From: Kappaphycus alvarezii | Taxonomy: Eukaryota; Rhodophyta; Florideophyceae; Gigartinales; Solieriaceae | Direction of reading: 5' to 3' | Length of the DNA: 64,000 bases | NCBI GenBank assembly: GCA_002205965.3 | Contig: NADL03000498.1 | Location: 372,001-436,000 of the forward strand | Shown: piece by piece, positions 1-64,000 of the stretch | Numbering within the stretch: position 1 is the first letter of the stretch | Layout: each line of letters begins with the position of its first letter | Position numbers and translations under genes: made by a program | Notes under the pieces: model-generated | What the model saw: the letters and a program-made list of their open reading frames with translations, nothing else | The model's database searches: none | Told to the model about the DNA's origin: nothing

Positions 1-1873
1 AAAAATGAAAAATGATAATTTCATTTCGCTAGCCGCATACTCGAACACATATAAATGAACAGCCCAAGGGGCACTGTCGGAGTTATGCAAAACTTCTCTG
101 CTTCGTGATCAATTGGTAGATGAAAACAATACAAATGTCCGCATGTTTAGCCATGCGACTGGATACACACATACCGTACGAGCACTTATGTCTATCCATC
201 ACACGGATTTTTTACTGGATTTAGTGATAACACTGAACATGTGCCCTTACATGAAAACAATAGTCATAAAGACATTAGCTGTTGACAGAAAAACTGGAGT
301 CGTAGACTTTTTTGGCTTTCGTATTGGCTAGGTATTTCGAATTCGTACAAGAAAATCTGAATCGTTTTCTTGATCTTGAGCGTTTGGGCAGACTACATAG
401 TTATAAATTCCTACGTGCCGGTAGTGACTCTCTCAATATTTTCCCCCTGTACTTGAGGACTAGTTACCTTATGAGATGGGGGTAGTGTGTGGTGTGGTTT
501 AGTATTTGACAGATATGGTCGTTTGTGGCCCGGAATATCCTGCAGGGTGACTAGTAGTACCTCTTATGACTACCAAGTTGATGCAAACATATAATATTTA
601 GTAGCATAGTTCTCGTAGTTTCATAAGGATATAGCTGGCATTTCTCTTCTCAGCGAGTGGTAAAAATTCAAATCCACACAATAAGTTCACGCTGTTGAAG
701 ACCAATCTATAATAGCTGTTACGCAATGAAAGAGATAGAAAATAATAGAGGCGCACGAACGGTATTACAAGAAAATTCCAGTCATGATCTGGTTCCAAAT
801 CACATGACAACACGTAGTCCATCGGTAAGGATTGAATCACACGTATAAAACATTTTTAACGGAACTATTTTGGCTTTAGCCACAAAAAAAGCCATGCCGA
901 AACTATACTTGAACTAATCTATTGGTTAACGTGTAGCACATTTAAAGTCTATGTTTACAATACTATACATGTTAAAAAATGCAGGTTTCGTATGGTAATG
1001 TACAGTTTTTATTTGCTTTAGGTCTCCTATGATCGCTACAAAAGGCGGCTTCTCTGCTGTTTTCGCAAAAAATGTTAGCCCACATCCCTTGAATATTCAT
1101 TGGTGCGTTTCAACCACTTGCGCTGGAGTGTTAAACTGAGAAGGAGATAGATTTTAGAAGGTTTCAGTAAAGTACACTAGATTGTAGCTGCCTTTCAATA
1201 TTTGAAACCTATTTATTGTGACCTATTTATTCCATGGAAAGAGTGAATTATCATTTAATTACTTTAGACTCTCCTGCGACGTATCAAAATTTCCAGTAAC
1301 ACTGAATCAAGCATCGGCTTGTACCTTTCCGAATAACTTCCTTGAGAATCGATAGTGGCTCATATACCAGTAGTAATTTCTAACTGAATGATGACTACAA
1401 ATCATGTTAGATTATCAAAAAACGTTTGTATCTTAGTTCATGTACTGTATTCCAGTTTAACGAAGAAGATTACTCTGAAACACGTCCCTGGGGGTAGTTG
1501 ACTTGTTCTCTGGTAAGTGAAAGACTTCACTTAATACAGACATGTGATCTCGCTTTCTTTACTATCTCTCGCAAACAAATAGTAAATTTAAATTGCACTA
1601 CCGAGTAGAAGCTTACTGTATATTCAATTTATAGCTTCTTATATTACCCGATGGCTGTAAACAATAGTTAAGACCGTGATTCCTTCTTTAAGCTGTGCTT
1701 ATGCACATTCAAGTCATAAATCTGATCAAAACCAATTTGAAATTGATTGAAAGTTGACTTTTCCGATAAGCAATGTGGCTACCGTACTGGGTCTTCAAAT
1801 ATCCTTCGTGTTTTAACAGTTTGCAATAAAGTCCTTAAGTGTAGACCTGCTCAATATCATATTATTTGATCCA
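1..1873. other. gene-poor DNA, no supportable gene
   Basis: Frames here are short and of AT-rich, low-information composition. I see no protein family and no RNA gene. The only structure recognised is one copy of the R2 repeat near 481-560, listed separately. Confidence 0.6.
481..560 (+). repeat. dispersed repeat R2, copy 1
   Basis: The core GATATGGTCG-TTGTGGCCCGGAATATCC recurs at 6001-6066 and 32821-32910. Copies 1 and 3 share a further stretch ending AGTAGTACCTCT. More diverged relatives occur in reverse orientation elsewhere (4555-4610, 4875-4930, 25955-26035, 28291-28385, 35700-35785, 60470-60535). Family unknown. It could be a SINE or an LTR remnant. No coding capacity is apparent. Confidence 0.75.
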
Positions 1874-2143
1874 TTGAGTTGTTATTTTTTGATCAGCCAG
1901 CGATTCACGATATTGTGGAAATTCTGCGCACATATCCCCAAATTTGAATCTTCCCACATTTTAGGCACTCATAGTTTGTTTGGAAAGGCTGTGGAAATAA
2001 TTAAATTTCGCCCGTGCGGCGAGGAAAAACTAATTGATGATACCATAATCGGCAGTAATACTTTGATCAGATTTAATCCAGCTAGATGTGCAGATGATTT
2101 TTTCGGAGACGCGAAAAACGCGTCGAGTATCTCATTTTTTTAA
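1874..2143 (+). pseudogene. possible gene remnant, unrecognised
   Basis: This is an 89-codon open frame whose second half has mixed, protein-like composition (HSLFGKAVEIIKF, RPCGEEKLIDD, RCADDFFGDAKNAS), unlike the repetitive frames around it. I do not recognise a family. The frame has no promoter signal that I can defend and no conserved neighbour. It may be a piece of an old transposon protein or a chance frame. An open frame of this length is not significant on its own. Confidence 0.2.
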
Positions 2144-2345
2144 ATTAGTTGTTCCCTTGAAATAATATGGGGCTTGCCCGTTTTAATTTACTTTGAAAAG
2201 GTAAAATAGGAGAGTAGGTGATCGTAGCTCGTATAGTGTAGCAAATAGGCCGGATGATACTTACTTAAGTTGTACGATGGTAGTGAGCATGTATGTGAAA
2301 GTTTGCAGCTGTCGCTGATAGCACTTTACTCTACAAGCAAGTATA

Positions 2346-2395
2346 GCGGAGGCCAACATGCAAACAAGCCGCGTTGGAGGCTACTGAAAATTCAC
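2346..2395 (+). repeat. dispersed repeat R7, copy 1
   Basis: The motif GGAGGCCA-C-GCAAACAAGC-GC-TTGGAGG-ACT is shared with 5270-5320 (same strand) and, more diverged, with 7745-7795 (opposite strand). Its nature is unknown. It could be the tail of a decayed transposon. Confidence 0.6.
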
Positions 2396-3954
2396 AGTAC
2401 CCTCTTAATGAATATCTTGCACCTCCAAAATCTGTTAATGTATTGAAAATATGGCAATTTCAGAAGCACTACTTGTAAAAAAATTATCAGCTCTGCAATT
2501 CCCTCTCACTTCATATGAATTTGTCTACAACGTTTTCAAATGTTTTGGAATTCTTTCATGATTAGTTTCAAGTTTTTCAATATTATTATCAGATTCATTC
2601 ATTCATAAAGGCAGCGTCAAAACTATAATATAACCACTGATTGAGCCCAAAATGAAATTTTCTGCGAAACTCCAAAATATCAACATGATGAAACTAACTG
2701 TATATATACTGACATAAGGTATGCAACTGTACCACCAAGGATGTTAAATAAGAAATGATAACTATTTAAAGGTCTTCTACAAGTTATACTTGCAAAATCT
2801 CCACTACAGTATTAGTTAATCTATGAAAACGAAACAATGTTTGAAATTGCGTCAGAATTAGCAATATTTCAGTCGCCAATTTTTAGAATCTAAACAGCTC
2901 TCAAAACAGATGTTCTATGGTAATGAGCACATTCTAGCACTAATAAATTCGTAACTATGAATAGTACTCCTAAATTTACATAACTGTTATAGGTAGACGT
3001 TAACAGGCTGTCGATGTTCTTGAAGTCAAAATTGTTGATATTAATACATAAAATATACAATTACTAAACGTAATTCTAAGATTAATGGCATATGAAAATC
3101 TTTTAAAATCACAGCAATGTTTTTAGGAGCAAAGTATTTGACGAAAAATTCCTCTACTGTTCACTGCATGACTACTAAGAGTGCACAAGTCATGAGCACT
3201 TTACCCAACCATCAATATACGCAATATGAGTACCACTGGCATTAGCTCATCCTCATCTATCGATTCAGATTAACAATTTGACTGATTAATAAATCGACCC
3301 GGATCTTTACTTCATCTTGTTCAAAGAATTTGAAAAAGGATTCTTATAGCAATCTAAATTCGTAGAAACAACGTTTACAGTGCGAAGCACAGTTCCTCAT
3401 TTGGCACTAGTACAGTACGTGTACATATAATAGAGTTATAGGAGATAATGAAACTTTTTCGAGCCAAAATGGAGTATTTCGAATCAAATAAAATTTTTCT
3501 TAGTTGCTTAAATATCCAAAATATCATGAGTCAATATCTAAAAAAGATTGGTTAGGTTGAAACGAGATAATTATTTTTTTTCTGAAATGTAAACCGAACT
3601 TACAGGTTTGAGTAAAGGAAATTTGAGCATATTTCTTGCTCCAAAACAAAATTGCAAACTTATCTATGAAGCTTCGCGGTCACATTTCCGCATTTTCTAA
3701 ATTGTATACCCAATTAATAATTGAACAAACTTCGTATCTGAAATGCAAGTGTCTGATAATATCATAGGGAGTCAGTGCAATTGAATAGACAGTATGGTCA
3801 GTTTTACTAAAATAAATAATGCAATTATGCTCTAAAAGATAATAATACTGCTCTTACAGCAAGAGTTTATTGATGATATCACGCATTACAGGTTGTATAC
3901 AATTAAATTATTGTAACTTAGGCTCATGACTCACATTACCCATTATCCTGAGCA
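2396..3954. other. AT-rich spacer, nothing recognised
   Basis: AT-rich DNA with stops in all frames. No repeat from elsewhere in the window, RNA gene or protein motif was seen. Confidence 0.6.
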
Positions 3955-4050
3955 TGTCTAGCAAACACCAGGGGATAGCCGAACGGCACTTTTCAAAAAT
4001 TTAAAGAACCAAATCATTCCCGTTGTAGTTTAATCACTTTCAAATATGTT
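3955..4050 (+). repeat. dispersed repeat R4, copy 1
   Basis: The motif AGCAAACACCAGGGGATAGC followed by CGAACGGCACTTTTC and a run ending AAGAACCAAATCATTCC matches 60085-60175 closely. A shorter match lies at 10950-10981 (CCAAACACCAGGGGAGC). At 60 kb the R4 copy sits directly beside an R3 copy, so the two may be parts of one larger element. Confidence 0.65.
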
Positions 4051-4264
4051 GATTAGCCATGATTTATTCCAAGATAAACACTCAAACCTTCCCCTTTATT
4101 TGATCTTTTTAGAAAGGACTGACTAGAATCATCTAAAAGACACATTCAAGATCGGGCTTAAATCACGGATGCCTGGAGTGATACTGGTGAATGAATCAAA
4201 AAGTATATCTCTTGAGACCTACGTGAATGTCACATAAGTCTTAACACAACATCGTGTCGCAGCG

Positions 4265-4400
4265 GTAGCGATATCCAATGGGGGATGCCTGTTGGCTGGC
4301 CTCCAGCCAGTTTTCTAGCGTTTTGACGGCTTCCTACCTATCCTTTACATTGTAAGCTTTTACCGATCCCATGGCATCCCTCATGGAACAGCTGACCTCA
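4265..4400 (+). repeat. LINE 3' tail, family L-a
   Basis: The block CCTGTTGGCTGGCCTCCAGCC plus AGTTTTCTAGCG and the following GACGGCTT is the same tail that follows the LINE C-terminal coding segment at 26480-27080 (CCCCTAGCCGGCCTCGAGCC, AGTCTTCTAGCG). Other copies are at 7895-7965 (minus) and 19205-19240. I infer a 5'-truncated non-LTR retrotransposon fossil carrying only its last codons and 3' UTR. Confidence 0.6.
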
Positions 4401-5111
4401 TTTTTCATAGATTAAAAACACCCCTAATTCCCACTATTCTTTGCAATCTCGCAAATGAAATTCACAATGATATAGAACGTAATGAAGAGTAGGACCACAG
4501 ACTAAGAATCCCCTCACTACACCATGTTTACAACGTAGTCACTATCTGGGTAACTCTGGAACTTAGCCGTACGTATCTTCCAAATGTAAACCACCCAAAC
4601 ATTTCCCCGACACCAAAAGAAACAGAACTTTCTCCTTGGACCAATTATACTGCAACATTGCAATCACAGAAAATCAACCCCACCTTTCTCCTTTCTTAGT
4701 TTGCGGAAATGCCTCTTTTCAACGAGTCGTATATCATAAATCATTGTTTGAATGCAAGTTCATAGTAATCCCAATCTTAGCACAACTCAACAAAGCCCAT
4801 CAACCCCCACAGCAACAATTACTTATTGGTTTTTGATTTAAAGGAACACAAATTTCGCTACTACTGGTCACCCTCTGGTATATTCCTGGCCACAACCAGC
4901 CATATCTTTCAAATATAAATCCAACCCATTCTTGAATGAATGAAGTAAAGTTTCTTCATTCCACCCCAAATATCACTTATTCTTTCCAGGACAATACTCA
5001 ATAGATCGGCGACTACCACTTACTGAAAATTTCAGAACTTTAGGAGGTCCTACTTACTGTGCGGGGGGGGGTCCTTTTAATTTGTTCAATAACCTGAACC
5101 ATACAGGTAGT
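4401..5111. other. spacer with reversed R2-like fragments
   Basis: No gene is supportable. Two diverged R2-like segments in reverse orientation are visible: near 4570-4610 (TCTTCCAAATGTAAACCACCC) and 4880-4930 (CCTGGCCACAACCAGCCATATC). Confidence 0.5.
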
Positions 5112-5200
5112 GTGAAATTGGGGGTTAATTTACTGTGGTAGATATGTGGGTTGGTACCCAGTAAATATGTACCGGAGCGTAGATACCGTATATTGGCCAA
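5112..5200 (+). repeat. dispersed repeat R3, copy 1
   Basis: About 89 bp. The unit includes TTTACTGTGGTAGATATG, GGTTGGTACCCAGTAAAT, TGTACCGGAGCGTAGATACC and GTATATTGGCCAA. Copy 2 lies 330 bp downstream in the same orientation (5531-5618) and copy 3 at 60185-60270. Copies 1 and 2 are nearly identical, so they are young relative to other repeats here. They bracket R7 copy 2 and a perfect palindrome. Confidence 0.85.
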
Positions 5201-5269
5201 GCCATTTGCGAAACCGTACAATGCATCGAAAACTGTAGATGGCACTCCAATCTACTAGAAGGTGGAAGG

Positions 5270-5320
5270 GAGGCCAGCCAGCAAACAAGCAGCATTGGAG
5301 GTGACTACAGGTAGTTGTTA
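5270..5320 (+). repeat. dispersed repeat R7, copy 2
   Basis: Contains GGAGGCCAGCCAGCAAACAA followed by GCAGCATTGGAGGTGACTAC. It matches 2346-2395 and, on the other strand, 7745-7795. It lies between the two tandemly oriented R3 copies. Confidence 0.6.
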
Positions 5321-5468
5321 CGCTAGTTACTGTACAAAAGATACTGCATGAGAATGTGCTGCGTTGTGAACATGTGCCCTTCAAATGGCAGTAAAGCAGC
5401 AATAGGAAAAAATTATTTACTTCTAACCACACAAGAGTAAATTGACGAGGGTTTCAACTGCTATATGT

Positions 5469-5488
5469 ACAGTACAGTACTGTACTGT
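5469..5488. repeat. 20-bp perfect palindrome
   Basis: The sequence is ACAGTACAGT followed by its exact reverse complement ACTGTACTGT, with no spacer. The symmetry stops at the next base on each side. It could extrude as a short cruciform or bind a dimeric protein. No function can be assigned. Confidence 0.8.
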
Positions 5489-5530
5489 GGTTATATGGTA
5501 AGGAATAGGCTTTAATCTTTTTCTAAATAG

Positions 5531-5618
5531 TAAAATTGGGGGTTAATTTACTGTGGTAGATATGTGGGTTGGTACCTAGTAAATTTGTACCGGAGCGTAG
5601 ATACCGTATATTGGCCAA
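5531..5618 (+). repeat. dispersed repeat R3, copy 2
   Basis: Nearly identical to copy 1 over its whole length, differing at only a few bases, and in the same orientation. The pair could be the terminal repeats of a small element of about 500 bp (5112-5618) or a local duplication. Confidence 0.85.
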
Positions 5619-6000
5619 TTAATCTTCAGCCACGTTTTTGTGAAGGTTTTGTCCCAATAACGCTTGATCCATTAGGAAACTAGTGGCGTAACGTTAGGCA
5701 ATTAACCTTCTTTCCAGATAATAAGCGACCCAACTTTTCCCAATTTGTAGGAAACGCTTCATGGAAATCTTACAAAGAAGATGTTGCTGAGACTAGGTTT
5801 GACTACAGACTTTTATGCACGTGCTGCGTAGTTTTTAGTTCGTCATGTCTCGTGTTACATTCTCCACCTTCGTCAAACACCTGCGGTTCTCAGCCTACTA
5901 AATTCTCACAGTGAACAAAAGCCCTATTTGCAATCCGTATTGTCACAGTGAGAAAGTATGGGTGTTTTAGTCTTGGTAGACATGTTCTACTCTATTCCAA

Positions 6001-6066
6001 AGGGGGGGATGTGGGGTACTTTAGTGTTTGAACGATATGGTCGGTTGTGGCCCGGAATATCCCAAA
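6001..6066 (+). repeat. dispersed repeat R2, copy 2
   Basis: Contains GTGGGGTACTTTAGTGTTTG, CGATATGGTCGGTTGTGGCC and CGGAATATCC. It lies about 300 bp beyond the 3' end of the minus-strand kinase gene. Similar words just upstream (GGGTGTTTTAGTCTTGGTAG at about 5960) suggest an internal subrepeat. Confidence 0.8.
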
Positions 6067-6369
6067 ATACTCGAGACAACTACAATCGACCCATAGTGCA
6101 ATCTATCACAGTAATCGGGGAGGAACTATGGAGAAAAGTGTTGTCAGATGCATTTCGCAGTTCTTTGATGCGTTTTTATGGGAATGGGTAGAAACGCTTA
6201 TAATCTTTCCGCGACTTCGTTACCCGTATTGTGTTTAATCTCCAAGTGGTGCAGGCGCGACAGGTTTCCATTCGCCGCCCCCATTCATAGCTAATTTCTG
6301 AATACCCTCCGCAGGGTTCCGTGCCATACTGTACAACTCATAAAGATTTACCACTACTATGATCTTTCT

Positions 6370-7443
6370 CTATATAGTCATTCCGTACTTTCTGTAAAGA
6401 GCGCCTGAAAATAGTGTTTCTACATAACCATGATTGACACGACTGGAGAACGATAAAGAGTCAAGATAATAGAAGAAAGTCTCCATTTCGCGGCTCATGC
6501 CTTTGCAAAGAGATCGAATTGAAGTCTTTTCTTTGCTTCGTTTCATTCTGGATGCCGTCCTACGAAATTTTGAGCATAAATGACCCTCCCACGGTAGTCG
6601 ACCTTTGTACATTTCAACCATAGAGTATCCCAAAGAAAAGAAGTCATCACGAAAAGAGGCTTCAATGCGATCATGGCAGTTTGGCGAAGCATATAACACA
6701 TCTCCAGCGATTCTACTGAGCGAACTGATACGAGTGTTTCCACGGTCATAACGAGCCATTTCATATGTCTTCGCAAGACCATAATCAACTAAGAATATTT
6801 CTTCTTGGTTCTCCGCCCCATAAAGAATGTTGCCCGGCTTAACATCCCTGTGAAGCCACCCAGCATCATGGATTGTTTTGAGACTTCTGTTTATCTTTAT
6901 ACCTGCTATCAAAACGTCACGAATCGAATACGTCCTGTAGTCTCTTAGGCGATCTTCCAGGGAGCTCCCAAGCAAATCAATAATCAGCACTCTCTTACCA
7001 TCCCAATCACCGTAATAACGATAGTTTGGTATATTCGAACGGTGGTTCAGTCTGCCCAGGTCTGAGTATACATGCTCCTCATTTTCAAGCATAGAAATTC
7101 CACTGGACGATTCGGCTACTTTTGCAGCGTATGCGATTCCCGTCTCTATATCTGTAACCTTGTATACTTTTCCGAACGAGCCTTCTCCGAGTTTATGACC
7201 TAGTTGAAATCGGGAGAAAACTAAACACCCGTACCCCCACTGGTCCCCTGGACCAGCATCGTTTGTAACCGAACCTTGCCCTCTTGAAGTGTAAGCCCTA
7301 TCGCCCGAACGACAGGTTTGATATGTTTGGTGTCTATCTGGACTTTGCCCTCTTGATCGGTGAGGTCTGGAACCTGAATGATGATGTCGGTAGTTATAGC
7401 TTCTATTTCTGCTTTTCCTTCTTCGGTTTCGGCGACGAAGCAT
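6370..7443 (-). CDS. casein kinase 1-like protein kinase, divergent
   Basis: Intact 357-codon frame for a Ser/Thr kinase that transfers phosphate from ATP. Residues 1-75 form a basic Arg/Ser/Tyr/His-rich tail starting MLRRRNRRRK. The kinase domain runs from about residue 79 to 345. It has the glycine loop GEGSFGKVY (86-94), the lysine in AAK (108), the catalytic loop HRDVKPGN (198-205), the metal-binding DYG (220-222), RDDFFSLGY (265-273) and GRLPWEG (281-287). The LLGSSLED, SLGY and LPWEG blocks are those of the casein kinase 1 family. The activation segment reads GDVLYASPNCH where typical CK1 has GTARYASINTH, and the usual IPYRE motif is not evident. The start was chosen because the paralogue at 31.6 kb begins with the same MLRR and shares a YRH motif. 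A TATA box lies 59 bp upstream. Intronless. The substrate is unknown. The basic tail suggests nucleic-acid or membrane contact, or nuclear import, but this is inference. Confidence 0.92.
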   Translation of the reverse strand: MLRRRNRRRKSRNRSYNYRHHHSGSRPHRSRGQSPDRHQTYQTCRSGDRAYTSRGQGSVTNDAGPGDQWGYGCLVFSRFQLGHKLGEGSFGKVYKVTDIETGIAYAAKVAESSSGISMLENEEHVYSDLGRLNHRSNIPNYRYYGDWDGKRVLIIDLLGSSLEDRLRDYRTYSIRDVLIAGIKINRSLKTIHDAGWLHRDVKPGNILYGAENQEEIFLVDYGLAKTYEMARYDRGNTRISSLSRIAGDVLYASPNCHDRIEASFRDDFFSLGYSMVEMYKGRLPWEGHLCSKFRRTASRMKRSKEKTSIRSLCKGMSREMETFFYYLDSLSFSSRVNHGYVETLFSGALYRKYGMTI

Positions 7444-7501
7444 GATATATATAGATGTAGAGATTTGTTAGTGAAGTATGAGAAATATAAAGCCTAAGGT
7501 T

Positions 7502-7510
7502 CTTTATATA
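7502..7510 (-). promoter_or_regulatory. TATA box of the minus-strand kinase
   Basis: On the minus strand TATATAAAG begins 67 bp upstream of the ATG of the kinase gene, within CCATATATAAAGAACC. Transcription starting about 30 bp downstream would leave a short 5' UTR. The second kinase gene has a comparable TATATAAAT. Confidence 0.55.
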
Positions 7511-7744
7511 TGGCTCAGAGCTCTTTCGCACTAGCAAAAAACGGGGAACGTCTTTCCATTTCTTAGAATTACCTCGCAACTTTTACCTGGCATTGCTTTG
7601 CGATTGTCGGTCCAGGACTAAATTCACACAATTAAGTATAAGAACAGGCAGCCTACGCCGTCGTCAAGGAACTTGTGAGAACCGCGGCTAGCTGTGCGAT
7701 AGAACGGGTTTCGAGGATGCAGTGTATCCCTTTCCTGCGACACT

Positions 7745-7795
7745 CCGCATTGGCAGTAACCTCCAATGTGAATTGTTTGCTTGCTGCTAGAGGAG
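7745..7795 (-). repeat. dispersed repeat R7, copy 3 (diverged)
   Basis: On the minus strand this reads TAGCAGCAAGCAAACAATTC then ACATTGGAGGTTACTGCC, recognisably the R7 motif of 2346-2395 and 5270-5320 with several substitutions. Confidence 0.45.
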
Positions 7796-7894
7796 AAAAA
7801 TTTGGGTGCTTAATTGATTGAAAAATAGGTTCGCTTATGTTCCAAAGCGCACCAAGTAATTAGTACAAGTGGTCGGCATGGTGGACATAAGAAA

Positions 7895-7965
7895 TGGAAT
7901 TAGTCCGGTTCAAGCTCGCTAAATAACTGGCTCGAGGCCAGCTAGCAGGCTGGTAGAGTGAAGTG
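7895..7965 (-). repeat. LINE 3' tail, family L-a, reversed
   Basis: On the minus strand this reads CTGCTAGCTGGCCTCGAGCC, AGTTATTTAGCG and AGCTTGAACCGG. The same order occurs at 26960-27005 just after the LINE C-terminal codons. Only the extreme 3' end is present, as expected of a 5'-truncated insertion. Confidence 0.6.
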
Positions 7966-9835
7966 CTACCAATTACTGCCGCAACCTTTCAGGTACATGC
8001 ACACTGCTATATAACTTGAATGTGTATCGGACAGCCTATCTGTTACAATAAATGAGTTCCCCGTACCCCTGCTGTATAAGAACAGGGGAAAAGTAGGTTA
8101 GTTTGTTGCTTAGGAAGAATATTCCGCAGTTTTGCCGAGATAGTGGTTGACTTCAAACTGCTGGTTTTTGGTCTATGTGTTTATCAATCAGTTCCCTCTT
8201 CATTTCATTTACATCTGTTGTAGTAAACGAAACACCTTTCCCCTGTTTTACTAAATTTGAACCTACTGGATACGCCCGACATGAAAAGGATGTTTCACAT
8301 TCCAATGACCTCTCAGTTCCTAAATTCATTGTCGTTCCCACTTCCGTTTCATTTTGAAACAGAACCAAATGCAATCATCGCCGAAATTGCTATGAACGTC
8401 GCTGTGGAACCAACGGAATTTTTGATAGGAAGAGGGCGGATTTCGCAAATGGACGCCGAGACAGCCGTTTACCATTGTTCTCAAGCAGCATATCCTAAAT
8501 TCGTGTAGCAGATGCTGGACATACAATACAGGTTTAAATAGACGACCAATCTTTTCTAATAAGTGACCTGCAGCAGTATTTTTTGAAAGTTTCAGCTCTA
8601 CAGGTAAAATTATATTAATTTTTCTTTTCTTAGAACTCGTAAAGCGGAAAAATGGGGGCTTCTTTATTGAGATGTATGGATTGGTGGAACCCATCTGGAG
8701 TTGCAAATCTGCATGTCATATTAAATAAATGTACCGATGGTCGAAGCAATGTACAAATCATTGCTGTCGAATGCTAGCACCAGCAAAAGTCTACCAGAAA
8801 ATCCTCGTAAAGATTCCCCTCCACCAACTTCGATTAATGGACCAGTACATTCTCATCTCTCCCAAGTCTCACAATATACTCACTCCATATTGTCCCTAGC
8901 TTCTGGGGTACTAAAAAGGGCAAGAAAAAGAGAGAAAAAGGATAGCGTACCACATAGCATCTCAAGACATCTTCGAAATAGAGCCATTGAGTGGAGTATA
9001 GCTGATCAGGCCGGTAGTAATTAATTCTACTCACCTGAAAACTAGCCCACACTCGTTACTTTCTGCAATGTTCGTGCTTTCGTACTTAACGCCTTAACCT
9101 GTCGTTCCAAGGCAAAGCCATAAGAAAACCTATAGGACCCAGTTCTTTGTAATAATCGTAGTTAAACAACTATAAATTTGACTTTGGTATCAGATAGCTG
9201 AATCACAAACTGGAGGCTCTGGATACCCGTATTTGGAGAAATTCGGACCTGTTTTCATTTACAGCTAGCAGATAATTCTGTGGAAGAAGAAATGCTCTGT
9301 TGCTCAAATTGTATATCCTCAAAAAAGTTTGAATACAAGTTCACAGGACTCTTAACCTTCGCCCCACTTGAAGAAACGTTCAGCCACCACTCGCAATAAA
9401 CTAACATTTAAGCTATTTACATTTACTTCAGTACGAGCTCATTAACAATTTTTTCTGTTTGGCACACGACTTTTTCATTAGGCATTCTTCTACAACGACA
9501 CTCGGCGTTGATGTTGAAAAACTTAAAGGGGGACAAAAAAAATCTTCTCCAATGAGTGTAACAAGTTGAAGAGACAACAAAGGAAGAGCGAATACACGTC
9601 AGAATGCGAAAGCTCGCCATGCTATGTTAGGCAAAACTTGGTTGCTCCCTTTTTACTCTTTGACCCAGAAAGGATCTGGTTACTTATAGTCGTATCGTAA
9701 CAGTAAATTAGAGGCGGAATCGATCCCCATTCGTTAGAAAGATGGTCAAAAGAATGCAAACGGAAGCAGATTCGAATTAGTCACCCATTCGAATTGAACT
9801 ATATCCGAATTTGAAATCACAACAGGCAGTAGATC
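7966..9835. other. spacer with unrecognised open frames
   Basis: Several frames of 60-125 codons overlap on both strands (8257-8508 plus, 8326-8706 minus, 8737-9024 plus). The plus frame at 8737-9024 has a fairly protein-like, Ser/Lys-rich composition. None shows a family motif, a consistent promoter or continuity with neighbours. They may be eroded transposon coding sequence. I do not call a gene here. Confidence 0.4.
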
Positions 9836-10029
9836 CTAATGCGAGTTGACGCATGACATGATGACCTACCAGAGGGCACGTCACTGTGGGAGCTCCCATA
9901 TTCCTAGCACACTCCCGTCTGTGATGTCTAAGGACAACTCAAATAGAAATACTACTGCGTGTTTGGGGCTATTACCCACTGAGGACCATCATGGCTGACT
10001 TCATAGGTCTCTAAGAGCCGCTGCAATGC

Positions 10030-10490
10030 ATTTTTTCCACAGATCTTTGTGAGTTAGTCAGCAATGTTATATTTGGACTGAATTAGTGCGACATTAGAAA
10101 TTTCTTTCTCATGGCAGGCTTTCCGGGCTGCCGCAATGTCAACCATGAGTCGACGTTCAGTTGTGTATCGAGATCTAGTAAGCACATCAAAGACCTGTTT
10201 GCTGTCTGTAAACATTAGTAGGGGAATGGATTGACCCAGAAGTCGTTTCAAATCATGGCGGATCAGAAATGCACACTCAAATCCATCAACGAAGGAAAGT
10301 GTGTCTCCGGCAATGCACGAGCGGAGGATGCGTCGGGACTTGTAAGAACAGAAATGAATAATTGCACAGCGATTACTAGCATCAGCTATTAGAATGATAA
10401 AGCCAAGTTAAGCGTTACCGTCAGGGTGATTGTTGTTAGATGAATCAGAATATACCAACCAGCGGAGAGATTCTTGACCTAATTGATATG
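10030..10490 (-). mobile_element. Ty1/Copia fossil, RNase H end
   Basis: On the minus strand the Copia RNase H signature is clear: SLRWLVYSDSSNNN near the right end, then FTDSKQVFDVLTRSRYTTER and RRLMVDIAAARKA, ending in the NIAD region that closes Copia pol. Only this 3' end of pol remains next to R1. It is plainly a broken fossil. LTRs are not resolved. It belongs to the same lineage as the plus-strand copy starting at 11.9 kb, judging by shared peptide blocks, so the two lie in divergent orientation about 1.4 kb apart. Confidence 0.85.
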
Positions 10491-10491
10491 T

Positions 10492-10850
10492 GGTAAATCA
10501 TCGGGAGAAGAGATATTCAGAACCAGTTACCCCAAGAAGGAGGTGTTGCAAGCGACAAAAGTGCTACCGTGGTATAGTTGAACGAATAAAAAGGAGTGTA
10601 TATGGAAGACAGTTGAAAGGGCTACAAGTAAGTATGGAAGGAGCAAGGTATACCACTGATGCTCTGTGACCAGCGTAGGAAAAAGGTTTCCTGGGTCTGG
10701 AGTTGACTCTCAACTTCCTACTACTCGGGACTTGGCTTGAAGTTGTCTGCCAACTTGCTTGACCTCCACAAGAGGAAACAGTTTACTCAGCTTTATAGAC
10801 TTTTTGGCGAACTCTAAAGTCTCAAAAAAAAATACTAAGAACCATAAAAT
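10492..10850 (-). repeat. dispersed repeat R1, copy 1
   Basis: About 360 bp. Its reverse complement matches 46285-46647 along the whole length, for example GTCAAGCAAGTTGGCAGACA, CAGAGCATCAGTGGTA and TATACCACGGTAGCAC. A diverged third copy is at about 28110-28290, sharing GTTGCAAG-GACAAAA-TGCTA and GGTATACCACT-TGCTC. At 10492 it abuts Copia RNase H sequence and at 46647 it ends next to other DNA. The shared break at GATTTACC therefore marks a true element end. No coding frame is conserved. A short non-autonomous transposon or solo LTR is most likely. Confidence 0.8.
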
Positions 10851-11905
10851 GCGTCAATTGAAATCGTGTGAACGAGAAAGACTAGCAGCAGATACTATCA
10901 GGATAATTATCTAAATTCTTCCCTTAATATCTTAGTCTTCTACATCAGAGCCAAACACCAGGGGAGCAGGCCTAACGGAGAAATTTCCTTTCTCCTTCCT
11001 GACTTTTTCAGTACTTGGAAGCTTATGAAAAAACGTTGTTAACGGGCAATGGTGATGAGTAATGGCTTTAGGGTCTTCTGCAGCGAAGAAGAGCCTGAAG
11101 TTTACTGATCGGGAGAGGGATCGTGTTAGTAAGGAACTTAGTAGTATCCCACATAGAATGAGAGGCGTTGAAAGGATCTATGGGCAATTGGTTTGATCAT
11201 TGGAGCTACGGAAATTTCAAATTCTTGTTATTTAAAAGAATGAGCAGACACTGCATATAATCCTAACCAACGATAATATGGACCAAAGGAAGGTATTTAA
11301 GCGTTAAAGGTATTATGCAAAATTCTTGAGACAACTGGAGTTAATAATGTTGATCTCACTTTATGCATACCAATTTCAAAAAAGTCATGAACGTTCTTTT
11401 CCGAAAATGCCATATACCTTTTACTATTTAAACCAAGATTTTTCAGAGATACGCCGTATCCAAGATATTTGATCTATATATATGATCTTGAAATTTTTAA
11501 AGAACGAATCGAGGAAACGTTTCGGAGCATCGTCCAATTGAAATTAATATTAATTCTGCTAAAAACAGAAGCATGGATATAATGAAAAATCACCAAATGC
11601 ATTTAGAATCGACACTGATGCATTCAGCATCGCAGTTCAAGACTAAATCTCACTAAAAAACCGGCAGGACGTTGAGCACAACATAGGTGCACGAGAAGCT
11701 AGTTTTAGTGGATCCTCTGGAGCTGTTCTCTCGTTGCACATGGTTTTGAGCCGATTTGAAGGACTGGTATTTGAAAAGGAAATACCCAAGCATCAATAAC
11801 TACAACTTATCCATAACTGATTCTCCGGCACAGCCTGCGAATGTTTCTTTCCTACATTCGCAATCAATGTAGTTCTTCCGAAAACTGTTTTAATCTCTTC
11901 AAGAA
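10851..11905. other. spacer, R4 fragment only
   Basis: No gene is supportable. CCAAACACCAGGGGAGC at 10951-10967 resembles the start of R4. The remainder is AT-rich with stops in all frames. Confidence 0.5.
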
Positions 11906-14900
11906 ATGATTTACCTCAAAACAGAAACACTCCCAAACACTCACGTACCAAAAGAGGCTTATATTTGCTGGGATCAAATCCGAGAAGCAATGCCAGATAT
12001 GGAAGCATTGAAAACAGACCATTTACGAATTTTGGAGTACATGCCATGGTGTGGCCCTTCATACCAAGGATTGCACCAGGATTTCCATATGTCTTCCCTT
12101 TTAAGAGATATTGTCGATAGAGATAAATGAGCGGAATATGTTCTTACCGCATGCTTCAAGAAAATCGTTGGGGATAGGATGTAACCAATATAATTTGTAT
12201 AGAACGTCATCGAAGCCCAATTGAACCGCTGGGAAGAAACATATACTCAAAAAGCATTCATTTTATTAATGCCACAAATCGCGGACCACGTCATCGACGC
12301 ACCCCAACTGAACTTATTGCACTAAAGGCTAATAATATTTGCCTCCGATGCGAAAAGGCTAGACATTGACAGAACAAGTGAAACTAGAAATCCAAGTCGA
12401 TGACAGAAATTACATGATATAGAATCCATGAACGCGGAGGGAACAACAAGGTTTCTGTCGAAGTTCTATTCACATTAGCTGTTGATGGTGACGCCTACGA
12501 ATAGTATCTGGAGATTGTGGCTCTCAAAAAACTACCTGCACTGATGAGAATACTGCCGAGACAATGTCGGTGCAAGAATATGGAGACTCTGAAGTGGTGA
12601 CCAATATTGAAAAGACTTTTGATGAGCTAATCATTTCCACTAATTCTACTGCCAATGAAAGTACATAAACCGGTACTAAAGAAGGCCATGAATGCTCTGG
12701 GTTTTGACTGCAAATGTATATATCTTGGAAGATGCATTCGAAAATCAGACGATCAGTACTCCACGCACAGCTACCCCTCACTTGATACGTCGGTCGCAAG
12801 TTTTTTCACGTATCACTGGACGCATACACAAGATCTCTCTACAAAAACAACCTTAGAAATCTCAATTCTTAATATACCGGCCAACATGCATTACTTAACC
12901 AACCGACTGCGGTATTCGAGTAGACTCAAGAAAATTCGAACCCGCAATTTGAAGGGATCTGCGTGGAAATTGGAGTACCATGTTCTATTATTAGTTTGCC
13001 TCAAGCAAATGCACACTTTGGGGCAGTTGGAATCAAAATGTAAACCAAAATCATCCGAGAACTCGTATGCTATTCACACACATCATATGTACGATGCTAA
13101 CCCATCGTACAAAAGCAATTGATCGGATGCGTATTATATTCCCTATCGGAAACAGCCCATTGAAAATTTCCGTTGGCATTGTACCTGGGAACGTACCTCT
13201 ACTCATTGGCCTAGAAAATATGGAATTATCCAGGATTCAACCCTTAGTAGTGGAAACGGTAGTACAGACTCTACGAGATTTATGAAAATTAAGTTTCATA
13301 AAAAAACATGGGCATTTATATTTCTGTTGATCCCTGTCTAATTTTAGAATGTTTTACACTACAACCGAACTTGAGCGGCTACACCGACATCTAGTTAACC
13401 CGTCTGCTGGGAAACTATATGAACTGCTTCGTCGAGCCAACCCAAATAATCTCCCGAGCAACAGAATGAATGTTCCAGAAGAAATATCCAAGTCCTGTGA
13501 GATCTGTACACGTTATTTATCAAGACAAATACCTTCTCAGATTCGAGATGCAGACAATTTTTGAATTCAATCATCGCATTACTCTCGATATAATATACCT
13601 CAAAAGCCATCAGCAGGGAGAAAATGTAAGACCTTCCCTCCATATTAATGAAGCTGGTACCAGGTTTAGTTCCGCGGCATTTTTGATTATTTGCGACACT
13701 AACAAAATTTTTGAATACTTTCATCAAGGTTTACACCTCCAAGTAAATTGGTTACCAGGAATCTATGCTCACTGATCAAGGTTCTGTGTTTCTTTCGAAG
13801 TAATGTGATTACAAATGCGAGCCGACAGGTGTTAATCCAGCCTCAAATGGCACAGAAAGATATGACTCTTTTGGATATTAGACAGAAAAACATTCCACTT
13901 TACGCACTACATACGAGAAAGTTCTCTGGGATCGGCCTCGGTTGCCTTAGGATATCATATTGGCTAAATTTGCGGAAGCCATGAACAACACAGTTGGTCC
14001 CCACGGTATGTTGTCGTCGTTTCTTGTTTCTGCCGTCCTACCTAAGCAAACCATTGTATCCACCAAAGAATTCTTAATTCAGCGAATGAGAATGCGAGCA
14101 GCGCAAGTGGCCAGATATGAGTAAAATAAACTTTTTTAAATCTCTAATTCACCGGAGCATCCGGTCAATATTCCACTGGACTGCAAATCATATCTACCAG
14201 CTTGGTGATTTCGCCTACGTTTATAAAGATGATTTGAAGTACTCCACGGGCCTACACCAAATTGAATCAATTGGTAAAAAGTGCGCTCGTTTACACCTTG
14301 GTGAAAGAACAGGTCTTTGATCATTTGGTATGTCGCAACTACAGTCCTCACCAGTCGAAAAGCATCCTAACTCTGATGATCAGTTGTTAGAAGCCAACTA
14401 ATCATGCAATATCATATATGTAGAAATAATTGACCCTGGAGATCCACGGAGAGTCAGTGCGATGAACTAAAGCGCAAATAAATTCTTGGTTTAGTGGTTC
14501 GCGGGAAGTTTCGCATTTTAATGGCTGAAGAAGCTGGAAGAACTCCAAAAATACTTATCTCAAGCATAATTCCCTCAATTTTTGTACTCTTTATTAAGAA
14601 AAGTGAATAAGGCTCGTATGTCTTTAAAGTACGGGTCGTTCTTGGCGGGTATAGAGATATTGAAAAGAATTCAACACCTAAAATATCCGCCAATCCTCTA
14701 CAAGACTCTCACTAGCACTTATAACCATCTTTGGTTTTGATTTCTGGTCCCTTTAATGTGGAAAATGCCTACTTACACTCTGCGTTTGGCATAACGGAAA
14801 ATATTCGTCAATGTTGAATGTATTTACCTTGCACCCGGGGTGATCCTACAAGTCATTCGCCCGCTGTATGGCCTCACAGACAATGGAGATTATCGGTGCT

Positions 14901-15830
14901 ATAAAAACACCAAGTTTCACATTTTAAGCTTAGGATGAAGCGAAGATCTTTTTATTTTGCCTTATTCTTTACAATGCTATGTAAAAGGTTTTTTACTCTG
15001 TCTGAATCATACATGGATGTTATTTTGCAGGCTGGTGCCCCGTATCAAAAGAAGCGAATAGAAGAGATACTTGCTAAATAACTATATATAAAGATGTCTG
15101 ACACAGAGAGGTTTACATGTATTGGGTTGGACTGAGATATTTCGGAGAAAACCGAACGTCGACTTTCACAAGCCCAGTACATCAACACACAACTTTCTCT
15201 TCATACTGGGGCATACTTTACTAACTCTAGATCTGTTCGTGATAACTTGCCATGCTTTGTGTGTACACGTCCATATTTTGCGTGCGCTGTGTCCTTTGCC
15301 GCTCAGATCACAGAATATAGCCACACAAAGGAAGAAAATCGCAAAATGAACTCAATAATCAGATATTTGAACAAAGTAATGTATTTGAAACTTCCCTTTC
15401 CGAAACTAGATGAGGCATCACTCCCCCTTCTTGTCTACACTTAATAATCTCACAAAATGAACCTGATGGTAATGTTCAACTTGATTTGATCATACCATTG
15501 GCAGATCCCTCTAGTCGCTGCGCAATTATTCATTTTTTTCATGCAATTCTCAAATTGTTCCCCCATCCAGTGTGGTTGGAGAGACTCCTCCTTTCGTTGA
15601 TTGTTTCGACCCTGCATTATTGATTACACATGATTTCTGGAGAATTATAGTCTAAAGATTTCCCTATTAATGTTTACTGACGGTAAGCAAGTTTTAGATG
15701 TTTTAACCCGATCGAGGTTCACAGATGAGCACTGACTTATGGTAGATATCACAGCCGCAAGAGAAACATAATGTATCTGGAATATTTCTTTTCTCCTAGA
15801 ATCATCGTTCGACTTGGGCACCAGAAAGTA
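11906..15830 (+). mobile_element. Ty1/Copia retrotransposon fossil
   Basis: Parts appear in normal Copia order on the plus strand. A gag-like region (about 11.9-12.4 kb) ends in a knuckle-like NNICLRCEKA. A protease end around 13.1-13.3 kb has VPLLIGLENMEL. The GAG-pre-integrase block TELERLHRHL with CEICTRY lies at 13.35-13.5 kb, followed by integrase with FNHRITLDIIYL. A later pol linker near 14.2 kb has GDFAYVYKDD. The RT block LAPGVILQVIRPLYGL is near 14.83 kb, and the RNase H block GKQVLDVLTRSRF is near 15.67 kb. The copy is heavily decayed, with many breaks, and is much older than the 44-52 kb element. LTRs and target duplications are not identifiable by eye. Confidence 0.88.
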
Positions 15831-17149
15831 GGAAAAACTTTATGCAGTCCTGTAAAGTTTGACAAAGGAAACTTGGAAGATACTCAGTGAATCTAATCCT
15901 TAAAATATTAATTCAACATATCAGACCCTATTACTTCCCTTAAGACATATGCGGACTTCTCATCTTCCTCCTATTCGGACTTTTCCGGGGGCTACCCTTT
16001 TTCCATCACGTAGGACAGCTCGGGGGCCACTCAACCCTCGAAGCACTCTCCTGCCTTACTACATTCCTCCTTCAAGCCCCCCGTACCGATTATTGGTCTC
16101 CGCTCTCCACCAGTGACTAGAAAAGAGGTAGCTCAAACGTTTACTGGTTTGGCGAAAAATGTAGTCCTCTACCTCTTTTAGACCAGAAGTAAATAAAGGA
16201 GAAAAGAAGATGCGACGAGGGTGACAGGTTTTGGAAATAAAGCGAGAAAGGGTAGTTCATGCATGATGGCTTCCAACTGGGGTGTGATTTGTCGATTTTT
16301 TTTGTTGGAGAGATATGGATAAAATTTAAGCGGCGTACGACTTGTTTAAATAGCGCCCATAGTGTCAGATTTATAGGTCTGTTGAATGAAAAAAGTAGGC
16401 AAAAATCGGTCTTCTAGCGAGATTTACTGAAAACAGCCTTAAGAACGGCGATTAATAGCGAAATCATGTGTAGAAATATTGATAATGGAAAAAGATATTT
16501 AAGGGCGAAGAAGATTGAATAAATGTAGAGGACTAAAAGAAATACCATCAAAAGTGGAGGAAATCGTTGATAAAGAGAAACAAGAAAAAAGGAGAGTATA
16601 AAAACATGTAAATGTTGTCGCCTACAAGAAAAAAATGTGGGCGGAAAAACAAAGGAAAAGGGAGTGAAGAGAGAAACGTAAGGAGATGGAGCTTCTGGTC
16701 ATCAAGATAAGACCTCTAGTTTCTCGCTTAACATGCAACCTCGGTCCAGATGGACGTCCCGCCCAGTCATTACTCCTCTGTTTCTTCTTCAAATATCCGT
16801 AGTCTGTTTTCGGTAATATAAGGTCTGTCGAATAAATAAGGGATTAGTCAATTGCGAATATGGTGCTCTAATAAATATTTTCTCGTAATGGGTACTTCAT
16901 TTCGATTTATGGCTTCAAATACAGCCTTTTATTATTGCAAGGTGTGATCAAGTATATTCTTCTTCATTAACATATCAAATTCTTCACATAGTAAAATACT
17001 ATATAAGGTACCCAAACTTGTACCGCAGATCTTGGAGGAACGGACGGTCAAAGGAGAAGAATGCACGCATCAACGTAATACATCGGTGTATGACAATTTC
17101 GCTTTGAGCAGCGACCGGAAGCAGAAACAAACTCTCACAATAGAATGAA
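15831..17149. other. pyrimidine-rich then purine-rich spacer
   Basis: After the Copia fossil comes a CT-rich stretch (about 15.95-16.13 kb) and then a long purine-rich stretch (about 16.2-16.7 kb, many GAAAAGAAG-type words). No coding or RNA feature is recognised. The strand asymmetry could mark an old promoter or UTR, or an LTR remnant. Confidence 0.4.
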
Positions 17150-17286
17150 TTGATCGTCCTTGCAGCTTTGTCTAATGTCGCGAAGCCGAGTAAAAAACCT
17201 TTTCCTAGCGACAATGTGTTGTATATAGGTGTACCGTGGGGTTATAAAAGCGTGGATAGAAGCTTCCCCGGACAGAGGTTCGATAT

Positions 17287-17740
17287 CACCTCTGACGGTG
17301 TTTGGGAATGCGCGCTGCTCCATCAGAGAATGCCTGCGGCCCGTCCTCCAGTGGAACACAGCTTCAACCAGCGCTTATCAAGATTGTGTGGAGAGATTGG
17401 CGAGCTGGAGGAACTCTTCGTGGGCATGAGGGAAGCATGTAAGGATTTGAAGAAGACTGGGAGCGCAGATAAAGCTATCCTGGAGGAGAGGGACGAAGAG
17501 AAGGAGCGTCTTGATCGTAAGCTAGTCAATACATCACTACACCAGGAGCGCAGAAACAGTATGGTATTGCGAGTGTAGAATTAGACCGAGAACGACTTAT
17601 TTTCGAGCGCGGCAGTTATGAGGAAGAACTAGAGAAGTGCGAGCGCGACCGTGCGAAGCGTAGGGAAGAACGAGAGGCTGCGCTAAAACTAGAACTATAG
17701 AAGTTCAAGCTTATGATGGACGTTTTCATGAACAAGTAAA
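17287..17740 (+). pseudogene. coiled-coil protein gene remnant
   Basis: The frame entering at 17287 (FDITSDGVWECALLHQRMP) runs through LCGEIGELEELFVGMREACK and EERDEEKERLDRKL to a stop near 17578. A second frame then takes over from about 17579: VELDRERLIFERGSYEEEL, KCERDRAKRREEREAAL, and after one in-frame stop KFKLMMDVFMNK. The Glu/Arg/Lys-rich heptad-like pattern predicts a long coiled coil. The ending KFKLMMDV resembles the C-terminal coil of fungal Myb/SANT-like proteins, often transposon-associated, but this is only a resemblance. I infer one gene broken by at least one frameshift near 17.57 kb and one stop near 17.70 kb. No promoter was assigned. Confidence 0.45.
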
Positions 17741-19019
17741 ACTGCCATTTTGGCCTCCTTGCCAACCAAGTTATGAAATTAAAATACTTTTATTCCTCCG
17801 AGACGTCCCAGATGTCCGCTTGCGCGGGTTTCCTATGGAACTGCGGAGAAATTAAGCCGAATGCGAGCTTGAAGGCTTTCAGTACTCCTTTGCCGCGTGC
17901 TCGCGAAGTGAAAGAGATTTGCAAAGTCCTTGTGGGTATGATAGTCCTTTAGAGAGGGGTAATACAGTTGAAGTACTTACTAGTCTAATTGCCGTGGCCA
18001 AAGTGTCGAAATTTCGCTAGTAGTATGGAATTTAAAAACAATAAACCTACAGGGGATTTACACACTTTCAGCTTGCGTTTGGAGTCCAGCTTCAAATAGT
18101 ACAGCTTTATCTCTTTGAAAATTTACTAGACCGTTATGCGACAGGAAGACATAGCCTCTCTCAAAGAACTTCGTACTGCACTAAAATTGCTACCCTGATG
18201 TGGCACCTCCAGAAACCAACGGCAATTATATCCTGAGTTCCCTTAAATGGATTCACGGCTTCCAGTTTGCTTGTAGATTCTTCCACTAATCTAAATTTCT
18301 CACGGCACAGACAATTTTGTTTCCGATATACCGGGTGTTGGGTTTTAGGCCCACACCAGGTATCCGCTGGTTGAACTGTTGTTTTCGGTCTGGTCGGGTT
18401 GGTCGAGGCCCGAACATTCCACGGCAAAGTTTTATATAGACTCTACCCATTTCTGAAAACCCCTAAAACAGTACTGCAATAAGATATTTTGATTAAGAGG
18501 TGACCAATACAGTGGTGAAATCGCTGGTTTGCCTCCGTGTCATGGCCCGTAATGTAGTCAAACAGTAATTTAGTCGTTAAAATTTGTGCACACGTGCCTT
18601 GCAATGCTGTCCACAGTTTTTCACCACAACAAGTGGCTTTTTAAAAATTCTGCAATGAAAATTCCGTAATGCATATCTGTAATGGTTTTACACATGTCTT
18701 ACAAGTGATTGCAATATTCTGTTAAGCGTACACCCACAAATATCAATTATAACTCCACTAAGGTGAAGAATGGAAGCTGTAGATAAAAATGGTGGCTGTC
18801 CCTGCGTTCTCATTAAGGTCACTTTCGTTCTAAGTTGATTACTGCCTATTGACTCCTTCGGAACTGGATGTTATAGGGGCGGCTTCCGTACAAGACATTT
18901 ACTGAAATTCCCGAAATAGTGACATCATACAGGGCTTTGGTAAAGAAAAAGAGTTGATCAGAGGTCTTTTATTCTTTTTAATGTTGAAGAATGGCAAGAA
19001 CAATTAACGTGAAGTGCGA
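17741..19019. other. spacer, nothing recognised
   Basis: A minus-strand frame of 88 codons at 18161-18427 has mixed composition but no family motif. Otherwise I see only stop-rich DNA. Confidence 0.5.
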
Positions 19020-19069
19020 ACCAGAAAAGATATCAATCATTTATCACGAACTCAACGAGAGGTAGTATC

Positions 19070-19240
19070 GTGCTTGTGGCAGTCTTGACCCTTGGAAATT
19101 GGCAGCCAGATGCATGCGCAATGCTAAATTTCATACCAGGGAGCGTAAAAGGGAGGGCAATGGAGACCGATGGAAAAGTTGAGGAAAGCTTCAAAAATGG
19201 ACATTTCTGTGTACAGTACTCAACTTCGCAGCTAGCCAGC
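19070..19240 (+). pseudogene. LINE C-terminal fragment, family L-a
   Basis: The peptide MLVAVLTLGNWQPDACAMLN followed by GRAMET parallels LVPVSIGSLGCWHPDAYAVI and AVREMES at 26.8 kb. The reading then enters the common tail CAGCTAGCCAGCTGGC-TTTT, matching family L-a 3' ends at 4265, 7895 and 26960. This is the end of a non-LTR retrotransposon polyprotein, past the reverse transcriptase. It is strongly 5'-truncated and diverged, so an old insertion. Confidence 0.6.
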
Positions 19241-19300
19241 TGGCTTTTTTCAACTTTATATTCTATGCACCGGACGACTACCTTACAAAAGGAAATCTAA

Positions 19301-22300
19301 TTGCCGGCTTGCTTTTTATGCAACACCGGACGGTCAGCACGCAAATAATCCTAAAATAAAAGCGATAAAATGTGTACTGTACATATCTAACTGAGGTCCA
19401 AGGTCCATCTGATCTAGGGAATATCGGGCACGTGGGATCAGCTATAAATGATCGCATTGAGAAAAAGTTATCTAAAGTTCCAGCTGCAAGAACTTGTGAA
19501 AAAATTTCCCTATCTGATCTGGCTAGAATCAGTTCCCTTATACCTGTCCCCTGTGCCCAATTGACGGCGAGAAAGAGAATGGTGTACGAGAATAGATAGG
19601 GCAAATTATGCAGGAGGCCAAACCCATTTATATGGACCGAGACGAAGCGACAAGCTTCCTGATCATAAAGGTAAACTTCGATGCATTTCGAGCATTTTCT
19701 CTGGCGGTTCACCTGGCGATGTACCTCCGCTTAAAATCAAGCAGAAATCTTAAATGAGACCGCTCAGTATCAAACTGCGTAACTGTTACTTTTATCAGCG
19801 GGAATTTTTGAAACGCATGGTCATATATCTTTACAAACATGTAATGACTTATCTAAAATCTAAAAACTTTGGCCAGCGCTTTACTCTTATTTAGAAGCCT
19901 GTTAATGCTTTTTTCACTGTTTACCTATTTATCGCGTATGCACACAAAGTCACACTTGAATTATTTATGTCAAATTTCATACAAGAGTTGCAACTGGTCG
20001 AAAGGTCAAAATTCAATGCTACATTCGATGTTTCCTAAAGTAAATGGTATTTTCGACTTGGTATCGGAAATTAGTGGTGCTAGTCTTTCATAAGTGAGAA
20101 GTGAGTAACCAAGGACAGCATGTACACACCTACTCGCGTACTTCACATAAAAACCAATACTATTACTAATTTTTAGTTGACGCTGGCGCTGGTAATACCA
20201 GGGGCACCTGTGGGGTGTTTAGCGCACAAAAGAAAATCAATAGTTGGACTGTTGTTTGATGCTTCGGGTAAACAGGCCGAAGCATCAGACTAGTGTTTAT
20301 ATTGAGAAAGTACTCAAAACTAGCAGAGATGAATTGTAAGCAAACGGTACTGATTCAAAGGTATTTTAGAAAAAGCGACCCTAGAGGTATCAAACTACAA
20401 GACTCTGAAGGCTCATGTAGCAGACATCAGTGATACTGACAGCACTAAACATAATGGCTAAGTCACATTGGTCCAAATGGCAAGGAGACATTAAGTATTT
20501 GCTGATTGGGGTCCGAAATGTTTCGAGAACTACGCGAGATAGCCACGATGGCTCCATGTAATTGGCTTGAGACAAAGTTGTATGATCTTATGTTTAGATT
20601 GGTGCGTGGGTACAGTACACAAGGTGCATCGATGTCTTCTTACAGTATAAATCCTTGGTACAGATTACTGGAGGGATATTGTAAGGGTATTTGTGGCATT
20701 TTGTAAGCACAATCGCTACAGATCCATGGCTACAAATTCTTTTTTGCTTGGGTGATAATTTAGAAGTCACGAAAATTAAGATAGTTTGCTTATTTTTATT
20801 CAAAATCTTTTCGAGATTTTCGTCAGAAAAAAACAAATGATTGCAGCCTGCCAAGTGCAAAATTCACTGCTAATCTGTTACAAGATGTATACATGGTATC
20901 TAAAGCACATGTTTCCGGTTCCATTCACGCTAAAGTGAAGTTATTTGGTATATGAAACGACCTAAACCTGTATAAGAACTTCTGCAGTACTTCCACGAGC
21001 TATAATGGATGAAAAATTTCGTTCCCAATTTTTTTTGATATTCTAAAGCCATTACATTTGTTGTTGGAACAATGTTTTAATTTTGCATGTGTGCACACAA
21101 AGCGCGCGACCGCAGATATACATATACATACCATAGGTCGGGTCGAAAATAAAGCTACATTTTTGTAGCCTGCAAAACAATAATGGAAGGAGTAGTAACA
21201 ATAGTGGATCGAGATGTGGGGAAATATTCTATGTTTCTTCTGACCTTTTGGCATTTTCAATTGTGGAATCATCGCTTGAGTAAGTCACAGAGATCTTCAC
21301 TTTATACATCTTCATTTTTGATCCACTCCTAATAGTTTCGGACCTTAGTGAGGCATATATTCGTAAAATGCTTCGCAAGGTCGTTCTTCTTTTGGTTTAT
21401 AGCTAAATAATCATCCAGAACATCGGCAAATATAGTGCAAAAACCGATCTACTGATAAGCTGATCTAACCTGCCGACAGATTGGTGCCTCTCTGGACACC
21501 CATTTTTCGTAAATCTTGGGATCCGGCTCTAAATGGCCGCCTGGAGAATTTCTTGCTGCCATCTGGCAAAAACGTCATAGTCACCGAGTTCGTGTCCGTT
21601 TTTTCGAGGGACTTTGGAGAAAACACTCTAACGCAGAAATTATTTAGCTATGCATGTATATCACTTTCCATGCTGTTTCAACAGGACATCACGGCATATT
21701 AACATATTAAGTTTTCAGGACAATAATGGAACGGTCCGCTCGTTCCTTTCGCAGATCATGTATAGACTTCCTTTTTAAAGTTAAAGGGGTGAGATTGCTC
21801 TGTTTTTAGTCCCACTTTTAATGGGATAAAACCCAATGATGCTCTCCAGTCCGACAATATTCAGCTCGAGTCCAGCGCAATGGGGTCAAAATATGGTGTT
21901 TTTGGTTCAAGACTATCATTCTAGATTATTTTGGCTTTATTGATTCCCAAATGAAGCCACTCGGAACTTTGGTACTGAAAAAATTGATTATTATGCGGCC
22001 TTTTGAGTTTCTAAAGCGCTTATGTGTGATAGCTCAACCCATTTTCGAAACGATACTGTGCTTTACATCCCAAAATGTCTACTTATGAGGCATAAATTCT
22101 CGTTAATGCATTTCGCATGGTCTAGTGACACCCTAGAACTTCTTGGAAAGTAAATAGCCCATGTATGTCGATCAAATTTTTCTGAGCTTTGGATCAGATT
22201 CAACGAATGGTCTGACAATTTTTCGGTCACGTATAGCGCCTTGAATGTTAACACGTCATCAGAATGTTTTAAAAAGGCTTCAATGACTTATTTTATGGCT

Positions 22301-23414
22301 CAGATCCTACTTTATCAATTTCTACTTTTTTAGCTCTGCAGACTCTTCTAATTTGATTCTGTGTGACCCTCACCAAAGAAAGACCCTGGACATAAGTTTT
22401 TTCTCCTGTGGAAATTTATAGTCTACTACGGATAGTACAATAGTCTCTCTAGGAATATCGCATTGCAGGGTGAAGAGTTGATTCTGGAAGATCCGTGCCG
22501 AACTTAAAAATGGATTTTTATGTATTACTTGTCTGATCTGATTTCTTTTCTGAAGAGAAACTACGCCTAGGCTGACATCGATGGAGAAGGATTTAGAATA
22601 CATAATCGAAGTAAGGTTACATATTGCAATACCTTAGAAATAGAGTTAAAGAATACCATATTGCTCACCTCAAGTTCTACAGGGACAAATACTTGGAGAA
22701 AAGAGTTATACTTCCGCATGTATTACATTCGGAAACTGGAATGTCTTTTTCGAGTATCGCATGCAGCATAGGAAACGATGAAGGACTTAAGGTTATCTTG
22801 TATTGAAAGGAGCTCTTGCATTCACAGAAATCTGCTCAACTACTCAACGCAACTACAACCATGTAAAAGAATACATACCGCAATATCTACTACTCTTGCT
22901 TTCCAGGAAGAAAACTTCTCAATACCTCTCAAATAATTCAGGCTGTTCGATTCGTCGAGCTGTGGAGAAAGTATTGTAGGGACTCTGAGGCTCCATGATA
23001 TCATGTTTTCGGAACAACAACTGTTCCAGAGACGGAAGGGCAGCTGAGGATTGTCGAGGTACAGTAAAAGCAATTAACTAATCAAAATGTAAGGGTAGCC
23101 GGGATTTTCACTGTCGATCGCTGCAAACATTAAGTTCACTGAAGTTTTAAAATGTCATCCATTGATTGGTTGCATTTTACACCCATCATTATCTGTAATA
23201 CACATGAATGGAAATATTTTGGAGGTAATGACAGGATGATGGGAATAAAATGGGCGCCCTCCAGTCTGCGTACGTAAGATAAATCAGAACGTCACAGTAA
23301 ACGAACAAGCTATCTATCATCCACCCAAAACTCCAATATTTTCCTCGAATTCTTCGAGATCATGAGCCGTCACAAGTTTTCAGGTAATTTTTAGTAGATT
23401 TGGAGATATTCAGG
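19301..23414. other. long gene-poor spacer
   Basis: About 4 kb with only scattered short frames on both strands. None has recognisable motifs, codon structure or conserved neighbours. No repeats shared with the rest of the window were noticed. Confidence 0.55.
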
Positions 23415-23636
23415 TCGTTATTATTTCTCCTTAGACTTTCTATAAAGCTGTAAAAGAGCGTTTAATCCAATTTTACTGCGCTCTCAATTCGTTAATATTC
23501 CTCCTTAGACTCTCTATACAGCTGTAACAGAGCATGTAATCCAGTTTTACTTCCCTCTAAATTCGTTATTATTCCTCCTTAGACTCTCTACAAAGCTATA
23601 ACAGAGCTCGTAATCCAATTTTACTGCCCTCCTGGG
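23415..23636 (+). repeat. 74-bp tandem repeat, three units
   Basis: Units begin at 23415, 23489 and 23563, exactly 74 bp apart. Shared words are TCGTTATTATTCCTCC, TTAGACTCTCTA, AGCTGTAACAGAGC and GTAATCCAATTTTACTGCCC. Units differ by scattered substitutions and no indels, so the array is old but length-conserved. Each unit could fold locally (AGAGCG facing CGCTCT in unit 1). It is not coding in any frame that I can see. Confidence 0.9.
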
Positions 23637-23639
23637 AAT

Positions 23640-25730
23640 GAGAGGGCCTGAATCATAATTAAAAAGTTGAAAAATTTTATAGTTTTTTATATATCCTCAA
23701 CATGAATGGGGGAATGCAGAAACTACTGAAAAGGATTGTGCCCGATCACTTGAACTTTTTTACTTGCTTGCCAGATTCAAGCACCAAAGTCTATATTATC
23801 GTATGCAGAATTCTCCAATATCTGTTGCCGAAAGGTAAATTCTTCTCCTTTCCATGAATTATTTTTGCAGCTGCGGATCTTTCTAGCGTCATTGATGCTC
23901 TCCTTGATAAATTTCAAACTTCATTGCGTTTGTGGACTATTAGCGGCATCGCGATCACAATTATGTCGCCTTGCGAAAACAGCAGACGTTCCTGAGTCTA
24001 ACGCACAATTATATAATCGTAAGGGAAGTCAGGGCATCCATAATCACACTTGTACGACAATTCCACACCCAAAAGTGAAGACTTAAATGCTTTACAAATG
24101 TGCCCGTGCGAAAATATCAACAAAAGGACTAAATGAGATACCGTATTTGAATTTGCTTTATTTTTTCAATATATCAGCGTGGAAATTTTTGCACAACTGA
24201 GTCTATGATGAAACAATGTCACACAAAAAATGTTATTTGTATTTTTGTTCTTCTTTTACTAGTAACTAAAAGGTCTTTTTTGCACTGGACAACTTGGAAT
24301 TGGCATGTAAGCGGAAATACCATCAGGGCTGCAGACAGACTAAATAGATGGAGGGAATATTATAGCTACACATAACACATTATACTGAATAAACACAGGG
24401 TAAAGCCTCATCTACTGCATATATGCTCACGGCACTAGATAAGCTATATATAAAGACCAGAATACTCCATCGTCAGCGAAGTTCACACGAAAAGAAAAAA
24501 AGACTTCAAATTGACGTGATAATCCTCTAAGAAAAAAGGAAAATCGCACGATGTATCAATACTCGCCATTCTGCAATATGATTCGGCTTAATGTGTCAGA
24601 ACCAAGAGTTGTGTATCTGTCACTTTTGCAAGCAAATGCTCCTATTAGACAGATAAATAATACAATATATGCTATTCCCAGCTGCAAGTTCATGGAACGA
24701 TGAATTTGAATAACTTTTAAATTACGTCAGCATTGCAAATTCATGGAATGCTTTTCATTTCGTCACAATCTGTTAAATATTGAAGGAAGTGGAGTTTGAG
24801 CACCAAAAGGTACGAAGCGCATTTTTCCATAATATAGTTACAACTATAGAGTGATTCCCATGGGAAAACAGAGCTAAGGAATGGATTGCCTTGTTCACGC
24901 AAAACTACTGCGAGCTCTGTGCTGTCATCCAGATTTACAATAACAGATGCACATGTTTACGTATGTTGGACAGAACGCTGTCTCCCAAAGAAAACTGTTA
25001 ACTATTACCAAGATTTATTTGCTCATTCAAAACCCGACGTTGTATGGAAGCAGTTTCAATTATCGTGGAATTATTATATTAATATTAGATCGGAAGATAT
25101 GGGGAAGTAGCTGCTAAAGAACATTCACAAAACTATCAGGATATCGGATCTGTTGCAATCGTATATGGATATCTTGCATCCATTTTTATTTCTAAAGGAT
25201 CATCGAGAGAATAACTTTTGAGGGTGTATCTTACCCGCGAATATGGAACAAAGACTGGTACCGCACACGCATCTGGATCCTCACCCTACACATCGCCAAA
25301 ATGAAAGTGAAAGTAGGGAAAATGATTCTCCTGAGGCAGAGATAATGTCCAACGCGGCATGCTTGCTCGCCGGCATTGAGCCGGCTCTGTAAGGAAGGTA
25401 GGTCATGTACTGTAGTGCTACCCATCAGCGACGACTTATCCCACATAACGCATTAGCCGCGTAGATATAACCGACCACATCTTCCATGCATTAAAATAAC
25501 CCAAAAATTCCCCAAAGAGGGCATATGCATCTATATTTGTCCTTCAAAATCATGCAAATCATAAAAGACAAAGAAAAGATATTTTGGGCTGCGTAATATC
25601 TCCAAGGAAGAGAAAGATGCGCAAGTCATTTGCCACTTCGAGATAAACATCTGCTTTTGTTTTTAGACGCTTCAAAAACCACACCTATCATACGAAGATT
25701 CATTTTTGGTGCTGCATATCTTCATTACTT
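23640..25730. other. spacer, nothing recognised
   Basis: Stop-rich, AT-rich DNA. Isolated frames of about 70 codons lack motifs. No RNA gene or known repeat was seen. Confidence 0.5.
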
Positions 25731-25736
25731 AAGTTT

Positions 25737-25827
25737 CGAACCTTATCGTACGTCTCCAATGCTCAGTGCCATGTAAAGTGGCAAAGAACGTGCCCGTGAC
25801 GGTATCGGAGACGTATGAAAAGGTTCG
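25737..25827. repeat. inverted repeat with 24-nt arms
   Basis: The left arm CGAACCTTATCGTACGTCTC (first 20 of 24 nt, 25737-25760) pairs with the right arm 25804-25827, whose reverse complement agrees at 21 of 24 positions. The 43-nt loop itself contains a smaller hairpin (TGCCA facing TGGCA). It may be a tiny MITE relic or a hairpin RNA. No target duplication was identified. Confidence 0.75.
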
Positions 25828-25954
25828 ATGGGTCTCGAGGCAAAAGAACGCTGCAGCAGCCGTCACGTAAAATGCGGCCTGCTTGATTGATGGCCTGAAG
25901 GTAGCATTTTAGGGAGGATAATCTATTTCCTATTATTGTGTCAGCATACCTTTA

Positions 25955-26035
25955 TGAGTCGATTTTGGTTGTCTGGAAAACAATTGGATAGATCGGATAT
26001 GTCCTCCAAGAGTAAAATACTCAAACCTTTCCCTC
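25955..26035 (-). repeat. R2-related repeat, reversed variant
   Basis: On the plus strand it reads GAGTCGATTTTGGTTGTCTG, GATAGATCGGATATGTCC and AAACCTTTCCCTCTTTC. Close relatives are 28291-28385, 35700-35785 and the reverse complement of 33005-33080. The part GATATGTCCTCCAAGAGTAAAA resembles the reverse of the R2 core. Confidence 0.65.
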
Positions 26036-26479
26036 TTTCTGAAAGATTTTGTTACAGAAAATTTTGGCAACAACTTCGGAAAAACAAATAGTCTGCAGGA
26101 AATTTTTGCGCTCTTCGAATCGAAATTGGTCATACTGCTTTTAAGAATATTCCAAATGTAAAAGACGGAAACTTTTCCTTCAAGAAGCGTAGCAGACAAG
26201 TGCAAACGAAATTTCTTTGCATCTAAATTCCTCGGTTGCTTCTCAAGAGGCAGTGCAAGAATAGATTCTTACCGGAGACTGTAGAAAGCAATCGTCTCGC
26301 GCATTTATGGCACTTTCGGGCTCCAAATAGTAAGTACACTATTCGTATGGTCCCAGACTAAAAACGCACTTCGAAGCCCCCGAAATTATCAGTGCCAGGT
26401 CCCCCTGTTTGCTTCTTCCACACTATACACAAGAATCAATTGCCTTGACACTCTGGATTCCTATGGTGACCATGTCCTT

Positions 26480-27080
26480 CACTTTTTGCACGGCCGCCAT
26501 AGGAATATTAGCCAAGACCAGCGCGTGAATCTTCTTGCCTGGGACCTGGCCGAGACCACCGTCATCACCGTTGTAGGGCCACGGGAGGACATTCACCGTA
26601 CGAAATTGGATATGCGGGCAACGGAGAGCCGTAGAAAGGCTGGATTTGTCGACATCGCATTCTTTATCCCTCTGGCGCCATCCAACAGGAGAGTCAACAT
26701 TTTTAACCCGTTGATCTCTCTTAACGCAGCCCGAACTCCGAAGCACAGAAGAGAACAAACCTTCATTGCTATTTCTTCTGGAGAAAGACTTGTCCCCGTG
26801 TCCATAGGTAGTCTCGGTTGTTGGCATCCAGACGCATACGCCGTCATAAATGAAGTGGCACAAGGCATTGCAGTAAGGGAAATGGAATCATACGCGACAA
26901 TTCGGGGAGCATTCATGCAAAGTCATACTGCGGCCCCTGCCATATCCCATGAAACCTGCCCCCTAGCCGGCCTCGAGCCAGTCTTCTAGCGATCTTGAAC
27001 CGGTTTAATACCTTATCTAGGTTCCTCCGTGCCGTCTACTTGTACCAATCATTTGATGCATTTTGGAACACATGCTAACC
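26480..27080 (+). pseudogene. LINE C-terminal domain and 3' tail, family L-a
   Basis: An open frame (26486-26989) ends a non-LTR retrotransposon protein. It contains TESRRKAGFVDIAFFIPLAP, then LVPVSIGSLGCWHPDAYAVI and EVAQGIAVREMESYATIRGA. The order basic segment, D-hydrophobic-P block, then a hydrophobic PVSxGxLG strand is that of the C-terminal nuclease-like (PD-(D/E)XK, restriction-like) region seen in many LINE polyproteins. This assignment is by pattern. The 3' tail CTAGCCGGCCTCGAGCCAGT follows and recurs at three other sites. The reverse transcriptase is absent, so the copy is 5'-truncated, yet its 167 codons are still open. A 146-codon antisense frame overlaps it and is taken as a shadow. 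Confidence 0.6.
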
Positions 27081-28109
27081 TATCTTTAAAAACTTAAAAC
27101 AACCCAATTTACCCCTTCCCCGGGAAGGCCCTGCTCATCTCCCAAATGGGACGAGATTTTACAAGGCAGTTTTCAAACCCATTTATTTTCTGTAACAGGG
27201 GGTTTTCTAATCTAGCCGGAGGCTGCAATAATTTCTGAAAATAAGTTCGACACAATCTGCACCAGCACCGCGAAACTCACTGTGCTGCATCTCAAGTGAT
27301 AACGGAAGCCATCGAATATTTTGCGACACAAAAAAAGGAAATGGACGGTGGCTCCCGATTCAGCATGGTTCGAAGGAATGAAATGATTCCTGACAAAAAA
27401 CCCTGACAGTAATGACCTCGTCAAATTCCATATCATAACTCTGCTCTCTGTAAAATGGCTTGAAGGGTTTGGTGCTTGTGTTCTGTTTTCTTTTTCTTTT
27501 CGGCCAAGCAGGATTTACGTGCCTCTCTCCTCGGGCTTTAGCCAACCCCTCGCCTTCCTACTGGGGGCCTTCGGCTCCAAGTTTCTACGCTCGGACGGTT
27601 TACAGTACAAATGTAAACTGTAAGAGCGCGGATTTCCATTGCTATTGAAACTATTGAAACTAAGCTATACTAAAATATTATGATAGGCCTCTAGCTTGAC
27701 TTGCACCAGGGCTCCACAAATTGAAAGAAAAAGATTCCATCTTCCTTGTCCCCAGAATATATGAAGACCATCTGCCTGCCACGCTCTCGTAGGGACCTAA
27801 CCTCTAAGGACGTTGTCTCGAAGGTCAAAATTGGGGCTTTATTCATGAATAGACTTAAGATAGCCTTTTAAGGAGAGTTAAAGTTCCCCTATTAATGTGT
27901 GGGCATACCGTTTTAAGTATATCATGAATATCTGAAATATTTTGGGATTATTTATATATATTTTAAGAACAAAACACTAAATCCTTCTCTTTTCTAAAGT
28001 TTTCCATAATATTTCAAGTGTCAAGCCAGTGCTAAAAAAGATGGAACCTACGAGCTTTCTCGAGCCCAACTTTTCTGCTCATAGCAGCTGGTACTGATAT
28101 ATAGGCGAA
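27081..28109. other. spacer, diverged R2-like fragment
   Basis: No gene is supportable. At about 27905-28000 there is a strongly diverged relative of the R2 variant (GGGCATACCGTTTTAAGTAT followed by ATCATGAATATC and AAAACACTAAATCC). Confidence 0.4.
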
Positions 28110-28290
28110 AACGAGATTCTAAGAACCAACTATTTCGAGACGGAGTTGTTGCAAGAGACAAAATTGCTAGGTTACTGTAGTCGTGATGAAGCGAAGAAAG
28201 ATAGATAAGGATTGCAGATTAGGGGGTAACAAGAGAATGTAAAAGTTGCAGGGTATACCACTTGTGCTCATTCCCCATTACGCTGTAGGT
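28110..28290 (-). repeat. dispersed repeat R1, copy 3 (diverged, partial)
   Basis: Shares GTTGCAAG-GACAAAA-TGCTA and GGTATACCACT-TGCTC in the same order and orientation as 10492-10680, with poor match between. It is directly followed by an R2 variant. Confidence 0.5.
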
Positions 28291-28385
28291 ATACCCTTTT
28301 TGAGTCGATTGCAGTTGTCTGGAAAACCATGGGATAGGTCGGAAATATCTTCCAACAGTAAAACACCCAAACGTTTCCTCCCTTG
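28291..28385 (-). repeat. R2-related repeat, reversed variant
   Basis: Contains GAGTCGATTGCAGTTGTCTG, GGATAGGTCGGAAATATC and TTCCAACAGTAAAACACCCA, closely matching 25955-26035 and 35700-35785. Confidence 0.65.
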
Positions 28386-28737
28386 TGCTCATTGAATAAC
28401 GTAAGCTGTACGCTTAATAGGCCAGATTTCGACTTTCAACTTCGCAAATTATTAGGTTATGGAATTGAATTAGTCTCTCACCTTACCTGATAATTCGTAT
28501 AAGAAGCATTCATTTAGCTTACGTAGCCTTTTTTTCACACTTAATTCTCAATCAAACATGGTGAATACCAGAAAATGTATCCAACGGAATCTGTTGGACG
28601 AAAAAGAATTACATCAAATACTATCAGAGAAAAAACCTGTATCTACTGCTATTTATCTCTATTATCCAGGTCAGAGTTAAAAAACTACTAAAAAATATCC
28701 ATAGCTCTAATGCAGTCGCTAAAAATTCTGCGAAACG

Positions 28738-28860
28738 GTATAAAATGATCAATAGCCTCATTAGATATGCCAGGGTCCTCCTATCTCTCCTTATGACATT
28801 CAGGGAAAGGTATAGTATGATAAATATCCTCCTTGGATATACCAGGGTCCTCCGTTAGCT
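28738..28860 (+). repeat. imperfect direct repeat, about 73 bp
   Basis: CGGTATAAAATGATCAATAG and ATGCCAGGGTCCTCC recur 73 bp downstream as AGGTATAGTATGATAAATAT and ATACCAGGGTCCTCC. Two copies only. Probably an old tandem duplication. Confidence 0.7.
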
Positions 28861-28950
28861 CCGTTCCCAAGGAAGGATTCCAAGATTAAGATCACCCCCT
28901 CACTCTCCTCTCCGCCCCTACAGCAATTCTCATACTGTAGTACACCAATG

Positions 28951-29130
28951 GCTCCCATGGATCAACCAAGTGGCCCTCTTTTTCGGATCCGCCCACAGCC
29001 ATCTCCCCCTCCTCCGCCTCCTGTGTTTCTTCCATAAATTGATGACCGACTAACTCTCGAAAATTTTTCGGGCTTATCCGTTGAGTTACTCTATTTATTC
29101 AGTTGGCCATTCAGCTATCAATCGCAGACC
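28951..29130 (+). other. GC-rich coding-like patch, unrecognised
   Basis: From an ATG at 28951 one frame reads MAPMDQPSGPLFRIRPQPSP followed by a proline run. After a stop, the same frame reads IDDRLTLENFSGLIR. The patch is richer in GC than its surroundings. A Pro-rich start followed by this pattern could be the N-terminus of a transposon gag-like protein or of a host gene. Nothing beyond that is supportable. Confidence 0.25.
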
Positions 29131-31440
29131 TTATATGTGACTCTGGGCTTTGACTGGATTCCTTACGGTAAGAAAAGGACAGAGATGGTAATTGTAGATG
29201 GAAAAGCAAGTTCGTGGGCGAGTGAGGTGATGTAATTGCTGATGGTAGTATTTATCCTTCAACGAAGTTCTCACGTATATGAAATTACATAAGAGCATGT
29301 CATCAATGATTTTCATGGCCTCGGTTGAAAAAAAAATATGCGAGGCGATACTGCGCCTTTGAACTTGCATGAATTCGGAGGCAAAGCATGAAATTTGCTT
29401 CACAAAATTTCGAAACTGAATTTGAAGGATGAAGCAAATCACGTGTTGAAGGTTTCCTCTTAATTAAGGAACAACTTTTCGATAATAAAATGGTAAATGT
29501 ACTCGTACAGTAAATTTGGTTTTATCAAGGAAAATGATTTTTACTTCCACGTACCTTATATGCTGACTACCACCATTCTAGTAGCCTTGTTATTAGCCAG
29601 CTTGTCTATTTACGCGAAGGGGTCCCCTAAGCCTCCCATTTTTAGGATTTCATTTTTGAAAGACAAGGTAAGACAAGTAGTTTAAGAAATAAGAAGTTAG
29701 AATAGTTCTCAAGCTGACTGAAACAGGCATTTGCAGAAAATGTAGTTTTCCTACCAAGTATTATTTTGTATTTATAAAGGCAATAGCATTGCGACATGTT
29801 TGCAGAAACTTGTGGTCATCTAGTTATAATTTTTTTCCATGTACCACCTATGGGTCATTTGAAAGGGCTCCAAAAAGTCCATAGGGATAGAATAGGGGGT
29901 TCGGTTACTGAAATAGCTCGTATGTCCGAAATCTTGGGTAATTTGAGTGTATGTTGTCAAGAAATGATATGAGAGTTACTATATAGGGCTTTTTCTTCAG
30001 ATAAGACTTCAGGTGGCAGGAAACTGTCAGAACTTTTGAGGTTAACGTTGTGTTAGGGAGGAATGTCCGGGATGTAGCTTGAAACAGGCCTCGTTTAATG
30101 AAAAGTATTGCAGGCGTATTAATTTTGCATGGAAAGGTGTGTCGAGATAGGTGGCCCTAAGAACGTGACTCAGCTGATTGATGAAAAACATCTTACATAT
30201 CACTGTAGAAATACTCTACATGCGAGGCTTGAAGGAGCTATTTTTCACAGATCGTTATACTATTCCTACCCGATGATCTCTGATCCGAGTGTCTAGTTGC
30301 AATTCTTGCTCTTATCTGTCTGTTTGTCAGTATGGATCTGGTTTTACTTGTCTCATAGAGTGATTCGAACTGTTTGCCGCTCTAATCTTTCCTATTCTCA
30401 AGAATAACATTTGATATCATACCACAGCCTGGTAGGATGCTGTTCTATGTTCTATATATCAACTGCGCTCTATTTTAGCTGAAATAAGGGCTGTATCAGC
30501 GCCGGTTGATTCGAAACTGCAGAATTCTCTTAACTATCCGATAGCATCTCCACCTGGGATAGCAGCTGTTCCCATGGATGAGGTGCCTCGTTCATCTGAA
30601 TTTCTAACCCTTAGCTAGAATTGACGGAGATCTTGACACTATATTTAGGAGGTGTTACACGAGTAGTCTCGGAAGAACTGACTATTAACATAGAAGAACA
30701 ACAAATAAATTTGACAAACAGTACACAATACGCAATGCACTTTTTTGTTGCAACTGCAGCCATGCAGTTCACCCTGAAAAACCTTGTCCCGGTGCGCATT
30801 GAAGGTTGTGTAGGTCTACGCAGGCGAATATCCTGGCTCTTCAAGTCCCCTAAATTAACGCTACAGAGATACTGGTGATATTGCTGACTACCCCGAGGCA
30901 TCCCGCCTCTGAAGTAACAGGTAACGCCGACCATTTCAATCTTCTTGGTTCCGTGACACTATTTTCCAATAAAATTTGGAATAAAGGATAGCTCTTTGCT
31001 CTTTCGTAAGCTGAACGACGAATTTTCACTAGGGGTTTTGGATCCTATAAAACGGAAAAAATGTAAGGGGTGTGATTATATCGAGATTTCTGGGGTCCTC
31101 GAAAGCAGATTAAAATGCCAGAAAATTTTATAAATACTCGTTGAATGTGTGATACTGTTGTGTATTAAACAAAGTTTGAGTTAGAATGATAATTTATATC
31201 CAGGTAAAGAGCCATTGCGGTGTGATAGGATTTTGGGATTATCGATAGCGGTGTGATATTGAGGTGTCCAGAAAGTAAATATGGTTCGGGACAACAGTAA
31301 ATTCAGAAACAAAGCCTAGTAGGTGTGATACATTCTTTGGATTGCACAGATGTCCAATCTGTTCAAACTGAGCAGGGAGAGGAGACTAATTCAGTACTGT
31401 TTTCCTCGACGAAAACATCTGCGTAAGTTTCGGCCGTGAT
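29131..31440. other. gene-poor spacer
   Basis: Frames at 29131-29442 (minus) and 30611-30934 (both strands overlapping) are the longest. None has a recognisable motif. I see no RNA gene or shared repeat. Confidence 0.5.
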
Positions 31441-31460
31441 TTCTACTAACAAAAGACTAC

Positions 31461-31469
31461 TATATAAAT
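31461..31469 (+). promoter_or_regulatory. TATA box of the plus-strand kinase
   Basis: TATATAAAT lies 111 bp upstream of the kinase ATG at 31572, in otherwise ordinary AT-rich context. Its equivalent at the paralogue lies 67 bp upstream. Confidence 0.5.
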
Positions 31470-31571
31470 CTTGCAAGTGGAACGTAAACTCCAGATGAGA
31501 CATACACTGTTCAGTGATTATCTAAAAAACTCTGAGTAATTAACCTTCAGGTAGAAATAACTACATAGAGC

Positions 31572-32762
31572 ATGCTGCGTCGACTCCTAAGAAGATGGAG
31601 AAGTGGAAATCGACAATGTAACTATCGACATATTTATTCAGATTATAGACCTCAGCTATCAGATACCCAGAGGACGAATGGATTTGATAGCAACAGAAGT
31701 TACACTTCAAGTGAAAATCATCGCAGCTCAAGAGGGGGAATGTCAAGTACATACAACACTCAGTCGGAATGCAGCTCTAAAAGCCCGCGAGGAAGGATAA
31801 CTGCCTCCCGTCGGATGTACATTCCGAGTGATGGGTCTTACAGATCAGGTGGAAGAAGCGCGAACGCTCATGGGGCCAGTTCAAGCAGTAATTCGAAAAA
31901 CAGAGATTTAGTAGACTCCCGCTTTGAACTAGGCCGTAAACTCGGAGAAGGCTCCTTTGGCAAAGTATACAATGCCACTGATACAGAAACGGGAAGGAAG
32001 TACGCTGCGAAGGTAGCCGAATATTCGGACGGGATTTCCATGCTCCACAATGAGTATCGAGTCTACTCGGACCTGAGAAGAGTGGGTCAACTTTCGAATA
32101 TACCAAAGCTTAGTTATTACGGAGGTTGGCATGGTAAGAAAGTATTAATTATTGATAAGCTCGGAAACTCCCTGGAAAGTCATCTGAAACGGGGCGGAAC
32201 GTACTCACTTCGTTATGTCTTAATGACAGGGATTCAGATGAACCGGAATATCAAAATACTCCATGATGCAGGATGGATCCATAGGGATATAAAGCCGGGA
32301 AATATTCTCAGTGGGGGCGGGGACGAGAATGAAATTTATCTGGTTGATTTTGGCGTTGCCAAAAGCTATGCAATGGCTCACCGTGACCGTGCAGACACTT
32401 GTACCCATTCGTTTGATCGTATAGCTGGAGACGTGTTGTACGCTTCGCCAAACTGTCACGCTCACTCTGAAGCCTCCTTTCGTGATGACTTTTTTTCTTT
32501 GGGTTACACCATGGTTCAGATGTACAACGGTCGACTACCGTGGGAGGGCCGTTCCTTCTCGACATTTGAAGAAGCAGTATCCCTCATGAAACGGGCCAAA
32601 GAAAAGACATCATTTCGTTCTCTCTGCAGGGGTATGGGCCGCGAGGTGTACGCATTCTTCGAGTACGTCGCCTCGCTATCATTTTCAAGCCGGGTCGATC
32701 ATGCTTACATTGAAAAGCTACTTTCAGGAGCCCTTCGGAGAATGTATGGAATAGACATTTAG
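31572..32762 (+). CDS. casein kinase 1-like protein kinase, divergent
   Basis: Intact 396-codon frame, paralogue of the gene at 6370-7443. Residues 1-115 form a basic, Ser/Arg/Tyr-rich, probably disordered tail starting MLRRLLRRWR and sharing the NYRH motif with its paralogue. It is about 40 residues longer there. The kinase domain (about 118-385) has GEGSFGKVY (125-133), the lysine of AAK (147), HRDIKPGN (237-244), DFG (259-261), GDVLYASPNCH (286-296), RDDFFSLGY (304-312) and GRLPWEG (320-326). All residues needed for catalysis are present and DFG is canonical, so activity is expected. The family is casein kinase 1 by the LGNSLES, SLGY and LPWEG blocks, with the same altered activation segment as the paralogue. 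No intron is needed. An R2 repeat starts about 60 bp after the stop. Partners and substrates cannot be inferred. Confidence 0.93.
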   Translation: MLRRLLRRWRSGNRQCNYRHIYSDYRPQLSDTQRTNGFDSNRSYTSSENHRSSRGGMSSTYNTQSECSSKSPRGRITASRRMYIPSDGSYRSGGRSANAHGASSSSNSKNRDLVDSRFELGRKLGEGSFGKVYNATDTETGRKYAAKVAEYSDGISMLHNEYRVYSDLRRVGQLSNIPKLSYYGGWHGKKVLIIDKLGNSLESHLKRGGTYSLRYVLMTGIQMNRNIKILHDAGWIHRDIKPGNILSGGGDENEIYLVDFGVAKSYAMAHRDRADTCTHSFDRIAGDVLYASPNCHAHSEASFRDDFFSLGYTMVQMYNGRLPWEGRSFSTFEEAVSLMKRAKEKTSFRSLCRGMGREVYAFFEYVASLSFSSRVDHAYIEKLLSGALRRMYGIDI

Positions 32763-32820
32763 GTGAGACAAGTGCAATCTCTTTTCATTCCTGCGACCGG
32801 ACAAGGGAGAATTTAATGAC

Positions 32821-32910
32821 CCAGGGGGAATGCGGGGTGCTTTAATATTGGAAAGATATGGTCGGTTTTGGCCCGGAATATCCTACAGAGTGAGCAGTAG
32901 TACCTCTAAA
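32821..32910 (+). repeat. dispersed repeat R2, copy 3
   Basis: Contains GCGGGGTGCTTTAATATTGG, AAGATATGGTCGGTTTTGGC, CCGGAATATCCTACAGAGTG and AGCAGTAGTACCTCT. It matches 481-560 over its full length and 6001-6066 over the core. It begins about 60 bp after the kinase stop and may supply its 3' UTR. Confidence 0.8.
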
Positions 32911-33004
32911 ATTTCCCTAAAAGGCAGGCGTAAGGCTGGACAGCAGATATGCTGCGTTTTACATTACAGCCGCGGCAGCGTGCCTTTGGGTAAGGCGGAA
33001 AGTA

Positions 33005-33080
33005 GTGGGTGTTTTTACTGTTGGAAGGTATATTCGATCTATCCTGAAGTTTTCAAGACAACCGCAATCGACTCAAAAAG
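33005..33080 (+). repeat. R2-related repeat variant
   Basis: GTGTTTTTACTGTTGGAAGG, TATATTCGATCTATCC, TTTTCAAGACAACCGCAATC and GACTCA form the reverse complement of the variant at 25955-26035, 28291-28385 and 35700-35785. It lies 95 bp after R2 copy 3 in the same orientation as the R2 core, which suggests that R2 and the variant are halves of one element. Confidence 0.65.
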
Positions 33081-34149
33081 GTGTGTCGACAAAGCAATGG
33101 GGAGGAAGTACGCTCCCTAAAAGGCTACCTTCTGCATGAGAGATGTATGCAGACTCAACTGCCTCCGCTCACTTCCTTTCATTTGAAAAGTTTTGGTTCC
33201 TCATTTCCTTCCTCCGGATGGGACTTGAAATCCTTTATTAGCTTCTCGAGAGCCAAAATGGTCCTCATGCATAGAAACGCAGCGCAAGCTATACTGTCTA
33301 ATGGGGCATGCCTCCTCGACTGCCTTGACCCGTCGATGTAGTTACAGGTTCACGGAGGCGCAGACCCGTTTCTGTTTTCTCCTTTCCTTCTCTCCAAACT
33401 CTGTTTAGATTCTCCCGGCTAGAAGTGTCAAACGACGAAGGAAACTACCCTATCATTCCCCCCATACAGTATTTACAATAAAAGCCCGACTTCCCCATTG
33501 ACACTCTGTGTTGAGGGAATTCGGGCTATTCAAACTTGAAGCTGATTAGAGTTGTGGTCAGGGCATACTTTATTGCGGACAAAGGGACATCAAAGACTGC
33601 TGAAGACTGCTGCAACAGGACGACTAAAGGCCAAACTGGTTAGAAATTGGGACAATTCAGTAGCCTTTTGAAACTAATACGTAGAGCTTGCTAATCATTG
33701 ACGACTGTGCAAAGCCACTGGACACCGGGTGGGATGTAACTTTGTCTAGGATACGAGAATTATTGTTGTTCCAGGTACAGTAAATCGAAGAAATGCCGGA
33801 ACTCAACAAGTTGGGAGGAAAAATTAGGGGAAATTTTTGGTTTATTTTATGCATGGGAAGATGTGGCCGGTTATATCCACGCCGCTAATGCGTTACGCGG
33901 GATAAGTCGTCACTAATGGTGATTTAATGATCGAAAAATAGGCAAGGCCAAGTCGGGAGTGGAGAATATTCGAGATGCTCCCCTTGAAATGCATCTGTTG
34001 GTCGGTTGAGAAAGCGAGATGCTACATTATTCTGGTAGTTCAAAGAAATTGCATATATACATGCATGGAAAAATAAAAACTAAAGGGCACGTGGCGGCGG
34101 CATTATCTATCACCTCATACCTCATATTCCGTAATAAGTAACAATGCCT
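33081..34149. other. spacer, nothing recognised
   Basis: No frame with a recognisable motif. Some moderately GC-rich DNA (33.14-33.45 kb) has open frames that I cannot assign. Confidence 0.45.
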
Positions 34150-34469
34150 ATACTGCACAGGGGAAAAGGTGACCTTTTATTCAAATGCATAATGAGGGGA
34201 CCGAGCGGCCCCACCTGGACCTAGTGGGGCTCAACAGCGCTGAATTGACGCTGGTTGATCATAACGGCAGTGTAGCGTTGCACGAAGGCAGACAACGTGG
34301 TGCGAAGTGCACAAAACTCCGTGAATGCGGGCTTGCCTCGTCTAGCGGCGGAACAAGTTGCGATGTCTTGGAGGAGTTGAAGGCCGGTTATGTCAATCTG
34401 GCCATAAACATCGAAGGCCAAGGGGCGCAAGTCGATGCCTTCAGACCGGCATGGGGGCATACTGCACAG
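34150..34469 (-). mobile_element. 5'-truncated LINE insertion with 11-bp target duplication
   Basis: An 11-bp direct repeat ATACTGCACAG at 34150-34160 and 34459-34469 flanks a GC-rich 298-bp insert. On the minus strand the insert opens inside a LINE C-terminal region (CRSEGIDLRPLAFDVYG, then QIDITGLQLLQDIATC and LRTTLSAFVQRYTAVMINQR). It ends at a TAG (34221-34223) and has a polyadenylation signal AATAAA (34176-34181) about 15 bp before the left duplication. This is the expected product of target-primed reverse transcription that stopped early. No A-tail is visible. The C-terminal pattern is that of the nuclease-like end of LINE polyproteins, by analogy, and differs from families L-a and L-b. 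Confidence 0.75.
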
Positions 34470-34599
34470 TAGTGTTAAGTTAAATGTTAGAAATTCGAGT
34501 TGTGAATTGTACTGTGCATTACAGAACTGCACGGTACGTACAGTATTGGTTCAGACAGTTCAGACAGTAATACACACGAGTGGGAAAAGGGCTCCAATG

Positions 34600-35274
34600 A
34601 AAAAGGTATTAGAATGTATCCCACCTCTGCCACCGCCTGAAACGGTTTCTACCACACGACCAAATCCCCACCACTTCCCCACCGCACCATGCAGTCCGCG
34701 GACACCAAAATGCCCTCCGTCAAATACAGTCTTCGAACAACCCCCTTCCGCCGCCACACTGGCACACTCTCCCGCCAATCCACACCCACCTTAACTCTCA
34801 CACACTACCTCGTCCCAAACTCCTCATCCCACATCGGCCAAATCACACCCATCTCTCCAACCCCGAACCCTCCACCAGCCCCCTCTTCTACGACCCCCAA
34901 ACCGTCACCTGGACTCTCCAATCACCTACAAACCAACTCCTCGCCGCCGCTCACCTCCCCCATCGCTGGTCCATGCGCTTCCAACTCTCCGTCGACGACC
35001 GTCCCTTTCTTCTCCGTCGCACACGTGCCAACCGCTATGCCGTGCTTGACATGCCCCGGACGCCGACTCTCGTGTTGAGTCACAGGCGCCTGAGGTCGGT
35101 TATATTACCGTGTCCGGCTTGCTAGGAAAGCAGTATGACGCCGTATTCGACCACGACGTGCCTGAGTGGCTCCCGCCGTTTGTCTTCTGGCTCGTCCTTA
35201 TGTACTCTCGGAGGGCGGGCAATGATGTCGGGTATTGCGAGCTGCCGGAGAGGGTAAGAAGTGTCAAATTGTGA
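34600..35274 (+). pseudogene. host-like gene remnant or spliced gene, unrecognised
   Basis: A GC-rich island in AT-rich surroundings. Three frames contribute in turn. From 34689: MPSVKYSLRTTPFRRHTGTL. From about 34.85 kb: SPLFYDPQTVTWTLQSPTNQ, LLAAAHLPHRWSMRFQLSVD and RPFLLRRTRANRYAVLD. From about 35.05 kb: APEVGYITVSGLLGKQYDAV and WLPPFVFWLVLMYSRRAGND. The last frame ends at TGA 35272-35274. These peptides are rich, non-repetitive and read like one globular protein of about 190 residues. A donor-like GGTAAGAAG at 35253 could start an intron and extend it. The two frame changes could be frameshifts (pseudogene) or short introns. I do not recognise the family. Confidence 0.55.
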
Positions 35275-35989
35275 GGGTGTTGAGCGGTAGGGATAATGAT
35301 ATTTAAGATTAGGGTGGCGGCACACTCGATTTCCAAATATCGCCCTACTTTGGGATAGGAGTTTTTGTTAGTTCGTGAGGAATATACCTATGAGAGCACG
35401 GGAATCATGCAGATAGGGCTGAGAAACGACGTAGCAACCATCACGGCCCGTGATAACGCATGGTGACTGACCTCTAGCCGGCCTCCGTGGGACATAGTGC
35501 GAATTAATTTGCCAGTCATAGAACATCGAGGATGCTTTGATGTTAAAAGGAACAGTTGATTGTGGGCCGATTCGCTCAAATCCTCTTGCGATTAACTTCA
35601 AAGTAAGCGTTCCTCCTGCTTGTACGTAGACTTGAATACAATCCTACTAATACATCTGGCGCGAATACCCATTATCCTTTTATCCTTGGCATGCCCTATT
35701 TAGTCGATTTTGGTTGTTCCGAAAACATTAGGATAGATCGAATAAATCTTCTAAGAGTGAAATGCCCAAACCTTTTCTTCTTGTTGATTGATCTCTGTCC
35801 TGCAAGTATCATTTCGAACAACTACCTCATCAAACTAAATGATCTTATGAAATAGTTTCAATATCATTGTTCGTGCTAAAGGAATTTTGGAAGATGGCAA
35901 TTTTTTGTTCTCATTTTTCATGAGTATTTTCGGCTTCTGCAGCTCATAAGGAGACATTAGACTAAAACAAGGAAATATCCACTAAAAGG
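35275..35989. other. spacer with one R2-variant copy
   Basis: No gene is supportable. The R2 variant at 35700-35785 is listed separately. CTCTAGCCGGCCTCCGTGG near 35471 faintly resembles the L-a tail. Confidence 0.45.
35700..35785 (-). repeat. R2-related repeat, reversed variant
   Basis: TAGTCGATTTTGGTTGTTCC, GATAGATCGAATAAATCTTC and AAATGCCCAAACC align with 25955-26035 and 28291-28385. Confidence 0.65.
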
Positions 35990-36985
35990 TCCCGCAGCTA
36001 TCCAAGTACCACAAGCGAGTCATCAGACCAAAGCGTCTTTCGACAATGACTCGTTAGTAAATACGCCTCATTGTGGTTAGGAGCAATATGCTTCGTCTTT
36101 AGTATGTCACTACGAATCAATTCTTTCAGATTGTGTAACCTGAGATCGATGTTTTTGTTCTTTGGTGTCAAATTATCTACGGTGGCCACTTAAATGGCAC
36201 TATATTCTCTAAATTGATAGCAGTTGTGCAGAAGTGGCGAACTTCAGTCAAAGAGCTCGGCGACTCATTTACAAAAACGGTTTCCTTATCGACGGTACGT
36301 CTTTTCGAAAAGCTGCGAGCGCAACTTATTCGGATTCTCCAGACGAGTTTGCTATAAATGCCTGCCGCTTCGATTTCCAGTAGATTGGTGAACCAGTGAT
36401 GTAAACTATGAAACCAGTAGTTCATAGCCTGTTATTCACACACCCACCCAGTTCGCATCAAAGTAATCACCGATCGAATCTGCTGTGATACCGTATGTGC
36501 TATTACAGTGCAGTCCCAAGTAGCTAGTCCCGTTTAGATAACGAAGGAGTGATTCGACTAGCTCCAAATTTCGCTCAGTCGGGGCGTTGACTTGACGAGC
36601 CGATGAAGTCACGGAAATTGACAAGTCAGGTTGAGTAGAAACGGTTAAATAGAGTAATCTGCAGATTATGGCTCGATAAGCGTGATAGTCATTCCCATTT
36701 AGTTTCGACTCAACATAATCAGCTCTAAAAAGAAGTTTGATATATATCAGGAGTGAAATCAAGGCAGCATTTGATTGACACATTCCATAAGCCCGCAGAT
36801 ATGTTTTTGCATAGCGTGTTTGGCAGATCCAAATTTCCAGTGGAGAGAAGGTGATTGTACATCCGGTGAAGGATTTCAGTTTACCAGAGAATGTGATGTA
36901 GAATTTGGATGACAACAAATCTTTTAAGTTCTGAAGTACGGCATAGTAATTCAAAGCCAAGGTCATATCATCGACCACGACTTCT
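35990..36985 (-). mobile_element. Ty1/Copia fossil, RT C-terminus and RNase H
   Basis: On the minus strand the first part reads as the end of a Copia reverse transcriptase: VDDMTL at the start, then FYITFSGKLKSFTGCTITFS, AIICRLLYLTVSTQPDLSIS and LELVESLLRYLNGTSYLGLH. Farther along come RNase H traces (FIANSSGESE and KNKNIDLRLHNLKELI). The KxxIDLRxHxLKE block marks a Copia lineage different from the other two copies in the window. It is a broken fossil with several breaks. LTRs were not found, and only the last third of pol is recognisable. Confidence 0.82.
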
Positions 36986-38823
36986 AGTATTATATTTGGT
37001 ACTCTGAGCTAATACGAAAAAAATACAGTCCGTTGTCGAAGCTGGAAGGTTTCATTCCTCAATTGACTAGAACATGGGTGGCGAAATGAAGAGTATATAT
37101 GTCCCGCTTGATGGGCGCCATAGATTGTTGTATTTCACAGGTTTAACTTCCTTTGTGACGTGGTATTTCACAGAACTTACAGCTTTACACGAATTTAATG
37201 CATCTACTGTACTTTACTGTGGATTCAAACCAACGGGAATCTTACAACCAGGGCTACTACATACCTTGCTGTCATTACATTTTTCCTTACAGTTCTTTAT
37301 ACAACGTAGTACCCCATTCGTACACTTAGGATATTTACGGATGACTTGCACATTGGGATATTTTATCACTGTTTTAACAATCAAACGTTGCCTAGCTATC
37401 CCATGCCACCTGGAGCAATTTACGTCTTACATCTTGTCAATGTACGTCATTTCTGCCGACTAAAATTCCGAAAGCGCTACTTACAATACCATCGGGGCCG
37501 TCTAAAGGGAAAACACTTGCATTCACTACTGTTGCACTACATTTTTCTTTATTATGCAGCTATGTGTAGTTCTTTGCAAACCCTGATTTGGAGGTGGCGG
37601 CTTAACCCAGCCAGCGTGAACCAAAGTTTCAACCGCAATTCAAACAAGGTCCGCTTGCGTGCGCATAATACCCCTCATCGTGGTAGCGTAACAAGTATAT
37701 GTTTTTTCAAATCGGCCAGTTGGATAAAATTTATACTATATTTATCTCAGCTGCCCGGTTGCAAACGAAGACTGACCTCGTGTCCTTTACCCTGACCATT
37801 ACGCTGTATCCAACAGTGTCGTACAACAAACAGTCAAATGACAGCCCTACGTCCCCATCGGAATACGACTCAGAAGATCTCGCCGAATTTCTCTCCCCGC
37901 CAACCTCGCTTTTCGTACCGACTAGCAAGGAGTAAGATCCGAAGACCCCAGTCCACCCGTCGAATCCGAGAACCCCGCTCGCAGACTTCGCCCTACGCAG
38001 CCTCGGGGAGCCCAACACACCGACGCCGACTCATCTTCAAGGTCATGATCTTGTATTACCTGGAGCGCTTTCAGATCTAAGAGCACCTCCCCTTGTTAGG
38101 TTTTAGGAGCCTCGCACTCCTTTCCGATCATTTCCTCAAGCCCAATCGACCGGTGTACGAACTTTATGCCAGTCCCGAGGAAGCCGTCCCGTCAGATCAT
38201 CCTGAATTCGTCAAGGCCACCGAAAAGTTCAAGGGCCCCTCCGAGAAAGCTTCGAGTGCTGCCGGATTCCGCTTTTCTTTCGATCCAAAGAGTGTTAAAC
38301 CATCGAACCATCAAGGCTAGGCTCTCGAAAAGGCCGCAGATGAACAAGGATCCGAAGTCCTCTCCTTTTCATTTTCGATATTTTCAAGTCACTTGCAGCG
38401 GTCACGTCCAGCATTTCGATTATCTCCTTTCCTGTTCTCACATCCGCTGTATAAGCAAGGAATAGTACAAGTGCAAGCAAAGCAACATTGAGTTATTCAG
38501 TGATGAAGACGTTGTCCGCCTGAGGACGCCGCCCAGCATCGACTCACAGTCAGAGGCCATAAGTGAAACTTTATTTTTCCATTAAATTAGCTTGCCTATT
38601 GAGCGAAAGAAAGGAAAATATAGTTATAAGCTCATTTCTCAATCCAATTCATGTGTTCGTTGTGTTCACCTTTCCGCTGTGATTACAAGCTTTCTTCTGC
38701 TGCCATCAGATCCTTGTAATGGGTCTTACAGCTATAAGCCCTTATCGCAATCAGTACCTGAACAGGATAATCGCCGCAAAGCAACAACAGGAGTAAGGGG
38801 TACCATAACACACCAAACGTGAC

Positions 38824-38831
38824 TGACGTCA
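38824..38831. promoter_or_regulatory. CRE-like palindrome in R6 copy A
   Basis: TGACGTCA is the full ATF/CREB-type bZIP site. A half site TTACGTCA follows at 38836. The full palindrome is kept in copy B (62365-62372) although much surrounding sequence has changed. Confidence 0.45.
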
Positions 38832-38864
38832 ACCCTTACGTCAGAAAAGGAACTTTTTGTAACT

Positions 38865-38935
38865 GCTCCTGACGGAATTGAACCCGCGAACATTTTATCA
38901 GGAGCTGCTGACACATAACTAATTAGCCACCTGGA
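38865..38935 (-). ncRNA. tRNA-derived segment in R6 copy A
   Basis: On the minus strand, a box-A-like GTGGCTAATTAGTTATG is followed by GCTCCTGA, then a box-B-like CGCGGGTTCAATTCCG, then TCAGGAGC. The two 8-nt blocks pair perfectly like an acceptor stem around the T-arm. There is no room for a normal anticodon arm between them, so this is not a working tRNA gene. A SINE-like pol III head or a captured tRNA is more likely. Confidence 0.5.
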
Positions 38936-39004
38936 TCGGAATTTGAAGCTGTGAGGAGAGCCAGTCACATTATAAAAACAATTTTTCCAATGCTCATTGG
39001 TGCG

Positions 39005-39300
39005 CTGCTAAAGTGGCGGTCCGCGACAAGGTTACAACTCTGGAACGCAAACTCGACCGATTCCTCCCCGCTCCATCAACTAACCCATCTCCTGCGCCAT
39101 ACACGCTGAATTTCACCTTTCGAATTTTGGCGTTTGATTCTCTGGGCGGCCCTTCCCCTGATATCATTGCGTTCATTGAAGAGTTAGTTTCGCGGATCGC
39201 GTCCAAGTGTCACTCGAGACCTGGTGTTATCCGCCCCCGTATCTACCAGCGACTGAGTTGCACCCTCTGTTCATCCATCGCTCAGGCTATCCTGTCATGA
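39005..39300 (+). pseudogene. LINE C-terminal fragment, family L-b, copy 1
   Basis: An open frame contains RDKVTTLERKLDRFLPAPST, LAFDSLGGPSPDIIAFIEEL and RPRIYQRLSCTLCSSIAQAI. The blocks RDK-LERK and the strand before GxPxP align with RDKLKYLERK and VFEFLGAPDPQAI at 39.67-39.84 kb. This is the same region of a related LINE, including the final R-L-x(n)-A-I segment missing from copy 2. It begins right after R6 copy A. The upstream RT is missing. Confidence 0.6.
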
Positions 39301-39424
39301 ACCCCGATGCGCATGAACAACGAAATACATACAGTCAGGTCCTAGCCGTGTAGTTAGGACGTGAGTACTCCCCAATAGGTACTGCATGCATTACAAGTCT
39401 TCATGTACTACTGACGTGGACCAC

Positions 39425-39880
39425 CCAGTTAGCTCTCAGCTGGATCCTGCAGCGGACACCAGTTATGCTGACTCCATAAAATTTATCTCTGACTATCAGT
39501 ACGAAGTGCCTCTCTTCGTCCCGGGCACAGAGCTTCGGCCCGCGGACATCCTGGTTCGCCCCTGCCCGCCGATACGAGCAACGAAGAGAGACGGCTTGTC
39601 GCGTGTGACATCATCGTTGTCTCCCCGTTCAAAACCGCAGTCCGCATCAAGGCCACATCGGCCGCTGGCGATGCTGTCGAATTTGCGCACCGTGACAAGT
39701 TAAAGTATCTGGAACGCAAGCCTTACCGCCGCACCCCTCCGTCGTTCAACATCCCGACCGGTAAACCGAACTTCACCAATCAATCAATTGTTTTTGAATT
39801 CCTCGGGGCGCCTGACCCCCAAGCTATCGTATTGATTGATGAGTAAATCCGGCGAATAGCGCGAAAATACAGTACAACTG
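39425..39880 (+). pseudogene. LINE C-terminal nuclease-like fragment, family L-b, copy 2
   Basis: Reads TSYADSIKFISDYQYEVPLF and GTELRPADILVRPCPP, then a frame shift near 39.58 kb, then ACDIIVVSPFKTAVRIKATS, GDAVEFAHRDKLKYLERKPY and SIVFEFLGAPDPQAIVLIDE to a TAA at 39844-39846. RPADI, D-hydrophobic-V-x-P and H-x(2)-K-x(2)-Y are the ordered motifs of the C-terminal PD-(D/E)XK-like domain of LINE polyproteins. The frame would continue as IRRIARKYS, so the TAA is probably a decay stop. Two related fragments in tandem suggest repeated insertion at one locus or a duplication. Confidence 0.65.
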
Positions 39881-42800
39881 TGAGCATGACAGCAGCAGTC
39901 GCAAGATATAACTAAAATTGAATTATTACCCACTCATACAAAATCGCATGTGAAACTTCTGAACTCAAAAGTCTTATCTGACGTTTCACATGTGATTTTG
40001 TAGCTTCACTATAGCGAATTTGAGCAATAATTTCGAAATTATCTTCCAATTCAGATCTCATGCTTCCATAAATGTAAAGTTCTTACCACGTAAGCTGCGA
40101 CATTCATCATGACCAACGTCAGATATTGTCTTCATTAATGCTATGTGATTTGGTTGAGACATCTCAAGTATTTTCTCTGTTTTGGTGATATTTATCTAAA
40201 AGAACAAACGAGAAGTAGTACCATCTTGGTTTGAATTGAGTTTTTAACTAGCATTTTATCCAAGTTCCTCGAATTATTTCGTACATCTGGCAATAGAATC
40301 ACCAGTAGCAAGACCTATCAATCCTGCAGTATTCAGGGCACTGATCCGAAACAATTACCGAGAATCGAGTTCTGCTAAGCAAGAGGTCCTACCTGTATAC
40401 AGGGAGGCTTACTCCGTATCGTATAATATAAAATCAGTAGAATAAAGAATTAAGTACTCCCAATAGACTTTTTCCCTATTATACGTGCCCGCAATGCTAT
40501 AATATGAAGCTCAATACAGATATTGAAAATATAGGGCCAATAGACTCTTTCACTCGTTCATAACTCATAGTCCAGCTAAAGCTTGATGAAAGTTCCTATA
40601 CAGTGGTTTTGACCAAGTCTGTCCATAGTGATGCAGTCATAGCTCACATATATGCTTCCCAGGAAAATTTCAGCAATGCTTTGATCACTACATCTGCAAC
40701 TAAAGTATGTTTCGTCAATTCCTTTGAGTAGTCCTTCAAATGAATATTTCGAACGATTAGTCGGACGAAACATATATTTATGGAACTTTTCAGGGCCGAA
40801 AAGTGATGAGTTGGCTGTTTTAAGTTTGACCCATGTAGCTATTTGAACAAGTGCCATACATTTGTAAAAAATAGTAATTTAGCATAACTCAATGTATTAT
40901 TAACTCCACAATAATTATCATTCATACTTTTATTAGAATCTAATCAAGTACAATGTACCATTTTCAGTAGATCATGCTCAGATCGCTTTAGTAATTGCAA
41001 AAATAACGGCTTTAATTACCTGTTGTAGTAGATTACTGTTGTAACTTAACTGCAAACTTCAATCTTATCCCACTATCGACTCTTCTTAATTTTTGGTCAA
41101 TTTAGCAAGAAATACTCCCCTCGAGAAGATGGATTAGTACTTCGGCGAAGCAATGTCACTAGTGGACTACCTGGTTTTAGTTATAACATTACATGCATAT
41201 TAAATTGCATATGTAGAGAATTACATCTGCAAAGCAGACGGACTATTCAAGACAATAATTTCTTACCCTCTAATCCTCATATCAGTTCATAATGCCGAAA
41301 TGAAAAGAAACAAAAATATCCTCTATTTCACTCAAATGTAGATACTGGACGAGGAAAGGAATTGGATTAAATCCATATCTATGGATCCGTGATATTCATA
41401 TTCGAGTAAACATGGTGTACCATAAGAAATTCGTAACAAAGAAAGTTCAATCGAATTACATTAAAGAAAAAACTTGGATTAGATTATTTGAATGAGACGA
41501 GAAAATAGTTTCTCTAGTTTAATTTTTTAAAACACATTATGTTTGAGTGGAAAAATTGAATAAGATATTAGACATTAAAAGAAAGTTGAGCTATTTTAGA
41601 AATTAAAAACCAAGTCGAATAGTTATTGGTACAGATTCAATTTATAAAACAGAAACTTACGATTTGTGAGAAGTATCGTAGTAGAGGAGACCTGCTAAGT
41701 ATTATCAAAAGAATTAAAGCATTTGATCACAAATTTCTGAAAGTATAACTTTCATGTCACACACCAAACTTCCCTCAAATAGTTAAGATGTTCTATTTTT
41801 CAGCCACATGATACAAAGAGCTTTTCAAGCGTTGAAATGAACCAAGTTCAATAAAATTGTGTCTGTGAGCTTCAATAGCTTCATAGCGATGTTTTTAAAT
41901 ATATAAGGGCAATAAAATCGTTATTTAACTGCTAAAAATGATTACTGGATATGAGCGAATGGGAAGTCTATGAAAATTGAATTTCTATAATGTAATAAGA
42001 AATTATTTGGATTTCTGCTGACGTAAGAATTATGAAAATCTCGGAACAAACATTTTATGTAATACGAGCAATAAATCGAGTATATTGAATAATACCGAAA
42101 TACTACGGCCTGATAACATTAATGTTTAAACGCACTGTATTGATAATATAGAACCATTATGAATGACATAGGGTCGCTAAAGATGAAAATATTGGAATGT
42201 CTTATTTAAGGGAATTCCGGATTTGAAACATGAAAAATACAGAGATGATTCCCTCACTGACTCAATACTAATTAAAAAGGGTTTCTTTAATGTTATCTAC
42301 AGGTAAATAGAGAATTGGAAATATTATGTGGTCAAGCTTGGGAAAGGTGTGTTCCCGGAAATACTTTCAAAACTAATGATATGGAACAAAAAACTTGAGA
42401 GACAAAAAAGCACAACATTCCACCAAAGCAGAACTGGGATGAGAAGAAAAATATTTTTAGAAAAATATAAAAAATTAGAATTAAAGAAGAAAGTAATTGA
42501 AGTAGTGGAATGATGTATGCCGCCACTCCTGGTGAATTGAAAACTAAGAAAGTAATTTTAACCATATTTATCGCAGAGATAAACGCAACTTTAATTATTT
42601 TCCCCCAAGATTTTTCTGAGGATGGATGCAAAAAATAGATACAACAAATATTTTCGAATAAAAATACTGGAAGACCAATATAGCTCAAGGTTATATTACA
42701 TATAATAAAATGACCAGACTCTGAAAATGACTGGGATTATAAACCAAAAATAGTAAGAACAGAAAGTTTAAATACCACGTGTAAATTTGTGAGAGTTTTT

Positions 42801-44174
42801 GAAATAATCTGAGACGAAATGCTGAGGTACCAGCTCACTGGAGGAAAATAATACTTAATATACATCTGACGACACTTGTACATAGCTATATATTTACCTA
42901 TCTCATTAGACTTGTATTGATAAAAAACTTAGTTCTTTTTTCATTAAACTGTAGACATTGAAAAAAATAAACTAAAAGAAACCGGCAAGAAAAGAACAAA
43001 AAAGTATCAAAGATTGACGAAAAGATCTAGTCAAAGTTACCAATATTATTGCCGAAGAAAGGACTAGATTTGTCTCAAATATGAGCTTCAATTTTTACCA
43101 CAACAACGCCAACACGTTTTCATTAAAAAATATCGAACTTCTGCGAAGAGGAGAGGAATCTAAAATTCATTCAAATACCTGCTTGAAACAAATGATAAGT
43201 ATTTTCCAAAATTTCCCCCTACTGAGCTTATCGAAATGACTAATGAAAAAGATAATTTAATCATTATAGTCTACTTTCGCGCCAGCGTGAATTCTCAGGG
43301 ATTCATTACTAAACATGTTACTAATTTTCTTTTTGTGAATATCATATTAGAAAAGCGATCAGAACATGATAAAGTATTGTGCTAATTACTTTTATCTAGA
43401 CTTATGGATAAAATAGTAAGGCATTTCTGTTTTTAATGTTTACACATATCATTTACGTGTCCCTGAACTAGGTACAGGCTAATAAGAAAAACTGCAGATA
43501 TTTGCATTACATAAATTAAAAAAATTATTCACCACAAAAGTTTTAATGATTTCTCGTAAAACTAAAAAAAGTCGAAATAGAAGGGAAATAAATTTTAAAA
43601 TATGAATTCATATCACACCTGCTATTGAAAGCATAACTCTCTAAAACAATCATAAATTGTTTATTTTGCTCAAAAACTCGTTCTAATGATTGAGTCTTCA
43701 GTTTGAAGATTGCATTCATATAAACTAACAAAACCTATTAAAGAATATACCAAAACTTTAAAAGATTTTTACAATACAATACAATAACGTTAATCAGATT
43801 GGTTTTGGTTAATTTAAAACCTATTTCACAGCCGCAGCTTTAGTAGGAGGCAACTGAAACAATTTATATGATTCATACAGCAAAAAAATATGAAAACGTT
43901 TTAATAGTATTAAAAGCACATACGCTATTTTAAGGAGCCAATTCAATTTCTCTAAAATCGAATTACCCTGATCAGATCTTGGGATCATTTTTTTTGTTAA
44001 CTAAAAATAATCACGGCTTAGTTCGATATGTTCTACTAGAAAGACAAAGATAGTCCCGGATTAGTTTCTGGAACCTTTTAGGATCAATCGAATGAGATAA
44101 GATAAGTATCACCATGAGTAACGGTAAATAATGATGATTAAGTATAAATCCTGAATTATTGTTATGCTTTCTTG
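39881..44174. other. AT-rich block, left half
   Basis: About 4.3 kb, visibly richer in A+T than the rest, with dense stops in all frames. I found no protein motif, RNA gene or repeat shared with other parts of the window. With 52406-60084 it formed one block before the Copia insertion. Confidence 0.65.
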
Positions 44175-44179
44175 CTACC
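44175..44179 (+). repeat. Copia target-site duplication, left
   Basis: CTACC immediately precedes the 5' LTR and is repeated exactly at 52401-52405 after the 3' LTR. The 5-bp length is typical of Ty1/Copia integration. Confidence 0.9.
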
Positions 44180-44806
44180 TGTCGTTGAGACGTGTCACAT
44201 CCGTAGTTGTGTGTACACATGAGTGGAGAGTCCCATGTCAACAGAGTTGCCAAAAAGTACATTTCTGGAGTACAGTACTTCCCACTTGACATCTTAAGTA
44301 TAGAACGAACCCGGTGATGACAATACGTCCAGAGGGCATGACACTCGATCGATTTGCGCGCCTTAAGTGGAATACCAAGAGAGTTGTTCGTGGTTTTGCA
44401 ACGGGCGTGAAAATGTCGACGTTAGCGAATTGTTGTTTTGTGGGAATTGAGGTAGGTATGGAGACAAGAATGCAAGTCTGCACTATGCGGGAAGTTGGAA
44501 ATAGAGGACGAACGGGCGGACAGTTCAGAGCCGCGATACTTAAAGAATAGTCTGCGAGCGCGTCGTGGATGAAGGGGGCAAGCGTTTCCTTTGTATTTTT
44601 CTGTTCTTGGTGCACTCAGTAAACTATTGGGGTGCGCTACGAACGGGGCACACACGCCAGTTATTATCAACTATTCACTCGGTTATACTGTTCCCTATCT
44701 TTCTATCTACTGTTGTGGCGACTACGCTTTGTGGATTCTAAGACTTTGCTCGCGTCGCAGGCTTGCAGCTGTGCAACAACGTTGTCTTAGTTTTAGTCTA
44801 ACAACA
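44180..44806 (+). repeat. Copia 5' LTR
   Basis: 627 bp, starting TGTCGTTGAGACG and ending CTAACAACA, with the TG...CA ends of LTRs. It aligns without gaps to 51774-52400. By hand count about 17 of 627 positions differ, several clustered near the two ends. Confidence 0.95.
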
Positions 44807-45488
44807 TTCCGGAATCGTCAGCTGATGCTTAAACTATTGTTGTACTAAGATGTTGTTTGAGGAAGCCGCGACGATGGAGGAGCAAGCAAAACACTCGTGT
44901 GGGCCTGAAGCTCAACCGGCAAGCCAGGATATTAAGTTGAGTTGGTCACCCGATGCCGGTGAGACCAAACAAGAGTATGTTCGTACTTGGATGCAGGGTA
45001 TCATCGAAGAAGATATTCGCGGAGTAGGAGTTCAGGACGGCTTTCAAGAACTTTTGCATCCTGAAATACTGTTCTGCCCCAGAACCTGAATAGTACGCAG
45101 GCTCCGATGATGTACAAGGAAGTGCGTGATGTCTGTTAGGCGCGTGCTGATAGGAACGGATTTTTTTGTCGCCGTCATCTAAAGACTTTTAGTTTACTGT
45201 ACTACCCCCCCTTGTCCAAAATTGCTTATAGTTCTGGTCCTTCCTCGTCCACCGAGAGCCTTGCTTATCATTACTGCAGTCCTCTCCAAATTTACTTCCA
45301 TTTTATCTAGATATTTTTATACTGTATCTACCCCTCTGAATCGATCCCGAATCAAGTTCTTTTCCCCTTTTTGCTTACCTCCTCCTCCAAATTCACTTTT
45401 TTGAGAAAAAGGGCGCAAATTCACTACTACAAAATCCCTTGCAGATTTATTTTACCTATTCCTAATCTATAGAACCTGCCCCGGGAGC

Positions 45489-45497
45489 CTATTTAAA
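45489..45497 (+). promoter_or_regulatory. TATA-like box and CT-rich leader of the nested gene
   Basis: CTATTTAAA sits 118 bp upstream of the ATG at 45607 and is followed by a long C/T/A-rich leader (CTTCCTTCCAAG, CATCACCCCTGTCCCTCC) that ends AACAAAATG. Pyrimidine-rich leaders after TATA are typical of well-expressed genes in filamentous fungi. Confidence 0.5.
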
Positions 45498-45606
45498 CCC
45501 CTTCCTTCCAAGTTTCAAACGTCCACCATCATTTTACTCATCACCCCTGTCCCTCCACACACCAAAAACACCCTCTATTGCCTCCCATTCCCCAGAGCCT
45601 AACAAA

Positions 45607-46212
45607 ATGAACAATCTATGCCCCTCGAAATTCATTTCCAAAAATCGCCATCCCCTCCCTTTAAACTCTATTCCCCTACTCCCTCTCGCACCTACTGACC
45701 GTGATGACTACCTGCGCCGGCAAACCAAAAAGAAGGCGATCGAATTCGTGCGTCGCCTTTTTATTGAGGATGAGGCGGAGGAGGTAGGTAAGGGGCGGGA
45801 GTGGGACATCGAGGACGGAGCTGGGGAGATCTTCGAGGAATGGGTAGCCCCTGAATTGGTCTACGAGGTTAATAACGGGGAGTATGATGAGGAGGAAGAG
45901 GGGAAAGGGGAAGAAGAGGAGGAAGAGGAGGAAGAGGAGGAAGATGAGGATGATGAGGATGATGAGGACGAGGACGAGGTGGATGAGGAAAAAGGGGACA
46001 TGGAAAGTGTTGGAGTGGTGGGGCCTGGACTGGAGAGTGTGGAACAAGTGGTGCCGACGCTGGAACTGGATGGAGATATCTTTAGTAGCTTAGATATCTC
46101 CAAGGAAGAAATGGAGCGCTACGAGCCGTTTGCAGATATTTGTGGGGGCTGTTTGGGCAGCATGGATATTTTGGAGGAGTTGTTTGGATCTGATTTAGAG
46201 AATGGGAAATAA
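45607..46212 (+). CDS. acidic low-complexity protein, nested inside Copia
   Basis: Intact 201-codon frame. Residues 1-30 are Pro/Leu-rich. Residues 31-57 are charged and probably helical (DRDDYLRRQTKKKAIEFVRR). Residues about 94-128 form an almost uninterrupted Glu/Asp tract. Residues 150-199 are ordered-looking and acidic (VVPTLELDGDIFSSLDISKE, EPFADICGGCLGSMDILEEL). There is no signal peptide or membrane segment. Acidic tracts occur in histone chaperones and transcriptional activators, and the last part resembles a short hydrophobic/acidic activation region. Both are guesses from composition. The gene lies between two gag segments of the Copia element, with its own TATA and leader upstream and repeat R1 starting about 70 bp after its stop. 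It came in with an insertion, not as part of Copia. I do not recognise the family. The antisense poly-Ser and other frames here are shadows of the Glu repeat. Confidence 0.6.
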   Translation: MNNLCPSKFISKNRHPLPLNSIPLLPLAPTDRDDYLRRQTKKKAIEFVRRLFIEDEAEEVGKGREWDIEDGAGEIFEEWVAPELVYEVNNGEYDEEEEGKGEEEEEEEEEEEDEDDEDDEDEDEVDEEKGDMESVGVVGPGLESVEQVVPTLELDGDIFSSLDISKEEMERYEPFADICGGCLGSMDILEELFGSDLENGK

Positions 46213-46284
46213 GAGGACCTCATTTATTGTTAGCTTCTTAAGTATCTTTTGTTTAGAGTATATCGTCCATACAAATCGTTTTTA

Positions 46285-46647
46285 TGCATTTCCTGGTACC
46301 TTCTGTAGTTTTGTTCGGACTTTAGGGGTAGCCAAAAGTCTATGTAAGCTGAGTAAACTGCTTCCTTATGGAGAGGTCAAGCAAGTTGGCAGACAACTTC
46401 AAGTCAAGTCCCGAGTATTAAGAAGTTCAGAGTCAACTCCGGACCCAAGAAAAAGTTTTCCTACGCTGCTCACAGAGCATCAGTGGTAGACCCTGCCTCT
46501 TCCATACTTGATTGTAGCCCTCTCAACTCTTTTCCATATACACTCCTTTTTGTTCGTTCAACTATACCACGGTAGCACTTTTTTCGCTTGCAACATCTCC
46601 TTCTTGGGGCAATTGGTTCTGAGTATCTCTCCTCCCGACGATTTACC
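46285..46647 (+). repeat. dispersed repeat R1, copy 2
   Basis: The reverse complement of 10492-10850 over about 360 bp, with clear identity in GTCAAGCAAGTTGGCAGACA, ACTTCAAG-CAAGTCCCGAGTA, CATATACACTCCTTTTT and TATACCACGGTAGCAC. It forms the right end of the insertion inside the Copia gag region and may be the vehicle or 3' tail of the inserted DNA. Confidence 0.8.
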
Positions 46648-49600
46648 CCTATCGATTTCGTTTACTCCAAAGGAGGTGGAATTGCTAAACGATGTGGATT
46701 ATCTATCAAGAAGGCCCTAGCTATGTTTTACTCTGATCCTCAGTCCCAGCAAGATTCTTTCGACATGTGTCGTTAAATGGTCGAGGCGGCTACGTCTATC
46801 ATATCAGGTGCGAGAAGGGAGAAGGAAAGAGATTCTGATGTTTGAAACAAGTCAGATCGCTCTGAAGACTTTCATAACATTCCGACACCAAGGGCTTGAG
46901 TACCTGCAGAGCGAGAAATTGAGCAACCGACACAAGATAACCGTCCTGTTCGTCGTTTTGGACCAACTGAACAGAATGAAGCAAGAGTACAATACGCACC
47001 TTACCAGCAGAGAGTACCAGGCATCCCGCAGGCTACAGTTGTTCGAAGTCCACGAACTCGTCATGATGTAACGTCGAATCCAGGACCGGACTACGTTCAT
47101 CCGCACCACATTCCCGGGTCGCAAGGAGTGTCAACTCACGCAATAAGTGTTCTAAGCAAGTTAGCTACTCGCTTTAAGGACCGCACTGAAAAGTTTTGTG
47201 GCGATGATGGGGAGAATTGGGAAGATGTTTATTCTACATACATGAACTGTACGACGCAATGGGGAGGCCTGAGCACGCTGCATAGGGTAACATCGAAAAA
47301 ATTCTGGCTGATGAGGCGAAAACGTATTAAAAAAATGTAATGTTCAGGCCAATCCAAACGTGTTTAAGTGCTGTGAGGACGTTAATAAGTTACCCTACAA
47401 AAGTTTCACGGACTTGAAGCACAGGAGGCGGCACTGGGGCACTTTGAAGCTTTGTCAATGTACGATTTCGTGAAGAAGACTGGATCTCTCGTAAGTGTGC
47501 TAAAATCAGTGCGCGATGAGATAGTAAAGCATTTCAACCTAGAGGCAGACGGAAAAAGATCAAAAACGATGGTTAAAAAACACCGTCAGATCGTTCAATT
47601 GGGCTCGACCGACTACTACACGCGCACACCAACTCCATTTTGCTCAGATGTATTCGACTCTCAAGGCACAAGCAATTGAGGAAGAGAAAGCGCGTGCAAC
47701 CAGGAGAGATTGTGGCTCATTCAGAGGGAAAGTTGGTGACAAATCTCTGGGCAATACTGTTTGGTTTGGAGACATGTATGGCCGCGGTAAAGAGAACCTT
47801 AAACACAAACCATTCAATGGACAGCAGGAAGAGAGATCATTCAAGGGCAGTTGCTACGGGTGCGGCAAGAAAGGCTTTAAGAGGTCAAACTGTCCGGACT
47901 GCAAGTCCAATCGCAAGGACTACACGCAGAAAGCGCCAAGGGGCTCAAGGCTATCAACGCAGTAGCGACGCTGTCAGAGGCAGCGGATGTGATGGCTGAA
48001 CTTGAGGTCCAGTATGGCGAAGATTGGGAGGAGGTTTTGAGAGGTGAAGACCCTGTCGATGAATCATCTAACGAGTCGAACCACGGCAAAGAAATTGGGT
48101 TCGCACTTCCTGATGATGAATCAGACGAAGAGGGCACGGGAGGGGTCAGCATTGATGAGGAGGCCGATGGAAAATGTGTGGACCAATTTGATATTTGCTA
48201 TCACGGAGATACAGAAACCTTCAATGAGAAGAGTACAAGCGTCGAGATCATGGAAGGGTTCCCTGAGATTCCCATCAATGCCACTTCACCATGCGCAAAG
48301 CCCGACGAGTTTCATGGCGCGTGAATGGATACTGGAGCGTCCACATCCGTTTGTGGATTGAAAAAGACCAAGGCTTATGCAGCTTTCGCGGGCTTTAAGT
48401 TAAGGCTGAAAGGGTCCAATCGTGCGTTCAAGTTTGGAGAATCGAGGACGGGGAGTATAGGCACGATCGTTGTTTGTCTGTCAGTGGCTGGGCATGCATA
48501 CGTCGAGATAAAAGTGGACGTGGTCAAGCCCAACATTTCTCTCCTTATAGGCTTGGACGCAATGGACAATGCAGGGATATACGTTAAAAACGTACAGAAC
48601 TTGCTTGTGCATGATAAGGCCGGCTGGACTCTATCCCTAGAAAGGAAAATGGGTCATCTGTACTACACATGGGAGAAAGAGATATTGTTCACGATCTGCG
48701 AGCTGAAGCGTAGGCATTTCGGCTTTTACCACCCTTCTACATAAAAATTATTCAACCTTATGAAACGTGAAAAGCCAGAAAATGTAAACGAGGAGACTAA
48801 AAGGATGTTGGAGAAAGTTGCGAAACAGTGCAAACACATGCCAATACCACGCACCGAGGCCGCTGAGTTTCTCTGCATCACTCCCGGGAGTCATCACTTT
48901 CAATCGTATGGTTACTGTTGATCTAATGTGGATAACAGGGAAGCCGTTGTTACACGTCATAGACACAGATACACACTATTCATCCGCAAGGTTCCTGCCG
49001 GGCGAATCTACTGATGAAGCTTGGGAAACATTCATGCTTTGTTGCGTCTCTACGTACATGGGTTTCCCCGACGTAATCACAGCAGATTCTGGTTCGGTCT
49101 TCACTTCTAAGAAGTGGAACAAACTTGCTAATAATGCCGGTGTCGCGGTGGAGATGTCACCAGCCGAGAGCTCGAACTCCATGGGGGTTGGTGAGCGGTA
49201 CTATGATCCGCTAAGGCGAATCTTCCAGAAGATCCTTGGTGATCATCCCGGATATAGCAAAGAGCTGATCTTGTCCTTGACAAACAAGGCTATGAATGAC
49301 ACGTGTGGCCCATCGGGCTTGGTACCTAGTTTATTGGTGTTTGGCTCGATTCTGCGAGTGCCGGTTGGCTCAATCGGCTTACTGAACCAAGAAGAGCGTA
49401 TGAATATGCTCGAGACTGCACGCCAGGAAATGGAGTCAATCGTTGCCAAGCTGAAACTTAGAATAGTTCTTAAGAAGAGGGCACCAAGCGCAGCATATGC
49501 ATAAGAACTGGATCACCCTTTTTCTCAAAGAGAGTGATCCAGTTCTCGTTTGGCGCAAACGAAAGAAACACTCAAGGGGGACGGGGCCATACGAAGTGAC

Positions 49601-51773
49601 GAAGATAGAAGGTAAAGTAGTCACGATATCAAACGACAGAGGCGAACCGCAGGAGTTTAACACATCGAGCGCCAAACTGTACACCACCGCTGACGAGTAC
49701 TTACACGAGCACACCGATGGGAAGATAGCAGACGAAGGTTACCCTGACTCTAACGAGGACAGCGAAAGCGAAAGCGAGGATGAATATGACGACCACTTGT
49801 CTGAACCCGATTATGTCTACGACTTGTCTGATGGGGATTTCTATTGTGATTATGATTCAGGCAGCGAACATTACATTTATCTCACTGAAGTACTGCCAAT
49901 AGGAGATGAGCGCAGGCAAGAAGAGCGTTACGATCAAGCACGCCGTAAGGAGGTCAAGGGTCTGGAAATAATGGGAACCTGGATGAAGGTTAAGGTGGAC
50001 AGTCTACCTGAAGATGCTAACGTACTGGGCACTAGGTTCGCACTAGCGCTGAAGAATGTCGGTACGCCACGAGAAAAGGCCAAAGCGAGACCCGTGGTTC
50101 AGGGTCATACGGACCGTGAGAAGTACAACGTGGTACACGATTCAAAAACCCTCCATCAACGCTCGATTCGATTCATCGTGTCAATGGCCGCCATGCACAG
50201 TTTCAATTTGTGGACGCATGACATAACGCAATCATACTTACAATCCGACAGCGCATTGAAAAGAGACGTGTATTTGCGCCCTCCATCAGAGCTAAAGATG
50301 CAAAAGGACCTCTGCCTCAAGCTGGTAAAGCCACTCTACGGGCTAGCAGAAAGCGGCAACTACTGGAGTTCAACAAAATCGAATCATCACCGCGTCGATT
50401 TGGGCATGCGTCAGACTTGCGGCGATTTGAGCCTGTATTATCGTCGCACCGGAGGGTTACTAATCGGACTACTGGGTATCGTGGTTGACGATACGTTGCA
50501 GTGCGGCAGCTCGCAGTTTTGGTAAGAGACCAGTCGCACCATGGAATGCTTCCAGAGCACAGAGCGCATCTTGGATAATGTGACATTCTCGGGTATCAAC
50601 GTGGACACGAAAAACGAAGGGTACTACTTGCATCAGATGGACTATGCAAACAAGCTGAATTTGTTACCGAATGACGCTACATTCCGCGATTTTCGCTCCG
50701 CAAGGGCACGCATTTCATGGCTTTGCAATACGAGACCAGACATCAGTTGCTCTGTGGCCAAGCTAGCGCAAGTGACGGAGGGCGAGTTCTGTTTGGAAAG
50801 AGTGAAAGCCGCAAATGAAGTCATACGGCATGTAACAAAGAACACGCAACTGGGTATCGACATCCCGAAGCTGGATATGGAGTCAGCATCCATCGTTGTG
50901 TACACCGACGCCTCACTCGCTAACAATGCCGACTTGTCGATTCAGATCGGATACGTCATCATTCTCAGGGACAAGCACGGAGTCGCAAATTTGGTCGAGT
51001 ACACAAGTTAAAATTGCCGAAGAGTCACTCATTCTTCATTAGCAGGGGAAATAATGGCGTTCTCAGCAGGCTTTGACGCAGGGTTTGTCATCAAACATGA
51101 TATAGAAGACATCACGAAGCATCGTTTTCCACTGTACCTGATGACGGATAGCAAGGGGCTGTTCGACATGGTGACACGCAATTCTTATTCGGCAGAGCGC
51201 AGGCTAATGATAGACATGTCAGCTATTAGGGAGTCGTATCAGAAGCACGAGATAGACGGGTTAGCGCACTTTCCTGGATCGCAGAACCCGGCTGACTCGA
51301 TGACGAAGATAACGCAGAACGTTACGCTGTTGGGTATTATGGCTGGAAGAGCAACGGTGCAGGCGATGGAGTGTGTGACAAGGAAAGAGGAGTAGGCTGG
51401 ATTCGATTGGAGATAATTTTGAGTTGGGAAGTCAAGGGTAGAATACGGAAGCCCGGTTCGTAAGCTGATATTCGCGCACGGGATGCGATGGCGGCGTATC
51501 TCGGAACCGCAAGGATGGACATTCGCGCTACCGCTAGCCGGACCTCGAGTGCCGGCAATCGTTCAAAGTTGTTTTGTTGCTGTTTTTTTTGTTTTCGCTG
51601 ATGATGTTTGAACGCTTCCGAGTTGGCTACAAGGAATCGGTGGCCTAGCACCAGAGCGTCGTAAGTTATATTTTGTATCTTTTTTTTGTGTGTTTTTCAA
51701 ATAAGATGATGGGCAGACACCTCGGAACATTCTAGAAACTGGAACCGATCTCGGACATGAAGAAAATGGGCTG

Positions 51774-52400
51774 TGTCGTTGAGACGTGTCACATCCGTAG
51801 TTGTGTGTACACATGTGTGGACAGTCCTATGTAAACAGAGTTGTCAACAAGTACATTTCTGGAGTACAGTACTTCCCACTTGACATCTTAAGTATAGAAC
51901 GAACCCGGTGATGACAATACGTCCAGAGGGCATGACACTCGATCGATTTGCGCGCCTTAAGTGGAATACCAAGAGAGTTGTTCGTGGTGTTGCAACGGGC
52001 GTGAAAATGTCGACGTTAGCGAATTGTTGTTTTGTGGGAATTGAGGTAGGTATGGAGACAAGAATGCAAGTCTGCACTATGCGGGAAGTTGGAACTAGAG
52101 GACGAACGGGCGGACAGTTCAGAGCCGCGATACTTAAAGAATAGTCTGCGAGCGCGTCGTGGATGAAGGGGGCAAGCGTTTCCTTTGTATTTTTCTGTTC
52201 TTGGTGCACTTAGTAAACTACTGGGGTGCGCTGCGAACGGGGCACACACGCCAGCTATTATCAACTATTCACTCGGTTATACTGTTCCCTATCTTTCTAT
52301 CTACTGTTGTGGCGACTACGCTTTGTGGATTCTAAGACTTTGCTCGCGTCGCAGGCTTACAGCTGTGCAATGAAGTTATCTTAGTTTTAGTCTAACAACA
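51774..52400 (+). repeat. Copia 3' LTR
   Basis: 627 bp, colinear with 44180-44806 without gaps, with TG...CA ends. It is preceded by the purine-rich tract at 51759-51770. Confidence 0.95.
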
Positions 52401-52405
52401 CTACC
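52401..52405 (+). repeat. Copia target-site duplication, right
   Basis: CTACC, an exact copy of 44175-44179. It shows that the two LTRs belong to a single integration event. Confidence 0.9.
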
Positions 52406-55400
52406 CTCACAAAATTGGTACAAAATACTGACCATGGTTATATTATTGGTGCATCATTTAATAAAAGGATCCAATGAATTTCACTTGATTATTTCTATTT
52501 TATATAGACTATTCATATATCATTCCCAGTATGTTGCGAAATAAGTGAGGAAAGAATAAAGAACGTACCAAGAACCTAATGAGTTTATGAATTGATTGAG
52601 CTTCCCTACGAAGATGTACAAAAAAGAATAGTAAGTACAGATATATCGGAACCAAATTCCAAAGAATGAAATAAAAACGAAATTATATCTTAGATCCAGT
52701 ACGGGTGCCAAGTTTAAATTTATGATATATCCCAATTACTTACGCCAGGTGGAAACACACATAAAAAATTATCAATAATTATTACATTTTTTGTCTCCGT
52801 CGAGGCCTTGCTTATTTTGGAGTTGATTGAATCAAATGTCTTCTCAACGAACGGTGATGTCGTCCGAGATTTGATGTGCATATTCTGACACCCTTTAAGA
52901 AATGTTTTTTTCACTAGACAGATTTTTCATATCTATTTGATGTTAGTCTTCCCGGAAGAACATTTGACATTTATGTCAGTCATGTTTTAAAAGAAAGGAA
53001 ATTCTGATTTCTTATTTGCTTAAATGGCGTCAACTTCAATGAATCTTAACTTAAAATTCAACCTATACATATATCGAATTTTCGACACCCTACTGTAGGT
53101 TAGAAACGGGGTGATTCCAAAAGGGCTGTATATCTCGATTCTTGACGTTTTTATCGATGACTAGCTTGGATAAGGTATGAAAGTTCTTAAAAATCCTTGC
53201 ACATACCATGGAAGTATTGCGGAATATTGTTAGGATCGCTGATGTTTATCTCTCTCGCGAGTTACACTTTCACGAATGAATTAAATAAATTTACTTTTTT
53301 ATGACTACTGACGACTGTTCTCAAAGTCCAGTAGATTAAAATGAAACAGCTTATGTTTTATTTGTCTGCCTATTCATCCTTTATATTTGTTTAAAAGTCC
53401 ATATTTACAATTAATTACTTTTAATGCAATTCCAAAACTAAGTTTCTTAGCAATCGTACAGTACTTTATAGTTACAGTGGTGTTACTTTATCTCCTATAT
53501 AGTGTAAAATACTCACTGATATATACCGAATGATGAATAAATGAGTACTGGAACCACAATTTACAACTATCGAAATTTAAGAAATAAAAAATGTACCCCG
53601 AATGCCTCAATAAGTAGGGACTTCACAGACGATTTTCGGTTTTCGAATTAAAATAGTCTATACATTTTTCCAATTTTTTAGGTTCAGAAAATTTTGAAGT
53701 ATGTTTAAAGTATTTCAACGAGTTTTCGACTACAGATTTAATTTGACTATTTCAGAAATGTTGCATATTTCCCGTTAAATTTCCATTCTTGAGCTATAAT
53801 TTAATCAGCCAGTCACGAAAATCGATGACTACCATCTGATTGTATCTAAAGTTTTTTAAAAATTACTGAAATGAAATACTTTTTTCATATTGATTCAAAC
53901 TGTTCAGGGAGTAAATATTAAGGCGAGGTACATATTTCCAGATATAAATTGTTCAAATGGCTGCCACAGGAAATAAAGTAAACTTATTCGCACTTTATCA
54001 TCCGAAATTAATACATCATTTCTTTTTTAGACTTTAAAAGAATAGAAGCCTTTTTTGATTCTGAAAATCTAGGTTAACATTTTGCAGTTAGTGGAAATTT
54101 ATGGAAGTAAATGTACTTTATAAGTTTCTTTAAAAGTTTTTGAATGTAATGTTGTTAGTGTTGAGTGTTGGCTTCATGCAAATAATACAGTTGAAAATAT
54201 CGATAACAGGACTGAAAGCAAGTAAAATACTAAACGTTTATGACTCAATTTTTTGATTGAATGTTTAGAGTATGTTTACATATAAAAATACGAATTCTAA
54301 ACAAAATCAGATTTAGCGGGCCAAATTACCGAAAATAATTTTTTTTACCGAATTTATTTTTCAAAAAGATGTTGCTTGCAAATTTTTTTTTCAGACTAAT
54401 AAAATTTACGATTGATCCCAGTACTTTTTTTAACCTTTCATTGTTTTCTGAGTGAGCAATAAGTTTTAGTACTTTAAATGAAATCAATCTGTTGGGTAAA
54501 TAAATATGGTTGCTCTCGAAATAAGCTCATTGAATGCAGAAAAAACTTCATGAAATGCCGCGAAATTTTATACTGTCATAAAAATGGGTTCAGAAGGGTT
54601 TGGTTTTAGGAGACAGCTCCAGGGGAATTTATCCATGTATTGATAGCGAAAAATTTGTAGAGCACTTAAAACTTCAACTGAAGTCAGAAGACTTGCTTTT
54701 ATCTGATTTTCAAAATTCTACAGTATTGAACCCTTCAGTGAAATAAATTCTACATGATATAAGTCATACTTAATTTTCCAAGGCCTGATTTATGTCTAGT
54801 AGTGGGCAACGAAATAAAAATAATCGCAAAGGTCTTACCTCTGTCAAATTGATCTTTTCTATGTATGTGAAGTATAGTTTTTGTCCTATATAAAAGTTTG
54901 AGATCATTCTACTGCTTTTCAAAATATTGTTCTATTCCTTCCTTTTCGAGTCAGATTTATTTGGTCTCTATTATTTACTCATTAAAAATTAAAATCCCAT
55001 GCTCATATTCAACATCAGCATGTGCATTAAAAAAACTTGCCAAAGCTATTAGAGTCGTGAATGATACTCCAAATATCTTTGTAGGGAAAAAATTCTATTT
55101 TTCACTTTGAGCTAATACTCACCGTCTGTTTCCCTAATGCAATAAATATGGTTCATAGATACCCAAATGTAGTTAGATTTTCCATATATTTACGAAAATA
55201 CCAGTCGCATTCTCAAAAGTAAGCCGATTTGTCTAATTTTCAGAACTTTTTATGCGAAATTAGCTTCACTCTTTGACTATACTATAAATAGTATTTTAAC
55301 CACTTATTTTGTATTCAATCACCAGCTTGAGGCGAAATGAGCATCATCTCGGACCATTCTCCAGTCTCGATACTTGGAACATGAAATTTAGAAATCATTT

Positions 55401-58083
55401 GAGAGCAATTTCAATATCAATATAAAGCAGTTCAAACAGAGCTGATCAAAAAAATTTACAGGACTAAAAGTTTTTCGAGTGACGTCGGGGGTATTTTTGG
55501 AATTTATTTGGTATATTGAACAATCTTAAGCCCTTTAGAAACTTTATATGCGGGCTTAACGAACGTTGGTGATTTTTTCCAATCTTTATTCTTGGTCATA
55601 TCCATCGGAAACAAGTTAGGACTGAATTAACAGAGAGGGTTCCATGTCAATTACAAAGGCTGGAATTTTTGGAAAAATTATTAAGAATTCAGAAAATATC
55701 ACAGAGGAATAAAATTGACAACCGGGAAAAATTACTGTTAAATACAGTGAACAAAAATTTATGCAAACAAACGTATAATCGTCCCATTACTTATAATTTT
55801 GGTTGAACTAAGTCAATGTTATTGTGGAAATATTTCTCGAATTTAATCTGCAGTTTTGCCCCAAGAAAAATAATGGTTTGTCTTGTAGTTAAGACATTAG
55901 TCAGTACAAAGATAAACACATTGTACAATAACGCAGCCAATTTACCAATCTATTTATTTTTCAACGATTTTTGACGGAACAGGGAAGTAAGTAGTCTTTA
56001 TTTTCTTTCAAATAAAATAAAAATGATCCTTATGTATATATGTATCTCCTATTCTCTTACTTCAGTATTCGGGATAATGCAAAGATATTCTTCTTCCGAA
56101 TGATTCCCTTTCGGAATAGTTTCTATATTATCTGGAAAAGTCTACTGCTCGCCGCTGTTCAAAGTGCTCTCACTTGAATAGCTAGATTATTCATACCAAC
56201 AAAAAACGCATTGTAAGCTTATCCATGGCTATAATAAATAACAGATGTAAGATTTTACTATTTGGTATTGGAAATTTAGTCACGAAAAAAACATTTCCTC
56301 TCTTGATTGTGGTAGTCGTTTCAATATCTATTAATTTATTCACAAGTTTATTTAAAAGGAATCTTAAATTATTTTCAATACAACCTAGCTATGATTTGCT
56401 CTCCTAACTGATATAGTAAAGAGAAAATTATCTCAGTGAAATAGACGAATTGATATTCCCAAATTTCTTTACATGTAATTTATATTCCGTATTCTCCGAC
56501 GCACTCTAAGTTTCATAAAGAATAAACTGGTATTGTATGTTTTCATTTTTTTCAATTGCTAGCAATAAAAATACCTTTCCATCTGCGACTGGTTTCGAGG
56601 TAGCCCGTATGCAGCTGGAAACAAATCTACCCAAGCGCTCGTTTAATATAACCTTAAATTTCTCTCTAACTTGTTTATGTTTTTCTTTACTGGATTATGA
56701 ATGAGTAAATGGATTGAGAATGATTTCCCATGTTAATTTTTTAATCTTGCAATAGTTTATGAATAGCTTCGATTTAAATCTTTAGATCTGTTTCGAAATC
56801 TTACTCATAGTTTTGCACAAAATTTTTGTCCCATTGCTTTTACGTACTTGTAGTTTTGTTCAATATTCGAATGAATTTTATTATTCAAACCATGTTCCGT
56901 GTGAATAGTGCGGACTATAAAACTACAAATTGTATATTATGCCTCCATCAATGTGTTTAATATGATATAGGTGGCCTAAATGAAACAACTGATATATTTC
57001 CTGGGAGCAATGTAATAGAAAAGATATTTTTGAAATGCTATATGGTACTATCTCTCCCTAAAAATATATTCTAAGTGCATTCCCTGGTTCTGTAAATTAT
57101 AATTAGTTTAAGTTTCCTGTAACATGTCGTTAGCCTTGAAATATATCTAGTATATGACTTAAAAAGCATAGGGTTAAATAAGAGGTGGCGGGAAATACAT
57201 TCTACGATGAGAAGATTTACGTCCCATGCATAAGTAATTTCTCGTTCTTACCTCGCAAAATATCAAATAAGTGTTTCCAAGCCGAGAATTACAGGTAAAT
57301 GTTGAGACAAACTTTTTATTGCTAACAAAGTCTTTCAGTGTAATTTATAATATTGCTGAACGGAGAAACTTAAAGTGAGCAGAAAAGGCTGAATAAGTAG
57401 ATAATTTTTTGTTTTTTTGTTTTTCTGCACTATACTTCAGTGTATCTGGAAATTGCTGACATCGAAAGGATTTTGTTGCAATTATTTCTACCTTTCTCGA
57501 TGTGCATTACTTTTCATGATAGAGATTACTTTCTGAACACATAAATTTTATCCTTTATGGTCCTAATATTAATATTAGAACTGCATATTCTTTTGTAAAA
57601 GAGTCGTTCAGCTTTTTAGTTATTAAATCTGAAAAATAGACTTTGGTGCGGTTCGGCAGTATTTCAGCAGCATTTTGGTCTCGGCCAAAGCATGAGCTCT
57701 CTCATCTATCTTCCTAACGCCTCAAGCATACTACTCAATATTATGAAATCAACAAGTGATCCATACCTAAAAACTTCTAAAGAAATGTTACAGAAATGTT
57801 CCAATCCGAAGCTATTTTTGTTTACTTTTAAGAACAAAAGCACAGTTTTGAAAAGAGTAACGAAATAGAAGATGTGAAAAAATGAAAGAAAAGGTTCCAA
57901 ATTTTAATGTTCGACTCCAGAACATTGTATTCGGGAAGAGTTTAATTGATTCCACAGATATAGCCGCTAAAATTTTCTGAATACTTCAGTATCATTTTAA
58001 ATTGCATTCCTTGAGAATATAATGAATGATATGACTGGTTTGTCGGAAATAATGATTTTCCAGCAGGTTTCTTAAAAAATACT
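52406..58083. other. AT-rich block, right half
   Basis: About 5.7 kb of strongly AT-rich, stop-dense DNA. Its frames of 60-70 codons have Lys/Asn/Phe/Ile-rich, low-information composition. No repeat shared with the left half or the rest of the window was seen. Confidence 0.65.
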
Positions 58084-58196
58084 GAGTTATTGACACTAAA
58101 AGTAAACTCAGTATCAGTTACTGAGTTATTAACACTAAAAGTAAACTCAGTATCAGTTACTGAGTTATTAACACTAAAAGTAAACTCAGTAACAAA
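58084..58196 (+). repeat. 39-bp tandem repeat, nearly three units
   Basis: Units start at 58084, 58123 and 58162. The unit begins GAGTTATTAACACTAAAAGT and continues AAACTCAGTATCAGTTACT. Units 1 and 2 differ at one base. Unit 3 diverges near its end. Within each unit ACTGAGTT faces AAACTCAGT, so every unit can form a hairpin. The 39-bp period is a multiple of three and keeps frames open on both strands (13-residue unit TEFTFSVNNSVTD on the minus strand), so the open frames here are by-products. Confidence 0.93.
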
Positions 58197-60084
58197 ATCT
58201 GATTCATTGAGATCGCAAACATGTTTCATAAATAAAGCAGTAAGAAAATTTCAGTCACTGAGCTGTAATATGCAAGTTGGTTTCTCAAGTCCTGTAGAGG
58301 CCAAAAGTTATTGTCTAAAACTCTATACAGGGAAATCGAAAATGATTGCGTAAAAGATAGTCGTACGGGAACCGTACTTATAAAAATAAAAATAGTCATA
58401 TAGAAAAGCAAAATTTCAAATTAATCTCTCTAGAAAAATTGCAATGATAATAATAATTGATGAACGACTCTCACGGCTCTTATTGCTTCGACCGATTTCA
58501 ACATCGTAGGCGATTAAATGCTCGAAAGAAAATCAAAAACATTGAAATATAACTCAATAATACTAAAGAGCTTCAACGCAAATCAAAAAGTTAAACTGTA
58601 AAGTTTTCAATTATATTCGTCTTTGTCAAAATTATTTCGTATCCCTTTGGAGGATCGTGGCAGATTTGCTCCTGATCGGAAAGGGCTCTGTAAGAGAATG
58701 CATTTAAGCGATGCAGTACATCACTGCTCTGAAAATGTCTATTTCATGGCATTCATTTGAGAAATGAACTGCAAAGGATATTTTTCTGGTATCAACGAAG
58801 AAATTACTGACCCAAATGATACCTTCTTACCGTATTTTCGCACATTTTTCTTAGTATCGATATTAAGAGATATGAACGGGAGGATAATATCATTTAGGAA
58901 ATCGTAAGTAAGTATTAATCCCATTTAAAGAATTTATAAACCAAAATATATCTGATTCTTTTGGCACTTACACCGTTAATATTACCGGAAATGTTTTTTT
59001 TCCTTCAAACTTAATATTACTTCCAATTTTAGTCACAAATCGTACAAAAGCTACAATCCGGACAATATTCTTTGAAAGGTCTGATTATCCATTTATTTTC
59101 TTCAATATAGGAGAAATTATACTCTTAAATTCAAGATGAGTGTTTCAAATTCTGACTGATGTTCGAAACTACTAAGTCTAGCTTATGGATAGCTAGCTCT
59201 GGATATCTTTCTTACTGTCAACTATTTTTGCTGGGGTTAAAAATTTTGAGACCTTGAACGGTATTATTTGGATGAACATTCCGGCTTCGACTTTGGAAAT
59301 CAATTCTTTAAGAATCTTTGACATTCGGCTAAGAATAAAGTTGTTCCCAAAATAAGACGCATCTCATTTCCTATATTTAATCCGTATTGCTGCTTCAGCA
59401 AGTAAGTAATAAAGCTTCTGCCATATAAGAGCGAAACCAAAAAATTAGTGAAGCACAATTTAATTGGTTGGCATACAAAACTATTATTAATTATGATATT
59501 TGAACTATTGCTGATAATTTTATATGTCTCGGTCACTTAGAGTGCTTTTCACGGAACTCATACGCATCATTTTTGGATTTGAGACTTTAAAATTCGTAAA
59601 AATGCAGGCCCCAAGTTTAAGTAAAAAAAATGCCCCTCCCAGATGGCCCCGAAACTTCTCAGTACCCAATTCCTTTTCACTTTACTAGTCTCCTTGAATA
59701 GACCACAGTACCGTTTGCGCTTTTAAAACCTTGTCTACAATAGAAGTGACGGGTTGTTTCTTTTGCGCGTCATTCCCTATTCAGAGAGTATGTAAGAGGT
59801 GCAGATTGAAATAAAAATAACTTTTTCTGGAATAAGCTTCCATTTTCGACTCATTTGCTGATACTGATAGATTTGTACGAGAAAATACATTTGGCATCAA
59901 GGAGATGCTAATAAATTGCTAGAAGCCGATCATATTCACTCGCAATGTTCTCTATAACAATCTGAATACTGCCTGGTGAATTATTTTAAGAATTTTAAGG
60001 AGTTATCTTATCTTTCAGCGATTATATTAAGGCTGCCTTACATTTTACATACAACGCTTCAACATAACTTTATCTTGAACACTT
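58197..60084. other. AT-rich block, continued
   Basis: Same character as 52.4-58.1 kb. No gene or shared repeat was recognised up to the R4 copy at 60085. Confidence 0.6.
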
Positions 60085-60175
60085 CTAGCATACACCGGGG
60101 ATAGCCGACCCGCACTTTTCCAAAATTAAAGAATCAAACCGATTCCACATAACTTTAACGCTCCCAAATATTTCT
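60085..60175 (+). repeat. dispersed repeat R4, copy 2
   Basis: AGCATACACCGGGGATAGCC, CGCACTTTTCCAAAATTAAA and GAATCAAACCGATTCC match 3955-4050. It is directly followed by R3 copy 3. Confidence 0.65.
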
Positions 60176-60184
60176 GCATACTGA

Positions 60185-60270
60185 GTGAAATGGGGGGCTA
60201 ATTTACTGTGGTAGATATGACGGTTGGTACCCAGTAAATTTGTACCGGAGGGTAAATACCGTATATTCTG
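60185..60270 (+). repeat. dispersed repeat R3, copy 3
   Basis: TTTACTGTGGTAGATATG, GGTTGGTACCCAGTAAATTT and GTACCGGAGGGTAAATACCG match 5112-5200 and 5531-5618, with more substitutions than those two show to each other. Confidence 0.85.
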
Positions 60271-60469
60271 CACACTTACAGTATATCGAATATATCTTTC
60301 GAAAGTAAAACTACGAAACCTTTCCCTTTCAAGTAACACTCCGGAAAAAAGTAAGGTACATCTACTTTGCAATTTTAGAAAAATCGACTATACGCACATT
60401 TATGCGGATAAAAACTAGTAAAATAGCGGCAATGAGTTCCGAGAAGCGGCCCCAAACCCCCAAAAATTC

Positions 60470-60535
60470 CTCTATTTCTCAACCGACCATATATTTCAAA
60501 TATTAAATCACCCCACATTTCCGCCCTTCTATTTC
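60470..60535 (-). repeat. R2-like fragment, reversed
   Basis: CTCAACCGACCATATATTTC followed by AAATATTAAATCACCCCACA is the reverse complement of the R2 core region GGGGT-CTTTA-TATT-GAAAGATATGGTCGGTT. Confidence 0.55.
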
Positions 60536-62364
60536 TTAGCCTTCCGAGGCCCCTCGGTAAACAAACCCCCTATTTCCCAAACTCACCGAATATTTTTTTG
60601 TACCGGTAGATGAATCTTCTAAGATTACTTTAAATGTATTAATGTGCCAATACAAGTCTCCATTCTCATTCATTCCGTATACCAACAATTCATTGTCTGA
60701 TTGTTCGCAAACTGTTGTATTTCAATTCACAGACCTTACAGCTTTACACGAACTCACTGCATCTACTGTACTGTAGATTCAAACCACTGGTAACCTTGCA
60801 ACCAGGGCTACTAGGCACTTTGCTGTCATGACACCTTTCTTACAGTTCTGAACACAGCGTTTGACCCCATTGGTACACTTGGAATAGTTACGGGCGAGTT
60901 GCACACTGGGATATTATATCATTGCTTTACCAATCGAAAGTCGCCTTGCTATCCCATGCCACCTGGACCAATGTACTTCTTACATCTCGTCAGAGTATGT
61001 CACTCGTGCCGACTACAATTCTGAAAGCGCTACTTACGATACCGTCAGGGCTGTTTTACGGGAAAACCTTTGAATTCGCTACTGTTAGATTGCATTTTCC
61101 TTTAGTTTGTAGCTATCTTCAGTTCTATATAAACCCTGGTTTGGAGCGGCCGGCTTAACCCAGCCAGCCTCAACCAAAGTTTCAACCACATTTCTACCTT
61201 GATCTACTCGTGTGCGCTTAACACCCCACATCGTGGTAGCATCGCAAGTAAGTTGTGCCTTATTGTGCGTTTTTCCAATCCGCCAGTTGGGATAAAATCT
61301 CTACTAGATTTATCTCAGCTGCCCGATTGCAAACAGAGAGTAACCTTGTGTTTTTCACTCTGACCCTTACGCGGTAACCCACAGTGTCGTACAACAGCAA
61401 GTCAAAGGGCCGCCCTCCGTCGCCGTCAGAGTACGACTCAGAAGACCTCGCCGACTTTCGTTCCCCGCCCATCTCTCCGTTAGCACTGATTGGCGAGGAA
61501 GAAGGTCCCAAGATTCCGCCTCGTCCGTCGACTCCGAGAACCCCGATCGCCTACTTAGCCCGGAGGAGCCCAAGACACCGACGCCAACTTGCCAAGATCT
61601 TGTCTTACCCCGAGCACTTGTAGGGGCGCCTGCCTTTGTTACGGTCGAAGAGCTTCGTACCCCTTTTCGATCGTTTGCCCAACCCCCACCGACCGGCCTT
61701 CGATCCTTACCCCCGGTCCCGAGGAAGCCATCGCGTCCGACCGTCTCGAACCCGTCAAGGCCACCGACAAGTTCAAGGGCTCCTCCGAGAAGGCTTCAAG
61801 TACTGCCGGACGCCGCCTCTGTGTCGATCCATAGGGTGGTAAACCATCGAATCCGCAAGGCTAGGCCCTCAAAAAGGCCGCGGATGAACAAGAATCCAAA
61901 GTCCTCTCCGTTCCGTTGTCGTCATTGTCAAGTCACCTGCTCCGGTCGCGTTCAGTACTTCGAGCACCTCCGTTCCCGTCGTCACATCCGCCGTACAAGC
62001 AAGAAGGAGTACAAGCGCAAGGACTGCAATATTGAGTTGTTCAGTGAACAATACCCTGTCCGCCATCAGAACCGGGCTCAGCCTCGACTCACAGTCAGAG
62101 GTCACAATTAGTATCTTTTTTTCCATTAAAATTGCTTGTTTTTGAATAAGAAAAGGAAAATAGAGCAATAAGTTCATTTCTCAATCGACTTCGTGTGTGT
62201 GTTGTGTTCACCCTTCCGCTGGATTGCAAGCTTTCCTCTGCTGCCCCCAGATCCTTGTAGTCGGACTAACAATTGTAAGTCCGTATCGCCATCAAAACCT
62301 AGACAGGACAACCACCGCAAAGAAAGAATCGGAAGAAGGGCTACTATAACGCACCCGACTTGAC

Positions 62365-62372
62365 TGACGTCA
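62365..62372. promoter_or_regulatory. CRE-like palindrome in R6 copy B
   Basis: TGACGTCA, conserved with copy A, inside GACTGACGTCAACCCTTA. If R6 is an LTR this would be a plausible promoter element. Confidence 0.45.
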
Positions 62373-62404
62373 ACCCTTAAGTCAGAGAAGGAACTTTTTG
62401 TAAG

Positions 62405-62472
62405 TGCTCCTGGCGGATTTAAACCCGCGACCACTTCATCAGGAGCTGCCTACACTTAACCACTAGGTCACC
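62405..62472 (-). ncRNA. tRNA-derived segment in R6 copy B
   Basis: On the minus strand it starts GGTGACC with box A TAGTGGTTAAG (62455-62465), whose CCTA...TAGG flanks make a 4-bp D-stem. Then come GCTCCTG, box B CGCGGGTTTAAATCCG (62414-62429) and CAGGAGC, which pairs perfectly with GCTCCTG. Box spacing of about 36 nt fits a pol III promoter. The anticodon arm is not formed, so it is not a functional tRNA gene. Confidence 0.55.
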
Positions 62473-62599
62473 AAGACCGGAATTTGAAGGTGCAAAGAGA
62501 GCCAATCAGGTTATAAATCACAATTTTTTCAAAAATCATTGCTAGCTTTTTGGAAAACCAGCTTGCTAGAGGCTTTGCATCGTGGGTAATTAGCCCAAC

Positions 62600-64000
62600 A
62601 ACCATCTAGGAGACTCTCTGTTACTCCAGGTGTTACAAAAATCGTGTAGACGTATCACCACGTGTACACGTGTAAGGTCGGAAACTTCTCTCAGATACCA
62701 GGCCAAATACTGCTACTGGCTTTGTGAACCTAATCGCTATGGATCAGCCGCAAGTCACCCTACAGTCCCTTACGCAAATGGTACTTCAGTTGCAGCAGAG
62801 TCTCGAGCATGCGAATAACCATATTGCGGCACACAGATCAGAGCTTTCTATTGCAGCGCAAAAAGGTATCCTCTTTGGAATCTGAGCTCGTAAACGCCCG
62901 AAACCAGTCTAGTTCGTCAAGTAATGTCCCAGTGGATAGTCAGGCTGGCCCAAAGAAAAACAAGCCAACTACATTCATTGGGAAAGGATCAATTGGCAGC
63001 TGGTGTGTTCAGATGGATAACTACCTCGGAGGAAATGATGGCAATGGACTCCTACAAATAGCGCTCAGCTACTTGGCTGGCAATGCCCATGAATGGTGGA
63101 TGGTATACTCCAAGACAGCAGAAGGGAAAGGAATAAATTCCTGACAGACCCTGACGGATGCTTTGATCCAGCGTTTTGAAACACCGAACTAGGAGAAAAT
63201 CGCTCGAGACAAACTCGCCCGCTGGAAATAAGCCAAAGACGTTCCTACCTTTCACGAGGACTTCAACAGAATTATACTCGACATCCCCGATATTGGAGTT
63301 AAAGACCAGATAGATCGTTACTCTCGCGGTTTAAAGCCCTATATCTGGAAGGCGTTGTGCACCAAAGAATACGTCACCTTTCCGACCTAATGAGGGATGC
63401 TGAGGGAGTGGAGTCGGCCTATCGGCGTTCTGGACCCGGTACCCTACCAAAGTCTTCTGGAGGAAAGAATGGAAATGGAAGCTCTTTTGCTGGAACCAGT
63501 AGTCCAGTACCAGTGGAAATTGGGAACGTAATAGTAATACCGGGGCTGGAAAGAAACACTCCCAACTTACAGAAGCTTGACAAAGAAGAACGTGAAAGAT
63601 GTATGCGCGAAGGTCTCTGTCTCAGGTGCAGACAGAAGGGACACATGGCCAAGAACTGCCCAAAATCCCGGAGGAACTGATTGAAGGTCCCCGGTCAGTT
63701 TCAGTCATCAAAAAACCATTAGAAACCCTTTTGTTAGACAAAGAAAGTCGACATTTATCATTGAATCAAACAGAAAGGTCCATTGTGTCCACCATCAGAT
63801 CGAATTCAACGTTCATTGAAACATTCTCCGCTGCATTCGAGAGAAATCACAAGGATCTTCTCATTGTCAAGGGTACAATTGCTGGTGGGCTAGCAAAAAT
63901 CCTCATAGACCCTGGTGGTGAGATCAACTTCTTGAGTGAACCATTTTGCAAAAAATATCAAATAATGACCAGAGACTCCCGAGAGCTTGCTGAAATGGCC
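62600..64000 (+). mobile_element. Ty3/Gypsy retrotransposon, gag and protease start, cut by window end
   Basis: The gag region starts about 62739 (MDQPQVTLQSLTQMVLQLQQ). It carries the Ty3-type gag core near 63.0-63.4 kb (WMVYSKTAEG, FHEDFNRIILDIPDIGV, YSRGLKPYIWKAL) and a CCHC knuckle (CLRCRQKGHMAKNC) near 63.62-63.66 kb. An aspartic protease region follows at about 63.86-63.96 kb (KGTIAGGLAKILID, EINFLSEPFCKKY). The element continues beyond 64000. It is broken in a few places within the visible part and counts as a fossil, moderately old. The 5' LTR is not proven. R6 copy B just upstream is a candidate. Confidence 0.88.

Follow-up and report, generated by a model that had tools for sequence, protein, structure and literature searches.

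The window, that is, the whole 64,000-nucleotide stretch of DNA analysed, contains on its forward strand a Copia element (44180–52400), identified as such by rve upstream of RVT_2 and bounded by paired LTRs of 627 bp each (44180–44806 and 51774–52400) that are 97.3% alike. Two gag segments of this element are separated by 1521 bp of foreign sequence (45134–46654, forward strand), in agreement with the first-pass annotation, which had described about 1.5 kb of non-Copia DNA inside an LTR-bounded Copia element. The comparison with other Copia copies that it had called for defined the borders: the insert is absent from all three other copies that have both flanks, which run continuously from 45133 to 46660, and three additional partial matches end short of the insertion site. 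A 5-bp target site duplication (TSD) frames the insert, with ATGTC on the left (45129–45133, the border being set by the three uninterrupted copies) and ATTTC on the right (46655–46659), one mismatch apart. The insert starts with TG and ends with CG instead of CA.

An acidic ORF of 201 codons plus TAA (45607–46212, forward strand) starts at the first ATG of the insert, and its stop-to-stop frame comprises 248 codons. The unbroken frame reported by the first-pass annotation is thus present, and so are the TATA-like box and the CT-rich leader that it had placed ahead of it. The box, TATTTAAACC (45490–45499, forward strand), is a putative promoter of the frame and shows 93–100% conservation per base across 57 copies of the inserted sequence found in the same genome. 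From the box to the frame the leader is pyrimidine-rich and free of ATG; upstream ATGs were found in 51/57 copies. An in-frame Glu/Asp tract (45889–45989, forward strand) consists of tandem repeats and differs in length among copies; 54 of its 62 indels are multiples of three, but we dropped this as coding evidence because triplet slippage alone yields the same. The 3′ part of the insert (46371–46654, forward strand), which lacks ATG in 43 of the 57 copies, is a candidate gag leader or promoter region, and in four of the eight distinct loci with sequence after the 5′ LTR an ATG-free run of 374–388 nt extends up to the ATG at the gag position. We do not claim a second promoter at 46535 (CATATACA), as positions 46536 and 46540 switch between A and C among copies. 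The repeat called R1 in the first-pass annotation does follow the frame and turned out to be the 3′ end of the insert: 46346–46647 matches the reverse complement of 10492–10793 at 89%, and this second copy lies in a partial LTR of the same family (10484–10835, reverse strand), a 3′ fragment that is 86–89% identical to the LTR copies compared.

The copy number of the sequence is high. A 29-mer inside the acidic frame has 2016 matches in the genome with up to three mismatches, while its reversed control has none. Seventy-one LTR copies spanned the required part of the LTR, and 57 were kept after near-identical and duplicate ones had been removed; at loci L046, L047, L054 and L064 no copy met the length rule. 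In all 57 distinct copies, which were aligned over the LTR, the acidic frame lies inside the same LTR. The borders of the insert recur in other copies. The terminal CA is found in 49 of the 57, and a perfect 5-bp TSD flanks 29 (16 of 31 with the 5′ end type of the window copy and 13 of 26 others). Part of the 28 copies without a perfect TSD are LTRs of full elements.

Such full-length relatives exist in the same genome, where two of these LTRs, 99.5–99.9% alike, flank an internal region encoding PR, RT, RH and INT in this order, and the closest solved structure to their RT is that of Ty3. One of them (L040, C549), flanked on either side by the TSD GATTG, has LTRs that are 99.5% alike; in another (L039, C595) the LTRs are 99.7% alike, and its outer ends share no TSD. 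Paired LTRs are also present at L041, but in a tandem arrangement, and the frame at the gag position of this locus had no family match. A conserved TTTGGTACTC follows the 5′ LTR of the full-length relatives at the candidate position of a primer binding site, and a polypurine tract with a run of six to seven G directly precedes the 3′ LTR in L039, L040 and L041. Among the matches listed for the 29-mer, at least nine same-strand pairs are spaced 7.35–7.58 kb apart.

To evaluate the acidic frame at the codon level we counted pN/pS among copies, excluding the acidic tract (45880–45999) and codons with gaps or stops. In 200 sampled pairs of the 57 copies, most of which were obtained via protein similarity and are therefore biased to intact frames, pN/pS was 0.49 in the true frame vs. 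1.15 and 1.08 in the shifted frames, and 0.75–0.96 in frames of the flanks. Eight copies selected by DNA pattern, with the 29-mer that itself lies within the acidic frame, also gave 0.49 (bootstrap 0.39–0.62), compared to 0.87 and 1.19 out of frame. Nine copies added by DNA alone gave 0.54 (0.39–0.74), which overlaps the lowest flank frames of that set (0.61–0.71). Relative to the window copy, the flanks had 129 and 74 indels, and the two non-acidic parts of the ORF, which are somewhat shorter, had 12 and 2. A diverged subfamily (L045) encodes a homologue that is 53% identical, and over 110 codons compared between it and the window copy pN was 0.30 and pS 0.77. The signal rests on shared variation, with a ratio of 0.66, because singleton variants are near-neutral (0.88, with 23 stops observed vs. 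16.5 expected). Judged by these patterns of variation, the acidic frame of this LTR family is constrained at the codon level.

Taken together, the insert is very probably a solo LTR, and the Ty3/gypsy retrotransposon to which it belongs is a high-copy one whose LTR carries the constrained acidic frame. Against this stand the CG end and the imperfect TSD of the window copy, the unshared outer ends of L039, the tandem arrangement at L041 and the upstream ATGs in most copies. The first-pass annotation had considered that the Copia gag region received an R1-ended mobile element; this holds insofar as the insert is a separate element with promoter-like sequence, an open frame and R1 as its end; the kind of element it had in mind has to be replaced by a Ty3/gypsy solo LTR. 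Its two proposals for the kind, a host gene captured into the Copia element or a gene delivered by a small DNA transposon, would fit the intact frame, the TATA-like box, the leader and the clean borders, but we reject both as highly improbable given the 2016 matches of the frame's 29-mer, the position of the frame within the same LTR in every copy aligned, the 5-bp TSD and LTR-type ends, and the full-length elements with two such LTRs around a Ty3-type pol. Among the top-scoring sites listed out of thousands of candidates, a search for a parental gene outside the element met LTR copies only. The LTR frame itself may have an ancient host origin.

Two further readings accept the solo LTR and differ on the frame. 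It could be a chance frame, held open by GA-rich composition and encoding no functional protein, and the GA-rich repeat tract, the near-neutral singletons, the failure to match a known protein family and a low-confidence, mostly unstructured model of the protein all point in this direction, as does the long frame across the ORF being found in only one of the eight DNA-pattern copies (L081) and broken in the other seven. This explanation is nonetheless unlikely, as the codon-position and pN/pS signals appear in the true frame only, with the acidic tract excluded, a homologous frame is kept in the diverged subfamily, and a conserved TATA-like box stands ahead of it; the first-pass concern that the frame might be fortuitous is answered by this constraint together with the abundance of its 29-mer. 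Alternatively, the host could have co-opted the window copy and kept it intact through selection, considering that its frame is intact whereas those of most DNA-pattern copies are not. However, outside the acidic tract the window ORF has eight private changes, five nonsynonymous and three synonymous, at a rate of 1.66% vs. 1.60% in the flanks, and no private indels were found in the window copy, as expected of a copy that has changed little; the frame is also open across the ORF in 26 of the 57 copies, a set biased to intact frames. Host takeover thus seems very unlikely. Because of the 5:3 private changes at the flank rate, the open frame here does not imply local selection, contrary to what the first-pass annotation had suggested, and from these changes the constraint is on the family rather than on the window copy.

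What the protein might do can be approached from its predicted properties. The two frame parts outside the acidic tract matched no Pfam family at E ≤ 1. Twelve Pfam matches of the whole frame were all under the cut-offs and most fell on the acidic tract, and we also dropped a PDB match to Icln (E = 0.094) and an NCBIfam match under its cut-off (E = 0.12). As to the host, the fungus assumed in the first-pass annotation gains one weak hint, a Pkinase_fungal profile match just above its cut-off in one reading frame, and a beta-tubulin exon compared with the PDB matched three tubulin chains at E 1e-195 and none at E 1e-250. The AlphaFold2 model of the acidic protein has a mean pLDDT of 52.3 and a pTM of 0.18, one basic helix is predicted at residues 32–57, and the conserved C-terminus, MDILEELFGSD, is acidic-hydrophobic. 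These features would suit an accessory protein of the retrotransposon that is acidic and mostly disordered. Given the basic helix, the Glu/Asp tract and the acidic-hydrophobic C-terminus, it might regulate the element, for instance as an acidic activator or chaperone, although we regard this role as rather doubtful.

The arrangement at the locus could have arisen by insertion of a full Ty3/gypsy element into the Copia gag region, followed by recombination between its two LTRs, which would remove the internal region and leave the solo LTR. The accessory protein would be made from a promoter in the LTR. Gag-pol might have a start of its own close to the 3′ terminus of the LTR, which would place the ORF in U3 like MMTV sag, or it might be made from the same long transcript, which would place the ORF in R. 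Since both box and frame are retained, any solo LTR could serve as a self-contained gene for as long as it has not decayed. On a broader and still tentative reading, the LTR is a complete gene unit (promoter, frame and end) for a conserved acidic regulator, and the thousands of solo LTRs are dispersed gene copies that can act in trans on either element or host. If so, deletion by LTR recombination drops gag-pol while the regulator stays. Expression of the frame, if it occurs, would make every solo LTR a candidate supplier of an element protein that acts in trans; gene prediction programs might then repeatedly take solo LTRs for host genes, and the comparison to MMTV sag would extend beyond vertebrate retroviruses.

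Conventionally, LTRs count as non-coding repeats with a regulatory role, and solo LTRs are seen as dead remnants. That an abundant Ty3/gypsy family has a protein frame within its LTR is unusual. The insert resembles Ty3/gypsy solo LTRs in its TG...CA type ends, 5-bp TSD, empty sites and PR-RT-RH-INT relatives, and differs from ordinary ones in that its 1.5 kb include a conserved frame that codes for a protein and spans about 200 codons. In sections of its published account (PMC10787394), crapaud, an LTR retrotransposon of the fungus Podospora, likewise has many solo LTRs and LTRs with diverged 5′ halves, but its divergent U3 half is shorter than 200 bp and those sections do not describe an LTR-encoded protein. 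In its architecture the insert recalls the LTR of MMTV, which, according to passages of PMC3026287, is about 1.3 kb long, owes this length to the encoded accessory protein Sag, and yields Sag through splicing of transcripts into the 3′ LTR. The likeness described here is one of architecture and links a Ty3/gypsy element here with a vertebrate retrovirus there; the frame parts outside the acidic tract have no Pfam match at the threshold given above. As far as those passages of PMC3026287 go, the two share a long LTR with a protein-coding frame, for which codon constraint is added here from sequence comparison, and they differ in the TATA-like box that stands directly ahead of the frame in the present family.

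The features listed in the first-pass annotation were all recovered: a Copia element (44180-52400) with Copia-type domain order and LTRs of 627 bp each (44180-44806 and 51774-52400), a foreign 1.5-kb stretch in its 5′ part and, within that stretch, a TATA-like box, a pyrimidine-rich leader, an open 201-codon acidic frame (45607-46212) and the repeat R1 (46346-46647). A DNA search with positions 45100-46650 against the same genome (336 Mb, 884 contigs), in which 40 of 6078 first-look candidates were scored, reported 41 matches, at 85-93% identity. Among the 40 non-window matches, 31 begin within query bases 26-35 (base 35 being the LTR start) and eight at base 47-62, the junction point of copies with another 5′ end; one pair of pieces comes from a split copy. 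Reading the copies set the borders of the unit at 45134-46654 (+), with TGTTAGGCGC as its 5′ start. Terminal CA is found in 49 of 57 distinct LTR copies, and the window copy terminates in CG. It is surrounded by the 5-base direct repeats ATGTC and ATTTC; among copies that share the window-type 5′ end, 16 of 31 have perfect 5-base repeats, as do 13 of 26 among the rest. The comparison with other Copia copies that the first-pass annotation had proposed did not give the outcome it named as refuting, the acidic frame recurring at this site in most copies. With the left and right Copia flanks as separate queries for an empty site, the flanks were seen to adjoin directly in the three other copies holding both (contigs C596, C595 and C762), where exactly 45134-46659 is missing, so among the copies found the insertion is private to the window Copia copy. 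Three more right-flank matches are partial and stop short of the insertion site.

The stretch had been taken for a captured host gene or a small gene-bearing transposon, and full-length relatives with paired LTRs correct this to a solo LTR. Several LTR copies are paired on the same strand at a spacing of about 7.5 kb; we read three such pairs (loci L039, L040 and L041; LTR-LTR identity 99.7, 99.5 and 99.8-99.9%, respectively). L040 has the duplication GATTG at both outer sides, and the outer ends of L039, compared for such a duplication, gave no match. A conserved TTTGGTACTC lies 3′ of the 5′ LTR and a G-run ahead of the 3′ LTR. The inter-LTR region of L041 encodes aspartic protease, reverse transcriptase, RNase H and integrase in Ty3/gypsy order; among solved structures its reverse transcriptase is nearest to the Ty3 enzyme, and its gag-position frame had no family match. 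Paired LTRs around domains in this order identify the window insert as a solo Ty3/gypsy LTR, which, from general knowledge of LTR elements, would have formed from a full element through recombination. L041, on a 24-kb contig (G000:C385), is not an isolated insertion, as a G-run precedes its first LTR and the primer-site sequence TTTGGTACTC follows its last; it represents either a tandem arrangement of the element or an assembly effect. A solo LTR by itself is ordinary, and the interesting part is the conserved acidic frame encoded in it.

Searching the 201-residue protein in the same genome, another proposal of the first-pass annotation, yielded 165 matches with 150 out of 10480 candidates scored, and a 29-mer inside the frame, at up to three mismatches, has 2016 genomic occurrences, versus 0 for its reversed control. 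The frame belongs to the LTR. L045, a copy from a diverged subfamily, carries a frame 53% identical to that of the window, which as a query gave 275 matches, many without a stop (150 of 9813 candidates scored). Relics in locus L050 and at window 28661-28846 (-) extend the family; the latter, weakly homologous to the LTR frame in its C-terminal portion (32% identity, 62 residues, E 4e-4), probably derives from an LTR subfamily that has diverged. The window also holds, at 10484-10835 (-), a 3′ fragment of another same-family LTR; the fragment starts near the frame end and is 86-89% identical to the copies compared. At locus L049 (G000:C805:716500-723500) two LTR copies, 98.9% alike and separated by about 3 kb, face opposite ways; the first has a perfect 5-bp duplication. 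Among the copies in L001-L070, both TGTTAGGCGCGTGC and TGTTAGGCGCAGAT occur as the 5′ terminus, and two 3′ ends are common (CTATCA in 32/57 copies, CTAACA in 11/57); these mixed ends suggest recombining subfamilies.

Elsewhere in the window are two open protein-kinase frames, 6370-7467 (-) and 31569-32762 (+) (Pkinase E 9.4e-28 and 4.1e-29, respectively). They share a match in inverted orientation, 661 nt long at 74%, have shared repeats (D9) nearby and are possibly an amplified kinase family. Direct repeats (D2-D5, D10) at 37.2-39.0 kb and 60.8-62.5 kb, 23.5 kb apart, are 76-82% alike.

Over the non-acidic ORF, the 57 distinct copies differ from the window copy by 0.128 and 0.131 at third codon positions and by 0.072-0.084 at first and second positions; this third-position excess was absent in their flanks. 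pN/pS, counted with the acidic tract (45880-45999) excluded, was 0.49 for the true frame; the two shifted frames gave 1.15 and 1.08, and the flank frames 0.75-0.96. This set was found mostly through protein similarity and is hence possibly biased. Nine copies brought in by DNA alone gave 0.54 (0.39-0.74), with 0.61-1.17 in their own flank frames. Eight further copies, taken from listed matches to the 29-mer (itself inside the frame) without looking at their frames, gave 0.49 (0.39-0.62), and 0.87 and 1.19 in shifted frames. Between subfamilies, window versus L045 over 110 codons, pN was 0.30 and pS 0.77. Singletons were near neutral (0.88) and shared variants less so (0.66), singletons being largely post-insertion decay. 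On a star-like tree built from the flanks, whose internal branches make up 0.197 of about 2.59 in all, internal-branch changes per site were 0.118 in the ORF versus 0.266 and 0.248 in the flanks, and terminal changes differed little (1.83 versus 1.99 and 1.93). The simplest reading of these patterns is purifying selection while the elements were active, after which fixed copies decayed in a largely neutral way.

Of the eight pattern-found copies only L081 has a long frame spanning the ORF, against 26 of the 57 in the protein-biased set; one pN/pS comparison used a hand list of 23 such copies rather than 26. The openness of the window frame had been read as implying recent arrival or selection. 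The private changes of the window copy, five nonsynonymous and three synonymous, match the flank rate, and its intact frame therefore says nothing about local selection.

Outside the acidic tract, the family search of the frame gave nothing above the cut-off, and a profile of 20 frames matched no solved structure. The predicted model, of low confidence, has a helix at residues 32-57, a second, short one close to the C-terminus and hardly anything more; the C-terminus, with MDILEELFGSD, is conserved. The basic helix, Glu/Asp tract and conserved C-terminus presumably give the protein the general appearance of acidic regulatory proteins. On the most likely reading, a tentative and rather doubtful one, the protein would serve the element in an accessory, regulatory role.

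In the window LTR the first ATG lies 473 nt in and opens the frame, and a TATA-like box, with per-base conservation of 93-100%, ends 108 nt upstream of the frame. Ahead of the frame, six of the 57 copies have no ATG, 46 have one or two and five have three to five; the final 284 nt of the LTR are ATG-free in 43/57. Beyond the 5′ LTR, in the eight distinct loci with sequence there, the stretch to the first downstream ATG is 374-388 nt in four (L003, L041, L048 and L051) and 106-323 nt in four (L017, L037, L040 and L052). Because dinucleotide shuffles stayed ATG-free in 57/2000 cases for the L041 stretch, 34/2000 for the 473-nt stretch and 333/2000 for the 3′-terminal 284 nt of the window copy, this pattern is suggestive only. 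It would fit two putative starts, the first serving the frame and the second, near the LTR end, gag-pol; alternatively, one long transcript may include the frame in R.

Within thin coverage of subscription journals, the literature on LTR-encoded proteins and ORFs in LTRs yielded MMTV sag and other retroviral work; among the titles and abstract openings listed, none presented a Ty3/gypsy LTR-internal protein, though precedent may exist. Promising phrases in passages of PMC12037069, PMC10787394, PMC9603552, PMC13195028, PMC5408686, PMC1560396, PMC4016481 and PMC11117352 refer to the element polyprotein, non-LTR elements, the whole retrotransposon or methods, and in those passages to no LTR-internal frame. 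Under the two-start layout the frame would occupy U3, which would parallel MMTV, where the 3′ LTR encodes Sag (PMC3026287).
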